NCBI RefSeq assembly: GCF_027941775.1
Contig: NZ_CP115917.1
Coordinates: forward strand, 2,151,001-2,215,000
Length of the DNA: 64,000 nucleotides
Direction: 5' to 3'
Source: Tenacibaculum pacificus
GTDB lineage: Bacteria > Bacteroidota > Bacteroidia > Flavobacteriales > Flavobacteriaceae
Shown here in pieces: positions 1 to 64,000 of this stretch (the stretch's first letter is position 1; each line of letters begins with the position of its first letter). The translations under genes and the position numbers were made by a program. Below the pieces are notes generated by a model that made no database searches, was not told where the DNA came from, and worked only from the letters and a program-made list of their open reading frames with translations.

Positions 1-1
1 A

Positions 2-1156
2 GAAGTACCTGCACAATACCAAACAATTAATAAAACTGTTTTAGGTAAAGATGCTGCTGTTGTTTCTACTCCTGAGTGTAATGAAAGTACTTCTCCTAAT
101 GGATGTGGTAATGCTACTTATACAAAAAGAGTTGTTAAAACACCTCCTACGACTAGAGTTGTTGATATCCCTGAAGTAACTAAAGTTATTAAGAAAAGAG
201 TTATGGTAACTCCTCCTACAACTAGAGCTATTGATGTTCCTGCTATAACTAAAGTTATCAAGAAAAGAGTTATGACAACTCCTCCTTCAACTAGAACTAT
301 AGCTATTCCTGAAGTAACTCAAACAGTAAAAAGAACTGTTATTACTCCTGAAACAACTAGAGTTGTTGAAATTCCTGAAATAACTAAAATAGTTAAGAAA
401 ACAGTTATGGTAACTCCTCCATCAACTAGAACAATAGCTATTCCTGAGGTAACAAAAATTATTAAGAAAAGAGTAATGGTAACTCCTCCAACTACAAGAG
501 TTATTGCCATTCCTGAAGTAACTACTACAATTGCAAGAGTTATTCCTGCGGTTACTACAACTAAAGTTATTGATATTCCTGAAGTAACTACTACATTACA
601 GAAAACTGTAATGGCTACTCCTCCTACATCTAAAGAGATTAAAGGAAAAGCTGTTTATAGAACTTTAAAGAAAACTGTTTTAGTAAAAGATGCTTGGAAA
701 GAAGAAATTCCTGTAGCTGCTAAATATAAATCAATTAGTCAAGAAGTATTAGTTTCTAAAGGTGGATTAACATCTTGGAAAGAAGTTGAATGTAAATTAG
801 TTGAAAATACTCTGTTACCAATTAACTGGAACTTAGGTAGTTCAACATTAACTTCTGGTGCTAAACGTTTAATTGATACTAGGTTATTACCAATTTTAAA
901 AACTGGTGTAGCTGCAGCTGTTGAATCTCATACAGATGCAAGAGGTAGTAATGTAAACAACCAATCTTTATCTGAAAAAAGAGCAAGATCAGTTGTAAAC
1001 TATTTAATCTCTAAAGGAGTTAATGCTAGTCAATTAACTGCTAACGGTTATGGTGAAAGTAAATTAACTAACAGATGTGCTGATGGTGTTTCTTGTACAG
1101 AACGTGAGCACGCTGCTAACCGTAGAACAACTTTTAGAGTTATTAATCAGAAATAA
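2..1156 (+). CDS. OmpA family protein with repeat stalk (5' end outside window)
   Basis: The frame is open to the left window edge, so the N-terminus is missing. The visible part has two sections. Up to about base 660 there are roughly eight imperfect copies of a ~23-residue unit with the signature TPPTTR, then IPEVTK, then KK and VM. The last ~105 residues are an OmpA C-terminal domain, with the conserved SHTDARGS segment, the NQSLSEKRA helix and a closing NRRTTFRV. In this family the OmpA domain binds peptidoglycan and anchors an outer-membrane protein. The repeats are probably a periplasmic stalk (inference). A strong terminator follows the stop within 35 bases. Confidence 0.9.
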   Translation, partial: EVPAQYQTINKTVLGKDAAVVSTPECNESTSPNGCGNATYTKRVVKTPPTTRVVDIPEVTKVIKKRVMVTPPTTRAIDVPAITKVIKKRVMTTPPSTRTIAIPEVTQTVKRTVITPETTRVVEIPEITKIVKKTVMVTPPSTRTIAIPEVTKIIKKRVMVTPPTTRVIAIPEVTTTIARVIPAVTTTKVIDIPEVTTTLQKTVMATPPTSKEIKGKAVYRTLKKTVLVKDAWKEEIPVAAKYKSISQEVLVSKGGLTSWKEVECKLVENTLLPINWNLGSSTLTSGAKRLIDTRLLPILKTGVAAAVESHTDARGSNVNNQSLSEKRARSVVNYLISKGVNASQLTANGYGESKLTNRCADGVSCTEREHAANRRTTFRVINQK

Positions 1157-1187
1157 TTCTGAATATTACTTCTAAAAAATAAATAAA

Positions 1188-1216
1188 AAAAACCGAGCTT
1201 ATGCTCGGTTTTTTGC
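1188..1216 (+). terminator. Rho-independent terminator of the OmpA gene
   Basis: Perfect 8-bp stem AACCGAGC/GCTCGGTT with a TTAT loop, followed by six T. It lies just after the OmpA stop. The preceding A-run means it could also stop transcripts arriving from the minus-strand yaiO-like gene. Confidence 0.85.
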
Positions 1217-1302
1217 TTTTAAAATAGTTTTTTATCGCTAAAAAATCGAATCTGTCAAACTAAATTTATTTCAGTTTCGCATCCTGATTTTCCGTAGTTT
1301 TA

Positions 1303-2571
1303 TCAAAAACGATATTTTAATCCAATATTTGCTTGTAATTGATTCCCTACTCTATTATTACTAAGTTCTTCTGTTAAATAACCAAGCCTTACTGATACGT
1401 TATAATTATGACCTACTGATTTTGTAGCTCCTAAATTTATATAATAAGAATTTAAATCTGGATTAGGTATAACCTGTGTAAATCTTGACGATTCATCAGG
1501 AGAAATACCTGTTCCTACTCTTAAAAATAAATAATCTTCGGCACTTTTATAATAATAACGAATATTTGCTTGATAATTCTGTATAAAATCATCACCTATT
1601 TTGGGTCCAATAAATACACGAGCATTTAAATAAAATTTATTTTGATAAGAAGTAACTCCAATTACATAAGATGTAAAATCATCTGTATTATAACTTAAAT
1701 AACGAAAACCAGCTTCAACCTCAAGCCACTTTAAAACAGTATAATATATTGATGATTTTATCCCTAAATTTTGAAAAAAATCTGATTTAGAAGAACCACT
1801 AACATTAACAAATCCATATGTTTTTTGATTAAATACAGGATACGATTCTAGCTCATATAAAAATGCATCATCAATAAAACGTTTGCTATGAGTTACACGT
1901 ACTCCTACTGAATGCATCCCTATAAAATTCATGTATTCTAATTGAGTAGTATGCCACGTTTTTTGAGTTGAGTATTCTTTTTTAAAAGTAGTTATATCGT
2001 AATAAACACCTATCTGATTCTTATTGATTTTTTTAAGAAGTAAACGATATCTATATTTTTGTTTATCATTTAATAGACGCTTACTTATTTTATACATTAC
2101 ATTTCTAGTACTTCGAATGTCTTTAAATCGAAAATAAGATTCGGCAACAAATAAATCAAAATCAGAATTATTCTTATAAAACACATCAACTTCATTAATA
2201 AAATCGGTGAGTCTTTTAGTCGTTTCAATTTTATTTAGCTGATTAAATACAAATCTTTTATAATCTTCAGATTTATCTAAAGATAAAAGTTTTAATAAAT
2301 CTTTTTTTGATGAATTTAAATCTTGTAACTGTTGAGATATTCTTATACGTAAAACACGAATATCAATATATTCAGGAGCTATATTAAGCGCCTTATTTAC
2401 TATTGAAAATGCTTTATTATATTCTTTATTTTTGTATAAATTATTAGCTTTATAATATAAAGAATCTACATTTACCGAAATATCTTGTGCTTGAATTATC
2501 GTTAAATAAAATAAACAAAAAACAGTTATTATTTTTCTAAAAAACACAATCTCTTTATCAAATATCATCAT
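1303..2571 (-). CDS. YaiO family outer-membrane beta-barrel protein
   Basis: 422 residues. A hydrophobic N-terminal segment ending IIQAQ looks like a signal peptide. TPR-like helices follow (residues ~35-110: YYKANNLYKNKEYNKAFS, ALNIAPEYIDIRVLR). The C-terminal half has alternating aromatic strands and ends in KYRF, as expected of an outer-membrane barrel. This TPR-plus-barrel layout matches the YaiO family. It is the last gene of the operon response regulator - HEAT - GT2 - YaiO, with 9 bases between it and the GT2 gene. In E. coli yaiO also lies near a GT2 gene (yaiP). An export-pore role for a polysaccharide is inference. The frame is intact, unlike the GT2 partner. Confidence 0.8.
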   Translation of the reverse strand: MMIFDKEIVFFRKIITVFCLFYLTIIQAQDISVNVDSLYYKANNLYKNKEYNKAFSIVNKALNIAPEYIDIRVLRIRISQQLQDLNSSKKDLLKLLSLDKSEDYKRFVFNQLNKIETTKRLTDFINEVDVFYKNNSDFDLFVAESYFRFKDIRSTRNVMYKISKRLLNDKQKYRYRLLLKKINKNQIGVYYDITTFKKEYSTQKTWHTTQLEYMNFIGMHSVGVRVTHSKRFIDDAFLYELESYPVFNQKTYGFVNVSGSSKSDFFQNLGIKSSIYYTVLKWLEVEAGFRYLSYNTDDFTSYVIGVTSYQNKFYLNARVFIGPKIGDDFIQNYQANIRYYYKSAEDYLFLRVGTGISPDESSRFTQVIPNPDLNSYYINLGATKSVGHNYNVSVRLGYLTEELSNNRVGNQLQANIGLKYRF

Positions 2572-2580
2572 TCGTATATT

Positions 2581-4015
2581 TTAACTTTCTTGGTTTTCTT
2601 CTTCATTAAAACCTTCTCTAGACATTGTTCCCCAACCTGTATCTATTTTAAATATCTTCTTAAAAAAACCTTTTAACTGCGCATATAACATTACAGGATG
2701 ACTATAAAAAGACTCTACATAAGAGGCTATTAATAATTGTAAAATCATTTTTGGTTTTGAGTAATGCTTATAGTGTATCGAATACATTAATATAGCAACA
2801 GTAGAAAATAAACATCCTAATAAATAAACAGCTATAGCCAAAAGAATTACAACTGGCCAATAAATAAAATCATTAACTATATAATATATTATATATAGCA
2901 TCCCTAAAAATTCTACTATAGGAACTCCTAATTCAAAGAAAACCCAATACGGAAAAAAGAACTTCCCCATATTACCATATTTTTTATTGAAAAATAACTT
3001 TCTATGTTTATACATTGTTTCCCATAAGCCACGCGCCCAACGATCTCACTGTGAAATGTAAATTTTAAAATCAGGAGGAGCCTCTGTCCAACATAAAACT
3101 TCAGGAATATAAACAACCCCTTATATGGTTCTTTTAAGTCTTCCATATGTTTTCGTAATCGTATACACAGCTCTAAATCTTCACCAATAGTATCTTTGTC
3201 AAGTCCACCAACTTCAAGTAATCGATGCCTAGAATACAAGCCAAAAGCTCCTGAAACTAGCATCAAACCATTAATGTGTCCCCAAGCCATACGACCTAAT
3301 AAAAAAGCTCTAATATATTCGACTATTTGTATACGTGGTAACATTTTTTTAGGCATTTTTACCTCTTTAAGAATACCATTTTTAATTACAGAATCATTTG
3401 CTAAACCAATAATACCACCACTCGCTATTACTTCTCTTTCTGTAGCTTGAATATAAGGACGCACCATTTTTAATAAAGCATCTTGTTCTATAATACAATC
3501 AGCATCAGTACATAATACCAAGTCTGATTTTGCGAAAATTATCCCACAATTAATAGCATCAGAACGCCCTCCATTTAGTTTATCTACTACTGTTAAATTA
3601 ACATATTTTGGAATTGAACTTTTATAAATTGTTTTAATTTCTTCACATGATATTCCTGTTGTATTTTTTTTAAAAGGAATTTCAATTAAATTAAAAACAT
3701 TTATTAATTGACTCATAGAATCATCACTACTTCCGTCATTTACTATGATTAATTCATAGAACGGATATTGTATCGACAATAATGATGTTACATTTGTTAT
3801 AATTGTTTTTCCTTCATTGTAAGCAGGTGCTATTAAACTTATAGAAGGTAAATCATGAGAACCTTTAATATAATGAACGTTTAAAAAAGTAGCCTTTTTT
3901 TTGATTTTTTAATAGCTTTTGATGCTAAAAAAATTAATAAGAAATAAATAAAAAAAATTAAAACACCGTAAATAAAAAAGAAGTATTCAATACTACTTCT
4001 AACAAAATAATCCAT
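2581..4015 (-). pseudogene. GT2 family membrane glycosyltransferase (YaiP-like), disrupted
   Basis: Reading from an ATG at 4015 gives a membrane segment (MDYFVRSSIEYFFFIYGVL), then GT2 motifs in other frames: ISLIAPAYNEGKTI, LIIVNDGSSDD, LCTDADC, GEDLELCIRLR, Q-x-DRW, and C-terminal membrane segments ending near SHPVMLYAQLKG. Three lesions break it. A frame change lies in an A8 run (3895-3902). A second lies at a GGGG run near 3120. A TGA at 3046-3048 falls exactly on the second position of the QxxRW motif. Family members polymerise or transfer sugars at the inner membrane. The two run-length lesions could be sequencing errors; the stop codon is harder to explain that way. It starts 22 bases after the HEAT gene. 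Confidence 0.8.
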
Positions 4016-4036
4016 AAACTAAGCTTATTTTTAACT

Positions 4037-4930
4037 TTAATACACTGCAGAAGATAAACTAGTATACTCTTCTACTTTCATAGTAGTATTATTACTTTTA
4101 TTTAAAAATTCAACTTCAATTGTTTTGATTTCATCAACAGATGTTTCTAAAACTCTTAAGGTTTCAACAGCTATATTTATTAACTTATAATTATTCGAAA
4201 AAAGTTGCTCTGTAACATAAGATTTATACTGTTCTAACCTAAAGTTTTTTATAATTCTGATTATTAATTCTATTACACTTTTATTTTCAGAAGCCAATGC
4301 CTTATTTAAATAAGCGAAATCTAACTCATCTTTGGTTTGTGCTAACTTTTCAATAATTCTGATTTGTTGCCACAATGAAATTTTTTTAGTTATATAAGGA
4401 AAAAAAGATAAGCTCCTCCACCCTAAAAAACTAACAATTGCTATTTGTGCTTCACGTCGTACTAAAGTGTTTTCATCATCTTTATAACGACTAATTATTT
4501 TAATGTTTTTTTCTAACTCAAATTCATAAGATAACCATATTGCTTTAGCTTTAACATACCAATTTTTGCTAAGCATTTTTTTAGCAAGTATATTATTTAC
4601 TCGTAAATATTTAAAAATTTTTTGAAATTTCTTCTTCTTAGAAAACTTTACAACACGATTAAATTTAACAAATATAGCTGCTGATCTCCAAAGATATTCT
4701 GAATCTTTTTTTAGGTGTTTTTTTAAACTTTTAAGCTTCTTTTCAGTTTCTTTTATTTCAACATTTGAATAAACGGAAATAATTCCTTCTAAAAATTCTT
4801 TTTCAAATTTTATTTTATTTTTAGCATGAACTTTTTTTTCTTTTATAAAAAAGATAATAAAACCCCATAATAAAACAAGTAAAAAAGATAAAACAGCTAC
4901 AATAATACATAGGATATTAAAGACACTCAT
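4037..4930 (-). CDS. Membrane-anchored HEAT-repeat protein
   Basis: 297 residues from the ATG at 4930. A longer frame from a TTG nine bases upstream is possible but less likely, because this ATG overlaps the response regulator stop as ATGA, the usual mark of translational coupling. One transmembrane helix (about residues 4-30, very hydrophobic) is followed by a lysine-rich cytoplasmic region. Helical repeats resemble HEAT units (KAKAIWLSYEFE, TLVRREAQIAIVSFLGW, SVIELIIRIIKNFRLE, LINIAVETLRVLET). HEAT repeats are protein-binding scaffolds. Placed between a receiver protein and a glycosyltransferase, it may link signalling to polysaccharide synthesis (inference). Confidence 0.7.
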   Translation of the reverse strand: MSVFNILCIIVAVLSFLLVLLWGFIIFFIKEKKVHAKNKIKFEKEFLEGIISVYSNVEIKETEKKLKSLKKHLKKDSEYLWRSAAIFVKFNRVVKFSKKKKFQKIFKYLRVNNILAKKMLSKNWYVKAKAIWLSYEFELEKNIKIISRYKDDENTLVRREAQIAIVSFLGWRSLSFFPYITKKISLWQQIRIIEKLAQTKDELDFAYLNKALASENKSVIELIIRIIKNFRLEQYKSYVTEQLFSNNYKLINIAVETLRVLETSVDEIKTIEVEFLNKSNNTTMKVEEYTSLSSAVY

Positions 4931-5226
4931 AAATAACAATTAATCGATTTTTGGATATCTAAAGAAGTAAAAGGAAAAGAAATAAAATCATTGATTCCTA
5001 TTTTTTTAGCAAGATGTACAATAACATCTTGATCTATTTCAGACATTACAACAATGGGTGATTCATTCGCCATTTTTTTTAAGTCTTCTAAATATTGAAA
5101 AGTAAAACTACCTTTCATTGCTGCATCAGTAATAATAAGATCGTATTTATTATCTTTAAGCGTTGTTACTGTTTCATCATATGAATTAGTAATTTTAAAA
5201 ATAGTGTTTACTGATGATAACATCAT
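4927..5226 (-). CDS. Response regulator receiver protein, N-terminus damaged
   Basis: 99 residues of a stand-alone receiver domain. The phospho-acceptor Asp sits in DLIITDAAM, followed by a switch-region Ser in PIVVMSEID; the usual C-terminal Lys is in HLAKKIGINDF. The first strand and its acidic pair are absent from this frame. They can be read upstream in another frame from a TTG at 5254 (KKSILIVNND). Even with a frame change, about ten residues of helix 1 and strand 2 are missing relative to normal receivers. The gene is therefore probably decayed, or misassembled here. It is the first gene of the HEAT/GT2/YaiO operon. Confidence 0.6.
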   Translation of the reverse strand: MMLSSVNTIFKITNSYDETVTTLKDNKYDLIITDAAMKGSFTFQYLEDLKKMANESPIVVMSEIDQDVIVHLAKKIGINDFISFPFTSLDIQKSINCYL

Positions 5227-5341
5227 TATTTACTATTAAAATACTCTTTTTCAATGTCTTATTAAATAAAGTGAAAACTATTTTTTAGTTTTATTAAATT
5301 CAAAAATAAAAGGGGAACTTTTATTTAAAAAGCACTAGAAA

Positions 5342-5383
5342 TTTATACTTGATATAATTCAAACCAATTATATCAAGTATAAA
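5342..5383. repeat. Perfect 18-bp inverted repeat (hairpin)
   Basis: Arms at 5342-5359 and 5366-5383 are exact reverse complements around CAAACC. It lies downstream of the DUF389 gene on the minus strand and upstream of the response regulator. No T-run follows on either strand, so it is not a canonical terminator. Confidence 0.75.
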
Positions 5384-5408
5384 ACAGTAATTTTTAGACA
5401 TGCAAATA

Positions 5409-5437
5409 TTCCTATTTAACTTTAAATTAAATAGGAA
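5409..5437. repeat. 11-bp inverted repeat (hairpin)
   Basis: Arms TTCCTATTTAA and TTAAATAGGAA are separated by 7 bases, 25 bases after the larger hairpin. Together the two make a double stem-loop between the DUF389 gene and the response regulator operon. It may be a processing or termination signal. Confidence 0.6.
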
Positions 5438-5477
5438 CATTCATTAATAAAACATTAATTTTATGTAAAAAGAAAGA

Positions 5478-6923
5478 CTATTTAACTAAATTTATTTCTA
5501 TTTTAAGTTCTTTTTGCAACCAATTTTTAAGTTCTTTTTCTTTGACCTTAATTATTGAATCAGAAATTTTAGAACTCCATTTAACTGATAATTCTGGAAT
5601 AGTATCAATCTTAATAAAGTCTTTTGAAGATAATCTTTTAGAAAAACTAATAGCTTTAATATCATTAAACCTAATTTTAGCTTCTTTTGCTATTTTACTA
5701 AATGGTACAGTATTTTTATCTCTATTTAAAGCCTCTTGTTCTATACTATTATTTAATGTTGAAATAGTTTTTTGTAAGTCTTGTATTTCTCTTTGTAATC
5801 CTTTAATAATATTATCTTTTTCATCTAAATCAACAATTGCTCTATCATAAGCATCAACTACTCTATCTACACTACGTGCTTTATTTTCATTTACAACTAA
5901 CTCGTAAACATCTAATTTAGGATATGTTTTTAATTCATTTCTTAAAAAAGTTTCTGTAGCATCTGTTACATCACCATTAAAAAACAAGCTGATTTTTTTA
6001 CTTTTCTTATCTATATTTTCTCGCTGTAACCATAAATCTTTATTAGCAAATACTTCATCTTTTAAAAATTTATCATAATTAGCTTTAACAACACTCTCTT
6101 TATAAACACTAACAAAAGTAAATATTGCAGGAACCATTACTAAAAAAGCAACAAAAGAAGCAATTTGTGCTATTCTTTTTCTTTTTTCAGAATTCACATA
6201 ACGAATCATTGTAAATCCTAATAATTTCAATACTACAAAAGTAGCTAATGCGATAAAAATAGTATTAATAGTAAACAGATACATTGCGCCAAAAAAGTAA
6301 TCAAAATTACCAATAGCCAAACCATACCCAGCTGTACATAAAGGTGGCATTAATGCCGTAGCAATTGCAACTCCAAAAATTACCGATGCTATTGTTCCTT
6401 TTTTTGTACGTGCTATAATTAAAGCTAAACCACCAAAAAAAGCAATTAATACATCTCTAATATCAGGTTTTACTCTACCTAATAATTCTGATGTTTCTTC
6501 TTTTAAAGGAAACAAAAAGAAAAACAAAAATGCTGTTAATAAACTTAAAACAATCATGGTTGCTAAATTTACCATTGATTTTTTTAAGGTGTCAATATCA
6601 TTAATAGCCAACGACATTCCTATTCCTAAAATAGGTCCCATTAATGGAGATATTAACATCGCTCCAATAACAACAGCTGTTGAATTTGCATTTAAACCAA
6701 TAGATGCAACGAATATTGAACAAATTAAAATCCAAGCTGTAGCACCTTTAAAAGGAATATCTACTTTTATCGCTTCAATAGTTGCTTCTTGATCCGTATC
6801 ATCACGAAAATCTAACAGCTCTACCAAAAACTTTTTAAAACTTTCCCATAAACCTTTTGCATCCTCATGAACAGCCTGTTTAGACTCCGCTACATTTTTA
6901 TCTTTATTTATCTTTTCTTCCAT
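5478..6923 (-). CDS. DUF389 (TIGR00341-type) membrane protein
   Basis: 481 residues. A polar N-terminal ~65 residues precedes about six hydrophobic segments. The family hallmarks are present: STAVVIGAMLISPLMGPILG, then DVLIAFFGGLALIIAR and GVAIATALMPPLCTAGYGL. The last ~200 residues are soluble and include a coiled coil (DEKDNIIKGLQREIQDLQ). DUF389 proteins are multi-pass inner-membrane proteins of uncertain function. The gene stands alone, with terminators on both sides. Its ATG follows the neighbouring terminator by about 60 bases. Confidence 0.88.
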   Translation of the reverse strand: MEEKINKDKNVAESKQAVHEDAKGLWESFKKFLVELLDFRDDTDQEATIEAIKVDIPFKGATAWILICSIFVASIGLNANSTAVVIGAMLISPLMGPILGIGMSLAINDIDTLKKSMVNLATMIVLSLLTAFLFFFLFPLKEETSELLGRVKPDIRDVLIAFFGGLALIIARTKKGTIASVIFGVAIATALMPPLCTAGYGLAIGNFDYFFGAMYLFTINTIFIALATFVVLKLLGFTMIRYVNSEKRKRIAQIASFVAFLVMVPAIFTFVSVYKESVVKANYDKFLKDEVFANKDLWLQRENIDKKSKKISLFFNGDVTDATETFLRNELKTYPKLDVYELVVNENKARSVDRVVDAYDRAIVDLDEKDNIIKGLQREIQDLQKTISTLNNSIEQEALNRDKNTVPFSKIAKEAKIRFNDIKAISFSKRLSSKDFIKIDTIPELSVKWSSKISDSIIKVKEKELKNWLQKELKIEINLVK

Positions 6924-6983
6924 ATATATTTATTTTTTATAACGCAGGAAAGATACAAAATTTCGCTTTATTTTATAAAAACA

Positions 6984-7016
6984 AAAAAGCTCGAAGAAAT
7001 ATCTTCGAGCTTTTTA
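6984..7016 (-). terminator. Terminator of the C1 peptidase gene
   Basis: Perfect stem AAGCTCGAAGA/TCTTCGAGCTT around AATA, with a T-run in the minus direction. It sits between the peptidase stop and the DUF389 start. Confidence 0.85.
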
Positions 7017-7037
7017 TTTATAATTTTAAAATAAAAG

Positions 7038-8153
7038 TTACTTAATGTTTAGTTTCTTTTTTAAACCTTTTGAAACTCCATCTTTATGTAATAATACAGA
7101 AATTGTTTTTAATTTAAAATAAGGGACAGACATATAAATATATCCTTTATTTCCTACTTTTGAACCCCAAGAATTTTTTACTTTGAAATACTTATTTCCT
7201 TTCTGATCTTTCATTAATCCGACAATGTGCATTAAATGATCATCCGTAGTATTAAAGTTTTCAAATTCTGATTGACGAAAACTTGGTGTAATATTCTTTT
7301 CTTTAACTAATTCAGTTAAACCTTTTTTACCTTCTGAACTGCTAGCAGGAATAATTGCAATACCATTTTTTGATGAAAATGTTTTTTCAGAAACATCACA
7401 ATCTAAAGCAATTGTATATCCTTTTTTAATAGCATTTTCTGTTACTGAAACTAATTCATCTAATGAAACATTATGAAATGCCCCGTTTGAAAAATTATCA
7501 GGAATATTCAATACAAATTCATCATACATTTTTGCACGCTGAAAAGAAGTTAATGAAACATAATTTTCAGGGTTAATTTTGATGTGTTCTGCAAAACTTT
7601 TTGGAGTATAACTAGCTCCATCAAAATTAAATGTTTTTTTATTTTCTCCTAAATAAACATCTAAAACACTTTCTGTTGCTTTTTTCCATCTAGGGCTTAA
7701 CTCTTTAGCTGGATTTTTAATGTAAGCGTTTAACATCGATTTTAAAACTTCAACAACCTCTGCATGATTATGTCTATCTTGACCAGCATCTAAACCTGAA
7801 AAAACTTGCTCAGGAGCTAACCCGTAATTTGCTACCGAATTAATTACATCGTGTGCTAAACCTCCTTGACTAAATTGTGCTTTTCCTTGACGATATAAAT
7901 AATTATTTGCTTTTTCTGAATACGTATTACGAACCGTATACATTTCTGATAAATCAATATTTTTACCTGTTAATCTTATAACTTCCGATTCTAAAAATGA
8001 AGTTGTTGAAAAACTCCAGCAAGTACCTGTACTTCCTTGACTTTTTACCTGAGTACTTTCTACGTCTTCTACTGTTTTGAATTTGTATTGTTGAGCTGTA
8101 ATTGAACCGATACTTAAAAAGCAAAAAGCGGCTCCGATAAACAAGTTTTTCAT
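7038..8153 (-). CDS. Secreted C1 family cysteine peptidase (bleomycin hydrolase/PepC-like)
   Basis: 371 residues. The signal peptide is MKNLFIGAAFCFLSIGSITA-QQ. The papain-fold catalytic set is visible: Gln and Cys in KSQGSTGTCWSFSTTSFLES (Cys at about residue 47), His in DHLMHIVGL, and Asn in YFKVKNSWGS. The spacing and the insert between Cys and His resemble bleomycin hydrolase / aminopeptidase C rather than plain papain. The signal peptide places it in the periplasm or outside the cell, so it probably trims peptides there. Monocistronic, with its own terminator. Confidence 0.88.
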   Translation of the reverse strand: MKNLFIGAAFCFLSIGSITAQQYKFKTVEDVESTQVKSQGSTGTCWSFSTTSFLESEVIRLTGKNIDLSEMYTVRNTYSEKANNYLYRQGKAQFSQGGLAHDVINSVANYGLAPEQVFSGLDAGQDRHNHAEVVEVLKSMLNAYIKNPAKELSPRWKKATESVLDVYLGENKKTFNFDGASYTPKSFAEHIKINPENYVSLTSFQRAKMYDEFVLNIPDNFSNGAFHNVSLDELVSVTENAIKKGYTIALDCDVSEKTFSSKNGIAIIPASSSEGKKGLTELVKEKNITPSFRQSEFENFNTTDDHLMHIVGLMKDQKGNKYFKVKNSWGSKVGNKGYIYMSVPYFKLKTISVLLHKDGVSKGLKKKLNIK

Positions 8154-8218
8154 GGAATAAATTTAAGTTAGACGAGCAATTTACTATTTTTTAACAGAAT
8201 ATTAAAAATTTAGACATA

Positions 8219-10623
8219 TTAAAAATCTACAATCACTCCAATTCTTGGTAAAACATTACCCGATGTGCTTTCTATTTCTTCTAAAATATATCTTGATGAA
8301 TCATTAGGATTTGAAACTCTTCCGTCAGCATCTTCTATTGGTAATAAAAAAGGTTGCTCACTAGCACTACTAGCGTAAACATTCTGAATATCAACATATA
8401 AATTAATAGCTACTTTCTTTAAAAACCATGTTTTATCAACTCTTAAATCTAATTGTGTGTATGTATCAAAACGTTTTTCATTTAATCTTGAAAAATCTAA
8501 AATAGCTCCATTTACAACATCATAATTAGTTTTTAATGATGACGCTTTTCTATCATAAGGCGTGTAAGGTCTTCCTCCAACTAATCTAAATTTAGTTCCT
8601 ATTTCCCAATTTTTCTTTAATTTTTTTCCTGCCGTTATTGTTAAAAGATGTTTATTATCCCAAGTAGAAGGAATATAACTTCCTAAAGCATCTTTAAATT
8701 CACTTCTTACAAAAGTATATGAGGCTAATCCGTATAAACCATTAAATGATTTTTTTTGAGCCAAAACCTCAAAACCATAAGCGCGTCCTTTTGAATTAGA
8801 AACCACTTCTTCATTTCCTACAACACCAAAATCAGCTCCTAAATTTGCCAAACTAATTTGATTTCTTACTGAAAATGGATAATTATCATATGCTTTATAA
8901 AATCCTTCAAAAGTAATTTTAGAACTCGTATTTGGTTTGTATGATAATCCACTTACAAAATGGTCTGACTGTATATATTTTAATCCTTTTTTGTTGATAA
9001 ATTCTCCTGAATTATCTTTAAACCCTAAAACAGTATAAGACGGTAATTGATAATAACGCCCTACCGATGAACTTAAACTCATTTTATCATTTAAGCTATA
9101 ATTTAATGAAAGCCTTGGCGAAAATTGATTGAATGAATTTTTCATTTCTTTATTATAATCAACACCATCAATTCTAAATCCGAAAGAAACACCTAATTTA
9201 TTATTTAAATATTCTTTTGATATCTGACCAAAAACACCATATTTAATAAAATTGATATCCGAATTAAAAGTATCTTCAAAAACTGCTTGAGAATTTGCGA
9301 CTTTTCGATACGTATTATTTAAATAAGTAGCCGTTTCTATGTTTGTACCTATATTGACTTTATAATTATTTGAAGTGCTAAAATTATTTTCGTATCTAAA
9401 TTTAGTTTCTATTTCTTTAGAACTATAATCTAACAATAAATTTGCTGGTACTTGTTTATTTAAAAAATATTTTTCAGCGGTATTTTTCAGCTCATTTCTA
9501 CTTAAAACGACTAAATGTGTCGATTTTTCAGCAAAATATTTATAACTAGCACCAACCGTATAATTCCATTGACTATTTACAGGAACAGTATTTAAAACAA
9601 TATTATTTCTTTTTAAAATATCTTCATCTGTTATGTCATCATTTACAGATTCATTCAATTTAAAATTATCGATTGCTCCTAAAGCAATTATTGATAATTC
9701 ACTATTTTTTGATAATTGCGATTTTACATTTAACTGAAAATCGTTATAAGTTGGTAAAAAGGTAATTTTATCAGCTTGAATAAAAACTGCAAATATGATT
9801 GACGAACAGACAACATAAAAGTAGTATTATCACCTAAAGGACCATCTAAAGTAATTCCTGCATCAGAAGTTCCTAAAGTAGCTCTTGTATTTAAAGCAGT
9901 TGGATTTCCTCGTTTTTGTGTAAATTCTATAACCGAACTTAACGTGTTTCCTCTATTAGCAGGAAAAGCACTCGAATAAAAATCAACCTTACGAATTAAA
10001 TCGGCATTCATAATTCCTACAGGTCCACCAGTTGCGCCTTGTGTTTGAAAATGATTAATTACAGGAACTTCAATACCATCTAAATAAAATTTATTTTCAG
10101 ATGTTGCGCCTCCTCTAATTATAATATCATTTCTAAAACCAGGATTAGAAGCAACACCAGGAAAAGATTGAATTACTTTTAAAACATCTCTATTTCCTCC
10201 AGGGTTTTTTTCAATTTCGGCAACTCCTAAAGATTGCAAAGACAAAGGACTTTGTACCGATTTTTTAAACAAATTAGCCTTTACCTCAACTTCGTTTAAA
10301 TTAGTATCACTTTCTTTTAACTCGATGGTTACAAACGGAATATTATCATTTGTAACTAAATATTCATCAGAAATTAAGGTTTCATAACCAATAAATGATA
10401 CTTGTATTTTATTATATCCTAAAGGAATATTAGTTATTTTAAACCCACCATTTTCATCAGAAACAACTCCTTTTGTAGTTCCATAAACCAACACATTTAC
10501 AAAAGGAAGAACATCTCTTGTTTTTGCATCAATTATTTTCCCTGAAATAACACCATTATTTTTATCTTGACTTACAACAATTAATGTTTGTAATACAATT
10601 ATCAATAGAAATATTTTCTTCAT
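8219..10623 (-). pseudogene. TonB-dependent outer-membrane receptor, one frameshift
   Basis: About 801 residues across a single frame change. Order: signal peptide (MKKIFLLIIVLQTLIVVS), carboxypeptidase-regulatory-like domain (GVISGKIIDAKTRDVLPFVN), plug domain (VLKVIQSFPGVASNPGF, DIIIRGGATSENKFYLDGIE), then a 22-strand-type barrel ending in RIGVIVDF. The break is at an A5 run (9756-9760). One more base would join KLPF to LPTYNDFQLNVKSQL, so a one-base loss explains everything. The product would import a siderophore, glycan or peptide with TonB energy; the ligand cannot be told. Probably functional in the organism if the indel is a consensus error. Confidence 0.85.
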
Positions 10624-10711
10624 AAATAAAACAATTTTCAGCTAGCTAAAATACATAATGTTCAACAGAAACAAATTAGCTTTTATCAGAAAATATGAAA
10701 ATTTTATATTG

Positions 10712-10752
10712 ATAAAAAAACAGCTCTTCTAGTTTAAAAACCTAAAAGAGCT
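10712..10752 (-). terminator. Terminator of the flavohemoglobin operon
   Basis: On the minus strand, AGCTCTTTTAG and CTAGAAGAGCT form a stem around GTTTTTAAA, followed by GTTTTTTT. It lies 20 bases after the hmp stop. Confidence 0.75.
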
Positions 10753-10772
10753 ATTATATAAAATTAATATAA

Positions 10773-11977
10773 TTAGTGAACAAGAGATAATTCCTCTACA
10801 GGTCCAAAAAATTCATAATTTATATGATCATTATTAACATTTAAATCACCTAAAATATCTAAAACACTTGCCATAAAAGGCGTTGGTCCACAAAAATAGA
10901 AATCGCTATTATTAGAAATCCCTAAATCATTTAACATCTCTTTTGTTAAATATCCTTGATAATGATAATCCTCACCGAAAACATCATTATTTAGAGGTGT
11001 GCTATAAATTGATATCGATTTTGAATTAGTACCCAATAAGGCATCAATTTCACTTTTAAAAGCATGAGTATCGCTATTTAAAGCACATTGGATAATTATA
11101 ACATCTTGATTTTTATTTTTAACGGCTTCTTTAAACATACTTAATACAGGCGTAATTCCTATACCCCCACTTATTAAAACTAATGGTTGGGTAGCTTCTT
11201 TTAAAACAAATTCTCCTGAAGGCATTCCTATTGTTAAAGTATCACCTACAGCAACATCAGAATGTAAATAATTTGATACAATTCCATCAGGATTTCCAAC
11301 CTCTTTTTTAACACTAATTCTTAAATAATCTTTATCATTTGAATCTGACATACTATAATTTCGAGTATGCTTATGAGCTGTATTTGGTATTTCGATATTT
11401 AAAGAAATATATTGCCCTGCAATAAATTTTGGTACAGGTTCACCATCTTTTCTTTTTAAATAAAACGATGTAATTATATCATTTTCGGCTATTTTATCGA
11501 CTACTACAAACTCTTTCATTCCTCTAAAACCACCTATACCATTTTCTTTATCAGTATAAACAACCTCTTCTTTGCTAACAAAAATAGCTGCTAAATCTCC
11601 ATAAGCCTCTGCCCAAGCATCCATTATATCTGGTGTTGCTGCATCTCCTAAAACATCTTTAATTGCTGCTAATAAATTTTCACCAACAATAGGATAAGCT
11701 TCTTTTGATATTGATAAACTAACGTGTTTTTGCACAATAGTATCTACCATACCTCCTAACATTTCTAATTTATCGATGTGTTGTGCATATTTAAAAACAG
11801 CACTTGCTAATGCTTTTTGTTGATTTCCTTTTTTTGATTCGTCACGTTAAAAGTATCTTTTAACTCTGGATGATTTTCAAAAAGTAACTTATAAAAAACT
11901 TTCGTAATAGCTTCTCCGTGTTGTTCTAAAACTGGTGCTGTTGATTTTACGATTTCAATTGTTTTTTTACTTGCCAT
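10773..11977 (-). pseudogene. hmp: Flavohemoglobin (nitric oxide dioxygenase), one frameshift
   Basis: About 400 residues across one frame change. The globin domain starts MASKKTIEIVKSTAPVLEQH and has the proximal heme His in VQKHVSL. The FAD domain has RNYSMSD. The NAD domain has GIGITPVLSM and FCGPTPFM. Hmp oxidises NO to nitrate with O2 and NAD(P)H in the cytoplasm. The break is an A7 run at 11829-11835, where one more A restores VTNQKKGNQQKALA. The ATG overlaps the end of the upstream HPP gene by 11 bases, so the two are probably translationally coupled. A divergent Crp/Fnr regulator with a palindrome fits NO-responsive control (inference). Confidence 0.88.
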
Positions 11978-12428
11978 AATTAATTGTATTTAATTTGTCT
12001 TTTAGTCTTGAAAATGAATAAATAATTAACAAACCTGTTGTAATTGGATATAAAATATACCAATACCCTAAAGCTTGTATTTCTGAATTAGATAGCAACG
12101 GAATAAGAGTTATAGCTCCTGCAGGTGGATAACTAATGTCCATCAAGTTCATTACTAAAACACAAGTACTTATTGCTAGTATTATTTTAATGATTAAATC
12201 GAAATCAAACTCATTTAACAATACACCAATAAAAGCTGCTAAAATCGAACTTAAAAAAATTTTAATCGGTGCATGTTTAATAGTATTATTTGAAAAAACT
12301 AAAACTGCAGAAGCTCCAAAAGCTGCTATAATATAAGTAGTCTCAATTCCATTAAATAAAAATTTATGAAACAAATAAATACAGGTAAAACATGCTATTG
12401 ATAGTAAGTAGTTTACTATGTTATTCAT
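11967..12428 (-). CDS. HPP family membrane protein
   Basis: 153 residues from the ATG at 12428; a TTG 24 bases upstream is less likely because it overlaps the promoter. Four or five transmembrane helices are visible. The HPP-family features IAAFGASAVLVF and SYPPAGAITLIPLL are present. Some HPP proteins, in cyanobacteria and chloroplasts, transport nitrite. Being first in an operon with hmp, whose product nitrate/nitrite chemistry it could serve, suggests handling of nitrogen oxides (inference). Confidence 0.8.
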   Translation of the reverse strand: MNNIVNYLLSIACFTCIYLFHKFLFNGIETTYIIAAFGASAVLVFSNNTIKHAPIKIFLSSILAAFIGVLLNEFDFDLIIKIILAISTCVLVMNLMDISYPPAGAITLIPLLSNSEIQALGYWYILYPITTGLLIIYSFSRLKDKLNTINYGK

Positions 12429-12441
12429 TTTCTTAACTTTG

Positions 12442-12471
12442 TTGAGTGGCAAAACTACTTTACTATATTTG
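12442..12471 (+). promoter_or_regulatory. Predicted promoter of the Crp/Fnr regulator
   Basis: TTG at 12442-12444, 19 bases, then TATATTTG at 12464-12471. This fits the Bacteroidetes TTG / TAnnTTTG pattern. On the other strand TAGTTTTG (12457 down to 12450) can serve the HPP-hmp operon. Confidence 0.6.
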
Positions 12472-12480
12472 TAATAACCT

Positions 12481-12494
12481 ATGACTTAAATCAT
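12481..12494. promoter_or_regulatory. Palindromic Crp/Fnr-type operator
   Basis: ATGACTTAAATCAT is a near-perfect 14-bp palindrome directly before the regulator's ATG. Its centre is about 42 bases upstream of the predicted hmp-operon start, a class II activation position. It lies just downstream of the regulator's own predicted start, a repression position. Binding is inference. Confidence 0.5.
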
Positions 12495-13091
12495 ATGATA
12501 AAAGAAAAAACATTAAAAGAATATGGTTGTGAAATCGTTCATTTTTCAAAAGGAGAGTATCTTTTTGAAAAAGGAAATAGTCCTAAATACTACTATCAAA
12601 TTATAAGTGGTGGTGTAAAAATGAATTATTATAATGAAAGTGGTAATGAATTTATTCAAGGTATTTTTGGTAAAAACAGAAGTTTTGGTGAACCACCTTT
12701 GTTAATTGATACAAATTATCCTGCAAACGCAATAGCTTTAAACTCATTAAAGGTTTATCGTTTAAAAAAAGAAATTTTTAAAGAGCTATTATTAAATAAT
12801 AATGAAGTGCATTATGCTTTTACAAAAATGATTTCTAAAAGACTTTATTTTAAAGCAACTATAGCAAATGGTATTACATCTAATTCTGCGGAAGAAGCTA
12901 TTTTAACTCTTTTAAATTACTTAAAAAATGATATTCACGAAAACAACCTACCTTTTAATTTAAAAATAGATTTTACAAGAAAAAACATCGCCGGTTTACT
13001 AGGCTTAAGTATTGAAGCTACAATTAGAACCATCAAAAAAATGGAAGCTAAAAAATTAGTAAAAATCATTAACAAAAAAATATATTATTAA
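12495..13091 (+). CDS. Crp/Fnr family transcriptional regulator
   Basis: 198 residues. An N-terminal cyclic-nucleotide-binding-type beta roll (FSKGEYLFEKGNSPKYYYQIISG, GRSFGEPPLL-like segment, YPANAIAL) is followed by a long dimer helix and a C-terminal winged helix (DFTRKNIAGLLGLSIEATIR, TIKKMEAKKLVKI). There is no Cys cluster for an Fnr-type Fe-S centre. The gene is divergent from HPP-hmp, sharing a 66-base intergenic region with a palindrome. It is the likely regulator of that operon, perhaps of the NO/redox-sensing subgroup found in Bacteroidetes. Confidence 0.88.
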   Translation: MIKEKTLKEYGCEIVHFSKGEYLFEKGNSPKYYYQIISGGVKMNYYNESGNEFIQGIFGKNRSFGEPPLLIDTNYPANAIALNSLKVYRLKKEIFKELLLNNNEVHYAFTKMISKRLYFKATIANGITSNSAEEAILTLLNYLKNDIHENNLPFNLKIDFTRKNIAGLLGLSIEATIRTIKKMEAKKLVKIINKKIYY

Positions 13092-13103
13092 ATTTAAAAC
13101 ATA

Positions 13104-13138
13104 AAAAAAAGCCTCAGTTTTACTGAGGCTTTTTTTTA
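13104..13138. terminator. Bidirectional terminator
   Basis: Perfect stem GCCTCAGT/ACTGAGGC with a TTT loop, A-run before and T-run after. It lies between the convergent regulator and purM genes and can serve both. Confidence 0.9.
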
Positions 13139-13152
13139 TAATATACTTTTAT

Positions 13153-14331
13153 TTAATAATTAAAAGTCCCAAATTCACTATTTATAGTAAGTTTTTTGGT
13201 TTCAGAAGCTTCTACTCTACCTACAATTTGTGCATTCACATTGTACGATTTTGAAATCGCTATAATATCATCTGCAACTTCAGGAGATACATAAATTTCC
13301 ATTCTATGACCACAGTTAAATACTTGATACATTTCTTTCCAATCTGTTTTTGATTGCTCTTGTATCAATTTAAATAAAGGCGGAACTGGAAACATATTAT
13401 CTTTTACAATATGTAACTCATCAACAAAATGTAAAATTTTAGTTTGCGCTCCACCAGAACAATGAATCATTCCGTGAACCGTATCAGAATTAAATTTTGA
13501 TAAAATTTCTTTAATAATTGGTGCGTATGTTCTTGTTGGAGATAAAACTAATTTACCTGCATCAATTGGAGAATTTTCAACAGCATCTGTTAATTTCATT
13601 TTCCCAGAATACACTAAATCCTCAGGAACAGCTGCATCAAAACTTTCAGGATATTTGGTTGCTAAATAGTTGTCAAAAACATCATGACGAGCAGATGTTA
13701 ATCCGTTAGAACCCATTCCACCATTATACTCAGTTTCATAAGTTGCTTGTCCGAAAGACTCCAAACCTACAATTACATCACCAGCTTTAATATTTGCATT
13801 ATCAACAACATCAGTACGTTTCATACGAGCTGTTACAGTAGAATCTACAATAATAGTACGTACTAAATCACCAACATCAGCAGTTTCACCACCTGTTGAA
13901 TGAATAGTTACACCAAAACCTTTTAAGTCTTCGATTAACTCTTCTGTTCCGTTAATAATTGCTGATAAAACTTCACCAGGAATTTTACTTTTGTTACGTC
14001 CTATTGTAGACGATAACATAATATTATCGGTTGCTCCAACACATAATAAATCATCAATATTCATTATTAATGCATCTTGGGCAATTCCTTTCCAAACAGA
14101 AATATCTCCTGTTTCTTTCCAATACATATATGCTAATGATGATTTTGTTCCTGCACCATCGGCGTGCATAATCAAACAATAATCTTCATCATTGGTTAAA
14201 TAATCTGGAACTATTTTACAAAAAGCTTTTGGAAATAAACCTTTATCAATATTCTTTATAGCATTGTGAACATCTTCTTTTGAAGCTGACACTCCTCTTT
14301 GCGCGTAACGCTTAGATATTTCTTGACTCAT
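13153..14331 (-). CDS. purM: Phosphoribosylformylglycinamidine cyclo-ligase (AIR synthase)
   Basis: 392 residues, the length usual for the Bacteroidetes PurM form. Visible landmarks: RYAQRGVSASKEDVHNAI at the N-terminus, MHADGAGTKSSLAYMYW, DALIMNIDDLLCVGATDNI, TGGETADVGDLVRTI and GMIHCSGGAQTKILHF. It converts FGAM to AIR with ATP in the cytoplasm, the fifth step of purine synthesis. It lies 81 bases downstream of the type III glutamine synthetase on the same strand; glutamine feeds purine synthesis, so co-transcription is plausible. Convergent with the Crp/Fnr gene. Confidence 0.92.
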   Translation of the reverse strand: MSQEISKRYAQRGVSASKEDVHNAIKNIDKGLFPKAFCKIVPDYLTNDEDYCLIMHADGAGTKSSLAYMYWKETGDISVWKGIAQDALIMNIDDLLCVGATDNIMLSSTIGRNKSKIPGEVLSAIINGTEELIEDLKGFGVTIHSTGGETADVGDLVRTIIVDSTVTARMKRTDVVDNANIKAGDVIVGLESFGQATYETEYNGGMGSNGLTSARHDVFDNYLATKYPESFDAAVPEDLVYSGKMKLTDAVENSPIDAGKLVLSPTRTYAPIIKEILSKFNSDTVHGMIHCSGGAQTKILHFVDELHIVKDNMFPVPPLFKLIQEQSKTDWKEMYQVFNCGHRMEIYVSPEVADDIIAISKSYNVNAQIVGRVEASETKKLTINSEFGTFNY

Positions 14332-14412
14332 GTGTTATGTTGTTGTTGACTGCAAATTTAATTAATCTTTTTACAAGAAGTATCAGAAATTTAATACTTT
14401 TTGATATTTCAC

Positions 14413-16597
14413 TTATCTGATAAATAATAATTCTCTATACTTTGTTAAAGGCCATAAATTGTCATCAACCAATAATTCTAACTTATCGCAATGGTAGCGT
14501 ATTTCATCAAAAAAGGGTTTTACTTTATTGCAATAATTATCTGCATTTTTCTGCCCAACAAACGTATTTGTTATTTTACGCTCTTCGGTCATTTGTTCAA
14601 TTTTAGAATTGATTCCTGCAATATGTCCTGATATTTTTTTGATTAAATCAAGTTGTTCTTTGGCGTATTGCTCAAAACCGTTTCCAAAAATCTCTTTTAA
14701 ACCTTTTACATTTTCGATTAATGTATTTTGATATTGAATTGCCGTAGGAATAACATGATTTCTTGCAACATCTGCCAATACTCTACTTTCAATTTGAATA
14801 CGCATTGAATATTCTTCTAATTCAATTTCACGACGAGCAACCACTTCAATGGTATTCATCACATTCATTTCTTCAAAAAGTGAAATTGATTTTTCAGAAA
14901 CTTTTGCTTTTAAAGCCTCGGGAGTTGTTTTATTATTACTTAAACCACGTTTTTCAGCTTCTTTTTCCCATTCAATTCCGTAACCATCGCCTTCAAACCT
15001 AATTTTTTTGATTCCTTAATATATTCTCTTAATACATTAAAAATAGCTTCATCTTTTTTAAGACTTTTAGCATCGACTAATTTATCTACTTCAATTTTAA
15101 ATTCTTTTAATTGCTTCGCGATAATCGTATTTAAAACCGTCATCGGTCCTGCACAATTAGACCAAGAACCTACTGCACGTAATTCGAATTTATTTCCTGT
15201 AAAAGCAAAAGGAGAAGTTCGGTTTCTATCCGTATTATCCAATAATATTTCAGGAATTTTACCTACAATGTTTAATTTTAAATCTGTTTTTTCTTGAGGC
15301 GATAATTTTCCTTTTGTAACGTTTTCTAATTCATCTAATACTTCGGATAATTGCGACCCGATAAATACCGATATAATTGCTGGCGGAGCTTCATTTGCTC
15401 CCAATCTATGATCATTACTTGCACTTGCTATCGATGCTCTGATTAATGCTTCATAGTCATGTACTGCTTTTATAGTATTTACAAAAAAGGTTAAGAACTG
15501 TAAATTTTTCATCGGAGTTTTCCCTGGACTCAATAAATTAACACCTGTATTGGTTGCTAAAGACCAATTATTATGCTTTCCTGAACCATTGATTCCTTCA
15601 AAAGGTTTTTCAGTTGAAACAAAACTTTAAATTGATGACGTTGTGATACTTTTTCCATCACATCCATTAATAATGAATTATGATCTACAGCTAAATTAGC
15701 TTCTTCAAAAATTGGCGCTAACTCAAACTGATTTGGTGCAACTTCATTATGACGTGTTTTTACAGGAACTCCTAACAACATACATTCTTGCTCTAGGTCA
15801 CGCATAAAACTCATCACTCTATCAGGAATTGAACCAAAATAATGATCATCTAATTGTTGTCCTTTTGCAGGAGAATGCCCTAAAAGTGTTCTTCCTGTCA
15901 TCATTAAATCAGGTCGAGCAGCCGCCAAAGCTGTATCAATTAAAAAATATTCTTGTTCCCATCCTAAAGTTGCATTTACTTTAGAAACATTCTTATCAAA
16001 ATATTTACAAACTGCTGTTGCTGCTGTATCAACAGCTTGCAAGGCTCTCAATAAAGGTGCTTTATTATCCAAAGCTTCGCCTGTATAAGCGACAAAAACC
16101 GTTGGAATACATAATGTTGTACCATACACAAATGCTGGCGATGTTGGATCCCAAGCAGTATAACCACGAGCTTCAAAAGTGTTTCTTATCCCGCCACGCG
16201 GAAAACTAGAAGCATCTGGTTCTTGCTGAACTAATTGTCCACCATCAAAGCGTTCCATAGCACCACCGCCTTCAATAGTTTCAAAAAAAGCATCGTGCTT
16301 TTCTGCTGTTGCACCTGTTAATGGCTGAAACCAATGTGTATAGTGAGTCGCATTTTTAGATAATGCCCAATCTTTCATACTTACCGCAATTTGATCGGCA
16401 ATTTTTCTATCAATTTTATTTCCGAACTCAATTGCATCCATGACACTTTTATACGCATCTTTTGTCATATACTGACGCATTGCTTGCTCATTAAAAACGT
16501 TTTTCCCGAACAATTCTGAACGACGCCCTTTTACTTCAATAAAAACAGGTTTTCTATTTAAAGTTTCTTTTAAAGCGTTAAATCTTAAAGTTGACAT
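14413..16597 (-). pseudogene. glnN: Type III glutamine synthetase (GSIII), two frame changes
   Basis: About 728 residues when the frames are joined, the normal GSIII length. Start chosen at [17 protein letters not shown] (16597); in-frame ATG and TTG codons lie 24-27 bases upstream. Motifs: [73 protein letters not shown]. Break 1 is at 15611-15616, where removing two bases inside CAGTTG restores [18 protein letters not shown]. Break 2 is an A7 run at 15003-15009, where one more base restores ESKKIRFEGDGYGIEW. The enzyme makes glutamine from glutamate, ammonia and ATP. It is probably intact in the organism. Confidence 0.9.
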
Positions 16598-16621
16598 AGT
16601 ATAAGGTATGAATTTTGACAT

Positions 16622-16749
16622 CAAAAATACATAATTTTATCAAAAACAAACAACACCCCCTAAAAAAATAGGGGTAAATTAAATTAAAGTTAATTTCAAA
16701 TATTTTACCCCTATAAATTTTAGCATACAATATAAATTATTTATTTTTG
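16622..16749. promoter_or_regulatory. Divergent promoter/operator region between two glutamine synthetase genes
   Basis: On the minus strand, TTG with TATTTTTG (16629 down to 16622) fits a GSIII promoter. On the plus strand, TATTTTTG at 16742-16749 fits the GSII gene. Between them are three half-sites: ACCCCCTA (16655-16662), ATAGGGGTAAA (16668-16678) and its exact inverse TTTACCCCTAT (16704-16714). They sit around -42 to -55 of each predicted start. A shared nitrogen regulator is inferred; its identity is unknown. Confidence 0.5.
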
Positions 16750-16788
16750 CATCGAATTTGATTATAAATAATAGATTCTTAAAGCATC

Positions 16789-17812
16789 ATGGCAAAAATT
16801 AAGTTAGAGTACATTTGGTTAGATGGTTACAAACCAACTCAAAACCTAAGAAGTAAAACAAAGGTTGAAGAACACTGAAAATTTTCAAGGAACACTTGAA
16901 GAGTTAAAAAACTGGTCTTTTGACGGGTCTTCTACAAAACAAGCTTCAGGAGGCGCTTCTGATTGTGTTTTAAAACCTGTTGCTATTTATCAAGATCCTG
17001 CTCGTATTAATGGGTACTTAGTAATGACTGAAGTTCTTAATGCTGATGGAACTCCGCATGAATCTAACGCTCGTGCTACTATTAATGATAATGATAACGA
17101 TTTCTGGTTCGGTTTTGAACAAGAATATTTTATCATGGATAGCGCAACACAACTTCCTTTAGGATTCCCTGTTGGCGGATATCCTGGACCTCAAGGAATG
17201 TATTACTGTTCTGTAGGTGGCAGAAATACTCACGGTAGAGATTTCGTAGAACAACATGCTGATTTATGTATTGATGCAGGTTTAAACTTTGAAGGAATTA
17301 ACCAAGAAGTTGCTTCAGGGCAATGGGAATTTCAATTATTTGCTAAAGGTGCAAAAATTGCTGGTGATGAAATCTGGATTGCTAGATATTTATTAGACAG
17401 ATTAACAGAACAATATGGTTACTACATCGAGTATCACCCAAAACCTGTAAAAGGAGATTGGAATGGTTCTGGAATGCACGCTAACTTCTCTAACACCGTG
17501 TTAAGAACTTGTGGATCTAAAGAAACTTACATGAAAATATGTGAAGCTTTCAGACCAGTAACTAAAGAACATATTGATATTTACGGAGCTCACAACGACC
17601 AACGTTTAACAGGTTTACACGAAACGGCAGCTATTACAGATTTCAGTTATGGTATTTCTGATAGAGGTGCTTCAATCCGTATTCCTATTATAACTGTTGA
17701 TAACGATTGGAAAGGGTATTTAGAAGACAGAAGACCTGCTTCAAACGGAGATCCTTATAAAATTGCTTCAAGAATTATACAAACGGTAAAACCAGTTTGT
17801 GACAACTTATAA
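16789..17812 (+). pseudogene. glnA: Type II-like glutamine synthetase (beta-grasp), one frameshift
   Basis: About 340 residues. Starts MAKIKLEYIWLDGYKPTQN at 16789. The frame breaks at 16873-16877, where removing one C from CACTG gives KVEEHENFQGTLEELKNW. The rest is intact: WSFDGSSTKQA, FWFGFEQEYFIMD, YYCSVGGRNTHGRDFVEQH, GINQEVASGQWEFQLF, WNGSGMHANFS, RGASIRIPI and LEDRRPASNGDPY. This is the short eukaryote-like GSII class found in Bacteroidetes. It duplicates the GSIII activity next door; the two may be used under different nitrogen conditions. A terminator follows. Confidence 0.9.
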
Positions 17813-17835
17813 TATCTTTTAAAAGATACGAATAT

Positions 17836-17872
17836 AAAAAAGCCTTTAAATTAATTTAAAGGCTTTTTTTTG
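17836..17872 (+). terminator. Terminator of the GSII gene
   Basis: Self-complementary stretch from AGCCTTTAAA to TTTAAAGGCT with flanking A and T runs, 25 bases after the stop. Confidence 0.85.
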
Positions 17873-17903
17873 TGCTATATTTTATCAGATAATAAAAATT
17901 ATT

Positions 17904-17995
17904 TGAAGCTATTTCCCGCTTTCCGCACTCGCTTTTTTTATTTTTCAAAAGAAAAAAATAAAAAAGAGCTCAAACAATTGCTTCAATCGGGGCTA
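17904..17995 (-). repeat. Dispersed intergenic repeat element, copy 1
   Basis: The stretch from GAAGCTATTTCCCGCTTTCC to CTTCAATCGGGGCTA recurs almost unchanged at 47059-47143. Its middle is a variable A/T hairpin. On the minus strand it lies just after the cax-type gene. It shares the core pieces GATTGAA and GGAAAGC with the element at 52388-52468. Confidence 0.7.
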
Positions 17996-18044
17996 GAAAT
18001 CTTGCTAAAACTAATAACCTCAATTCTATTTTTTAAACAAATAC

Positions 18045-18989
18045 TTAACTCAATTTTAAATATACAAATGCTGTATAAGCGACTAATAATATAATTCCGT
18101 GTATCCAGTTTAAACGTAATTTCTTTGGGAAAAATGCAAATGGCAACACTATAAATGATATTGCTAACATCCAATAAATATCATTATTAACTAAACTTAA
18201 AGCATCAGTACCTAATTTTATAGGCGTAATAATTGAAGTAATACCTAAAACTGCCAAAATATTAAATACATTTGAACCAATTAAATTTCCTAAAGAAATA
18301 GCTTTTTCCTTTTTTAATACTGCAATAATTGATGCTGCTAATTCAGGTACACTTGTTCCTACTGAAACTACTGTAACACCAATAATAGCATCACTTACCC
18401 CCATACTTTTAGCTAAATTTGTAGCTCCATCAATCAGCCATTCAGAACCTAACCACAAACAGAAACCTCCAATTGTTAAAAAAGCGATAACTTTATATAT
18501 GGGCATATTTTCATCATCTTCTGAAATCTCATCAACTTCAATTGGTGTTTTCTGAAAACGCAATAAGTAAACTAAAAACACTACTAATACTGTAAATAAA
18601 ACAATACCTTCATACTGTTGAATTACATTATCAAAAGCAATAAAGAAATATAATAATCCAGATGCAAGCATCATTATAGGCCAATCTGTTTTATAAAAAT
18701 TTTTCTCAACTTCAATTGTCGATAAAATTAATGTAATACCTAATACCAAACCAATATTTGCAATATTAGAACCAATTACATTTCCCACAGCCAAACCAGG
18801 CGAACCACTTAAAGCCGATTTAATACTAACAATCAATTCAGGTGCAGAGGTTGCAAAAGAAACAACCGTCATCCCAATTACTACTTTAGGAATGTTTAAT
18901 TTTAATGATAATCCTACAGCTGCTTTTAAAAGCCAATTTCCTCCAAGAACTAATAATAACAATCCTAATGCTATGTATACAATATCCAT
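18045..18989 (-). CDS. Calcium/sodium antiporter (CaCA family, YrbG/CaxA-like)
   Basis: 314 residues from the ATG at 18989; a longer frame upstream runs through the promoter and is rejected. Ten or so transmembrane helices form two inverted halves. Each half carries an alpha-repeat: TVVSFATSAPELIVSI with GSNIANIGLVLG, and TVVSVGTSVPELAASI with GSNVFNILAVLG. This is the K+-independent Ca2+/Na+ or Ca2+/H+ exchanger fold in the inner membrane. An acidic cytoplasmic loop (EVDEISEDDENMP) separates the halves. Single gene with its own promoter. Confidence 0.9.
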   Translation of the reverse strand: MDIVYIALGLLLLVLGGNWLLKAAVGLSLKLNIPKVVIGMTVVSFATSAPELIVSIKSALSGSPGLAVGNVIGSNIANIGLVLGITLILSTIEVEKNFYKTDWPIMMLASGLLYFFIAFDNVIQQYEGIVLFTVLVVFLVYLLRFQKTPIEVDEISEDDENMPIYKVIAFLTIGGFCLWLGSEWLIDGATNLAKSMGVSDAIIGVTVVSVGTSVPELAASIIAVLKKEKAISLGNLIGSNVFNILAVLGITSIITPIKLGTDALSLVNNDIYWMLAISFIVLPFAFFPKKLRLNWIHGIILLVAYTAFVYLKLS

Positions 18990-19005
18990 CAATATATTTT
19001 TTACG

Positions 19006-19037
19006 CAAATATAGAACTTTGACTTGAAAATAAACAA
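19006..19037 (-). promoter_or_regulatory. Predicted promoter of the Ca/Na antiporter gene
   Basis: On the minus strand, TTG (19037-19035), about 21 bases, then TATATTTG (19013-19006). This is a good match to the Bacteroidetes consensus, 17 bases before the ATG. The stretch from here to 19341 holds nothing else I can recognise. Confidence 0.6.
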
Positions 19038-19341
19038 ACACAAAAAAGCTTTAAAAAAGAGCAAAACAACATTTATCAGCACTTATTTTAATTTAATTTT
19101 AAAAAAAAAGAACAAAAACCCTTTACATTATTACACTTTAAAACAATAAATAAATTATTTAATTACAAATTAAAACACATTAGTAGATAACAACATTTCA
19201 TAGTTAAACCATTTAATCTTGTTTAAGTTATTATTTAAATTCAAATAAATCAAACTATAAATATCTTTTTGGAAATATACTTGGCTTTACTATATATTCA
19301 TAAAAAATTCAAAAAACTAACGAACTTAAAATTCAAAAAAA

Positions 19342-19413
19342 ATGATTGCTATTACGCTTAAACTAATAATTATCGCAATAAAAATTGCAACAATTATCAC
19401 CTTTTTATATTAA
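19342..19413 (+). CDS. Possible 23-residue hydrophobic peptide
   Basis: ATG to TAA encodes MIAITLKLIIIAIKIATIIT and three more residues (FLY). It is almost entirely hydrophobic with three lysines, and would span the membrane once. It ends 27 bases before the SPFH gene on the same strand. It is too short for confidence from composition alone in such AT-rich DNA. Confidence 0.3.
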   Translation: MIAITLKLIIIAIKIATIITFLY

Positions 19414-19440
19414 TCAATCTTTAAAACCAAACAAAAATTT

Positions 19441-20778
19441 ATGCTAACATTTATCGGAGTATTACTAATTATTACAGGATTAATAACCATTGTATTAAAA
19501 TCTATTATAAAAGACAATAAAATATTAACTTGGTTTACTTTAAAAAGAAGTATTCAGTTAACAACACTTGGTGCTTTTATGAGTATTATAACAGGAATGT
19601 TTTTTTATGCAGATGCAGGTACAGCTTATGCCGTACAATACGTATCAGGAGGTGATAAAATGATAACCACACAAGGTTTAAAATTAAAATGGTGGGGAAG
19701 AATTATTCCTTTATCATATGAAACATCAATAAAAGACATTATCGTTAAAGATGAAAGTGAATTACCAAAAAGTGATAGAGGAATTTATAATAGAAAAGCT
19801 CAAAAATGGGAGTTTAGCGATGCTATTAAAGCTGAAATAAGTACCTCTGTAATTGTTGGTGTAAACATTAATGATGAAGCTGTTTTCTTAAACATGGCAG
19901 ATAGAAATAGAAGTGAATCTAAATTGATTTACGGAAGAGTTTTACCAAATATTGATGCTGCTATAAAAAACACTTGTAAATTAATGGATGCTCAAGATTA
20001 TATTTCTGGACAAGCTTCTGATTTTGATAGATATTTTAGAGATCAATTAGAAAATGGAATGTATCAAGTAGAACAATATTACGAAGCTGAAAATAATAAT
20101 GAAATTGTAGGAGATACAACTACTATTAGAAAAATAAAAATTGGAAAATCAAGCAAACAAAAAAAGTTTAGAATAAAAAGAGCTAAAGATGGTAGTATTA
20201 GTAGAGATAACTCTAACACTTTAAAACAATATGGTTTAAAAATTTACCAAGCTCAAGTAACAGGTATAGATTGGGAAGCTTCTTTTGATGAACGTTTAGA
20301 CTTACAAAAAAATGAAGTTGCACAAACTCAATTAGAAAAACAACAAGCCGAACGTGAATATTATAGAGCTAAAAAAGAAGTTGCAAAAGGAGAATCTGAA
20401 AAAGCAAAAGAAAGAGCTAGATTAGAAAAAATTCAAATTCAACAAACTATAGAAGCAGAAACAGAAGCTAAAGTTGCTGGATTTAATCTAATAAAAGAAA
20501 AAAAGCAATTTGAAGTTGAACAATATAAAGCTAAAAGTAAAAAAGTTGCTGCTGATGCTCAATACTATGAAAATGCTAAATTAGTAAGCGCTGGTTTAAC
20601 ACCACAAGAAAAAGCAGAATGGGAATATAAAACAGCTGTAGGAGTAGCACAGCAAATAAAAGACCTAAAACTACCATCTACTTATATTGAAGGAAGTAAA
20701 AATGGAAATAATGGAAATTTATTACAATCATTAATTGGTGCTGATCTTGCTAAAAAAATGATGGAAAATAAAAAATAA
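19441..20778 (+). CDS. SPFH/prohibitin-domain membrane protein
   Basis: 445 residues. Two N-terminal transmembrane helices (residues ~1-20 and ~38-58) are followed by an SPFH/band-7-like domain (GTAYAVQYVSGGDKMITTQG through ~250). A long charged coiled coil follows (residues ~285-370, KNEVAQTQLEKQQAEREYYR), with Ala- and Glu-rich repeats as in flotillins. SPFH proteins build large ring or cage assemblies on membranes and often partner with proteases. A very small hydrophobic ORF precedes it. A long perfect hairpin follows. No NfeD-type partner is visible next to it. Confidence 0.8.
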   Translation: MLTFIGVLLIITGLITIVLKSIIKDNKILTWFTLKRSIQLTTLGAFMSIITGMFFYADAGTAYAVQYVSGGDKMITTQGLKLKWWGRIIPLSYETSIKDIIVKDESELPKSDRGIYNRKAQKWEFSDAIKAEISTSVIVGVNINDEAVFLNMADRNRSESKLIYGRVLPNIDAAIKNTCKLMDAQDYISGQASDFDRYFRDQLENGMYQVEQYYEAENNNEIVGDTTTIRKIKIGKSSKQKKFRIKRAKDGSISRDNSNTLKQYGLKIYQAQVTGIDWEASFDERLDLQKNEVAQTQLEKQQAEREYYRAKKEVAKGESEKAKERARLEKIQIQQTIEAETEAKVAGFNLIKEKKQFEVEQYKAKSKKVAADAQYYENAKLVSAGLTPQEKAEWEYKTAVGVAQQIKDLKLPSTYIEGSKNGNNGNLLQSLIGADLAKKMMENKK

Positions 20779-20786
20779 AATTAGTA

Positions 20787-20833
20787 TTATTACTATTAGA
20801 TGAAGTAAAAGATACTTCATCTAATAGTAATAA
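20787..20833. repeat. Perfect 21-bp stem-loop after the SPFH gene
   Basis: Arms at 20787-20807 and 20813-20833 are exact reverse complements around AAAGA. A short T-run begins about five bases later (GATATTTTTT), so it may act as a terminator. The stem is unusually long for that. Confidence 0.75.
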
Positions 20834-20875
20834 GATATTTTTTAAAGTATTTTTGAGGTAGAATTAAACATTGAA

Positions 20876-21028
20876 ATGAAAAAATATTTTTTTAAAGCCA
20901 TAGCAAAAATAAATAAACTACTACTACCCTCTTTTACAAAAAGAAATTTAGATATTTCTAATGCATCTAAAATTCAATTAGCAATTATTGGGTGGCGTGC
21001 CTTTATTACTATAAATTCATTAGATTAA
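20876..21028 (+). CDS. Conserved small basic protein (50 residues)
   Basis: ATG to TAA gives a 50-residue protein: MKKYFFKAIAKINKLLLPS, then TKRNLDISNASKIQLAII and GWRAFITINSLD. This matches a short family I recall from Flavobacteriia, often labelled 'SsrA-binding protein' although it lacks the SmpB fold. Function is unknown. It is followed 12 bases later by a DUF2007 gene on the same strand, so the two are probably co-transcribed. Confidence 0.6.
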   Translation: MKKYFFKAIAKINKLLLPSFTKRNLDISNASKIQLAIIGWRAFITINSLD

Positions 21029-21040
21029 AAATTTTAAATT

Positions 21041-21265
21041 ATGAAAGAACATATTAAAGTATACACAGGAACTTCAATTTTAGCAAATAGACTTGCTTTT
21101 TTACTTGATGAAGCAAAAATACCTAGTTTAATTAAAGATTCAAAAGAATCTGGAAGATTAGCTGGTTTTGGTTCTACAGGTGATTCTTCTGAATTATTCA
21201 TATATAAATCTGATAACGAGAGATCTAAAGAAATAATAAATAACTTCAAAAAAGAGTTAGAATAA
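21041..21265 (+). CDS. DUF2007 domain protein
   Basis: 74 residues. The pattern IKVYTGTSILANRLAFLLDEAKIPS, then IKDSKESGRLAGFG and ELFIYKSDNERSKEII, is that of DUF2007. These are small single-domain proteins proposed, without firm proof, to be signal-transducing. The fold is ferredoxin-like. The gene follows a 50-residue conserved gene by 12 bases and precedes tRNA-Arg. Confidence 0.8.
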   Translation: MKEHIKVYTGTSILANRLAFLLDEAKIPSLIKDSKESGRLAGFGSTGDSSELFIYKSDNERSKEIINNFKKELE

Positions 21266-21348
21266 TTTTTTTTAAAAAAAGTGAAAAAAAATACAATTTT
21301 ATTTTTTTAAACCAGAAAACAGTTGTAGATTTGCACTCACAATACAAC

Positions 21349-21422
21349 GGCCTTGTGGCGCAACTGAATAGCGCACTTGATTACGGCTCAAGAGGTTACA
21401 GGTTTGAATCCTGTCAAGGTCA
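21349..21422 (+). tRNA. tRNA-Arg (anticodon ACG)
   Basis: 74 bases fold into a full cloverleaf. The acceptor stem is GGCCTTG/CAAGGTC with discriminator A. The D arm is GCGC/GCGC. The anticodon stem CTTGA/TCAAG holds the loop TTACGGC (anticodon ACG, read as ICG after A34 deamination). The T arm contains GGTTTGAATCC. CCA is not encoded. A -7-like TAGATTTG lies at 21326-21333. Confidence 0.95.
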
Positions 21423-21424
21423 CA

Positions 21425-21457
21425 AAAACACTAAGATTATTCTTAGTGTTTTTTTTG
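21425..21457 (+). terminator. Terminator after tRNA-Arg
   Basis: AAACACTAAGA and TCTTAGTGTTT form an 11-bp stem around TTAT, followed by a T-run, three bases after the tRNA. Confidence 0.85.
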
Positions 21458-21490
21458 CTCATAATTTTACTTCTAACTTTAAAGTGTTTT

Positions 21491-21856
21491 TTATTTAAAT
21501 TCTTCCTTTTCTTTTAACATATCTAAATAAACATCTTCAACATGCTCTCTAGCCCAAGTTGTTCTTCTTAAAAAACCAAGACTTGACTTCATAGAAGGAT
21601 TATTTTTAAAACAGCGAATATTAACACGCTCACCCAAATACTCCCAACCATAATACGCAACTAAACTCTCTAAAATTTGAGCTAATTTTACTCCGTGAAG
21701 TGGATTATTTAATTGTTCTTGAGTAGCCTGTCTTCTTTTTCGTTTAACAGGTTTTTCTTCCTTCGAGTTTTCCTCATTTTTTAACGCTACATCTTCTGAA
21801 AACTTTGACTCCTGCTGTTTATCAGTTGGCTGATTATTATTATTATTGATATCCAT
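21491..21856 (-). CDS. VF530 family DNA-binding protein
   Basis: 121 residues. The N-terminal ~50 residues are polar and low-complexity, with a basic patch [10 protein letters not shown]. The C-terminal ~70 residues match the VF530 family: [40 protein letters not shown] and [19 protein letters not shown]530 is a small helical domain annotated as DNA-binding; its cellular role is unknown. The gene follows a candidate structured RNA and its terminator on the same strand. Confidence 0.85.
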
Positions 21857-21970
21857 TATTAATTACCCTATTTTTAATCAAAATTAGGAATTAAAATTTA
21901 CTTATTTTTAATTTCAGAAGCTCCTTTTAAAACAAATTATATTAAAAAAACGAAAATATATAAAATAGAA

Positions 21971-22150
21971 AAGACCTTAAGCTTCCGCTTAAGGCCTTTT
22001 CATCTAACCAAACTTAGTATAAAAACTAACTACTACTATTTTTAATACTTTAAAATCTATTAAAACTTCTCTTTTCCGAAGGTTCCTAAAAAGGGAATCT
22101 ATAGGCATTTATCTTACTCAGAGAAGTAACCGAGGACATTTTAAAGCTTT
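21971..22150 (-). ncRNA. Candidate 6S-like structured RNA with terminator
   Basis: The minus-strand stretch folds like 6S RNA. A closing stem CTTTAAAAT/ATTTTAAAG (22146-22138 with 22056-22048) surrounds a large asymmetric bubble (GTCCTCGGTT against TTTAATAG). An inner stem ACTTCTCT/AGAGAAGT (22127-22120 with 22072-22065) leads to a 47-base apical arm. A smaller hairpin and a strong terminator stem (GCCTTAAGC/GCTTAAGGT, 21998-21971) follow on the same strand. No ORF is present. The Rfam 6S-Flavo family is known in Bacteroidetes; I cannot verify membership here. Strand choice rests on the terminator. Confidence 0.45.
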
Positions 22151-22229
22151 TATATTTCTTATTTTTATTTTGTAAACTACTTACACTATATAAGACACGC
22201 TTATATTTAAAGCGTCACATTAAAACAAA

Positions 22230-22264
22230 AAAAAACTCAAAAAAAGTTTTTTTTTGAGTTTTTA
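22230..22264 (-). terminator. Terminator of the clpS operon
   Basis: AAAAACTC... and ...GAGTTTTT arms form a long A/T hairpin overlapping the stop of the 90-residue gene on the minus strand. Confidence 0.65.
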
Positions 22265-22534
22265 ATATAAATATTTCCTTAAAAATACACGATGAGCTGG
22301 TATTGATTTATTATATTTTTCAACTAGTACCTCTAGTATTTCAGGAGGCTTAACACCTATTTCATTTTCATTATTATATTTAGAAACATATAAGTTATAA
22401 GTTTCTTTATCTTTCTCAAAAATTAAAAAATGTTCTTCATTTAATACTGTGTAGCAAATTTCATTTCCCGAAAAAGAAGCCGATTTATCATTTATAAAAT
22501 CAGAAAATTCGTAATACCTAAAAATACTTTCCAT
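22262..22534 (-). CDS. Hypothetical protein (90 residues)
   Basis: Not recognised. It is acidic and aromatic-rich (MESIFRYYEFSDFINDKSAS), with a central beta-like section (GNEICYTVLNEEHFLIFE) and a basic C-terminus (SIPAHRVFLRKYLY). No signal peptide or membrane segment is present. It starts one base after the clpS stop and is the last gene of the operon before a terminator, so it is co-expressed with clpS and prmA. Confidence 0.6.
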   Translation of the reverse strand: MESIFRYYEFSDFINDKSASFSGNEICYTVLNEEHFLIFEKDKETYNLYVSKYNNENEIGVKPPEILEVLVEKYNKSIPAHRVFLRKYLY

Positions 22535-22535
22535 A

Positions 22536-22811
22536 TTAAATTATTTCTGCGGATAAACCTAATTGTAACAACTTACTACATCTTGGTTCTAAATCTTTAT
22601 ACTCACCTGTTTTTACGGCGCATTTACCCTTATAATGAACTAACACAGAACATTGCTCTGCTTGCTCTGGTGTATGATTACAAACATCAATCAAACTATC
22701 GATTACAAAATCGAAAGAATTTACATCATCATTATGTAAAATAATTTCACGCTGTTTTGTTTCTTCTACCAAAACATCAAGCTCTTCTTGTATTTTCTCT
22801 ATCGTACTCAT
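22536..22811 (-). CDS. clpS: ATP-dependent Clp protease adaptor ClpS
   Basis: 91 residues. The ClpS core is clear: REIILHNDDVNSFDFVIDSL, then TPEQAEQCSVLVHYKGKCAV and GLSAEII. The NDD..F loop is the N-degron pocket region. ClpS delivers proteins with destabilising N-terminal residues to the ClpAP or ClpCP protease in the cytoplasm. It directly abuts prmA (stop and start adjoin). Confidence 0.93.
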   Translation of the reverse strand: MSTIEKIQEELDVLVEETKQREIILHNDDVNSFDFVIDSLIDVCNHTPEQAEQCSVLVHYKGKCAVKTGEYKDLEPRCSKLLQLGLSAEII

Positions 22812-23651
22812 TTACACTGTTTTTTGATACTGCAAAGCTACCCAATTATTTCTTTTAATTGTTTTCTTTAATGTTAAACCGTATTTTGAAACTTCCGCAT
22901 CTATCAGAGGAATATCTTCACTATAGAAACCGCTTAATAATAAAATACCTTTTTTATTCAAGCAACTTGTATATATTTCCATATCGCTCAATAAAATATT
23001 ACGATTGATATTTGCAATAATAACATCATACTTTTTATCGGTTAATAAAGATGAATCTCCTTCAAAAACCGAAATATGCTTACCCCCATTTCTTTCTACG
23101 TTTTCTACTGAATTTTCATAACACCAAGCATCAATATCAATAGCATCAATAGGTTGTGCGCCTTTCATTTCAGCAAAAATTGCTAAAATTCCTGTTCCAC
23201 AGCCCATGTCTAATGTTTTTTTATTGGTGATATCTAAATCAATTAAATGCTGTACCATCACGTGAGTTGTTTCATGATGACCTGTACCAAAACTCATTTT
23301 TGGCTCAATAACAATATCGTACTTTAAATTAGGGTTCTCGTGAAATGGCGCTCTTATACTTACTAAATCATCTACTTGAATTTGATTAAAATTCTTTTCC
23401 CATTCAGCATTCCAATTTGTTTGTTCAATTTCTTTATGATTAAAAGATATTGAAAACTCTTCAGATTTTAATATAAAAACATCTTCTAAGATATTTTCTT
23501 TCCAATCATTTTTTTGAATATATGCTGTTACGCCATTTTCAACTTCTACAAAACTTTCAAAACCAATACCACCTAATTCAGCAATTAAAATTTCAGTTGC
23601 TGGATCTTTAGGAGTTACTTCAAAATTATATTCTATATAAATATTATCCAT
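22812..23651 (-). CDS. prmA: Ribosomal protein L11 methyltransferase
   Basis: 279 residues. The N-terminal domain contains EILIAELGGIGFESFVE. The class I SAM-dependent domain contains SFGTGHHETTHVMVQHL, LDMGCGTGILAIFAEMKGA and VIIANINRNILL (the N-I/P-x catalytic motif variant of PrmA). It methylates ribosomal protein L11. It lies between tpiA (9 bases upstream) and clpS, in the same order as in other Flavobacteriia. Confidence 0.92.
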   Translation of the reverse strand: MDNIYIEYNFEVTPKDPATEILIAELGGIGFESFVEVENGVTAYIQKNDWKENILEDVFILKSEEFSISFNHKEIEQTNWNAEWEKNFNQIQVDDLVSIRAPFHENPNLKYDIVIEPKMSFGTGHHETTHVMVQHLIDLDITNKKTLDMGCGTGILAIFAEMKGAQPIDAIDIDAWCYENSVENVERNGGKHISVFEGDSSLLTDKKYDVIIANINRNILLSDMEIYTSCLNKKGILLLSGFYSEDIPLIDAEVSKYGLTLKKTIKRNNWVALQYQKTV

Positions 23652-23660
23652 TATTTTTGA

Positions 23661-24419
23661 TTATATTGATTTAATAATCGTTACAAAGTCTTCTGCTTTT
23701 AAAGCTGCTCCACCAATTAATCCTCCGTCTACATCTGCTTTCGAAAAAATCTCTTCTGCATTTTCAGGCTTTACACTTCCACCGTATAAAATTGAAATAT
23801 CGTTTGCTATTGTATCACCATATTCTTTTGCTATAGTTGCTCTAACAAAAGCATGCATTTCTTGAGCTTGTTCTGGTGATGCTGTTTCACCAGTTCCAAT
23901 TGCCCAAACAGGTTCGTATGCTAAAATAATATTAGCAAAATCTTCTTTCTTCAGATGAAATAATCCATTTTTCAATTGACTTTCTACAACTTTAAAATGA
24001 TTATCAGATTTTCTATCTTCTAATACTTCACCAAAACAAAAAATAATTTCTAAATTATTTTCAAGCGCAGTATCTACTTTTTGAGCAAGAATAACATCTG
24101 TTTCACCAAAATATTCTCTACGTTCAGAATGTCCTATTATTACCAAATTCAAACCTAAAGAAGCTAACATATCCGCAGATACTTCTCCTGTAAAAGCACC
24201 GCTTTTAAATTGATGTATATTTTGAGCTGCTACTTCAATTTTAGATTTTTTAGTTCTTTTAACTGCAGTATTTAAATTTACAAAACTAGGTGCTATAATT
24301 ACTCTAGTATCTTTACCTACTTTTTTCCCTGTCCCTTTCTTTATTTGCTTGATTAACCGTTTCGTTTCATCAAGGTTTTTATTCATCTTCCAATTACCTG
24401 CGACTATCTTTTTTCTCAA
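23661..24419 (-). CDS. tpiA: Triosephosphate isomerase
   Basis: 252 residues. The N-terminus is RKKIVAGNWKMNKNLDETKR (catalytic Asn/Lys). The catalytic His is in VIIGHSERREYFGE, the catalytic Glu in LAYEPVWAIGTGETASPEQA, and the phosphate loop in ILYGGSVKPENA with GLIGGAAL. It interconverts DHAP and glyceraldehyde-3-phosphate in glycolysis. It follows the TlpA-like lipoprotein gene by 25 bases and is probably in one operon with it. Confidence 0.95.
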   Translation of the reverse strand: MRKKIVAGNWKMNKNLDETKRLIKQIKKGTGKKVGKDTRVIIAPSFVNLNTAVKRTKKSKIEVAAQNIHQFKSGAFTGEVSADMLASLGLNLVIIGHSERREYFGETDVILAQKVDTALENNLEIIFCFGEVLEDRKSDNHFKVVESQLKNGLFHLKKEDFANIILAYEPVWAIGTGETASPEQAQEMHAFVRATIAKEYGDTIANDISILYGGSVKPENAEEIFSKADVDGGLIGGAALKAEDFVTIIKSI

Positions 24420-24444
24420 AATGACTTTATAATTTATGTTTTTA

Positions 24445-24936
24445 CTACTGTTTTAATGCTGCTGCTAATCTTGGGTCAAATGGTTCTGTTACATTTGCCA
24501 AAGAAATAATACCACGTTCATTAACCACCATATATCCTGGTACATCTTTTATACCTAAACTTGTTGCATAGCCTCCTTTAAGTGCTGCAGGTAAATAATA
24601 ATGATCTCCTTCTATATTAAAGAACCTAACATTTCCTTTTTTCCATTGTTTAATTGATTTATCAATCGATAAAAAAACGAAAACAACGTCAGGGTTTTCA
24701 GCCTTTAATTCTTTTATTTTAGGAATTCCAGATACACATTCGGCACACCAAGAAGCACAAATTTCAAACATTATTTTCTTTCCTTTATGTTTTGCAAGGA
24801 TATCTTTAAACGTTATAGTTTCTTCTGTTTCAGTTAAAAATTTTTCATTTAAAACTTCTTCTGGAAATGCAGCAGGCTTATCTGCGTTACAAGATGCAAA
24901 TAAAACAAAAACGAATAGGTAAATAATTTTTTTCAA
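24445..24936 (-). CDS. TlpA-like thioredoxin-fold lipoprotein, copy 3
   Basis: 163 residues. The lipoprotein signal peptide ends in FASC-N. The thioredoxin-fold active site is ASWCAECVSG (CxxC intact), followed by KKGNVRFFNIEGDHYYLP and a cis-Pro region KDVPGYMVV. It belongs to a tandem set of three paralogues sharing the layout FPEEVLNEKF - DILAKHKGKK - CxxC - GxHY. TlpA-type proteins are periplasmic thiol-disulfide reductases, often for cytochrome maturation. Lipid anchoring keeps it at a membrane facing the periplasm. Confidence 0.8.
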   Translation of the reverse strand: MKKIIYLFVFVLFASCNADKPAAFPEEVLNEKFLTETEETITFKDILAKHKGKKIMFEICASWCAECVSGIPKIKELKAENPDVVFVFLSIDKSIKQWKKGNVRFFNIEGDHYYLPAALKGGYATSLGIKDVPGYMVVNERGIISLANVTEPFDPRLAAALKQ

Positions 24937-24983
24937 TGATTTTTTTAAAAAATTTCTTAAAATATATTTCAGCTAAAAATACA

Positions 24984-25478
24984 TTATTTTTTAGCTTGTT
25001 TAGTTATTAAATTATCAGTTATTTTTGTTTCATTAAAAACAACTATTTTTCCTTGTTCATTAATTACTAAATAACGAGGAATCCAGCTTAAACCTAAAAA
25101 TTTCCCAAAGCGTCCTTCCCAGCCCGATTGCATAAAATAATGTTGTCCTTTTATATTTAATCTTTGAACTCCTTCTTGCCAAGAATCTAAATCTCTATCT
25201 AAAGACAAATATAAAAATACAACTTCAGGATTTTTCTCTTGTAATTTTTTAACATCTGGTAAACTTTTTAAACAATCTGTACACCAAGATGCCCAAACAT
25301 CAATTACTATTTTTTTGCCTTTATTTTTTGCTAAAATATCTCTAAACTTTACCTCTTCTTTTTTATCTATTGAAGTAAAAACATCTTCTAAGGCTTCTTT
25401 TGAAAATTCAGTAGGATTTTCAACTGAACAACTGAATAATAACATTGTTACAAAAACGAATACTATCTTTTTTATCAT
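24984..25478 (-). CDS. TlpA-like thioredoxin-fold lipoprotein, copy 2
   Basis: 164 residues. Lipobox LFSC-S. The active site is WASWCTDCLKSLP (CxxC intact), with IKGQHYFMQSG and the cis-Pro region SWIPRYLVINEQGK. Closest to its two neighbours in sequence, it is clearly a tandem duplicate. A role as a periplasmic thiol reductase is inferred from the family. It starts 16 bases after copy 1. Confidence 0.8.
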   Translation of the reverse strand: MIKKIVFVFVTMLLFSCSVENPTEFSKEALEDVFTSIDKKEEVKFRDILAKNKGKKIVIDVWASWCTDCLKSLPDVKKLQEKNPEVVFLYLSLDRDLDSWQEGVQRLNIKGQHYFMQSGWEGRFGKFLGLSWIPRYLVINEQGKIVVFNETKITDNLITKQAKK

Positions 25479-25493
25479 CTTCTTTACTTTTAA

Positions 25494-25973
25494 TTAATAT
25501 TTATTGTTTACTTTTTTTGATACACTTGATGCTTTAAAAAGTGAAATTTCTCCTTTTTTATCAACAATCATAAATCTTGGAATTGTTTTTAACTTTAAAA
25601 ATTTCGCCAATTTTCCTTTTCCTTTTTTAGGAATATAATAATGTTGTCCTTTTACTTTGATGTTTTCAAGTCCTCTTTTCCAATCAAAATAAGAATGATC
25701 TACGGATAAAAAAACATATTTAAACGATGGATTTTCTTTCTGAAACTTAATTACATCTTTAAAACTACGCTGACTAAAAGGACAATACGTTGCAAAAACT
25801 TGTATAAGCTGTTGTTTCCCTTTATTGTTTTCAAAAATTTCTTTTAAGGTGATAGAATCTCTTGTTATGGTTACTAATTTTTCATCTAAAGCTTCGTTCG
25901 TAAACGATTTTGGTTGAAAAACAGCACAACTTTGTAATATTAAAAATACTATAAAACATAAAAAATATTTCAT
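25494..25973 (-). CDS. TlpA-like thioredoxin-fold lipoprotein, copy 1, altered active site
   Basis: 159 residues. Lipobox LQSC-A. The layout is that of its two neighbours, but the active site reads ATYCPFSQRS: the first Cys is kept and the resolving Cys is Ser. A CxxS protein can bind but not easily release a mixed disulfide. It may therefore act as a trap, a monothiol reductase or a partner-binding copy (inference). VKGQHYYIP and KTIPRFMIVDKKG are retained. It lies one base after the ABC permease gene. Confidence 0.78.
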   Translation of the reverse strand: MKYFLCFIVFLILQSCAVFQPKSFTNEALDEKLVTITRDSITLKEIFENNKGKQQLIQVFATYCPFSQRSFKDVIKFQKENPSFKYVFLSVDHSYFDWKRGLENIKVKGQHYYIPKKGKGKLAKFLKLKTIPRFMIVDKKGEISLFKASSVSKKVNNKY

Positions 25974-25974
25974 C

Positions 25975-27051
25975 TTAATTTAATTTAATTCGTGGATCTA
26001 ACCAACTATAAACAACATCAACCAATATATTAATGCTGATAAATAAGGTTGCTACTACTAACACACTCCCCATTATTACAGGTAAATCGAGTGTATTTAA
26101 TGAATTTACAATTTCTTTTCCTAATCCGTTCCAGTTAAAAATATACTCTACAAAAACCGCACCTGCTAACATAGAAGCAAACCATCCTGAAATTGCTGTT
26201 ACCACAGGATTTAAAGAATTTTTTAACGCATGTTTTTTAATTACTTGATACATTGTTAATCCTTTTGCTTTTGCCGTTCTTATATAATCTTGATTTAAGG
26301 TTTCTAATAACGAATTACGCATTAACTGAATAACTACTGCTAACGGACGAACTCCTAATACTATTGCAGGTAATATTAAATTTTTCCACTGAATATGCAT
26401 TCCTTCGCCAAAATCATCTACTTCATATAAACTACCTGTCATTTCTAAACTAGTATATTCATGAAGTATAAATCCGAAAAACCAAGCCGCCAAAATTGCC
26501 GAAAAGAAAGAAGGAACACTCATTCCTAAAGTACTAAGTACAGCTATAATTCTATCGAAAAAAGTATCTTTATATAATGCTGATAAAATTCCTAAAAAAA
26601 TCCCTAGAAATAAAGCGATTACAATAGCAAAAACAGCTAAAACAGCGGTATTTGGTAATGTTTCTGATATTACTTCGGATACATTTTTACCGTTCTTCTG
26701 AAATGATTGTCGTAAATACGGGTATTTAATTACCAAATTAACAGCTCCAATTGATACTAATTTTTGCGATGTATATTTTTCATCGGATAAAAAAGTGTAA
26801 TCATCAACATTATTACTGTGCAACGACAACGGAGAAACATCATTTAAATAATATAAATATTGTGTAAATATCGGTTTATCAAAACCATATTTTTTTCTGA
26901 TATTTTGAAGCTGTTCCGTATCCTCTCGTTGATCTAACATCATCCTTGCAGGATCGCCAGGCAACACATTAAATAAAAAGAAGATAACCGTTACTACGCC
27001 AAACAAAGTTAAAAATCCGTAGAAAATTTTATTAATTACATATTGAAACAT
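25975..27051 (-). CDS. Peptide/nickel-type ABC transporter permease (DppB/OppB family)
   Basis: 358 residues from the ATG at 27051; a TTG nine bases upstream is the alternative. The N-terminal helix has VTVIFFLFNVLPGDPARMML, typical of DppB. A periplasmic insert follows, then five more helices with the EAA-type loop (QDYIRTAKAKGLTMYQVIKKH). No DppC, ATPase or binding protein lies beside it, so partners are elsewhere. It heads the minus-strand run dppB-like - three TlpA-like - tpiA - prmA - clpS and is divergent from pyrF. Confidence 0.88.
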   Translation of the reverse strand: MFQYVINKIFYGFLTLFGVVTVIFFLFNVLPGDPARMMLDQREDTEQLQNIRKKYGFDKPIFTQYLYYLNDVSPLSLHSNNVDDYTFLSDEKYTSQKLVSIGAVNLVIKYPYLRQSFQKNGKNVSEVISETLPNTAVLAVFAIVIALFLGIFLGILSALYKDTFFDRIIAVLSTLGMSVPSFFSAILAAWFFGFILHEYTSLEMTGSLYEVDDFGEGMHIQWKNLILPAIVLGVRPLAVVIQLMRNSLLETLNQDYIRTAKAKGLTMYQVIKKHALKNSLNPVVTAISGWFASMLAGAVFVEYIFNWNGLGKEIVNSLNTLDLPVIMGSVLVVATLFISINILVDVVYSWLDPRIKLN

Positions 27052-27114
27052 ATCTAACAAAGATAATAGAAAGTGTTAAAAAAGCGTACTTTTGCTTAAC
27101 TTTTACAATAACAC

Positions 27115-27927
27115 ATGACTACACAAGAATTAGTTAAGCAAATTAACAAAAAGAAATCGTTTTTATGCATCGGTTTAGATGTCGATTTAACTAAAATCCC
27201 TACACATTTATTAAAAGAGGAAGATCCTATTTTTGCCTTTAACAAAGCTATTATTGATGCTACACATCATTTATGCGTTGCCTACAAACCGAATACAGCT
27301 TTTTACGAAGCTTACGGAATAAAAGGTTGGAAATCTTTAGAAAAAACAATCAAATACATCAACGAAAAACATCCTGAAATTTTTACTATTGCAGATGCTA
27401 AACGTGGTGATATTGGTAATACCTCAACAATGTACGCCAAAGCTTTTTTTGAAGATTTAGCCTTTGATTCGGTTACAGTTGCGCCTTATATGGGAAAAGA
27501 TTCTGTAGAACCTTTTTTAGCTTTTGAAGATAAACATACTATTATGTTGGCGTTAACATCTAACCAAGGTGCATTTGATTTTCAAACAAAAATGATAGAT
27601 GGTAAAGAAGTTTACAAACAAGTTTTAGAAACGTCTACTACTTGGAAAAATTCAGAAAACTTAATGTACGTAGTAGGTGCTACCAAAGCGGAGTACTTTA
27701 CAGAAATACGAAAAATTGTTCCTGATAGCTTTTTATTAGTGCCAGGTGTTGGCGCTCAGGGTGGTAATTTACAAGATGTTTGTAAATACGGAATGAACAA
27801 AAATGTTGGTTTACTGATTAATTCATCTCGTGGAATTATTTACGCTTCTAATAAATATGATTTTGCACAAGCTGCTGCCGAAAAAGCAAAAGATTTACAA
27901 TTACAAATGCAAGATATTTTAAACTAA
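27115..27927 (+). CDS. pyrF: Orotidine 5'-phosphate decarboxylase (type 2)
   Basis: 270 residues, the length of the type 2 subfamily. Key segments: [34 protein letters not shown], the catalytic [18 protein letters not shown] (Lys-Asp network), [15 protein letters not shown] and [12 protein letters not shown] (phosphate loop). It converts OMP to UMP, the last step of pyrimidine synthesis. A -7-like TACTTTTG lies at 27087-27094. The next gene starts four bases downstream. Confidence 0.94.
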
Positions 27928-27931
27928 AAAT

Positions 27932-28724
27932 ATGCAATTCAAAGACCAATTAAATACTGTTTTTGAATTAAATAAAACTCCAAAAAGAATTATTTCTTTA
28001 GTCCCTAGTCAAACAGAACTATTAGTTGACTTAGGACTAGAGGAATTTCTTGTTGGTGTAACTAAATTTTGTGTGCATCCAAATTATTTAAGAAAAAACA
28101 AAACAGTTGTTGGTGGTACAAAAACCATTCATATTGATAAAATAAAAGCCTTAAATCCTGATATTATTCTTTGCAACAAAGAAGAAAACACCAAAGAAAT
28201 TGTTGAAGCTTGTAAAAAAATTGCGCCAACTCATGTTTCTGAAATTTTTACTTTTGATGATTCTAAAAACCTTATAAATGAGTACGGAGAAATTTTCTCA
28301 TGTAAAACAGTTGCAAATATTATAACAAAATCATTAGATGAAAAACTAAATAATTTTCAGCAATTTATTAAAAATTCAAGCCAGAAAAAAGTTGCTTATT
28401 TTATTTGGAAAGATCCTTGGATGGTTGCAGCAAACAATACTTTTATTAACCATCTTTTAGAATTAAATAATTTTAAAAATATTTATAGTAACAAAGAACG
28501 ATATCCTGAAATTGATTTAAAAAATATAATTAAAGATGGAAATCCTGATGTAATTTTACTTTCATCTGAACCTTATCCCTTTAAAGAAAAACACATTATC
28601 GAAATAAAAAAACACTGTAATAATGCCAACATAATATTGGTTGATGGCGAACTATTTTCAATGGCATGGTAGCAGACTATTAAAATCTTTTGATTACTTT
28701 AAAAAACTACATACTAGGATTTGA
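27932..28724 (+). pseudogene. BtuF-like helical-backbone metal receptor, C-terminal frameshift
   Basis: 246 residues to the current stop at 28672. Removing one A from CAATG at 28659-28663 changes the C-terminus from FSMAW to FSWHGSRLLKSFDYFKKLH and ends at 28724. The fold is that of periplasmic vitamin B12/metal-chelate receptors (KRIISLVPSQTELLVDLGLE, VVGGTKTIHIDKIKALNPD, YFIWKDPWMVA, NPDVILLSSEPYPF). There is no signal peptide, so it may work in the cytoplasm as in a known flavobacterial group. It probably forms an operon with pyrF by position only. Confidence 0.8.
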
Positions 28725-28928
28725 TAAATCTTCATCTAAATATCGTACTCTATTCAGTTTCTCTAATACTCTCATTGCTTTAAAAGCAGATCTATCGCTT
28801 TTACATTCGTCTTCATATTTATAATCATTGGCACGTTCTACTAATTTAGTATATCTTTTTTCTAGATATTCTCTATACTCTTGTAATTGATTAACTCTTG
28901 TCATGGTTACGTTGATTAGGTTAGTCAT
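28707..28928 (-). CDS. Conserved small charged protein (73 residues)
   Basis: Start chosen at the ATG at 28928 (MTNLINVTMTRVNQLQEYRE); a TTG 30 bases upstream gives an implausible hydrophobic extension. It is strongly helical and charged throughout (YLEKRYTKLVERANDYKYED, AFKAMRVLEKLNRVRYLDED). I recall similar short proteins in Flavobacteriia but no function. Its 3' end overlaps the repaired C-terminus of the BtuF-like gene on the other strand by 18 bases. Confidence 0.6.
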   Translation of the reverse strand: MTNLINVTMTRVNQLQEYREYLEKRYTKLVERANDYKYEDECKSDRSAFKAMRVLEKLNRVRYLDEDLSNPSM

Positions 28929-29032
28929 AAAAATACGTAAATATTTAATTATCAGCAAGATATATTTTTAATAAACCATAAAATAATTTAAAAAACACTA
29001 ATTGATATCAAAAAAATATAATTGTACAAAAA

Positions 29033-29067
29033 AACACCTCATCGATTTTAAAAACCAATGAGATGTT
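29033..29067 (-). terminator. Terminator of the DUF4197 gene
   Basis: On the minus strand AACATCTCAT and ATGAGGTGTT pair (one G-T), followed by six T. It starts 26 bases past the DUF4197 stop. Confidence 0.75.
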
Positions 29068-29092
29068 ATTATATTTTAATTCAATAATTTTT

Positions 29093-29812
29093 TTAGTACT
29101 TATCTTGCAAAGCAAATACCTTACGTAATAAATCGGTATTACGTAAACCTGATTTTTCACGAATTCCTTTTTCTTCCACAGCAATCATTGTAAAAACTCC
29201 TTTTAAAGCTTCACTAGTAACGTAGTCTGTTAAATCTGGATTCACTCTTTTTACAAAAGGAATACTATTATACTTACTTATTAAATTAGACCAAACTTTA
29301 TCTGCTCCAACCTTTGAAAACGATTTTTTTATTACAGGATTAAACTGACTATATAACGCCGTATTTGTTTTTCCTTTTAAATAAGAAGTTGCAGCATTTT
29401 GCTCTCCTAATAAAATAGTTTTTGCATCATTAAAAGACATTCCTTTTACAGCATTTACAAAAATTGGAGTTGCAGTTTTAACAGCATCTTCAGCAGTTCT
29501 ATTGATAGCTTTTAAACCTTCATCAGCTAATTTATTTAAACCTATTTTACGTAATCCTTTATCTACTGCTTTTAATTCTTCTGGTAATGCGATTTTAACC
29601 AATTCATTTCTATAAAAACCATCTTTAGCTGTTAATTTAGCTACTTGATTTTTAATTCCATTATCTAATGCTTGGCGTAAACCGTTTCCTATTTGTTGTT
29701 GCGATAAAACACCTGTTGTAGTTCCTTGTGGTAATTGATTTACTACTTTTTGTAATTCTGCACATCCTGTTAATAAAACTACACATGCTACTGCTGCTAT
29801 AATTTTTTTCAT
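29093..29812 (-). CDS. DUF4197 lipoprotein
   Basis: 239 residues from MKKIIAAVACVVLLTGC (lipobox LTGC) at 29812. The frame is open further upstream, but that region encodes the DUF5522 gene in another frame. The body matches DUF4197: GLRQALDNGIKNQVAKL, KIALPEELKAVDKGLRKIG, LNKLADEGLKAINRTAEDAV, FNDAKTILLGEQNAAT, and a C-terminal KGVFTMIAVEEKGIREKSG. It is a periplasm-facing lipoprotein of unknown function and mostly helical. Confidence 0.88.
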   Translation of the reverse strand: MKKIIAAVACVVLLTGCAELQKVVNQLPQGTTTGVLSQQQIGNGLRQALDNGIKNQVAKLTAKDGFYRNELVKIALPEELKAVDKGLRKIGLNKLADEGLKAINRTAEDAVKTATPIFVNAVKGMSFNDAKTILLGEQNAATSYLKGKTNTALYSQFNPVIKKSFSKVGADKVWSNLISKYNSIPFVKRVNPDLTDYVTSEALKGVFTMIAVEEKGIREKSGLRNTDLLRKVFALQDKY

Positions 29813-29861
29813 CTTTGCTTGGTTTATATCTTTTAGATACATTTTGTTAGTAATTGTCACA

Positions 29862-30026
29862 CTATTTAAAGCTATCTGTCTTTTTATCATATCCAAACGG
29901 ACAATGTTTACAGCCACTTTTACAGCAATAACCTCTTCTTAAATGATAAGTTTCTTTAAAAACTCGATACCCTTGTTCATTTTCATAATACTCCTCAGGG
30001 GTTGCTTTTAAAATTGTATTTCTCAT
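29862..30026 (-). CDS. DUF5522 small Cys-rich protein
   Basis: 54 residues, ATG at 30026. The hallmark is HLRRGYCCKSGCKHCPFGYD: four Cys and one His packed together, suggesting a bound metal. This matches DUF5522. Function is unknown. The N-terminal half reads KATPEEYYENEQGYRVFKET. It lies 49 bases upstream of the DUF4197 gene on the same strand and may share its transcript. Confidence 0.8.
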   Translation of the reverse strand: MRNTILKATPEEYYENEQGYRVFKETYHLRRGYCCKSGCKHCPFGYDKKTDSFK

Positions 30027-30040
30027 TGTACAAATATCAT

Positions 30041-30092
30041 AAAAAAGATGCGTTAATTAGAATGTTTTATTTTCTTATTAACGCATCTTTTT
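30041..30092 (-). terminator. Terminator of the DUF4136 / hut operon
   Basis: A 16-bp A/T-flanked stem (AAAAAGATGCGTTAAT with ATTAACGCATCTTTTT) around a 19-base loop, just after the DUF4136 stop on the minus strand. Confidence 0.75.
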
Positions 30093-30107
30093 ATGAATAT
30101 ATTTATT

Positions 30108-30647
30108 TTACTGTTTTTTTCCGCTTTCAGGCGGATATTTAGCTATTATTTCTTTTACAAATTCTTTAATTCTAGCTTCCTTTCTTTCAACACTACTGAT
30201 ACTTAATCCTCCAGTTCCAACACCTTGCCAAACTAATTCTTTCTTTTCGGCATCTAATAAATCGATAAATAATGTTCCCTCAGTATATTGAGATACATTT
30301 ACTCTATTCATGTTCATACCATAATAATATGGATAATAAAATCCGCCATACATATTATCATTTACATTAATTCGTTCTCTCGATTTTGTAAACAAGCTTA
30401 CCAAAACATCTGGCGAAGTTGATTTTGTCATACCTTTTGCTATTAATTCTTGTTCAATAGCACGCAATATGCGTTTTTTATCTAAATCAGAAATAGCAGC
30501 TTTGTCAATTCCTTTTTTATAGAAAGCAAATGTTTTGTATTTATTAAAATCTACTTTAGTATCGTAATCTGTTACAACTCTGACAGAACTACACGAAGTA
30601 ATTATTAAAGCGATAATTGGCAAAAAAAGTAATTTAGCTATTTTCAT
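30108..30647 (-). CDS. DUF4136 lipoprotein
   Basis: 179 residues. The signal peptide has lipobox ITSC-S. The DUF4136 pattern is clear: VRVVTDYDTKVDFNKYKTFA, KKRILRAIEQELIAKGM, SPDVLVSLFTKSRER, a Tyr/Gly-rich loop (YGGFYYPYYYGMNMNR), EGTLFIDLLDAEKKELVWQG and C-terminal KEIIAKYPPE. It is an outer-membrane or periplasmic lipoprotein of unknown function. It begins 11 bases after hutU on the same strand, but probably has nothing to do with histidine breakdown. Confidence 0.87.
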   Translation of the reverse strand: MKIAKLLFLPIIALIITSCSSVRVVTDYDTKVDFNKYKTFAFYKKGIDKAAISDLDKKRILRAIEQELIAKGMTKSTSPDVLVSLFTKSRERINVNDNMYGGFYYPYYYGMNMNRVNVSQYTEGTLFIDLLDAEKKELVWQGVGTGGLSISSVERKEARIKEFVKEIIAKYPPESGKKQ

Positions 30648-30658
30648 TTTCTTTGGAT

Positions 30659-32656
30659 TTATAAGTTTTCGAATAACGCATCATCAACCAAATTAGGAAC
30701 TGTAACTTGTAATTTTTTTTCTGATTTCATTGCTCTTTTAATAGCAAATACAGCTTCCTTATTTCTTGCCCAACTTCTTCTTGCTATTCCGTTATTTACA
30801 TCCCAAAAAAGCATTGATTTTAAGCGTCTTGATGCATCTTTAGAACCATCAAGAAGCACGCCAAATCCTCCATTAATAACCTCTCCCCAGCCAACGCCAC
30901 CTCCGTTATGAATAGAAACCCAAGTTGCTCCTCTAAAGCTATCGCCAATTACATTTTGAATTGCCATATCAGCCGTGTAACGAGAGCCATCGTAAATATT
31001 AGAAGTTTCACGATACGGAGAATCTGTACCAGAAACATCATGATGATCACGTCCTAACACAACATTTCCTATTTTACCTTTTTTAATAGCTTTATTAAAC
31101 GCTTCGGCAATTTTTGTACGTCCTTCGGCATCGGCATATAAAATACGTGCTTGCGAACCGACTACTAATTTATTTTCTTGCGCTCCTTTAATCCACTGAA
31201 TATTATCAGCCATTTGCTGTTGAATTTCCTTTGGAGAATTCTTTTTTATTTCTTCTAAAACTTCACAAGCAATTTTATCTGTTTTGGCTAAATCTTTTGG
31301 ATTACCCGAAGCACAAACCCATCGAAAAGGACCAAAACCATAATCAAAACACATTGGTCCCATAATATCCTGTACATAACTTGGATATTTAAATTCTCTT
31401 CCAATAGTTGGTTTATCTGACATTACATCAGCCCCTGCTCTACTTGCTTCTAATAAAAAAGCATTTCCGTAATCAAAGAAATACGTTCCTTTTTCTGTGT
31501 GTTTATTAATTGCTTTTGCATGACGACGCAATGTTTCTTGTACTTTTTCTTTGAATAATTCAGGCTCGTTTGCCATCATTTCATTGGCATCATCAAAAGA
31601 AATATCAACAGGATAATAACCTCCCGCCCAAGGATTATGTAACGATGTTTGGTCAGAACCTAAATCGACATGAATATTTGCTGTATCAAATTTTTCCCAA
31701 ACGTCTACAATATTTCCTAAATAAGCAATTGAAACTGTTTCTTCGTTTTCTTTTGCTGATTTTACTCGTGTCACTAATTCATCTAAATTGGTGATTTTTT
31801 CATCAATCCAACCTTGCGATAAACGTATTTCTGTAATCTTCGGATTTACCTCAGCACAAACCGTAATACAACCTGCAATACTTCCTGCTTTTGGTTGCGC
31901 TCCGCTCATTCCGCCTAAACCTGCTGTTAAAAATAAATTTCCTTTAGGTGATTTTTTAATTTTACGAAAAGCATTTAACACCGTAATTGTAGTTCCGTGT
32001 ACAATTCCTTGCGGACCAATATACATATAACTACCAGCCGTCATTTGCCCATATTGTGTAACTCCTAATGCATTAAATTTTTCTAAATCATCGGGTTTTG
32101 AATAATTCGGAATCATCATTCCGTTAGTAACTACGACTCTTGGCGCATCTTTATGTGAAGGAAATAATCCCATCGGATGCCCAGAATACATCGTTAATGT
32201 TTGCGTATCCGTCATTTTAGACAAATACTGCATGGTTAATAAATACTGTGCCCAGTTAGAAAAAACACCGCCATTTCCACCATACGTAATTAATTCATGC
32301 GGATGTTGTGCCACGGCATAATCTAAATTATTTTGAATCATTAACATGATTGCTTTTGCCTGTGTACATTTCCCTGGATATTCATTAATATCTCTGGCAT
32401 ACATTTTATAAGTAGGACGAAAACGATACATATATATTCGACCATATTTTTCTAATTCTTCAGAAAATTCAGGTAATAAAATGGCATGATGTTTTTTATC
32501 AAAATATCGTAAGGCATTTCTTAATGCTAATTTTTTTTCTTCGGATGTTAAAATATCTTTACGTTTCGGAGCCCTATTTATTGACGAATCATAAACTGGA
32601 ATTTCAGGTAATTCATTAGGAATACCTTGTTTGATTTGTTTTTTAAATGACATCAT
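30659..32656 (-). CDS. hutU: Urocanate hydratase
   Basis: 665 residues, the longer Bacteroidetes-type urocanase. Visible: QYGQMTAGSYMYIGPQGIV, LFLTAGLGGMSGAQPKAG, AGCITVCAEVNP, FDYGNAFLLEASRAGAD, IMGPMCFDYGFGPFRWVCAS (cofactor region), VVLGRDHHDVSGTDSPYRE and IHNGGGVGWGEVINGGFG. It hydrates urocanate to imidazolone-propionate using tightly bound NAD+, step 2 of histidine degradation. Two ATG codons are adjacent at the start. It lies 11 bases after hutH. Confidence 0.95.
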   Translation of the reverse strand: MMSFKKQIKQGIPNELPEIPVYDSSINRAPKRKDILTSEEKKLALRNALRYFDKKHHAILLPEFSEELEKYGRIYMYRFRPTYKMYARDINEYPGKCTQAKAIMLMIQNNLDYAVAQHPHELITYGGNGGVFSNWAQYLLTMQYLSKMTDTQTLTMYSGHPMGLFPSHKDAPRVVVTNGMMIPNYSKPDDLEKFNALGVTQYGQMTAGSYMYIGPQGIVHGTTITVLNAFRKIKKSPKGNLFLTAGLGGMSGAQPKAGSIAGCITVCAEVNPKITEIRLSQGWIDEKITNLDELVTRVKSAKENEETVSIAYLGNIVDVWEKFDTANIHVDLGSDQTSLHNPWAGGYYPVDISFDDANEMMANEPELFKEKVQETLRRHAKAINKHTEKGTYFFDYGNAFLLEASRAGADVMSDKPTIGREFKYPSYVQDIMGPMCFDYGFGPFRWVCASGNPKDLAKTDKIACEVLEEIKKNSPKEIQQQMADNIQWIKGAQENKLVVGSQARILYADAEGRTKIAEAFNKAIKKGKIGNVVLGRDHHDVSGTDSPYRETSNIYDGSRYTADMAIQNVIGDSFRGATWVSIHNGGGVGWGEVINGGFGVLLDGSKDASRRLKSMLFWDVNNGIARRSWARNKEAVFAIKRAMKSEKKLQVTVPNLVDDALFENL

Positions 32657-32667
32657 AATTTCTTTTT

Positions 32668-34155
32668 TTAACGAACTGTAAATTCTCTATTTTTAACCAT
32701 GTTTATCAATGCATTAATATCATCTTTAAGCACACGATCTTCTTCTAACTTAGCTACTTTATTTCTGATAATTTTAAAATTTTCTTCTAGTATTGATGAA
32801 AATGTATTTGGTCTTCTAAAATCCATTGCTTGTGCTGCGTACATCAATTCAATGGCTAATATTTTATCAATATTTCCTAATATCTGATTGAATTTTCTTC
32901 CTGAAATACTTCCCATTGATACATGATCTTCTTGTCCTAATGAGGTTGGCACACTATCTGCCGAAGGCGGAAAACACAACGATTTATTTTCAGTAACCAA
33001 AGCCGCAGTAGTATATTGTGGAATCATAAAACCAGAATTTAAACCTCCTGCCGATGTTAATAATCTTGGTAAACCATGTTTTCCTTCTAACAATAAATAA
33101 CAACGTCTATCGGCAATATTTCCTAATTCCGAAGCAGCTATTGACGTATAATCTAACGCCATTGCTAAAGGTTGTCCGTGAAAATTACCTCCAGAAATTG
33201 CTTCTGTTTCACTTAACACAATAGGGTTATCGGTTACCGAATTCATTTCTATTTCTGCCAATTCTTTTAAATGTGCATACGCATTTCTCGATGCTCCGTG
33301 TACCTGTGGCATACAACGTATTGAGTACGGGTCTTGCACTCTTGGAAAACTATTATCAGCTGCATTTTTAGAATTTTTCAACAACATTCTCATGCGTTTT
33401 GCTACTTTTAAGTTCCCTTTAAACGGACGAATTAAATGTAATTCTTCTTTAAATGGCGATACATTTCCTGAGTATCCTTCTAAAGTCATTGCTCCTGTAA
33501 TATCGGCTAAATCTAGCACATATTTCATTTTATCTAATCCTAAAATGGCGTGTGCTAAAATAAATTGTGTTCCGTTAATTAAACCTAAACCTTCTTTTGC
33601 CATTAAAGTTAAAGGCTTTAAATTATGTTTTTTTAACACTTTTTTTGCTGAAACAATTTCTTCGGATTTCCAAAATTCTCCTTCGCCTAATAACGGTAAG
33701 AAAAGATGTGATAACGGTGCTAAATCTCCAGAAGCACCTACCGAACCTTGCTCAGGAACAACAGGTAATAAATCGTTTTCAATAAAATAGATAATACGTT
33801 CAATTAATTCTAAACGAACTCCTGAAAAACCTTGACAAAGTGCATGAACTTTACAAATCATCATCATTTTTGATAATTTTTTATCAATAGGATTTCCAAC
33901 ACCAACGGCATGCGTAATCAATAAATTCTCTTGTAATTTACTAGTTTCTTTTGGCGAAATTTGCACATCACACAAAGGACCAAAACCTGTATTGATTCCG
34001 TAAACAGCAGCATCAGAATTTGCCATTACTTCAACCATCCTTCTACATTCATTTATTTTGATTACCGCATCATTTGTAACTACAGCTTTTAAAGTTCCTT
34101 TTGAAATTTCAATTACTTTATTTACCGTTAATGTATCTATTCCGTACTTAAACAT
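32668..34155 (-). CDS. hutH: Histidine ammonia-lyase
   Basis: 495 residues. The MIO cofactor triad is in GSVGASGDLAPLSHLFLPLL (Ala-Ser-Gly). Others: YGINTGFGPLCDVQISP, RVQDPYSIRCMPQVHGASRN, NFHGQPLAMALDY and SLGQEDHVSMGSISGRK. It removes ammonia from histidine to give urocanate, step 1 of the hut pathway. It is first in the operon with hutU and divergent from a LysR regulator 79 bases away. hutI and hutG-type genes are not in this window. Confidence 0.96.
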   Translation of the reverse strand: MFKYGIDTLTVNKVIEISKGTLKAVVTNDAVIKINECRRMVEVMANSDAAVYGINTGFGPLCDVQISPKETSKLQENLLITHAVGVGNPIDKKLSKMMMICKVHALCQGFSGVRLELIERIIYFIENDLLPVVPEQGSVGASGDLAPLSHLFLPLLGEGEFWKSEEIVSAKKVLKKHNLKPLTLMAKEGLGLINGTQFILAHAILGLDKMKYVLDLADITGAMTLEGYSGNVSPFKEELHLIRPFKGNLKVAKRMRMLLKNSKNAADNSFPRVQDPYSIRCMPQVHGASRNAYAHLKELAEIEMNSVTDNPIVLSETEAISGGNFHGQPLAMALDYTSIAASELGNIADRRCYLLLEGKHGLPRLLTSAGGLNSGFMIPQYTTAALVTENKSLCFPPSADSVPTSLGQEDHVSMGSISGRKFNQILGNIDKILAIELMYAAQAMDFRRPNTFSSILEENFKIIRNKVAKLEEDRVLKDDINALINMVKNREFTVR

Positions 34156-34234
34156 CGACTTCTATTTTATTTTAAACAAAGTTATTTCTATTTTTGATAC
34201 CTAATAAGACTTAAAAAGTCATCAATTGATACTT
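34156..34234. promoter_or_regulatory. hutH / LysR divergent regulatory region
   Basis: The short gap holds two inverted repeats, GACTT-AAA-AAGTC and ATCAATTGAT, and two direct copies of TTGATAC about 35 bases apart. These are plausible LysR-type binding sites. No experimental link is claimed. Confidence 0.4.
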
Positions 34235-35121
34235 ATGAGTAATCAAATAGAATTGCGTCATATTCGTTATTTTTTAGCTGTTGCAGAAGATTTACACTTT
34301 CGAAAAGCAGCAGAACGCTTGTTTATTTCCCAACCAGGATTAAGCCGACAAATAAAACAAATGGAAACCGATTTAGAGGTGCAATTATTTGTTCGTAATA
34401 ATCGAAAAGTAGCATTAACGGAAGCTGGAAATTATTTAAAAACAGAACTTACTCAAAAATTAAAAAATTTAACACACATTTTTGAACATGCTAAATTGCT
34501 ACAAGAAGGTAAAAACGGGCATTTGAATTTTGGCTATGTCGGTTCTGCAATGCAAGAAATTATTCCTAATTTATTAATTGAATTTAAAAAAGAACATCCT
34601 AATGTGCAATTCGGATTAAAGGAAATGGATAATCAAAAACAAATTGATAGCCTACTTTCTAAAGATATTGATATTGGTTTTGTCAGATTAGATCGAGTAC
34701 CCAGAGGACTTGCCATACAACCTATTTTAAAAGAACCATTTTGCTTAGTTTTACCGAAAAATCATCCTGTAAACAATGATAATTTTAAAGGATTATCAGC
34801 ATTAAAAAATGAATCATTTATTCTTTTTGATCCTTCTTACAGCCCTTCTTATCAGTGAAAAAGTAATGCAAATTTTTGATGATGCTAAATTCGCTCCTAT
34901 AATATCGCACAATACAATTCAATGCAGCTTCAATTTATAAACTAGTAGAAAATAATTTTGGTTTATCAATTGTTCCAAAATCACTTCAATACGGTTATGA
35001 TATGGGCGTACAATTTATTGAACTAACTAATATTCCACAACGCACTACTTTATCTGTTGTTTGGGATAAAAATAATAGCAATCCTATTTTAAAATCGTTG
35101 CTATCTAAAACAATATCTTAA
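34235..35121 (+). pseudogene. LysR family regulator (probably of hut), two frame changes
   Basis: About 295 residues when repaired. The N-terminal winged helix is intact (ELRHIRYFLAVAEDLHFRKA, ERLFISQPGLSRQIKQME), followed by the effector domain. Break 1 at 34853-34857: removing G from CAGTG gives PSYHEKVMQIFDDAKFAPII. Break 2 at 34920-34923: removing one A from CAATG gives SHNTIHAASIYKLVENNFG. The C-terminus then runs QRTTLSVVWDKNNSN to a TAA at 35121. Start is the ATG at 34235; an upstream TTG is less likely. Divergence from hutH suggests it controls histidine breakdown (inference). Confidence 0.85.
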
Positions 35122-35197
35122 CAGCTAACTTACAAAAACAACATATTTACTAAAATATAAATGAGTATTTTTACCCGTAAATCCCCTATAGATTTCT

Positions 35198-35522
35198 ATG
35201 ATTTTTATTTCAAAATTTCTCATTCCTAAAGGATTTGTTGGTTTAACCTTATATCCTTTTATCTTCCTAAAAAGAAAGGAGTTAAAAGAAAATTATGTTT
35301 TAATAAATCATTGAAAAAATTCATTTAAAACAACAATTAGAATTATTAGTTATTTTCTTTTATGTTTTTTATGGAGTTGAATGGCTTATAAAATGTTTTA
35401 AATATAAAAATGGATATTTAGCTTATAAAAACATAAGTTTTGAAAGAGAATCTTATAGTAACGAAGAAAACTTAACATATATTAAATCACGCAAATTTTG
35501 GAGTTTCATTAATTATTTATAA
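35198..35522 (+). pseudogene. Small HExxH membrane-associated protein, one frameshift
   Basis: About 107 residues after repair. The frame breaks at 35309-35313: removing one T from CATTG gives NHEKIHLKQQLELLVIFFYV. Before it: MIFISKFLIPKGFVGLTLYP and FIFLKRKELKENY. After it: FYGVEWLIKCFKYKNGY, ISFERESYSNEENLTYIKSR and KFWSFINYL. HEKIH is an HExxH zinc-peptidase-like motif next to a hydrophobic stretch, as in M56/BlaR-type peptidases, but the protein is far shorter. I do not know a function. It sits between the LysR gene and icmF on the same strand. Confidence 0.6.
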
Positions 35523-35592
35523 TTGATAAAGGATTACCATATCTTTTAAGAAATTCGTAAATTGCTTAACCAATTTTATTTAAAATTTACGA

Positions 35593-38500
35593 ATGGAACA
35601 AATAACACCATATAAACCAGTACACAAAGTACGAATTGTAACCGCGGCTTCATTATTTGATGGACACGATGCTGCCATAAATATTATGCGTCGAATTATT
35701 CAATCTACTGGGGTTGAAGTAATTCATTTGGGGTATGACAGAAGTGTTGAAGAAGTTGTAAACTGTGCAATTCAAGAAGATGCCAATGCTATTGCAATGA
35801 CTTCTTATCAAGGTGGGCATACCGAATATTTTAAATATATGTTCGATTTATTGAAAGAAAAAGGTGCTGATCATATCAAAATATTTGGTGGTGGTGGCGG
35901 TGTAATTCTTCCTGAAGAGATTAAAGAATTAATGGATTATGGAATTACACGTATTTATGCTCCTGATGATGGGCGTGAATTAGGTTTGCAAGGAATGATT
36001 AACGATTTAGTGAAAACTGCTGATTTTGCCATTGGCGATGTTTTAAACGGAGAAATAAATAATTTATCAAAAAAAGAAATCGGAAGTATTGCTAGAATTA
36101 TTTCTTCTGCAGAAAATTTTCCTGAAGTAGCAAAAGAAACGTTACGCACAATTCAATGAAAAAAATAAAAATTCGAAAACACCTGTTTTAGGAATTACAG
36201 GAACTGGTGGTTCTGGAAAATCATCTTTAGTTGATGAATTAGTTCGTCGTTTTTTAATTGATTTCCCTGAAAAAACAATCGGAATTATTTCTGTTGATCC
36301 TTCAAAAAGAAAAACTGGAGGTGCTTTATTAGGTGACCGTATTCGTATGAATGCCATCAATAACGACCGTGTTTATATGCGTTCGTTAGCTACTCGTCAA
36401 TCTAATTTGGCATTATCAAAATATGTAAATGAAGCTATTGAAGTTTTAAAAGCTGCGGAATTTGATTTAATCATTTTAGAAACCTCTGGAATTGGGCAAT
36501 CTGATACCGAAATTATAGAACATTCTGATACTTCATTATATGTAATGACTCCAGAATTTGGTGCTGCAACGCAATTAGAAAAAATCGATATGCTTGATTT
36601 TGCTGATTTAGTAGCTATCAATAAATTTGACAAACGTGGCGCTTTAGATGCCATTCGTGATGTCAAAAAACAATACATGCGCAACAATAATCTGTGGGAT
36701 ATTCACATGGATGATATGCCCGTTTTTGGAACAATTGCTTCTCAATTTAACGACCCTGGAATGAATACGCTATACAAACGTATTATGGATAAAATCGTTG
36801 AAAAAACTGGCGTTGATTTAAAGTCGAAAATGGAAATCACCAAAGAAATGTCTGAAAAAATCTTTGTAATTCCACCAAGAAGAGTTCGTTATTTATCTGA
36901 AATATCAGAAAGTAATAGAGCTTATGATAAAAAAGTAGATAGCCAAGTTATTGTTGCTCAAAAATTATATGGTATTCATCAAACCATTTTATCTATTCTT
37001 CCGAAGGAAATAAAAGAAGATTTTCTATCTAAAAATGGATTAGAACAAGATGAAATTTTAAAAGAAACTCCAAAGGATGAAATTGATTTTGCTAAATTAT
37101 TAATAGCGCAATTTGATAAAGTAAAACTAAATCTTGATCCTCATAACTGGGAAGTAATTTTAAATTGGAAAACCAAAGTTCAAAAATATAAAGACCCTGT
37201 TTATAGCTTTAAAGTAAGAGATAAAGTTATTAATATTGATACACACAGTGAATCTTTATCGCATACACAAATTCCGAAAGTAGCTTTACCAAAATACCAA
37301 GCTTGGGGCGATTTATTACGTTGGAATTTACAAGAAAATGTTCCTGGTGAGTTTCCATATACCGCAGGATTATATCCATTTAAAAGAACGGGTGAAGACC
37401 CAACACGAATGTTTGCTGGTGAAGGAGGACCAGAACGTACCAACAGACGTTTTCATTATGTGAGTTTAGGAATGCCTGCAAAGCGTTTATCAACTGCTTT
37501 TGATAGTGTAACTTTATACGGAAATGATCCTGGTAGAAGACCCGATATTTACGGAAAAATAGGAAATGCAGGAGTTTCTATTTGTTGTTTAGATGATGCT
37601 AAAAAATTATTTTCTGGTTTCGAATTAACACACGCTTTAACTTCTGTAAGTTTAACAATTAATGGTCCTGCGCCGATGTTGTTAGGTTTTTTCAATGAAT
37701 GCGGCAATCGATCAGAATTGTGAAAAATACATCAAAGAAAATAATTTAGAAAATTTAGTTGAAGTTAAATTCAATGAAATTTATGATTCAAAAGGTTTAG
37801 AAAGACCAACATATCAAGGAGATTTACCGCAAGGAAATGATGGTTTAGGATTGATGCTTTTAGGATTAACTGGTGATATGATTTTACCTTCGGATGTATA
37901 TGCTGAAATCAAAAAAACAACATTAGCACAAGTTCGTGGTACAGTTCAAGCGGATATTTTAAAAGAAGATCAAGCTCAAAATACGTGTATATTTTCAACA
38001 GAATTTGCCTTGCGTTTAATGGGTGATGTGCAAGAATATTTTATAAAAGAACAGGTTCGTAATTTTTATTCTGTTTCAATTTCTGGATATCATATTGCCG
38101 AAGCTGGTGCAAATCCGATTACGCAATTGGCTTTAACTTTATCTAACGGATTTACTTATGTTGAATATTATTTATCTCGTGGAATGGACATTAATAAATT
38201 CGGACCTAATTTATCGTTCTTTTTCTCTAATGGAATTGACCCTGAATATTCTGTAATTGGTCGTGTTGCTCGTAAAATTTGGGCAAAAGCCGTGAAACAT
38301 AAATACGGAGCAAACTCAAGAGCGCAAATGTTAAAATATCATATTCAAACCTCTGGACGCTCTTTACATGCTCAGGAAATTGATTTTAATGATATTCGTA
38401 CAACCTTACAAGCTTTATATGCGATTAACGATAATTGTAATTCGCTACACACAAATGCTTATGACGAAGCAATTACAACGCCTACGGAAGAATCTGTACG

Positions 38501-39035
38501 TAGAGCGATGGCTATTCAATTAATTATCAATAAAGAATTAGGTTTAACTAAAAATGAAAATCCGATTCAAGGTGCTTTTATTATTGAAGAATTAACCGAT
38601 TTAGTGGAAGAAGCTGTGTTAACTGAATTTGATAGAATTACAGAGCGTGGCGGTGTTTTAGGTGCTATGGAAACTATGTATCAACGTTCTAAAATACAAG
38701 AGGAAAGCCTGTATTACGAAACTTTAAAGCATAATGGAGAATTTCCTATTATCGGTGTAAATACTTTTTTAAGTTCGAAAGGCTCGCCAACGGTTCAACC
38801 TGCGGAAGTTATTCGTGCAACGGAGCAAGAAAAACAATTCCAAATTCAAACCAAAGAATTAGTAAACAAAGCAAATGACGGAAAAGTTCAAGAACAATTA
38901 GCAATTCTTCAAGAAGCCGCTGTTCAAAATGAAAATTTATTTGATAAATTAATGGAGGCGACAAAATTCTGTTCTTTAGGGCAGATTACCGAAGCTTTAT
39001 TTAAAGTTGGTGGTCAGTATAGAAGAAATATGTAA
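35593..39035 (+). pseudogene. icmF: Fused acyl-CoA mutase IcmF, two frame changes
   Basis: About 1147 residues after repair. Order: B12-binding domain ([32 protein letters not shown]); MeaB-like GTPase chaperone ([50 protein letters not shown]); and a mutase barrel ([40 protein letters not shown]). This is the layout of IcmF (isobutyryl/n-butyryl-CoA mutase). Breaks at 36154-36158 and 37693-37697 are both CAATG; removing one A from each restores [14 protein letters not shown] and [11 protein letters not shown]. The 3' end is duplicated beyond the neighbouring island. Confidence 0.92.
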
Positions 39036-39060
39036 TTTTAAAATATTTGCAGATAATTTA

Positions 39061-39088
39061 AAAACCTCACAATTTTTGTGAGGTTTTG
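39061..39088 (+). terminator. Terminator after icmF
   Basis: AAAACCTCACAA and its partner TGTGAGGTTTT form a hairpin with a T-rich tail, 26 bases after the stop. The icmF remnant at 44013 has a related terminator. Confidence 0.8.
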
Positions 39089-39181
39089 TTTTGTTATGCT
39101 GACACTCTTTACAATTTGAATAAATGATGCCAAGTATATAAAGTGATTTTTCTTTTACCATTTTTTATTGCACTCAGTCGT

Positions 39182-40978
39182 TTAATTAAACTTATTTTTA
39201 GATATTCTTTCTTCAAAAAATAATTTATGTTTATTAATAATATCTAAAATTAAATTCTCACTAACATTAAAGTTTTTAGGGTCTATTTCTACTCCTCCAA
39301 TAGAAGGTAATATTGGTTTATTTGAGGATAATATATCAAATTCACTCTTAAAAACCTTCTTGTATTTTTCTTGCTCGTTTATTGATAATATATAAAGTCC
39401 TGAAACTTTGAAAACATCTGAAACTACCCCTAAGCCATGTAAATATTTAAAGCAAAGGTCATTTACTTCATTTTTGAATTTATTATTATTATTGTATTTT
39501 TTGTACTTAGCATCTAAGATTAAAAATTCTTTAAATCCATTTTTTTTAAATTCAATTATATAATCAGGGTTGTAAATGTTTTTTTGATTGGTAAAGATGG
39601 TTAATAATTTAATTTCTTCAGGTAAACTTTCATAATATAAAGTAACGACTATACCTTCACTGTCTTTCTCAAATGTATAAGAACCTGCTAGTTTATTTTT
39701 ATTATTAATGATTTGATTAAATTCATAATTATCATTAGAACTAATGCAACCTTTAATTATGTAAAATACATATACCTCAAAAAGTTTATCAAAAGATTCA
39801 ATTTCTAAATTATTTTTAATAGAGCTACTTTTAATTTCTTTAGAAAATAAATTCTTGTACAATAACATTAACTCAAACCAATTTTTATAATGTGGAATTG
39901 ATGTAAGTGAATAAGAGTCAACAGGAAATTCAAATACAGGGCTATTTACCTTCAGTACGTTAGTGAAATAATCATGTGTTTTTTTAAAATGAGTAGTAAT
40001 TTCATTAATATATAATGAGATTATACTATAATATTTTGAGGTTAAATATTCATAAAAAGTACCCGAATATCTAGTTCTTAAAATTGTTTTTTTATTTAAA
40101 TTAGTATGTAAATCATTTAAGAGTAATATATACATTTTAGAGTACCCTAAAATCAATCTATTCTCGTATGAATTAAATGTGTAATTGCTAACTTGTTGAT
40201 TAATATTTGAAATAACACATTCTTTAGATTTAATTTTTAAATCATACGTTCCATTTTTTTTGTTTTGTTGACCAATCACGTCAAGGTTATGGAATAACCA
40301 ATCAAATGATTGATCGTCAATTAAAGATTTGGAACTATATGGTAAAACCTGATGCTCAGTTTCATATTTCTTTATAGAATTAAAATAGAAAATTTCTGTT
40401 TTTTCAGAAATATATTTACTTTTTGCATAAAGAAGCTTTAATGACTCCAAGAAAGAATTTTGAAAGTTAGAAAATTCTGTAGGTAAACTTGTTTTGTAAA
40501 TTACTGTTTCATCGAAATAATTGTTAAACATTAGATATTTAATAATCAAATCAAAATTAGTATCTGAAACTTTATGAGATATTATTTTAATTGAAGTACA
40601 ATTATCAATTTTATTTTTATAGATTATTTGAGGTTTTACATAACCTAGCTCATTTAAAAATAATTGAGAAAATTTAATTCCATAATTACTCACCCTAAAA
40701 CTTAAATTAGATTCATTAAATAACTTTGAATTTAATGATAAAAAATAGTGATAATCATTGCTATTAATAGAATAATTTTCATCTAAGCTAAAGCTAGTTG
40801 AACCTAAAATAAACTCGAATTTATCTAATTCAATTAAATAATTACTAACTATTTCAAAATGAACCATATCAAGTTCATTTATTGTTATATCATGATTTTC
40901 ACGATGTAGGTCATGTTTTTGGTAAGAATTGATAATTTTACCATTTTCAAAATCTGCTATATATAGATATAATTTCAT
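39182..40978 (-). CDS. McrC-like PD-(D/E)XK nuclease (DUF2357-type)
   Basis: 598 residues. The N-terminal ~400 residues are beta-rich then helical, with no recognised motif. The C-terminal ~200 hold a nuclease core: a helix with Glu (FDKLFEVYVFYII, ~398-408), then Asp472 in NPDYIIEF and Asp489-Ala-Lys491 in LILDAKYKKY. This is the PD-x(n)-(D/E)xK signature. That order and the McrB-like gene just upstream match McrC/DUF2357 subunits of type IV restriction. Its ATG overlaps the ATPase stop (TAATG), so synthesis is coupled. The DNA is more AT-rich than the trp region. Modified-DNA or RNA cleavage is inference. Confidence 0.75.
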   Translation of the reverse strand: MKLYLYIADFENGKIINSYQKHDLHRENHDITINELDMVHFEIVSNYLIELDKFEFILGSTSFSLDENYSINSNDYHYFLSLNSKLFNESNLSFRVSNYGIKFSQLFLNELGYVKPQIIYKNKIDNCTSIKIISHKVSDTNFDLIIKYLMFNNYFDETVIYKTSLPTEFSNFQNSFLESLKLLYAKSKYISEKTEIFYFNSIKKYETEHQVLPYSSKSLIDDQSFDWLFHNLDVIGQQNKKNGTYDLKIKSKECVISNINQQVSNYTFNSYENRLILGYSKMYILLLNDLHTNLNKKTILRTRYSGTFYEYLTSKYYSIISLYINEITTHFKKTHDYFTNVLKVNSPVFEFPVDSYSLTSIPHYKNWFELMLLYKNLFSKEIKSSSIKNNLEIESFDKLFEVYVFYIIKGCISSNDNYEFNQIINNKNKLAGSYTFEKDSEGIVVTLYYESLPEEIKLLTIFTNQKNIYNPDYIIEFKKNGFKEFLILDAKYKKYNNNNKFKNEVNDLCFKYLHGLGVVSDVFKVSGLYILSINEQEKYKKVFKSEFDILSSNKPILPSIGGVEIDPKNFNVSENLILDIINKHKLFFEERISKNKFN

Positions 40979-42087
40979 TAGTTAAAAAAGGTGAAAACTT
41001 GAAAACCACTTCCTTTCTCTTTTATTTTCTTTACTATTTTACTAGATTTAAATAATTGATATTTTATTAACAATTCTAATAGGTCATCAAGCATTTTTTC
41101 AAATGATTTACCTTGTCCTAATATTTGAGGTAATACAAATTGAGCAATAGCAAAATCTATATGTGAGTATTGATTAGATGTATATTTAGACATTAATTCT
41201 CTTGAAATATTACAATACTTAGTGATTGATTTAATTTTTCTTCTACTAATCAGAATTGAACCATCATTTTTTAATGTCTTAAAAATCTCTCCTAAAATTT
41301 CTTTTTCTTTTGATAAAAGACTAACATCTTTTGAATTAAAAAGTTTTTCTAGTTCTTTAAAATCATAAAAACCTTTAGATTGATAATTAATGTTTTCTAC
41401 GGTATCAAAAGTTAATGTATTATCACTTTCTAATGTTATTATTGGAGCTCTATCTATTAATCTAGGTGAAAGCCTTTCAGTTGTATGGTCGTTATTTATA
41501 GTAGCTATAAACCTCATTAAATTAGGAATTTTTAAAGTATTATGCGATTTTAAATCTAATTTTAAATTTCGTTTATCCTTATCTTCATCATAAAGAGAAA
41601 TAAAATCAGACCAATAATACTCTATAGGACTTAAATTAGCCTCGTCTAATAAAATATTCAATGGTAGATTTATTGGAGTTTTATTATAGCTTATTATTTT
41701 TTTAACAAAACCAAATTCATCAAATTGATATGTTTCATTTATAGGATTATTATATCCTAGTAAAACTTTTCTAGAATTCCAACCTTTTGAAACAGGCATT
41801 TTTAGATAACAGTTTTTGTGTGTAAAAAACTCTGAAAGTAAATTTGAAAGAGAGGTTTTACCTATACCTGGCAATCCTGAAAAAATTATTAAGAAATTCT
41901 GAATATAAAGTATAATAAAATTTAAAATTTCTTCTTTTTTATAGCTCCTCCCGTTATATTGTAAGAACATTTTTAAATCTTCTATAATTACCTCTAATGA
42001 TTCAGTGTTTGTAAGTTCTAGTTCTTCATCAATTAATAAAAGAAAGTTGTTTTCATTTTCTTTTTGCTCAGAATAGGAACCATTCAT
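40978..42087 (-). CDS. McrB-like AAA+ ATPase/GTPase
   Basis: 369 residues. Walker A is FSGLPGIGKTSLSNLLSEFF (residues ~71-79). Walker B is LPLNILLDEANLSPIEYYW (~145-151), close to the McrB form. Sensor 1 is RFIATINND (~193-200), and an arginine pair lies in LSPRLIDRAP. McrB subunits form nucleotide-driven rings that move along DNA and activate McrC. Unlike E. coli McrB there is no DNA-binding N-terminal domain, only ~60 residues before the AAA core. Target recognition may therefore lie in the IF-2-N/coiled-coil protein encoded 17 bases upstream. Confidence 0.82.
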   Translation of the reverse strand: MNGSYSEQKENENNFLLLIDEELELTNTESLEVIIEDLKMFLQYNGRSYKKEEILNFIILYIQNFLIIFSGLPGIGKTSLSNLLSEFFTHKNCYLKMPVSKGWNSRKVLLGYNNPINETYQFDEFGFVKKIISYNKTPINLPLNILLDEANLSPIEYYWSDFISLYDEDKDKRNLKLDLKSHNTLKIPNLMRFIATINNDHTTERLSPRLIDRAPIITLESDNTLTFDTVENINYQSKGFYDFKELEKLFNSKDVSLLSKEKEILGEIFKTLKNDGSILISRRKIKSITKYCNISRELMSKYTSNQYSHIDFAIAQFVLPQILGQGKSFEKMLDDLLELLIKYQLFKSSKIVKKIKEKGSGFQVFTFFN

Positions 42088-42104
42088 TAATTCAAAATAA
42101 GGAC

Positions 42105-43787
42105 TTATTTCCCTGATTTTTTTTCAATATCTTCTTTCGATTCTTTAACTAAATCTTTTTGTAGCTCCGTTATTTGTTTTTCTAATGTATTTTTCTTATT
42201 TCCTAGTTCTATTATACTGTTATAAGACGTATCTAATTCACTTTTATTCTCTTCAATCGTATTTTTTAATGTTTCGAATGTTTCAACTATTTTTAGCTCT
42301 TGTTTTTTATCAATGATAGATTTTTCAATACTAGCTAATTCTTTACTACTCTCAATAATACTCTCTTTTTCGTTTGAAAGCTTTTGTAAATCAAATTCTA
42401 ACTTCTTTTTTTCTTCTTTATTATTATCAACAGATATAATTAAATCTTTTTCTTCTTCTTTTAATGAATCTATAGAAGATTGTATCTCTTCTAAATCTTT
42501 TTTAGCTTTTATTTCAGCCTCTTTTTTGAGTTCTTCTATTTTATCTTGTATTACCCCTTCCTTATTTCTATTAATATAAGAATCTACATACTCTTTACCT
42601 AAATCAGTTTGTAAATAACTAGGTAAGATGTTGAGCTTAATAAAATCAAATACTTTTTCTGAACCCGCTTTTATTTTAAGAAATTTTTGATATCTTAGTT
42701 TATTAATTTCATTAAAACCTCCTTTTAATAACTTACTCTCATCTTCTTTTTCTGGAAATGAAGCTTCAATTATCTTTATAATTTTTTCATTACTTTCATT
42801 TAGAATTAGATTAACAGGTTTAACTTCTTTTAATAGATGTTTTATATTTGTGATATAAGAATCTTCTTTTCGTTGACTACGATTAAAATAATATTTATTT
42901 ACTATATATTCTTTTAAGTCAACTGTATCAAATTCATGGATTACATCTTGATAATCTTCGCTTAATCCTAAGTTTTTGGTAAGTAATGATTGGACTTTAT
43001 ATTCATATAGTTTGTCGTCATCTTCATCTATATCTTCATATAAATCCTCTTCGGTAAAATTACTACTAATAGCTAATGGACCAAAAATTTTGTCATTATC
43101 CTTAATAAAAACAAACGAATGATTTTTGTAAGGAAGAGATATAACACCTTCTTCTATAACTTTATTTAAATCTTGATTAATTATCAATGGTAATTTACTG
43201 ATACTAGAAGTTCCTCTTCCAGAAGATTGATATTTCGGACTAGAATCTTTAGTCTCATCATAACTATTAGTTTCTTCGTATTCTATTCTGAATAATTCGT
43301 TTTCATCAAAAACATCTTCGATATCAGAATGAAAATTATAAGGAACTATAACACTCCCTCCATTAGGAAAAAACTCTTTAACATTAACTTTATCAATTTG
43401 TATAATTTGAAAATTATTAAAGAACGAATATTCAGGTCTAACATAACCTACAGTTCTTGCATTTGTTACAATGCGTGTAGCTAATAAGGTTTTATAGTTG
43501 TTAATTATAGGTTCTATTAGTTCATCAACTTTAACATTTGAAATTGGTTTTTTCTTAGATTTAGGTATAGAATCTAAATCAATTTTTCCAACTATTTTTA
43601 CACCTGTACTTTTTTCTTGGGTAGGTTTAAACTCTTCTTTTAGTATACTGTACTCTTTCTCAGTTATTTTTGCTGTAGGTCTAGCTTCAATTTTAACCCC
43701 CTTTTTAGCTAGAAACTCAACAGCTCTATCGAGTGATATATTTAGCTCTCTTAGAACTTTATTTAATCTAAAAATTTTTATTTCCAT
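42105..43787 (-). CDS. IF-2-N-like domain fused to long coiled coil (candidate sensor subunit)
   Basis: 560 residues. Residues ~5-55 (FRLNKVLRELNISLDRAVEF, LAKKGVKIEARPTAKI) look like the N-terminal domain of flavobacterial translation factor IF-2. A middle region of ~330 residues is acidic and unrecognised (SLPYKNHSFVFIKDNDKIFG, EDLYEDIDEDDDK). Residues ~415-555 are a long coiled coil (KIEELKKEAEIKAKKDLEE). There are no GTPase or other IF-2 domains. It is the first gene of an operon with the McrB-like and McrC-like genes. A target-sensing or scaffold role is inference. I know no named family with this layout. Confidence 0.65.
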   Translation of the reverse strand: MEIKIFRLNKVLRELNISLDRAVEFLAKKGVKIEARPTAKITEKEYSILKEEFKPTQEKSTGVKIVGKIDLDSIPKSKKKPISNVKVDELIEPIINNYKTLLATRIVTNARTVGYVRPEYSFFNNFQIIQIDKVNVKEFFPNGGSVIVPYNFHSDIEDVFDENELFRIEYEETNSYDETKDSSPKYQSSGRGTSSISKLPLIINQDLNKVIEEGVISLPYKNHSFVFIKDNDKIFGPLAISSNFTEEDLYEDIDEDDDKLYEYKVQSLLTKNLGLSEDYQDVIHEFDTVDLKEYIVNKYYFNRSQRKEDSYITNIKHLLKEVKPVNLILNESNEKIIKIIEASFPEKEDESKLLKGGFNEINKLRYQKFLKIKAGSEKVFDFIKLNILPSYLQTDLGKEYVDSYINRNKEGVIQDKIEELKKEAEIKAKKDLEEIQSSIDSLKEEEKDLIISVDNNKEEKKKLEFDLQKLSNEKESIIESSKELASIEKSIIDKKQELKIVETFETLKNTIEENKSELDTSYNSIIELGNKKNTLEKQITELQKDLVKESKEDIEKKSGK

Positions 43788-43974
43788 TATATCTCAAATA
43801 ACAATTTAGCAATGTGAAATTAGCTAAAATTTAAAACTTATACGTTAAAAATTTAAAGTAAATTTTGTTTAAAAATAAATTAAAGGTTATCACTATTTTT
43901 TTCATAAGTGTTAAAATTTACACATAAAAAAAACAGAATTCAAACTATTATTATCGATATTTTTTAATCCTATT

Positions 43975-44007
43975 ATTGGATTTTTCATTAAAACGAACAA
44001 ATCCAAT
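43975..44007. repeat. 9-bp inverted repeat at the right edge of the island
   Basis: ATTGGATTT (43975-43983) and AAATCCAAT (43999-44007) are exact inverses, 16 bases apart. They end five bases before the icmF remnant. The rest of 43788-43974 is AT-rich upstream DNA of the operon; no clear promoter was picked. Confidence 0.5.
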
Positions 44008-44012
44008 CAAGA

Positions 44013-44166
44013 AAAAGTTCAAGAACAATTAGCGATTTTACAAGAAGCGGCTGTTCAAAATGAAAATTTATTCGATAAATTAATGGAGGCTACTAAGTTT
44101 TGTTCTTTAGGGCAAATTACCGAAGCTTTATTTAAAGTTGGTGGTCAATATAGAAGAAATATGTAA
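44013..44166 (+). pseudogene. Remnant copy of the icmF 3' end
   Basis: 154 bases match icmF 38882-39035 with 11 differences. All 11 leave the protein unchanged ([20 protein letters not shown] to QYRRNM-stop). There is no start codon or upstream gene, so it is not expressed as a protein. The pure synonymous divergence shows it came from a functional icmF allele. It marks the distal border of the inserted three-gene island. Confidence 0.9.
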
Positions 44167-44207
44167 GCTGATATTTAATAATAAATAGTACTAAAATTAA
44201 CACATTA

Positions 44208-44239
44208 CACCTCACAGGTTTTAAAAATCTGTGAGGTGT
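44208..44239 (+). terminator. Terminator of the ancestral icmF copy
   Basis: ACACCTCACAG and CTGTGAGGTGT pair around GTTTTAAAAAT, 42 bases after the remnant's stop. It resembles the terminator after the intact icmF gene. Between here and the next gene, an ATGATAAAAGTCAT half-palindrome (44294) is the only other feature seen. Confidence 0.7.
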
Positions 44240-44361
44240 TATTTTTAACCTCTATTTCTTACAGATAAAAATAAATCAATAAAAAACAAAAGCATGATAA
44301 AAGTCATTTAATAAGATTAATAGCTAGCGTAATTTAGCAGTAACAAATTAAAAGATTAATT

Positions 44362-44784
44362 ATGGAATTAAGCACAACAGAAGGACAGTTAGAAATTGTA
44401 ATGGAAAAACCTGCTTTTAATAAATTTTCTTTAAAAGAAGCTGGCTTAAAAGAAGATTCATATACGGTTGAAGGTGGTAACTTACGTTTAAAAATAGAAT
44501 TAGGATATATTCAAGATTATCGTTTTTATAAAATGCCTGTTATCGAATTAGAATACGAAAACAACATTAAAGAAAGCGGATGGATTGTAGAGTTTAATGG
44601 TGAAAATATTTTAGAAGCAAAAGATCATTCGGGTTCTAAAACGGTTTTATTATTAAACCGTAATAAGATGAGTAAATTAGTGCATCGTCACGAAAACACT
44701 TTAATTATTCATGGTGATTTTTCTGAAGAAGTAAAAATTAAAAGTTCTAGTACACTTAACATATTAGAAGAAATAGGACATTAA
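44362..44784 (+). CDS. Hypothetical protein (140 residues)
   Basis: Not recognised. The sequence is soluble and beta-rich (GGNLRLKIELGYIQDYRFYK, PVIELEYENNIKESGWIVE, SKTVLLLNRNKMSKLVH, ENTLIIHGDFSEEVKIKSS). There is no signal peptide, Cys or membrane segment. The charged, regular pattern and clear ATG with upstream A-rich leader suggest a real gene. It is monocistronic, convergent with recQ across a bidirectional terminator, and lies just outside the restriction-like island. Confidence 0.6.
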   Translation: MELSTTEGQLEIVMEKPAFNKFSLKEAGLKEDSYTVEGGNLRLKIELGYIQDYRFYKMPVIELEYENNIKESGWIVEFNGENILEAKDHSGSKTVLLLNRNKMSKLVHRHENTLIIHGDFSEEVKIKSSSTLNILEEIGH

Positions 44785-44819
44785 TATAATAGTATTGTTA
44801 TACTATAAAGTGGGGGGTA

Positions 44820-44855
44820 AAAAGCTCAGATAATTAATTTATCTGAGCTTTTTTA
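44820..44855. terminator. Bidirectional terminator
   Basis: AAGCTCAGATAA and TTATCTGAGCTT form a 12-bp stem, with A and T runs outside. It sits between the convergent hypothetical gene and recQ. Confidence 0.85.
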
Positions 44856-44868
44856 AAATATTATAATC

Positions 44869-46984
44869 CTAACCATTTTTTTGTAAAATCGTTAACCCAA
44901 CTCTTATTTCTCCATACGGAACTTTTTCTCCTAAAAACTCGAAATATGGTTTTAACGTTGGTTCATTTTTTAAAACTTTTTTAGCATTTGCTATTAATTT
45001 TAAGGTATCTACAGAGATAAATTTATTTAGATTAATATCTTTTCCTTCCAAATATAATTTTGATAAATGAGAAAATATTGTTGGTGATTTTAAATTTCGT
45101 TTCTCCGCTATTTCATCAATTGTAAAACCTTCTTTGTATAATTTATAGGTTTCTAAAGTCGTATCTTTTTTACCTTGTTTTTTATGTTTGATAAATTTTT
45201 TAATTTCTTCCATAAATTCACCTCCGTACACTTCTAACTTTCGATTTCCTACACCACTAATGGCTAAAAATGCCGAATCTGTTTGCGGACGTTCATTTTC
45301 TAAGGCTCGTAATGTGGCATCACTAAAAATCAAATAAGCAGGAATATCTTCTTCTTTTGCAATACGAGTACGTAATTTTCGTAAAGCTTCAAATAAACTA
45401 CCAGTTGTAGTTTTTGTTGTTGATTTTTTCCTTTTTACACCTGCTACTTTTACTTCTTTTTTGAACTCAACAGGAGTTGTTAATTGAACTTTTTCACCAT
45501 CAAAAAGAACTTTTTTAGAAAAATCAGTTAGTTGTAAATTATTTTTTAAATGAAAAGCTATCTGACAATATCCTTGATTTATCAACTGAATAATATAATG
45601 TTGCCAATGTTGCCAAGAAATATCATTTCCAATACCGTAGGTTTTTAAAGTTTGATAATTCTTATCTAAAACTCCTGCGTTTTTTGCACCTCGAAGTACA
45701 TCAATAACAGTTCCCATTCCTTCTTTTTCTCTCAATCTGTAAACAGCCGAAAGGGCTTTTTGAGCGATAATAGTTCCATCAAAAAACTGAACTGGATTTT
45801 TACAAACATCACAATTTCCACAATTTTTTTCGATTAATTCGCCAAAATAACTCAACAGAATTTTTCGCCTACAAACGGTTGCTTCAGAAAATTGTTTCAT
45901 ACGATCTAATTTCGCATTTTCTAATTCTTGATTATTTCCATTTTCAATAAATTGACGCAACTGAATTACATCCGCATAACTATGAAAAAGCAAAGCTTGA
46001 GCAGGTAATCCGTCTCTTCCTCCACGCCCTATTTCCTGATAATATCCTTCAATATTTTTGGGCATATTATAATGAATTACCCAACGTACATTCGATTTAT
46101 CGATTCCCATTCCAAACGCAACCGTTGCACAAATAATTTGCACGTCATCTTTAATAAAATCTTCTTGATTTTTTGCACGTTCTTCAAAATTTAAACCTGC
46201 ATGATACGCTTTTGCATTGATATTATTTTGCTTTAATTTACTCGATAATTGCTCGGTTGCTTTTCGACTTAAGCAATAAATAATTCCTGCATCATTTGGC
46301 TTTTTATTGATAAATTTAATAATCTGTTGTACTCTATCATTTGCAGGTAGAACCTCTAAACTGATGTTTTCTCGATTAAAAGAACTCACATATTTAGTTG
46401 CATTTGGTACAGCTAATTGTGCTAAAATATCTTCTTGAGTCGCTTTATCAGCAGTAGCAGTTAAAGCGATAATTGGTACATCGGGTAAGGTTCTTTTCAG
46501 AAAAGATAATTGTTTATAAGAAGGTCTAAAATCACTGACCCCAAGAAGAAATACAATGTGCTTCATCAATAGCAACACAACTAATATATTGCTGATTTAA
46601 TAAGTTTTGAAGCAATGCTAAACTCTCAGGAGCAACGTATAAAAGCTTCACTTTTTTATTGATAACCGCATCAAAAACGGCTTTTTGCTCTTCCGAAGAT
46701 TGACTACTATTATAATACGTTGCAGGTATTCCGTTGGCTTTTAAACTATCAACCTGATCTTTCATCAGCGCAATTAATGGCGATATTACCAAAGTAATTC
46801 CTTCAAAAAATAATGCAGGCAACTGAAAACAAATAGATTTCCCTCCTCCTGTTGGCATTATTACTAAGGTATCTTTTTTAGCTAAAACATTTTCAATAAT
46901 TGCTTTTTGCTGTAACCGAAAACTGTCGTATCCAAAATTAGTTTTTAATTTTGCTAGTAAATCTTGTTCTGTTAGCTGTATCAT
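44869..46984 (-). pseudogene. recQ: ATP-dependent DNA helicase RecQ, one frameshift
   Basis: About 704 residues after repair. Helicase motifs: FGYDSFRLQQKAIIENVLAK, MPTGGGKSICFQLPAL, SPLIALMKDQVDSL, AIDEAHCISSWG, ALTATADKATQEDIL and HYNMPKNIEGYYQEIGRGGR. A Cys4 zinc region (CRRKILLSYFG, NCGNCDVCKNP), an RQC winged helix and an HRDC domain (RIAKEEDIPAYLIFSDATL) follow. The frame breaks at 46533-46537: on the coding strand CAGTG, where removing one G gives SWGHDFRPSYKQLS. RecQ unwinds DNA 3'-5' in recombination and fork repair. Confidence 0.92.
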
Positions 46985-47058
46985 TTCACAAAAATAATCA
47001 TAAAAAAAAACGTAGAAATTAAATTCTACGTTTCTTTTAAATACTTATTAAAATATTT

Positions 47059-47143
47059 TGAAGCTATTTCCCGCTTTCCGCACTCGCTTTTTTTTGAAAA
47101 AAAATCAAAAAAAGAGCTCAAACAATTGCTTCAATCGGGGCTA
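47059..47143 (-). repeat. Dispersed intergenic repeat element, copy 2
   Basis: Nearly identical to 17904-17995 in both conserved arms (GAAGCTATTTCCCGCTTTCC and GCTTCAATCGGGGCTA), with a shorter A/T middle. On the minus strand it follows trpA by about 55 bases, the same placement as copy 1 after its upstream gene. Confidence 0.75.
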
Positions 47144-47198
47144 AACATTTTTACTTTATTATTTACAACTATTAAAACAAATTGCATCTTTATAGAAA

Positions 47199-47966
47199 TT
47201 AAGCATTGATAACAGTACTAACAAAATTAGAAATTCCTTCAACGCCATTTTTATCTAAATCTTTAATAAAAGCAGAACCAATAATTGCACCATCGGCATA
47301 ATTACAAGCTGTTGTAAATGTTTTATTGTCTGATATACCAAAACCGACTACTAATTTACTTTTTAAATTCATTGCTTCAATTCGCTTAAAGTAATCAATT
47401 TGTTCTGTTGATATTTCTCCTTTTGCTCCTGTAATAGATGCCGAAGCAACTACATAAATAAAAGCATCAGTAAGTGCATCAATTTTTCGAATACGTTCTT
47501 CAGATGTATGAGGCGTAATTAAAAACACATTAGTAATTCCGTATTTTTCGAACAACGCTTTATAATGATTTTCATATTCAATCATTGGTAAATCAGGAAA
47601 AATAACAGTTTTCATACCGCAATCTTGTACTGCTTGACAAAATTTATTTTCACCATATTTAATAAGCTGATTCAAATATCCCATTAAAACCAATGGCGTT
47701 TTATTGGTATCTTTAACTGATTTTAGTTGCTCAAAAACAACATCTAAATTCATTCCATTTTGCAAAGCTCTATGACTACTATCTTGTATTGTAGTTCCAT
47801 CTGCTAAAGGGTCAGAATATGGTAAACCAACTTCTATAAAATCGACACCATTTTCACTTAAATCGTGTATAATTTTGGTGGTATCATCTAACTTTGGAAA
47901 ACCTGCTGTAAAAAATATAGAAAGTAAATTCTTTTTTTCTTGAAATATTTCTTTTAATAATTTCAT
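47199..47966 (-). CDS. trpA: Tryptophan synthase alpha subunit
   Basis: 255 residues. Catalytic Glu in GVDFIEVGLPYSDPLADG and Asp in TVIFPDLPMIEYEN. VFLITPHTSEERI and the phosphate site LVVGFGISDNKTF with GAIIGSAF are present. It cleaves indole-glycerol phosphate and passes indole to TrpB. It is the last gene of the trp operon and starts four bases after trpB. Confidence 0.95.
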   Translation of the reverse strand: MKLLKEIFQEKKNLLSIFFTAGFPKLDDTTKIIHDLSENGVDFIEVGLPYSDPLADGTTIQDSSHRALQNGMNLDVVFEQLKSVKDTNKTPLVLMGYLNQLIKYGENKFCQAVQDCGMKTVIFPDLPMIEYENHYKALFEKYGITNVFLITPHTSEERIRKIDALTDAFIYVVASASITGAKGEISTEQIDYFKRIEAMNLKSKLVVGFGISDNKTFTTACNYADGAIIGSAFIKDLDKNGVEGISNFVSTVINA

Positions 47967-47970
47967 CTAC

Positions 47971-49149
47971 TTACTCTTTTAAATGCTTCATATACGTTTC
48001 TAAATCCTTATCACCTCTTCCAGATAAGTTTATAATAATTACTTGGTCTTTTTTCAAATCTATTTTAGATAAAACGGCCAATGCATGTGCTGTTTCTAAA
48101 GCAGGAATAATTCCTTCTAATTTGGTTAATTCAAAAGCAGCTTCTAAAGCTTCATCATCTGTTGCATTTAAAAACTGTGCACGTTTTGTTTCGTGTAAAA
48201 ATGCATGTAAAGGACCAACTCCAGGATAATCTAATCCTGCAGAAATAGAATATGGCTCTGTAATTTGTCCGTATTCATCTTGCATTAAAATAGTTTTACT
48301 TCCATGAATTACACCAACTTGTCCTAATTGAGATGTTGCTGCACTTTCACCAGAATCAACTCCTAAACCACCAGCTTCTACTGCTACTAAACCTACTTCT
48401 TCATCTTCTAAATAATGATAAAAAGCACCCGCAGCATTAGAACCACCTCCAACACAAGCAATAATTGTATCAGGGTTTTCTTTTCCTGTTTTTTCTTTTA
48501 GTTGCCATTTCATTTCTTCTGAAATAATAGCTTGTAAACGTGCTACCATATCAGGATACGGAGCAGGACCAACAACAGAACCAATTAAATAATAACTATC
48601 TGGATGCTGAATCCAATAACGAATTGCTTCGTTTGTAGCATCTTTTAAGGTTTTACTTCCGCTTAATGCAGGTACAACTTTAGCTCCTAACATTTTCATT
48701 CGGGCAACATTGGGCGCTTGCCTAGCAATGTCTTTTTCTCCCATAAAAACAATACACTCTAAGCCCATTAAAGCACAAACTGTAGCCGTTGCAACACCAT
48801 GTTGCCCAGCACCTGTTTCTGCTATAATTTTTGTTTTACCTAGCTTTTTTGCTATTAAAATTTGCCCAACAGTATTGTTTACTTTGTGTGCTCCTGTATG
48901 ATTTAAATCTTCACGTTTTAAATAAATAGTAGCACCATATTTTTCTGATAATCTTTCTGCCAAATACAACGGAGTAGGACGTCCAACATAATCTTTTAAT
49001 AAAGCTTTATATTCGTCTTGAAACTCTTTAGATTCGATAATTTTAATATAATTATCTTCTAATTCTAGTACGTTTGGATGTAATAATTCAGGAATAAATG
49101 CACCACCGAATTGCCCGTAATATCCTTCTTTAGTTGGTTGATATTTCAT
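47971..49149 (-). CDS. trpB: Tryptophan synthase beta subunit
   Basis: 392 residues. N-terminus [21 protein letters not shown] lysine in [18 protein letters not shown]. Glu in [23 protein letters not shown] phosphate loop [20 protein letters not shown]-terminal [13 protein letters not shown]. It condenses indole with serine to make tryptophan. It begins seven bases after trpF in the operon. Confidence 0.96.
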
Positions 49150-49156
49150 TTTTTAT

Positions 49157-49840
49157 CTATTTAGTATTCCTCACGGGTTTAAAAAACATTGAGGTTTTTT
49201 TAAATTTTGTTATATCTTTTACTGATTTTAAACCAGCTTCAATTTCAAATTTACTATTTACATCTAAAGCATAAATTGGTAAATTTAATACGCGTAATTT
49301 TTTAATTTCTGATACTTCTTCTAATCCAATTCCGCCACTTAAAAAAAATGGTTTTGTTAAATTATATTTCTGAAGAACAGACCAATCAAAAGTAATTCCG
49401 TTTCCTCCTCGTTCTTTTCCTTTAGTATCGAATAAAAAGAAATCAACTAATGATTCGTATGGTTTTAAAACTTCAAAATCGAAACTATCTTTAATTCCAA
49501 ATACTTTTATCAATTCTGGAATTTTATATTTAAGATGTTGCTTTTTTTCAGCAATACTTTCTTCAAAAATGATTCTTAAACGCTCTACATATTCTGGAGA
49601 TTCATCGCCATGTAATTGCAACGTATTTAAACCATATTCTTCAGTTAATGAAACTACAATTTCTGGAATTTCATTCACAAAAACACCTACTTTTTTTATC
49701 TCTTTAGGTAAATCTGGAATAATTCCTTCAAAATTTCTTTTTGATTTCTCATAGAAAATAAATCCTAAATAATCAGGTTGCAATGCTGCAACTTGTTGGA
49801 TATTTTCTACATATTTCATTCCACAAACTTTCAATTTCAT
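49157..49840 (-). CDS. trpF: Phosphoribosylanthranilate isomerase
   Basis: 227 residues. The catalytic Cys is in MKLKVCGMKYVENIQQ. PDYLGFIFYEKSKRNFEG, TLQLHGDESPEYVERL, the catalytic Asp in FLFDTKGKERGGNGITFDW, and PFFLSGGIGLEEV complete the barrel. It carries out the Amadori rearrangement of PRA to CdRP, third step of tryptophan synthesis. It starts two bases after trpC. Confidence 0.94.
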   Translation of the reverse strand: MKLKVCGMKYVENIQQVAALQPDYLGFIFYEKSKRNFEGIIPDLPKEIKKVGVFVNEIPEIVVSLTEEYGLNTLQLHGDESPEYVERLRIIFEESIAEKKQHLKYKIPELIKVFGIKDSFDFEVLKPYESLVDFFLFDTKGKERGGNGITFDWSVLQKYNLTKPFFLSGGIGLEEVSEIKKLRVLNLPIYALDVNSKFEIEAGLKSVKDITKFKKTSMFFKPVRNTK

Positions 49841-49842
49841 AT

Positions 49843-50631
49843 TTATCTTATTTGAGCGATAAAATCTTTACAAGCTTCTCCAGGATTTTTTGTTTTCATA
49901 AAATTTTCTCCTATTAAAAACCCTTGAAAACCATGTTCTTTTAATCCTGTAATAATCCTTGGATCTGAAATTCCACTTTCTGAAACCTTAATTGCGGTAT
50001 CAGGAATTTGTCCAGCTAAGTTGATAGAATGTTCTAAATCAACTTCAAAAGTTTTTAAATTTCTATTATTAATTCCGATAATTTTATTATCCAAATCACC
50101 AATTTTATCTAAATCTTCTTGTGTGTGGATTTCATATAAAACTTCTAAACCTAAATCGGTTGCTAATTGTCCATAATTTTTAAGTTCTTGTTTTGTTAAA
50201 CAAGCCGCAATTAACAATATAACATCTGCTCCTATTGCTTTTGCTTCAACAATTTGAAAACCATCAACAATAAAATCTTTTCTTAAAATTGGTATTTGCT
50301 GATTTACAGTTCTAGCTTCTAACAAATCTGCCATTGTTCCGCCAAAAAAAGAAGTATCTGTTAAAATAGATTGAGCAGCAACATTGGCATTTAAATATCC
50401 TTCGGTTACTTCTAATATTGTAGAGGTATCGTTAATAATTCCTTTTGATGGAGATTTACGTTTATATTCGGCAATAATTCCTGTTGAACCTACTGTTAAT
50501 AATGACTTTTTTAATGAAAAAGGGGCATTTTTAAAATTTGGGCTCTTTACCAATTTACTAACAGGAACTTCTGCTTTAATTTTAGCAACTTCTGTTTTCT
50601 TAAAGGCAATTATTTTATCTAATATTGTCAT
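49843..50631 (-). CDS. trpC: Indole-3-glycerol phosphate synthase
   Basis: 262 residues. Catalytic Glu/Lys in GIIAEYKRKSPSKGIINDTS. Then ILTDTSFFGGTMADLLEAR, PILRKDFIVDGFQIVEAKAI (Lys), IIGINNRNLKTFEVD and VSESGISDPRIITGL. It forms the indole ring from CdRP. It is separate from trpF rather than fused as in E. coli. It lies 67 bases after trpD. Confidence 0.95.
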   Translation of the reverse strand: MTILDKIIAFKKTEVAKIKAEVPVSKLVKSPNFKNAPFSLKKSLLTVGSTGIIAEYKRKSPSKGIINDTSTILEVTEGYLNANVAAQSILTDTSFFGGTMADLLEARTVNQQIPILRKDFIVDGFQIVEAKAIGADVILLIAACLTKQELKNYGQLATDLGLEVLYEIHTQEDLDKIGDLDNKIIGINNRNLKTFEVDLEHSINLAGQIPDTAIKVSESGISDPRIITGLKEHGFQGFLIGENFMKTKNPGEACKDFIAQIR

Positions 50632-50698
50632 TTTTTTATGCTTTTGTAATTTTTATGAGTTTTAAATTTTAGTAACTCATTATAATTAACTTTTTACT

Positions 50699-51685
50699 TT
50701 ATGCTATTAATTTGACTAAACATTCTTTTGCTTTCAATCCTAATAAAGAATCTTTTGCTTCTTGATACGCTTGTTCAAAACTCTTTTTATCATCAACAAT
50801 TTTTAAAGCAAATGCAGCATTTGTTAACACAACACTATTTTGTGCTTCAGTACCGTTTCCTTCAATAATATTTTTGAATATTTTAGCTGCATCAGCAACC
50901 GATTTACCTCCAAAAACATCTGATTGTTGTAATCTTTTTTGTCCTAAATCTTCTGGATTAATTAATTGTTCTCCATTTTTAGTGAATAACTTAAATCCGC
51001 TTGTTAATGAAATTTCATCATAACCATCAAGTGCGTGTACAATTCCGTAATTAGTTCCTTCTTCTTGCAAAATATAATTGTACAAACGTGCAACTTCTAA
51101 ATTAAACGTTCCTAATAATTGATTTTTTGGTGAACTCGGATTTACCAAAGGACCCAACATATTAAAAAACGTTTTTAACGCTAATTCTTTTCTTGTTGCG
51201 CTCACCGCTTTCATTGCTGGATGAAATTTTGGCGCGTGTAAAAAACAAATATTTGCTTTTTCTAAGTGCGATTTTAAAATAGCTTCATCATTTGTAAATT
51301 GATATCCGAAACTTTCTAACATATCAGAAGAGCCTGATTGAGAAGATACGGAATAATTTCCATGTTTTGCTACTTTTTGTCCTGTTCCTGCAACTACAAA
51401 AGAGGTCATTGTAGATATATTGAACGTATCTTTTCCATCGCCACCAGTTCCTACAATATCAATAGTATTATATTCTGAAAAATCAACTTTTATAGCCAAT
51501 TCAATTAACGCATTTCTAAAACCTGCAAGCTCATCAACAGAAATTGGACGCATCATAAAAACAGTCATAAATGATGCTAAATGTGCTTCGTTAAATTTTC
51601 CTGAAGCAATATCAATTAAAACCTGTTTTGCTTCAAGTTTTGTTAATCTTTTATGTTGATATAAATTATTTAAAATTTCTTTCAT
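50699..51685 (-). CDS. trpD: Anthranilate phosphoribosyltransferase
   Basis: 328 residues. Phosphoribosyl-binding motif DIVGTGGDGKDTFNISTM, then KHGNYSVSSQSGSSDMLESF, FLHAPKFHPAMKAVSATRKE and RTFFNMLGPLVNP-type segment (KTFFNMLGPLVNPSSPKNQL). It joins anthranilate and PRPP. It is not fused to the glutaminase domain, which is encoded by the upstream trpG 13 bases away. Confidence 0.95.
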   Translation of the reverse strand: MKEILNNLYQHKRLTKLEAKQVLIDIASGKFNEAHLASFMTVFMMRPISVDELAGFRNALIELAIKVDFSEYNTIDIVGTGGDGKDTFNISTMTSFVVAGTGQKVAKHGNYSVSSQSGSSDMLESFGYQFTNDEAILKSHLEKANICFLHAPKFHPAMKAVSATRKELALKTFFNMLGPLVNPSSPKNQLLGTFNLEVARLYNYILQEEGTNYGIVHALDGYDEISLTSGFKLFTKNGEQLINPEDLGQKRLQQSDVFGGKSVADAAKIFKNIIEGNGTEAQNSVVLTNAAFALKIVDDKKSFEQAYQEAKDSLLGLKAKECLVKLIA

Positions 51686-51698
51686 GTTCTAAAAGATT

Positions 51699-52277
51699 TT
51701 ATTTTTTAACGTTGTTTAAAAAATTTCTAACAAGTTGTTCACCTACATCTGTTAATATTGATTCTGGGTGAAATTGAACTGCCGATATATTAAATTCTTT
51801 ATGCTGAATTGCTTGAACTCCTCCTTGCTCATCTTTTGCCGTAATCATTAATTCTGATGGAAAATTATCGTGAGAGGCTGTCCAAGAATGATATCTTGCT
51901 GCTTTAAATTTAGTTGGAATATCTTTAAAAATAACTGCATCTTTTTTGATGATTTCCATTTCTGTAGCAACACCATGAAATACTTCTCCCATGTTTTCTA
52001 TTGCTCCGCCAAAAACTTCTGTTATTGCTTGTAAACCTAAACAAACTCCAAAAATAGGTTTTTTACCTGCGTATTGTTTTATAACGTCTTTTAAAATACC
52101 TGCTTCGTCAGGAATTCCTGGACCTGGTGATAAAATAATAACGTCATATCTGTCAATTTCTGTAACCGAAATTTCATCGTTTCTATATACGTCTGGCAAA
52201 TTACCTGTAATATCTTCTACCATGTGTACCAAATTGTAGGTAAACGAATCGTAATTATCTAGTATTAATATTTTCAT
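51699..52277 (-). CDS. trpG: Anthranilate synthase glutamine amidotransferase subunit
   Basis: 192 residues. Class I glutaminase: ILDNYDSFTYNLVHMVED, VIILSPGPGIPDEAGIL, nucleophile Cys in PIFGVCLGLQAITEVFGG, and the His-Glu pair in ISAVQFHPESILTDVG. It supplies ammonia to TrpE. In many bacteria it also serves folate synthesis. It lies 188 bases after trpE with a dispersed repeat element between. Confidence 0.94.
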   Translation of the reverse strand: MKILILDNYDSFTYNLVHMVEDITGNLPDVYRNDEISVTEIDRYDVIILSPGPGIPDEAGILKDVIKQYAGKKPIFGVCLGLQAITEVFGGAIENMGEVFHGVATEMEIIKKDAVIFKDIPTKFKAARYHSWTASHDNFPSELMITAKDEQGGVQAIQHKEFNISAVQFHPESILTDVGEQLVRNFLNNVKK

Positions 52278-52387
52278 TTTTTTCTAATTGTAATTGCCTA
52301 ATAAATGTTGTTATTTATAAGTCAATTTGTTTGTTTATTTTTTTAAGATATTAATGAATAATCTAAATAATATCTTAAAACTCGCTT

Positions 52388-52468
52388 TTGCGTTAGGGAT
52401 TGAAACGGCATCCTTTTTATTTTTTTTCAAATAAAAAGATATAGTGGAAAGCCCGCCCGAACGCCCTA
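52388..52468 (+). repeat. Dispersed intergenic repeat element, divergent copy 3
   Basis: The sequence TTAGGGATTGAAACGGCATC, an A/T hairpin, then TAGTGGAAAGCCCGCCCGAA occupies the trpE-trpG gap and touches the trpE stop. It shares GATTGAA-x-C, and GxGGAAAGC, with the minus-strand reading of copies 1 and 2. I recall this type from many Flavobacteriia. Confidence 0.6.
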
Positions 52469-53857
52469 AATATTTTCTGCCAAAATTAACGCTTTTTTCA
52501 GAGCTGCTAATTTATTATTTACTTCTTGTAATTCTTTTTCTTCATCAGAATGAATTACAATTCCTGCTCCTGCTTGATAATATAAAACATTGTTTTTACT
52601 AACAAACGAGCGAATAGCAATGGCTAAATTTACCGAACCGTCTAAACCGATTATTCCGACTGCACCTCCGTAAAAACCTCTTGATTGGTTTTCGTAGCTA
52701 TCGATTAATTGCATCGCTTTGTATTTTGGTGCGCCACTTAAAGTTCCTGCTGGAAAAGTATCTCCAACTATTTCAATCGGATTTCCTTTTATTTTTCCTT
52801 GCACAGTCGATACCAAGTGGATTACATGGCTAAAATATTGAACTTCTTTAAATACCTCAACTTTTACATTATCGGCATGTTTACTTAAATCGTTTCGTGC
52901 TAAATCAACTAGCATTACGTGTTCGGCAGTTTCTTTTTTATCTTCGGATAATTTTTTACCAAGCTTTATGTCTTCCGCCATATCGCCAGTTCTTCTGAAA
53001 GTTCCTGCAATTGGATTGATGGTTGCTTTTCCTGCACTAATTTTAATTTGTGCTTCTGGTGAAGATCCCATTAATTTAAACGAACCGTAATCGAAATAAA
53101 ATAAATAAGGCGATGGATTTATTGAACGTAATGCTCGATAAACATTAAATTCATCTCCCTTAAATTTTTGTTGAAATTGACGAGATAAAACCAATTGAAA
53201 AACATCACCTCTTTTACAGTGCGATTTTGCTTTTACAACATATTCTTTAAAATCTTCATTGGTACAATTTGAAGTTTCTTGTCCATCGATTTCAAATTTT
53301 TGAGTATTGAAAGCTTGTGCTTCAATGATGGTTTCTACTTCTGAAATTCTTGATTCAGTTCCTGCTTCTACGTTTTCAATAATCGTCATTTCATCATTAA
53401 AATGATTGATGGCGATTATAAATCTGTAAAAACTATACTGCATTAAAGGTATTTTTGACGGTGCATCTTTTACATTTAATGCGATGTTTTCAAAATACTG
53501 TACACTATCATATGTTGAGTAACCGTATAATCCGTTAAACGATTTTAAGACAGGATCACAATCTAAATCTATCGATTTTGAAAAACTATCAAATAAGGTA
53601 TAAAAATTCTTATCGATACTGTTTTTTTCAATAACTTTTCCTTGTTTAGAAACAACAAAATCGTGATTTTCTACTTTCATTGTTACCACAGGTTCAATAG
53701 CTATAAAAGAAAAACTTTCTTCTTTACTATGATAATCTGAACTCTCTAGTAATAAGGTATTAGCATATTTATCTCTAAATCTTAAATACAAACCTACTGG
53801 AGTAACTGTATCTGAAATTCGTTTTTTACTAACCGTTTTGAATGTTGTTTTATTCAT
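52466..53857 (-). CDS. trpE: Anthranilate synthase component I
   Basis: 463 residues. Chorismate-binding core: YFDYGSFKLMGSSPEAQIKI, INPIAGTFRRTGDMAEDIKL, EHVMLVDLARNDLSKHADNV, VIHLVSTVQGKIKG, FPAGTLSGAPKYKAMQLID and YYQAGAGIVIHSDEEKE. The N-terminal Trp feedback region has LLESSDYHSKEESFSFIA (the conserved LLES). It makes anthranilate from chorismate. It is the first structural gene of the operon, 19 bases after the attenuator terminator. Confidence 0.95.
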   Translation of the reverse strand: MNKTTFKTVSKKRISDTVTPVGLYLRFRDKYANTLLLESSDYHSKEESFSFIAIEPVVTMKVENHDFVVSKQGKVIEKNSIDKNFYTLFDSFSKSIDLDCDPVLKSFNGLYGYSTYDSVQYFENIALNVKDAPSKIPLMQYSFYRFIIAINHFNDEMTIIENVEAGTESRISEVETIIEAQAFNTQKFEIDGQETSNCTNEDFKEYVVKAKSHCKRGDVFQLVLSRQFQQKFKGDEFNVYRALRSINPSPYLFYFDYGSFKLMGSSPEAQIKISAGKATINPIAGTFRRTGDMAEDIKLGKKLSEDKKETAEHVMLVDLARNDLSKHADNVKVEVFKEVQYFSHVIHLVSTVQGKIKGNPIEIVGDTFPAGTLSGAPKYKAMQLIDSYENQSRGFYGGAVGIIGLDGSVNLAIAIRSFVSKNNVLYYQAGAGIVIHSDEEKELQEVNNKLAALKKALILAENI

Positions 53858-53876
53858 TTTAATTTTATTATTAAAA

Positions 53877-53908
53877 ACAAAAAAGGCTTATCGTGAGATA
53901 AGCCTTTT
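53877..53908 (-). terminator. trp operon attenuator terminator
   Basis: On the minus strand GGCTTATC/GATAAGCC form an 8-bp stem with loop TCAC, followed by TTTTTT. Its 5' half plus loop (TCTCAC) can instead pair with GTGAGA just after the leader peptide, which would break the terminator. Confidence 0.85.
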
Positions 53909-53942
53909 CTTTATATAATATATACATATAGGGTTCTTCTCA

Positions 53943-53990
53943 CTTATTTATTAAGAGAGTTCCACCACCATATGTTGTTTTGTTTCATCA
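53943..53990 (-). CDS. trpL: trp leader peptide
   Basis: A 15-residue ORF, MMKQNNIWWWNSLNK, with three consecutive Trp codons (53969-53961), ends 35 bases before the attenuator hairpin of the trp operon. After the Trp codons, CTCTCTT can pair with AAGTGAG (region 1:2). GTGAGA can pair with TCTCAC of the terminator (2:3). GGCTTATC/GATAAGCC is the terminator (3:4). A ribosome stalled at the Trp codons would cover region 1 and free region 2, giving read-through. This is classical transcription attenuation. A -7 element TATCTTTG lies at 54005-53998. Confidence 0.85.
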
Positions 53991-54283
53991 TTATGATACA
54001 AAGATATAAAAATTATTTTAATAATTAATTTGTTCCTTAAAATCTTGTCAATTTTAAAATTAAATGTTTTTATATAAAAAAATATCTAAAAAGAATAAAA
54101 ACAATTTTAAAGTTATAATAACAAACTAAAATAAACAATAAAATTAAAATATGTAATCAAAATGAACATTATTGTTTATAAAAACAAACTCTTATATGAT
54201 ATTTGCAGTATAAAAAAGAACAATAAAATATTCAATTATTGAAAAATTAATAATTTGAATATCAAAATATAAAAAGTAGAATT

Positions 54284-55948
54284 ATGTGTGGAATTGTATG
54301 TGCGTTTGATTTAAAACAAACTTCGGATAGTTTAAGACCTCAGGTTTTAGAAATGGCTAAAAAAATTAGACATCGTGGACCAGACTGGAGTGGTGTTTAT
54401 AGTGATGACAGTGTTATAATGGCTCATGAAAGATTAGCTATTGTAGATCCTGCTTCAGGACAACAACCTTTATTTAGTGCTGATAAAAAACTAATTTTAG
54501 CTGCTAACGGAGAAATATACAACCACAGAGAATTAGCTAAAAACCTTAAAAATCCTTATGAATTTCAAACAGCTTCTGATTGTGAAGTAATTTTAGCACT
54601 TTACAAAGAAAAAGGTGTTGATTTTGTAGATGATTTAAATGGAATTTTTGGTTTCGCTTTGTATGATGCTGAAAAAGATGAATATTTTGTCGCTCGTGAT
54701 CATATGGGAATTATTCCTTTATATATTGGTTGGGATCAAAACGGAACTTTCTATGTTGCTTCTGAATTAAAAGCTTTAGAAGGTACTTGTTCTAAAATCG
54801 AATTATTTCCTCCAGGACATTATATGTCTAGTAAAGATGGAAAATTTGTACAATGGTACAAAAGAGATTGGTCTGATTACCAAGCAGTAAAAGACAACGA
54901 AACCAGCATTTCAGAAGTAAAAGAAGCTTTAGAAGCAGCAGTTCACAGACAATTAATGAGTGATGTACCTTACGGTGTTTTACTTTCTGGAGGATTAGAT
55001 TCTTCAGTAATATCGGCAATTGCTAAAAAATACTCACAAAAAAGAATTGAATCTGATGATAAATCAGAAGCTTGGTATCCGCAGTTACATTCTTTTTCTG
55101 TAGGATTAGAAGGTTCTCCTGATTTAGCTGCAGCTCAAAAAGTTGCAGATCATATTGGAACCGTTCATCATGAAATAAAATTCACCATTCAAGAAGGTTT
55201 AGATGCTATTAAAGATGTTATCTATAACATAGAAACATACGATATTACTACAATCCGTTCTTCTACTCCAATGTATTTAATGGCACGTGTTATTAAATCG
55301 ATGGGTGTTAAAATGGTATTATCTGGTGAAGGTGCTGATGAAATTTTTGGAGGATATTTATACTTTCACAAAGCTCCTAATGCTGAAGAATTCCACGAAG
55401 AAACTGTTCGTAAATTAAACAAATTACATATGTATGACTGTTTAAGAGCCAACAAAAGTTTAATGGCTTGGGGAATTGAAGGACGTGTACCATTTTTAGA
55501 CAAAGAATTTATGGATGTTGCTATGCGTATCAACCCACAAGATAAAATGATTAACGGTGAACGCATGGAAAAATGGGTTATCCGTAAGGCATTTGAAGAT
55601 ATGTTACCTGAAAGCGTTGCTTGGAGACAAAAAGAACAATTTTCTGATGGTGTTGGTTATAGTTGGATTGACACCTTGAAAGAAGTTGTTGATAAAGAAG
55701 TTACTGATGAACAATTAGCTAACGCTAAATTCAGATTCCCAATTCAAACACCAACTAACAAAGAAGAGTTTTATTATAGAACTATTTTTGAAGACCACTT
55801 CCCTAGTGATACCGCTGCATTAAGCGTTCCACAAGAAGCAAGTGTAGCTTGTAGTACAGCTATCGCATTAGAATGGGATGAAGCATTTAAAAACATGAAC
55901 GAACCATCTGGTAGAGCAATTGCGAATATCCATGATGATTCTTACTAA
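54284..55948 (+). CDS. asnB: Asparagine synthase B
   Basis: 554 residues. The N-terminal glutaminase begins with the nucleophile Cys2 (MCGIVCAFDLK); RHRGPDWSGVYSDDS and NGEIYNHRELAKNL follow. The synthetase half has the ATP loop GVLLSGGLDSSVISAIAKKY, then LSGEGADEIFGGYLYFHKAP and WGIEGRVPFLDKEFMDVAM. It makes asparagine from aspartate, glutamine and ATP. A near-consensus promoter (TTG at 54172, GATATTTG at 54198-54205) lies upstream. The rest of the gap back to the trp promoter shows nothing else. Confidence 0.96.
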   Translation: MCGIVCAFDLKQTSDSLRPQVLEMAKKIRHRGPDWSGVYSDDSVIMAHERLAIVDPASGQQPLFSADKKLILAANGEIYNHRELAKNLKNPYEFQTASDCEVILALYKEKGVDFVDDLNGIFGFALYDAEKDEYFVARDHMGIIPLYIGWDQNGTFYVASELKALEGTCSKIELFPPGHYMSSKDGKFVQWYKRDWSDYQAVKDNETSISEVKEALEAAVHRQLMSDVPYGVLLSGGLDSSVISAIAKKYSQKRIESDDKSEAWYPQLHSFSVGLEGSPDLAAAQKVADHIGTVHHEIKFTIQEGLDAIKDVIYNIETYDITTIRSSTPMYLMARVIKSMGVKMVLSGEGADEIFGGYLYFHKAPNAEEFHEETVRKLNKLHMYDCLRANKSLMAWGIEGRVPFLDKEFMDVAMRINPQDKMINGERMEKWVIRKAFEDMLPESVAWRQKEQFSDGVGYSWIDTLKEVVDKEVTDEQLANAKFRFPIQTPTNKEEFYYRTIFEDHFPSDTAALSVPQEASVACSTAIALEWDEAFKNMNEPSGRAIANIHDDSY

Positions 55949-55978
55949 ATAATTGTTCTTTTTTTAAATTTTAATTAT

Positions 55979-56006
55979 TTAAAACCTCGCTTTTGCGAGG
56001 TTTTTT
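55979..56006 (+). terminator. Terminator of asnB
   Basis: AAAACCTCGC and GCGAGGTTTT pair around TTTT, followed by T-run, 30 bases after the stop. The remaining ~280 bases to gyrB hold only a -7-like TATTTTTG at 56146-56153. Confidence 0.85.
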
Positions 56007-56275
56007 CATATACAAAACTTACCGTGTTTCAAAAACAATAAGAAATAAACTATAAAGATGTTTTTAAGCGTTTTAAGACATTTTTAAATTATTCGCAAAA
56101 GCTTTATTTTTAAACCTCAACAGCTAAAAAGCTTTAAAATAATTGTATTTTTGTAGTAGTTGTTTTATCTAAAAATAGCATATCCTTTTTTTAGAAAATT
56201 AGCTAGTTTTTTTATCCGCAGAAAAAAATTTAATTTATTTTGTGATAAAAGACATTAAAAACAAAACTTAATTAA

Positions 56276-58225
<1,950 letters not shown>

Positions 58226-58269
58226 AACTTTCAGTTTATCTAGCTGAAACTTTATAAATAAAGCAAAAT

Positions 58270-58302
58270 AAAACCCTATTGAAACTTCAATAGGGTTTTG
58301 TT
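58270..58302 (+). terminator. Terminator of gyrB
   Basis: AAAACCCTATTG and CAATAGGGTTTT pair around AAACTT, with a T-rich tail. Confidence 0.88.
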
Positions 58303-58370
58303 TTTATATCGATGTGCAAATCGTTATTTTTGTGCAACTAAATTAATCATCACAATTAAAATATAAAAAT

Positions 58371-59297
58371 ATGAAAGTAACAGTTGTAGGAGCAGGTGCT
58401 GTAGGTGCAAGTTGTGCAGAGTATATTGCTATTAAAAATTTCGCATCAGAAGTTGTATTAGTAGATATTAAAGAAGGTTTTGCTGAAGGTAAAGCAATGG
58501 ATTTAATGCAAACAGCTTCTTTAAATGGTTTTGATACTAAAATTACAGGAACTACAGGAGATTATGGAAAAACTGCTGGTTCTGATATTTGTATTATCAC
58601 TTCTGGTATTGCACGTAAACCTGGTATGTCTCGTGACGAATTATTAGGAATCAATGCAGGTATTGTAAAAATGGTTGCTACTAGTTTAGTTGAGCAATCA
58701 CCTAACACTATTATTATTGTAGTTTCTAATCCTATGGATACTATGACTTATTTAGTACACAAAGCAACTGGATTACCTAAAAATAGAATTATAGGTATGG
58801 GTGGAGCTTTAGATTCTGCTCGTTTTAAATATCGTTTAGCTGAAGCTTTAGGAGCGCCTATTTCTGATGTTGACGGAATGGTAATTGGTGGTCACTCTGA
58901 TAAAGGAATGATTCCTTTAACTCGTTTAGCTACTCGTAACTCTGTTCCTGTTTCTGAATTTTTATCAGAAGAAAGATTAGAACAAGTAAAACAAGATACT
59001 AAAGTTGGTGGTGCTACCTTAACTGGTTTATTAGGTACTTCTGCTTGGTATGCTCCAGGAGCTGCAGTTTCTGGTATGGTTCAAGCTATTGCTTGTGATA
59101 CTAAAAAAATATTCCCTTGTTCTACTTTATTAGACGGTGAATATGGTTTATCTGGTTTATGTATCGGAGTACCTGTTGTTTTAGGTAAAGACGGAATTGA
59201 AAGTATTGTTGAAATTAATTTATCTGATGATGAAAAAGCTAGTTTAGCTTCTTCTGCAGATGCTGTTAAAAATAATAATGCTGCTTTAAACTTATAA
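58371..59297 (+). CDS. mdh: Malate dehydrogenase
   Basis: 308 residues, the LDH-like MDH type common in Bacteroidetes. NAD loop VTVVGAGAVGASCAEYIAIK. Substrate-binding ARKPGMSRDELLGINAGIV. VVSNPMDTMTYL. Catalytic His in MVIGGHSDKGMIPLTRLAT. It oxidises malate to oxaloacetate in the TCA cycle. A promoter-like TATTTTTG lies at 58325-58332, just after the gyrB terminator. Confidence 0.95.
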   Translation: MKVTVVGAGAVGASCAEYIAIKNFASEVVLVDIKEGFAEGKAMDLMQTASLNGFDTKITGTTGDYGKTAGSDICIITSGIARKPGMSRDELLGINAGIVKMVATSLVEQSPNTIIIVVSNPMDTMTYLVHKATGLPKNRIIGMGGALDSARFKYRLAEALGAPISDVDGMVIGGHSDKGMIPLTRLATRNSVPVSEFLSEERLEQVKQDTKVGGATLTGLLGTSAWYAPGAAVSGMVQAIACDTKKIFPCSTLLDGEYGLSGLCIGVPVVLGKDGIESIVEINLSDDEKASLASSADAVKNNNAALNL

Positions 59298-59324
59298 GAA
59301 GTTTTTAGTACTCTACTATCAAAT

Positions 59325-59359
59325 AAATCCTGAGTAATTTTAAATTACTCAGGATTTTT
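59325..59359 (+). terminator. Terminator of mdh
   Basis: AAATCCTGAGTAAT and ATTACTCAGGATTT form a 14-bp stem followed by T-run. Confidence 0.9.
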
Positions 59360-59411
59360 ATTTTTAAAATATTTGTAAGGTTAAAAAAACAGTACGACTA
59401 ATGAAATGAGA

Positions 59412-59487
59412 AACATTATATAATGTTTTTTTTTCATAGTTTTTTATAGCAATTTTCCCATTTCATTTATGAAGTGGGTTTTTTTAT
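59412..59487 (+). terminator. Two further plus-strand terminator-like hairpins
   Basis: AAACATTA/TAATGTTT with nine T (59412-59437), then CCCATTTCAT/ATGAAGTGGG (one G-T) with seven T (59458-59487). No gene lies between them and mdh, so either they insulate ftsE or a short RNA is encoded on the plus strand. Confidence 0.6.
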
Positions 59488-59493
59488 ATAAAT

Positions 59494-60174
59494 CTAAATA
59501 GATTGTTGTACTTCAAATAACTCTCCACCTTCACACTTTAAGGTTTTATGTTTAAACTTTACAATTAACTGATAATCGTGAGTAGCCATTAAAATAGTTT
59601 TTCCACTTTTATGAATTTCATTTAACAATTCCATCACTTCTAATGAGGTTTGAGGATCTAAATTTCCTGTAGGCTCATCAGCTAAAATTAATTCTGGATC
59701 ATTTAATAAAGCTCTTGCAATAGCAACTCGCTGTTGTTCTCCTCCTGAAAGTTCAAATGTTTTTTTGTAGTATTTATCTTTCATTCCTACTTTATCTAAA
59801 ACCTCATTAATTTTATATTCTATGTCGGTTTTATTTTTCCATCCAGTAGCTTTTAAAACAAATTCTAGATTTTTAAATACATTTCTATCATTCAAAAGTT
59901 TAAAATCTTGAAAAACGATTCCTAACTTTCTTCTTAAAAAAGGAATATCTTTTTGTCTGGTTTTCTTTAAATTAAAACCAACAATTTCACCTAAACCACG
60001 TTGCAATTGTAAATCTCCGTATAAAGTTTTTAGCAGACTACTTTTTCCGCTTCCTGTTTTTCCTATCAAATAATAAAAATCTCCTTTATTTAATCTGAAA
60101 TTAACTTTTGACAACACTAAGTTCTCTTGCTGATAAATATCTGCATTTTCAAGATGTAAAACAGGTCTTTCCAT
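59494..60174 (-). CDS. ftsE: Cell division ATP-binding protein FtsE
   Basis: 226 residues. Walker [22 protein letters not shown]-loop [22 protein letters not shown] signature [18 protein letters not shown], Walker [15 protein letters not shown] and His switch [10 protein letters not shown]. FtsE pairs with the membrane protein FtsX to activate wall hydrolases at the septum. ftsX is not adjacent here. A TAGATTTG -7 element (60199 down to 60192) precedes the gene, which is divergent from the TPR gene. Confidence 0.9.
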
Positions 60175-60299
60175 ATATTAATTGATTTTTACAAATCTAA
60201 AATTTTATTACTTAATTATATAACATTTCTTACTTTTGATGCATTCTTTACCAACAAAAATAAAAAAGGAACGTTATAGTTCTTAGATAACTAAAAAAT

Positions 60300-63200
60300 A
60301 TGAGATTTATTTGTTATAAAAAAAGCTATTATTTATTGTTTTTAATCGCTTTTTCAACAACTATAATAGCACAAGAATCTGCTATTAATTCAGAAACTAC
60401 AGCCGATTATCACAAAGCGGTAAAACTTTACAACAACAAGGCTTATGCCGCTGCACAGGGTTTGTTTAGTGAAGTTTCCAAAAATTCTGAACCGCACCGA
60501 AACAGCAAAGCTGATGCCGATTATTATGAAGCAATGTGTGCCATTAAACTAACCCAAAATAACGCTAATGATAAGGTAGTCGCTTTTGTAAGAAACTATC
60601 CATATCACAGTAAAAAAGAGAAAGCTTTTTTAGAAGTTGGTAACTATTATTTTGCTAACAGAAAAGCAGCACACGCCTTAAAATGGTATCAAAAAGTAAA
60701 TGAAGAGCTTTTAAGTGCTCCTGAAAGAAATGAATTGAACTATAAAATGGGTTATGCATTATTAGTTTCTAATTATTTAAAAGATGCAAAAGAACGTTTT
60801 AAAACCTTATTAGGAAATCCTACTTATGGTAATGATGCCCGATATTACTTCGGATATGTTGCTTACAAACAACAAAATTTTGGAGAAGCCGAAGATAATT
60901 TAAGTCAATTAGCAAATGATGCTACTTATCAATCAAAAGCTAATTATTATATTTTAGATATTAGTTTTAAAGCAGGTCGTTTTGATAAATCTGCAGATAT
61001 TGGTACAAAACTTTTAAAAAAATCAAAAGATAAAAAAGAAATTTCTGAAATTTCTAAAATTGTTGGAGAGAGTTATTTCAATCTAAAAAAATATAATGAT
61101 GCAATTCCATATTTGAAAGCCTACAAAGGTAAAAATGGAAAATGGACAAATACCGATTATTATTACTTAGGATATGCTTATTATCAGCAAAAAAACTATG
61201 AAGAAGCAATTGGTAATTTCAATAAAATTATTGGAGGAAACAACAAAGTTGCTCAAAATGCCTATTATCATTTAGGAGAATGTTATTTAGAATCACAGAA
61301 AAAAACGGAAGCTTTAAATGCATTTAAAAATGCTAGCGAAATGGATTTCGATTTAAAAATAACAGAAAGTGCTTCGTTAAGTTATGCTAAATTAAGTTAT
61401 GAACTTGGAAATCCATATAAAAGTGTTCCCGAGGTTTTAAAAGATTTTTTAGCTAAATATCCTAAATCTGCTAGCGCTACCGAAATTAGTGAATTATTAA
61501 TTACTTCATATTTGCATCAACAAGATTATCAAGGTGCTTTAGATTATTTAGCAACGACTAAATCTTCAAAAAATAAAAACCTTGCAAACGAAGTTTCTTT
61601 ATATAGAGGAATTCAATTATTTAATGAAAGTACTTTAAAAATAGCAAAACCTTATTTTGAAAGAGCAACTTTAACAGAAAATCAAATAGTTAGTAATAAA
61701 GGGATTTTTTGGCTTGCTGAAACTGATTATTTATTAGGAAATTATCAAGATGCATTAACTAATTTTTTACGAATTACAAATACTGATTTTGAAGAATCTA
61801 AAAAATTAACATACAATATTGCATACACATACTTTAAATTGAAAGATTATAAAAACTCAGCAATTTATTTTCAACAATTTTTAGATACTAAATTAAATGA
61901 CAATAATTTAAATGATGATGCTTCTAACCGATTAGGTGATTCTTATTATGCTTCTAAAGGATTTTTAAAAGCTATTGCTTCATACGAAAAAGTAATTAAT
62001 GAAGGTGGTGTCGGTGCTGATTATGCACAATATCAAAAAGCTATGAGTTATGGTTTTATGGGTAAAAACAATCTTAAAATTGAAGCTTTTAAAACACTTA
62101 TTAATGAATATAAAGATTCGCAATTACAAGATGATGCATTATTTCAATTAGCAGCAACTTATACTACTGTAAATAATTCGGCTAAAGCTCAAGAAACTTA
62201 TGATACTTTATTATCTAAGCATCAAAGTAGTAATTATATTCCTAATGTTCTTTTACGTCAAGGATTATTGTACAATAATGATAATCAAAAGAAAAAAGCT
62301 TTAGAGAAATATAAAGAAGTTGTAGCAAAACATCCTAATTCAAAAGAGGCTAAACAAGCTGTTAGCAATGTTAAAAATATTTATATAGATCTTGGAAAAG
62401 TAGATGAATATGCTGTTTGGGTTAAAGATGTCATCTTTATAAATGTTACAGATGCAGACCTTGACAATGCAACGTATCAAGCTGCTGAAAATAAATTTTT
62501 AGAGAACAATAACACAAAAGCAATTATAGGTTTTAATAAATATCTTAAAGGTTTTCCTTCAGGAATACATGCTTTAAAAGCTCATTTTTATTTAGCACAA
62601 GCATATAATAACACGAGTCAATTTAATAATGCAATTCCTAATTATACTTATGTAATTACTAAGGATAAAAATGAATTCACAGAAGAATCTTTAACCAAAA
62701 TTGCTAAAATATATTTAGAAAAAGAAGATTGGAATAACGGAATAAGTGTACTAGAAAAATTAGAAAAAGCAGCTAATTATCCGCAGAATATTACTTTTGC
62801 TCAAAGTAATTTAATGAAAGGTTATTACGAAAGAAAAGAATACTCAAAAGCAATTACTTATGCCGAAAAAGTATTAGCTACTGATAAAATAGATACTAAT
62901 ATTTCTGAAGATGCAAAAGTAATTATTGCACGTTCTGCATTTAAAACCAATGATTTTATAACTGCTGAAGAGTATTTTAATGAAGTTAGCAAAAATGCAA
63001 CTGGCGAATTAAAAGCAGAAAGTTTATATTATAACGCCTTCTTTTTAAATGAAAATAAAGATTATGAAGCATCAAATAAAGCGGTGCAAAACTTAATCGC
63101 CAATTATTCTTCTTATAAATATTGGGGTGTTAAAAGTTACATCGTAATGGCTAAAAATTACTATGCTTTAAATGATGCTTATCAAGCAACCTATATTTTA

Positions 63201-63320
63201 GAAAATATTATCAAAAATTTTACCGAGCATAAAGATATTACAGAAGAAGCTAGCAATGAGCTTAGAGCTATCAAAAATAAAGAAGCCAAAACAAACGAGT
63301 CTATTAATAGCCAAAACTAG
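60300..63320 (+). CDS. Large secreted TPR-repeat protein
   Basis: 1006 residues. The signal peptide ends SYYLLFLIAFSTTIIAQ. TPR or Sel1-like helical pairs then run almost the whole length (for example YHKAVKLYNNKAYAAAQGLF, YYLGYAYYQQKNYEEAIGNF, RLGDSYYASKGFLKAIASYE, YYERKEYSKAITYAEKVLA). There is no catalytic motif. The repeats suggest a periplasmic scaffold. It is followed 27 bases later by an outer-membrane-type gene on the same strand, so the two may form a surface complex (inference). A -7-like TACTTTTG lies at 60231-60238. Confidence 0.85.
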   Translation: MRFICYKKSYYLLFLIAFSTTIIAQESAINSETTADYHKAVKLYNNKAYAAAQGLFSEVSKNSEPHRNSKADADYYEAMCAIKLTQNNANDKVVAFVRNYPYHSKKEKAFLEVGNYYFANRKAAHALKWYQKVNEELLSAPERNELNYKMGYALLVSNYLKDAKERFKTLLGNPTYGNDARYYFGYVAYKQQNFGEAEDNLSQLANDATYQSKANYYILDISFKAGRFDKSADIGTKLLKKSKDKKEISEISKIVGESYFNLKKYNDAIPYLKAYKGKNGKWTNTDYYYLGYAYYQQKNYEEAIGNFNKIIGGNNKVAQNAYYHLGECYLESQKKTEALNAFKNASEMDFDLKITESASLSYAKLSYELGNPYKSVPEVLKDFLAKYPKSASATEISELLITSYLHQQDYQGALDYLATTKSSKNKNLANEVSLYRGIQLFNESTLKIAKPYFERATLTENQIVSNKGIFWLAETDYLLGNYQDALTNFLRITNTDFEESKKLTYNIAYTYFKLKDYKNSAIYFQQFLDTKLNDNNLNDDASNRLGDSYYASKGFLKAIASYEKVINEGGVGADYAQYQKAMSYGFMGKNNLKIEAFKTLINEYKDSQLQDDALFQLAATYTTVNNSAKAQETYDTLLSKHQSSNYIPNVLLRQGLLYNNDNQKKKALEKYKEVVAKHPNSKEAKQAVSNVKNIYIDLGKVDEYAVWVKDVIFINVTDADLDNATYQAAENKFLENNNTKAIIGFNKYLKGFPSGIHALKAHFYLAQAYNNTSQFNNAIPNYTYVITKDKNEFTEESLTKIAKIYLEKEDWNNGISVLEKLEKAANYPQNITFAQSNLMKGYYERKEYSKAITYAEKVLATDKIDTNISEDAKVIIARSAFKTNDFITAEEYFNEVSKNATGELKAESLYYNAFFLNENKDYEASNKAVQNLIANYSSYKYWGVKSYIVMAKNYYALNDAYQATYILENIIKNFTEHKDITEEASNELRAIKNKEAKTNESINSQN

Positions 63321-63347
63321 AATTTGTTAAAAACAAAAAAGAGTTCA

Positions 63348-64000
63348 ATGATTAAATTAATAAAAAAACACATCCTTTTACTTGTTTTATTTGTAATATC
63401 AGTTGCAAATTCACAAGAAAAAAAGTACCCGAAAAAGCAAAAGATAGCATCATAAAAACAGAAGTTGTAAATGTAGTAACATCATATGTTCCTAAAATTA
63501 CGGATGCTTTTAAAATAAAACAAAAACCATTAATAACACATTCAAAAGAAACTCAGAAAAAAGCACTTGAATACACAATATTCTCTGTGCCTGTAGCTTC
63601 TACTTTTATTCCTAAAAGTGGTGTTATGAAAAAAATTGACTTAGGTAAAAGAGAAGAATTATATCCTAATTATCTTTCGCTTGGTTTTGGTACTAAAATG
63701 ACGCCTTTTGTTGAAGCATATATCAGAAATGAAACTGGTTATGGTGGTGAGTTTGGTGCGCATTTAAAGTTTTTACTTTCTGCCGATCCTGTTGAAGAAA
63801 TACCTCTTAGTAGTACTTATTATAACGTAGGGTTAAATTTATTCTACGCACAAAATGAGCGTTATTATAGCTGGAAAGCAGGTGTTAATGGAGAACGAAA
63901 CAAACATAATTGGTATGGTTTACCTACAAATATTTTTCCTACTGAAGCAACAGTTGACAACAAGGCTACAATTAGCCGTATAGAGCCTGAACAAGCATAC
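63348..64000 (+). pseudogene. Outer-membrane beta-barrel-type protein, frameshifted and cut by the window end
   Basis: Starts MIKLIKKHILLLVLFVISVA-NSQEKK (signal peptide). The frame breaks at an A7 run (63418-63424). With one more A it reads VPEKAKDSIIKTEVVNVVTS and stays open to the window end. Later parts have alternating aromatic strands (YPNYLSLGFGTKMTPFVEAY, STYYNVGLNLFYAQNERYYS) typical of outer-membrane barrels, perhaps TonB-receptor-related. It follows the TPR gene by 27 bases, probably in one operon. Identity remains open because the C-terminus is outside. Confidence 0.65.

Follow-up and report, generated by a model that had tools for sequence, protein, structure and literature searches.

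McrBC-type systems and their coiled-coil relatives

McrBC-type (type IV) systems are marked in part by GTP-dependent restriction of modified DNA. Work on McrBC, as told in PMC11090510, has described a ring motor, the stimulation of its hydrolysis by McrC, and a nuclease. The main text of the same source describes the NxD motif and the coiled-coil CoCoNuT layouts that are closest to the locus considered here. In Type I-C (CnuB/CnuC), an NxD McrB-like motor is fused to a coiled coil, often preceded by a YTH-like domain, with a CSD-like OB fold at the N-terminus and an McrC-like partner, in a two-gene layout. In Type I-B (CnuA/CnuB/CnuC), the coiled-coil protein CnuA is separate, with a small helical head at one end and a REC domain at the other, and it is the GTPase that is associated with CSD/YTH domains.

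The locus lies between icmF and recQ in the window, which is the whole stretch of 64,000 nucleotides of Tenacibaculum pacificus that was analyzed. The three same-strand ORFs, with a 17-base gap between ORF1 and ORF2 and a one-base overlap (TAATG) between ORF2 and ORF3, lie at the place given in the preliminary description:

42105-43787, minus strand: ORF1, 560 aa, most likely the N-terminal half of an McrB-like protein, with IF2-N head, beta-rich part, putative YTH-like domain and coiled coil
40978-42087, minus strand: ORF2, 369 aa, McrB-like NxD AAA motor, most likely the C-terminal half of the same protein as ORF1
39182-40978, minus strand: ORF3, 598 aa, McrC-like nuclease

That description had recognized an McrB/McrC pair related to CoCoNuTs, and the pair does fall in the NxD, coiled-coil (CoCoNuT-like) branch, here carrying an IF2-N domain. 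We are highly confident that it is a two-gene CoCoNuT-like system with an IF2-N head whose first gene is broken by a change of frame. Type I-C, as published in PMC11090510, offers the nearest layout, a likeness that rests on domain layout and not on placement in a GTPase tree. An NxD McrB-like motor joined to a coiled coil, an McrC-like partner and a two-gene organization are common to both, and a putative YTH-like domain before the coiled coil may be a further likeness. Type I-C has a CSD-like OB fold at the N-terminus; the present protein has a beta-rich part with weak OB matches. The IF2-N head is found here and not in Type I-C as published, and the main text of PMC11090510 contains no occurrence of IF2, IF-2 or initiation factor.

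With McrBC of E. coli K-12, the locus shares the AAA motor and the McrC-type nuclease, the McrC fold being common to both. It differs in the NxD motif in place of NxxD, in giving no ADAM/DUF3578 match, and in its additional coiled coil, putative YTH-like domain and IF2-N head. Sequence and fold features that mark an McrBC-type system, namely an McrB-like AAA with Walker A/B and N-x-(x)-D (here as NxD) and an McrC fold with PD-(D/E)xK, are present, as are those of CoCoNuTs, in which NxD replaces NxxD and a long coiled coil is joined to the motor. In PADLOC, no model matched the trio throughout; solely ORF2 matched PDC-M26A (1.7e-27). This model of the candidate PDC-M26, for which no paper was found under that name, also matched the fused relatives scanned, with E values over the whole set from 1.8e-19 to 1.9e-36 and the best stretch covering part of the model, and the nuclease partners scanned gave no PADLOC match.

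Insertion site and quality of the assembly

The cassette has a G+C content of 21-27%, compared in 500-base steps with mostly 27-34% in the flanks (one flank step has 23%), and it is bounded by a direct repeat of 171 nt:

38865-39035, plus strand: icmF 3' end, left repeat copy, 91% identity between copies
43996-44166, plus strand: icmF 3' end, right repeat copy, from repeat comparison and the empty site in the congener G018

In G018 the cassette is absent, and the same next gene comes about 200 bases beyond icmF; the trio was found in none of 15 other congener stretches read. The sequence after the right repeat copy resembles G018 better than that after the left copy, which is expected if the incoming element carried its own icmF end. 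The cassette thus looks like an insertion of such an element and was probably acquired horizontally; no integrase was found among the ORFs.

Frame breaks are not confined to the cassette. Core ORFs were taken from G018, the closest congener, as those of at least 200 aa with a match in the window (35.8 kb); 5 of these 26, including icmF and recQ, are split between frames in the window. The open frame of icmF has 449 aa here and about 1144-1214 aa in most congeners listed; it is also short in a few congeners, for instance G003 and G009. In comparison with G018, extra bases were found inside 6 of 80 aligned CATG sites of the window, and in the same tally at none of the GATC (49), TGCA (164), AGCT (149), GTAC (84) and ACGT (81) sites and at 4 of 610 TTAA sites. 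Insertions within CATG sites change the frame of core genes at window positions 15613, 34855, 34921 and 46535, among others; perhaps this motif is modified and base calling errs there systematically.

ORF1 and ORF2 as probable halves of one protein

The preliminary description treated ORF1 and ORF2 as separate genes, a reading that is not supported by the closest relative found, Tamlana haliotis (L026). There, the counterparts of both lie within a single ORF of 922 aa from its first usual start (945 codons open), which is 68% identical to ORF2 and 35% identical to ORF1 in the corresponding parts and is followed by an McrC-like ORF of 604 aa, 58% identical to ORF3. Moreover, the AAA frame of ORF2 extends upstream of its own ATG as KKIREISPYFELMNGSY, which matches RIGEIQPYFELMNGSY of Tamlana, and comparison of frames with Tamlana places the change of frame in the ancestral single ORF at a homopolymer:

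42117-42124, minus strand: run of eight A, point of frame change between ORF1 and ORF2

Among the 80 relatives kept, the AAA ORF has at least 700 aa in 73, and of the remaining 7 several are situated at the end of a contig. On sequence comparison, ORF1 and ORF2 therefore most likely represent a single McrB-like protein in two pieces and not parts of a natural three-gene system. The preliminary description had also made its reading depend on recurrence of the trio in other genomes, and as three separate genes it was not found elsewhere among the 80 relatives, the nearest being fused. Its proposal of a separate first protein standing in for a missing McrB recognition domain likewise finds no support, because ORF1 is most likely that part of the McrB-like protein, cut off by the frame break. 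A separate recognition protein acting in trans was rejected on the grounds of the fused sister gene and the continuity of the frame.

If the locus were genuinely a three-gene system, its CnuA-like coiled-coil protein being separate and working in trans as in Type I-B CoCoNuTs, this would agree with the two separate ORFs of this assembly and with the three ORFs and the coiled-coil ORF bearing a small head that Type I-B has in common with the locus as annotated. Nevertheless, such a system is very improbable considering the fusion in Tamlana, the homology of the AAA frame upstream of the ATG and the length of the AAA ORF in relatives. Furthermore, where Type I-B, in the main text of PMC11090510, has CSD/YTH domains with the GTPase and a separate CnuA with a PYD/CARD-like head and a REC tail, the putative YTH-like part here lies inside the coiled-coil ORF, no REC domain was matched, and the head matches IF2.

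As to the cause of the split, assembly error is most likely, since frame breaks also affect icmF, recQ and other conserved core genes. The break at the A run is a homopolymer change, of another sort than the CATG-site insertions. A genuine change of frame, either a loss-of-function mutation or a phase switch that leaves the system broken in this strain, would fit the position of the break at a homopolymer and the fact that defense genes are frequently lost. It is considered improbable in view of the breaks in the core genes and of ORF3, which is intact and keeps its active-site motif. Programmed -1 frameshifting is known from dnaX, where it makes short and full-length products. The passage from ORF1 to ORF2, at the run of eight A, is likewise a -1 shift, so that ORF1 could be made both as a short protein and as part of the full fusion; yet Tamlana lacks an A run at the corresponding place, and this mechanism is very improbable here.

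The Tamlana gene (L026:931-1003) has a peculiarity of its own, with an in-frame stop at 931, no usual start before the head and the first ATG/GTG/TTG inside the IF2-N head. Translation may begin at an ATT, or there may be a frame problem.

Domains of the McrB-like protein and of its nuclease partner

When the two halves are joined, the order of parts is an IF2-N head, a beta-rich (possibly OB-like) part, a putative YTH-like domain, a coiled coil and an NxD-type McrB motor, and in the fused Tamlana relative the coiled coil is joined to the motor. All lie on the minus strand, and the nuclease site of ORF3 is listed with them:

43584-43787, minus strand: IF2-N head, residues 1-68 of ORF1, by sequence and fold
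43218-43505, minus strand: beta-rich part, possibly OB/CSD-like, ORF1 residues ~95-190, by strands in the model
42795-43205, minus strand: putative YTH-like domain, ORF1 residues 195-331
42144-42563, minus strand: coiled-coil helices, ORF1 residues 409-548, by structure model
41851-41877, minus strand: Walker A GLPGIGKTS, ORF2 residues 71-79, by alignment
41635-41655, minus strand: Walker B ILLDEAN, ORF2 residues 145-151, by alignment
41488-41496, minus strand: NxD motif (NND), ORF2 residues 198-200, by alignment
39506-39568, minus strand: PD-(D/E)XK site of ORF3, P471 D472 and D489-A-K491, invariant in 35 of 35 aligned sequences

The IF-2-N-like head of the 560-residue protein, its coiled-coil tail and the McrB-type AAA, all noticed earlier, were recovered by sequence and fold, as long helices in the structure model, and by profile and alignment, respectively. 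The best PDB matches of ORF2 were McrB chains (E 1.6e-5 to 3.6e-5), and the beta-rich part of ORF1 gave a few weak matches to OB proteins in Foldseek, with E values of 0.28 or worse. In the 80 relatives, NxD was detected by pattern in 68 and NxxD in none; 8 of the other 12 show TINND in sequence fragments. No REC domain was matched in Pfam.

In ORF3, a C-terminal PD-(D/E)XK core had been proposed, and the structure model places it within an McrC-like fold, with low confidence for residues 1-113 of the model. The Pfam match to PDDEXK_7 (4e-4) falls just under the curated cut-off, and no DUF2357 match was found in ORF3, this family being matched in the E. coli relative L057 (3.1e-9).

Resemblance of the head to the IF2 of the host

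Approximately the first 56-65 residues of ORF1 match the N-terminus of IF2 (InfB) in sequence and fold; the rest is McrB-like, the IF2 GTPase and tRNA-binding parts being absent. In Pfam searches, no GTP_EFTU-type GTPase domain was found in ORF1, whereas the IF2 of Tamlana shows both IF2_N and GTP_EFTU. Between the ORF1 head and the IF2 N-terminus of its own genome, identity is 60%, and the domain is also carried by the Tamlana McrB-like protein and by other proteins presented below. For the heads of ORF1, Tamlana, G830 and G912, identity to own-genome IF2 ranges from 57 to 69%, and ten alignment columns are invariant across five defense heads and four IF2 heads. In G187, the head and the IF2 of the genome are distant, sharing 27% identity.

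In a head tree, which is weak evidence at only about 60 residues, the Tamlana McrB and the G912 ATPase grouped with the IF2 of those genomes (support 80), the G355 head with its own IF2 (89), and the ORF1 head with the G830 head (89). The heads are thus scattered in the tree, which suggests that IF2-N was captured more than once. An explanation of the head as a captured start signal only was disfavored, since the domain is internal in G912, follows another N-terminal stretch in G355 and lies towards the C-terminus in G732. When viral contigs were scanned with the head alignment, tblastn confirmed none of the 154 pattern matches as a phage-borne IF2-N.

IF2-N on other immune-type proteins

Three surveys with partly overlapping draws were performed. 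A single query sequence gave any match in 239 of 249 Flavobacteriaceae genomes, with two matches in 4; a profile seeded with five defense heads (ORF1, Tamlana, G830, G912, G355) and four IF2 heads gave any match in 353 of 395 Flavobacteriales (two in 6) and in 344 of 385 Bacteroidia (two in 10). By raw count, the surveys yielded 14 non-IF2 carriers (15 with Tamlana), of which 10 belong to conflict-type families (McrB-like, LRR-Roc-COR-TIR/-CHAT, AriA-like ATPases and Mokosh-like), one is unclassified and three are not defense proteins. The four second carriers of the first survey, ORF1 included, are all conflict-type proteins.

Surroundings that are clearly defensive were found for four carriers. 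In G830 (L204:4441-8028), an LRR-Roc-COR-TIR protein with an IF2-N head lies between type I RM and McrBC genes, and in G912 (L211:9170-11188), an AriA/NsnB-like ATPase with internal IF2-N and DnaJ-type zinc motifs lies beside type I RM genes. In G355 (L212:6234-10433), the carrier is an MkoA-like helicase that has S1 domains as well as IF2-N; it belongs to a BREX-like island and lies beside BrxL, PglZ and Card1-like genes. In G187, from the second survey, an IF2-N protein of 754 aa with a weak MkoB match (6.3e-7) adjoins an MkoA-like helicase, with an SspB/DUF4007-like gene nearby. The conflict-type call rests on protein family alone for the AriA-like ATPase of G732 (1.9e-15), the LRR-Roc-COR protein of G723, which has a weak CHAT match, and the McrB-like proteins, each of about 900 aa and headed by IF2-N, of G465, G504 and G537, three genomes of one genus (L244, L245 and L246). 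No McrC was found beside these last genes in the stretches read, and the G465 protein, the sole one of the three scanned, matched PDC-M26A (2.6e-27).

These data bear on whether the IF2-N fold could be a small general module for binding nucleic acid or protein, with an immune use unrelated to IF2 or translation. Such a module is an unlikely, though not negligible, explanation, against which stand the 57-69% identity of four heads to own-genome IF2, the ten invariant columns and the exclusively conflict-type second carriers of the Flavobacteriaceae survey. As regards the literature, no paper was found joining IF2_N with defense and N-terminal domain, and nothing on IF2-N in immune proteins was found among the matches listed in broader searches. 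What appears to be new, as far as these searches reach, is the IF2-N head on a CoCoNuT-like McrBC variant and the wider pattern of IF2-N on immune-type proteins.

A possible role of the IF2-N head

The link to translation that had been suggested for this locus gains from the likeness of the head to the IF2 N-terminus of the lineage itself and from the recurrence of the domain on other immune-type proteins. The McrB-like subunits would assemble into a nucleotide-driven ring, on which the McrC-like protein would dock, stimulating hydrolysis and bringing the nuclease. The beta-rich/YTH part may read RNA or a modified base, and the IF2-N head, as an added module for docking or sensing, would give the complex the appearance of IF2. 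Through this head, the complex could sit at initiating ribosomes or be touched by phage factors acting on IF2; recognition would then start the motor, and the nuclease would cut nucleic acid of the phage or of the host. An example of a phage that involves IF2 comes from E. coli, a lineage other than that of Tenacibaculum, in which IF2 takes part in phage Mu replication, as given in PMC3334882.

Since the same domain is found on unrelated immune ATPases, Roc-COR and Mokosh-like proteins, IF2-N would carry recognition and not catalysis. The chances are even that the head acts in recognition as an IF2 mimic, and the explanation as a whole, a frame-broken two-gene McrBC-type defense system of the NxD/coiled-coil branch with an IF2-mimic head, is mildly favored. 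Plant immune receptors carry integrated decoys. By analogy, and as a tentative proposal that falls a little short of an even chance, IF2-N may be an integrated mimic (decoy or dock) and a Bacteroidia immune recognition module not described before, captured on more than one occasion from the infB of the host. Unrelated immune proteins (McrB/CoCoNuT-like motors, LRR-Roc-COR-TIR/CHAT proteins, AriA-like ATPases, and Mokosh-like helicase and PLD proteins) would carry it at their start, in their middle or at their end, and through it would sense phage attack on translation initiation or the state of that process. With the false three-gene system removed, a sharper claim can be made, that one and the same fragment of a translation factor may arm different bacterial immune machines. 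What IF2-N binds would offer a concrete handle on the proposal, already in print, that CoCoNuTs act on translation, and bacteria may have integrated mimics of host factors like those familiar from plant immune receptors.

Other matches of the surveys

Second matches in G190 (frames of 279 and 859 aa), G252 (988 and 934) and G338 (872 and 872) were taken as IF2 copies and not counted. In G202, the C3 match (4.5e-4) lies in a phosphotransacetylase-like ORF and was taken as chance, and the C8 match is an IF2 running off the contig. The unclassified carrier, in G512, has an ExoX-like C-terminus. The three carriers apparently not involved in defense are small charged proteins of 262-274 aa with an IF2-N head (G593, G694 and G735; loci L250:6052-6855, L251:5750-6574 and L252:6323-7111), and in L252 the gene is preceded by a RadA-like gene. 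In L246, the McrB-like gene with an IF2-N head adjoins infB itself, in convergent orientation.
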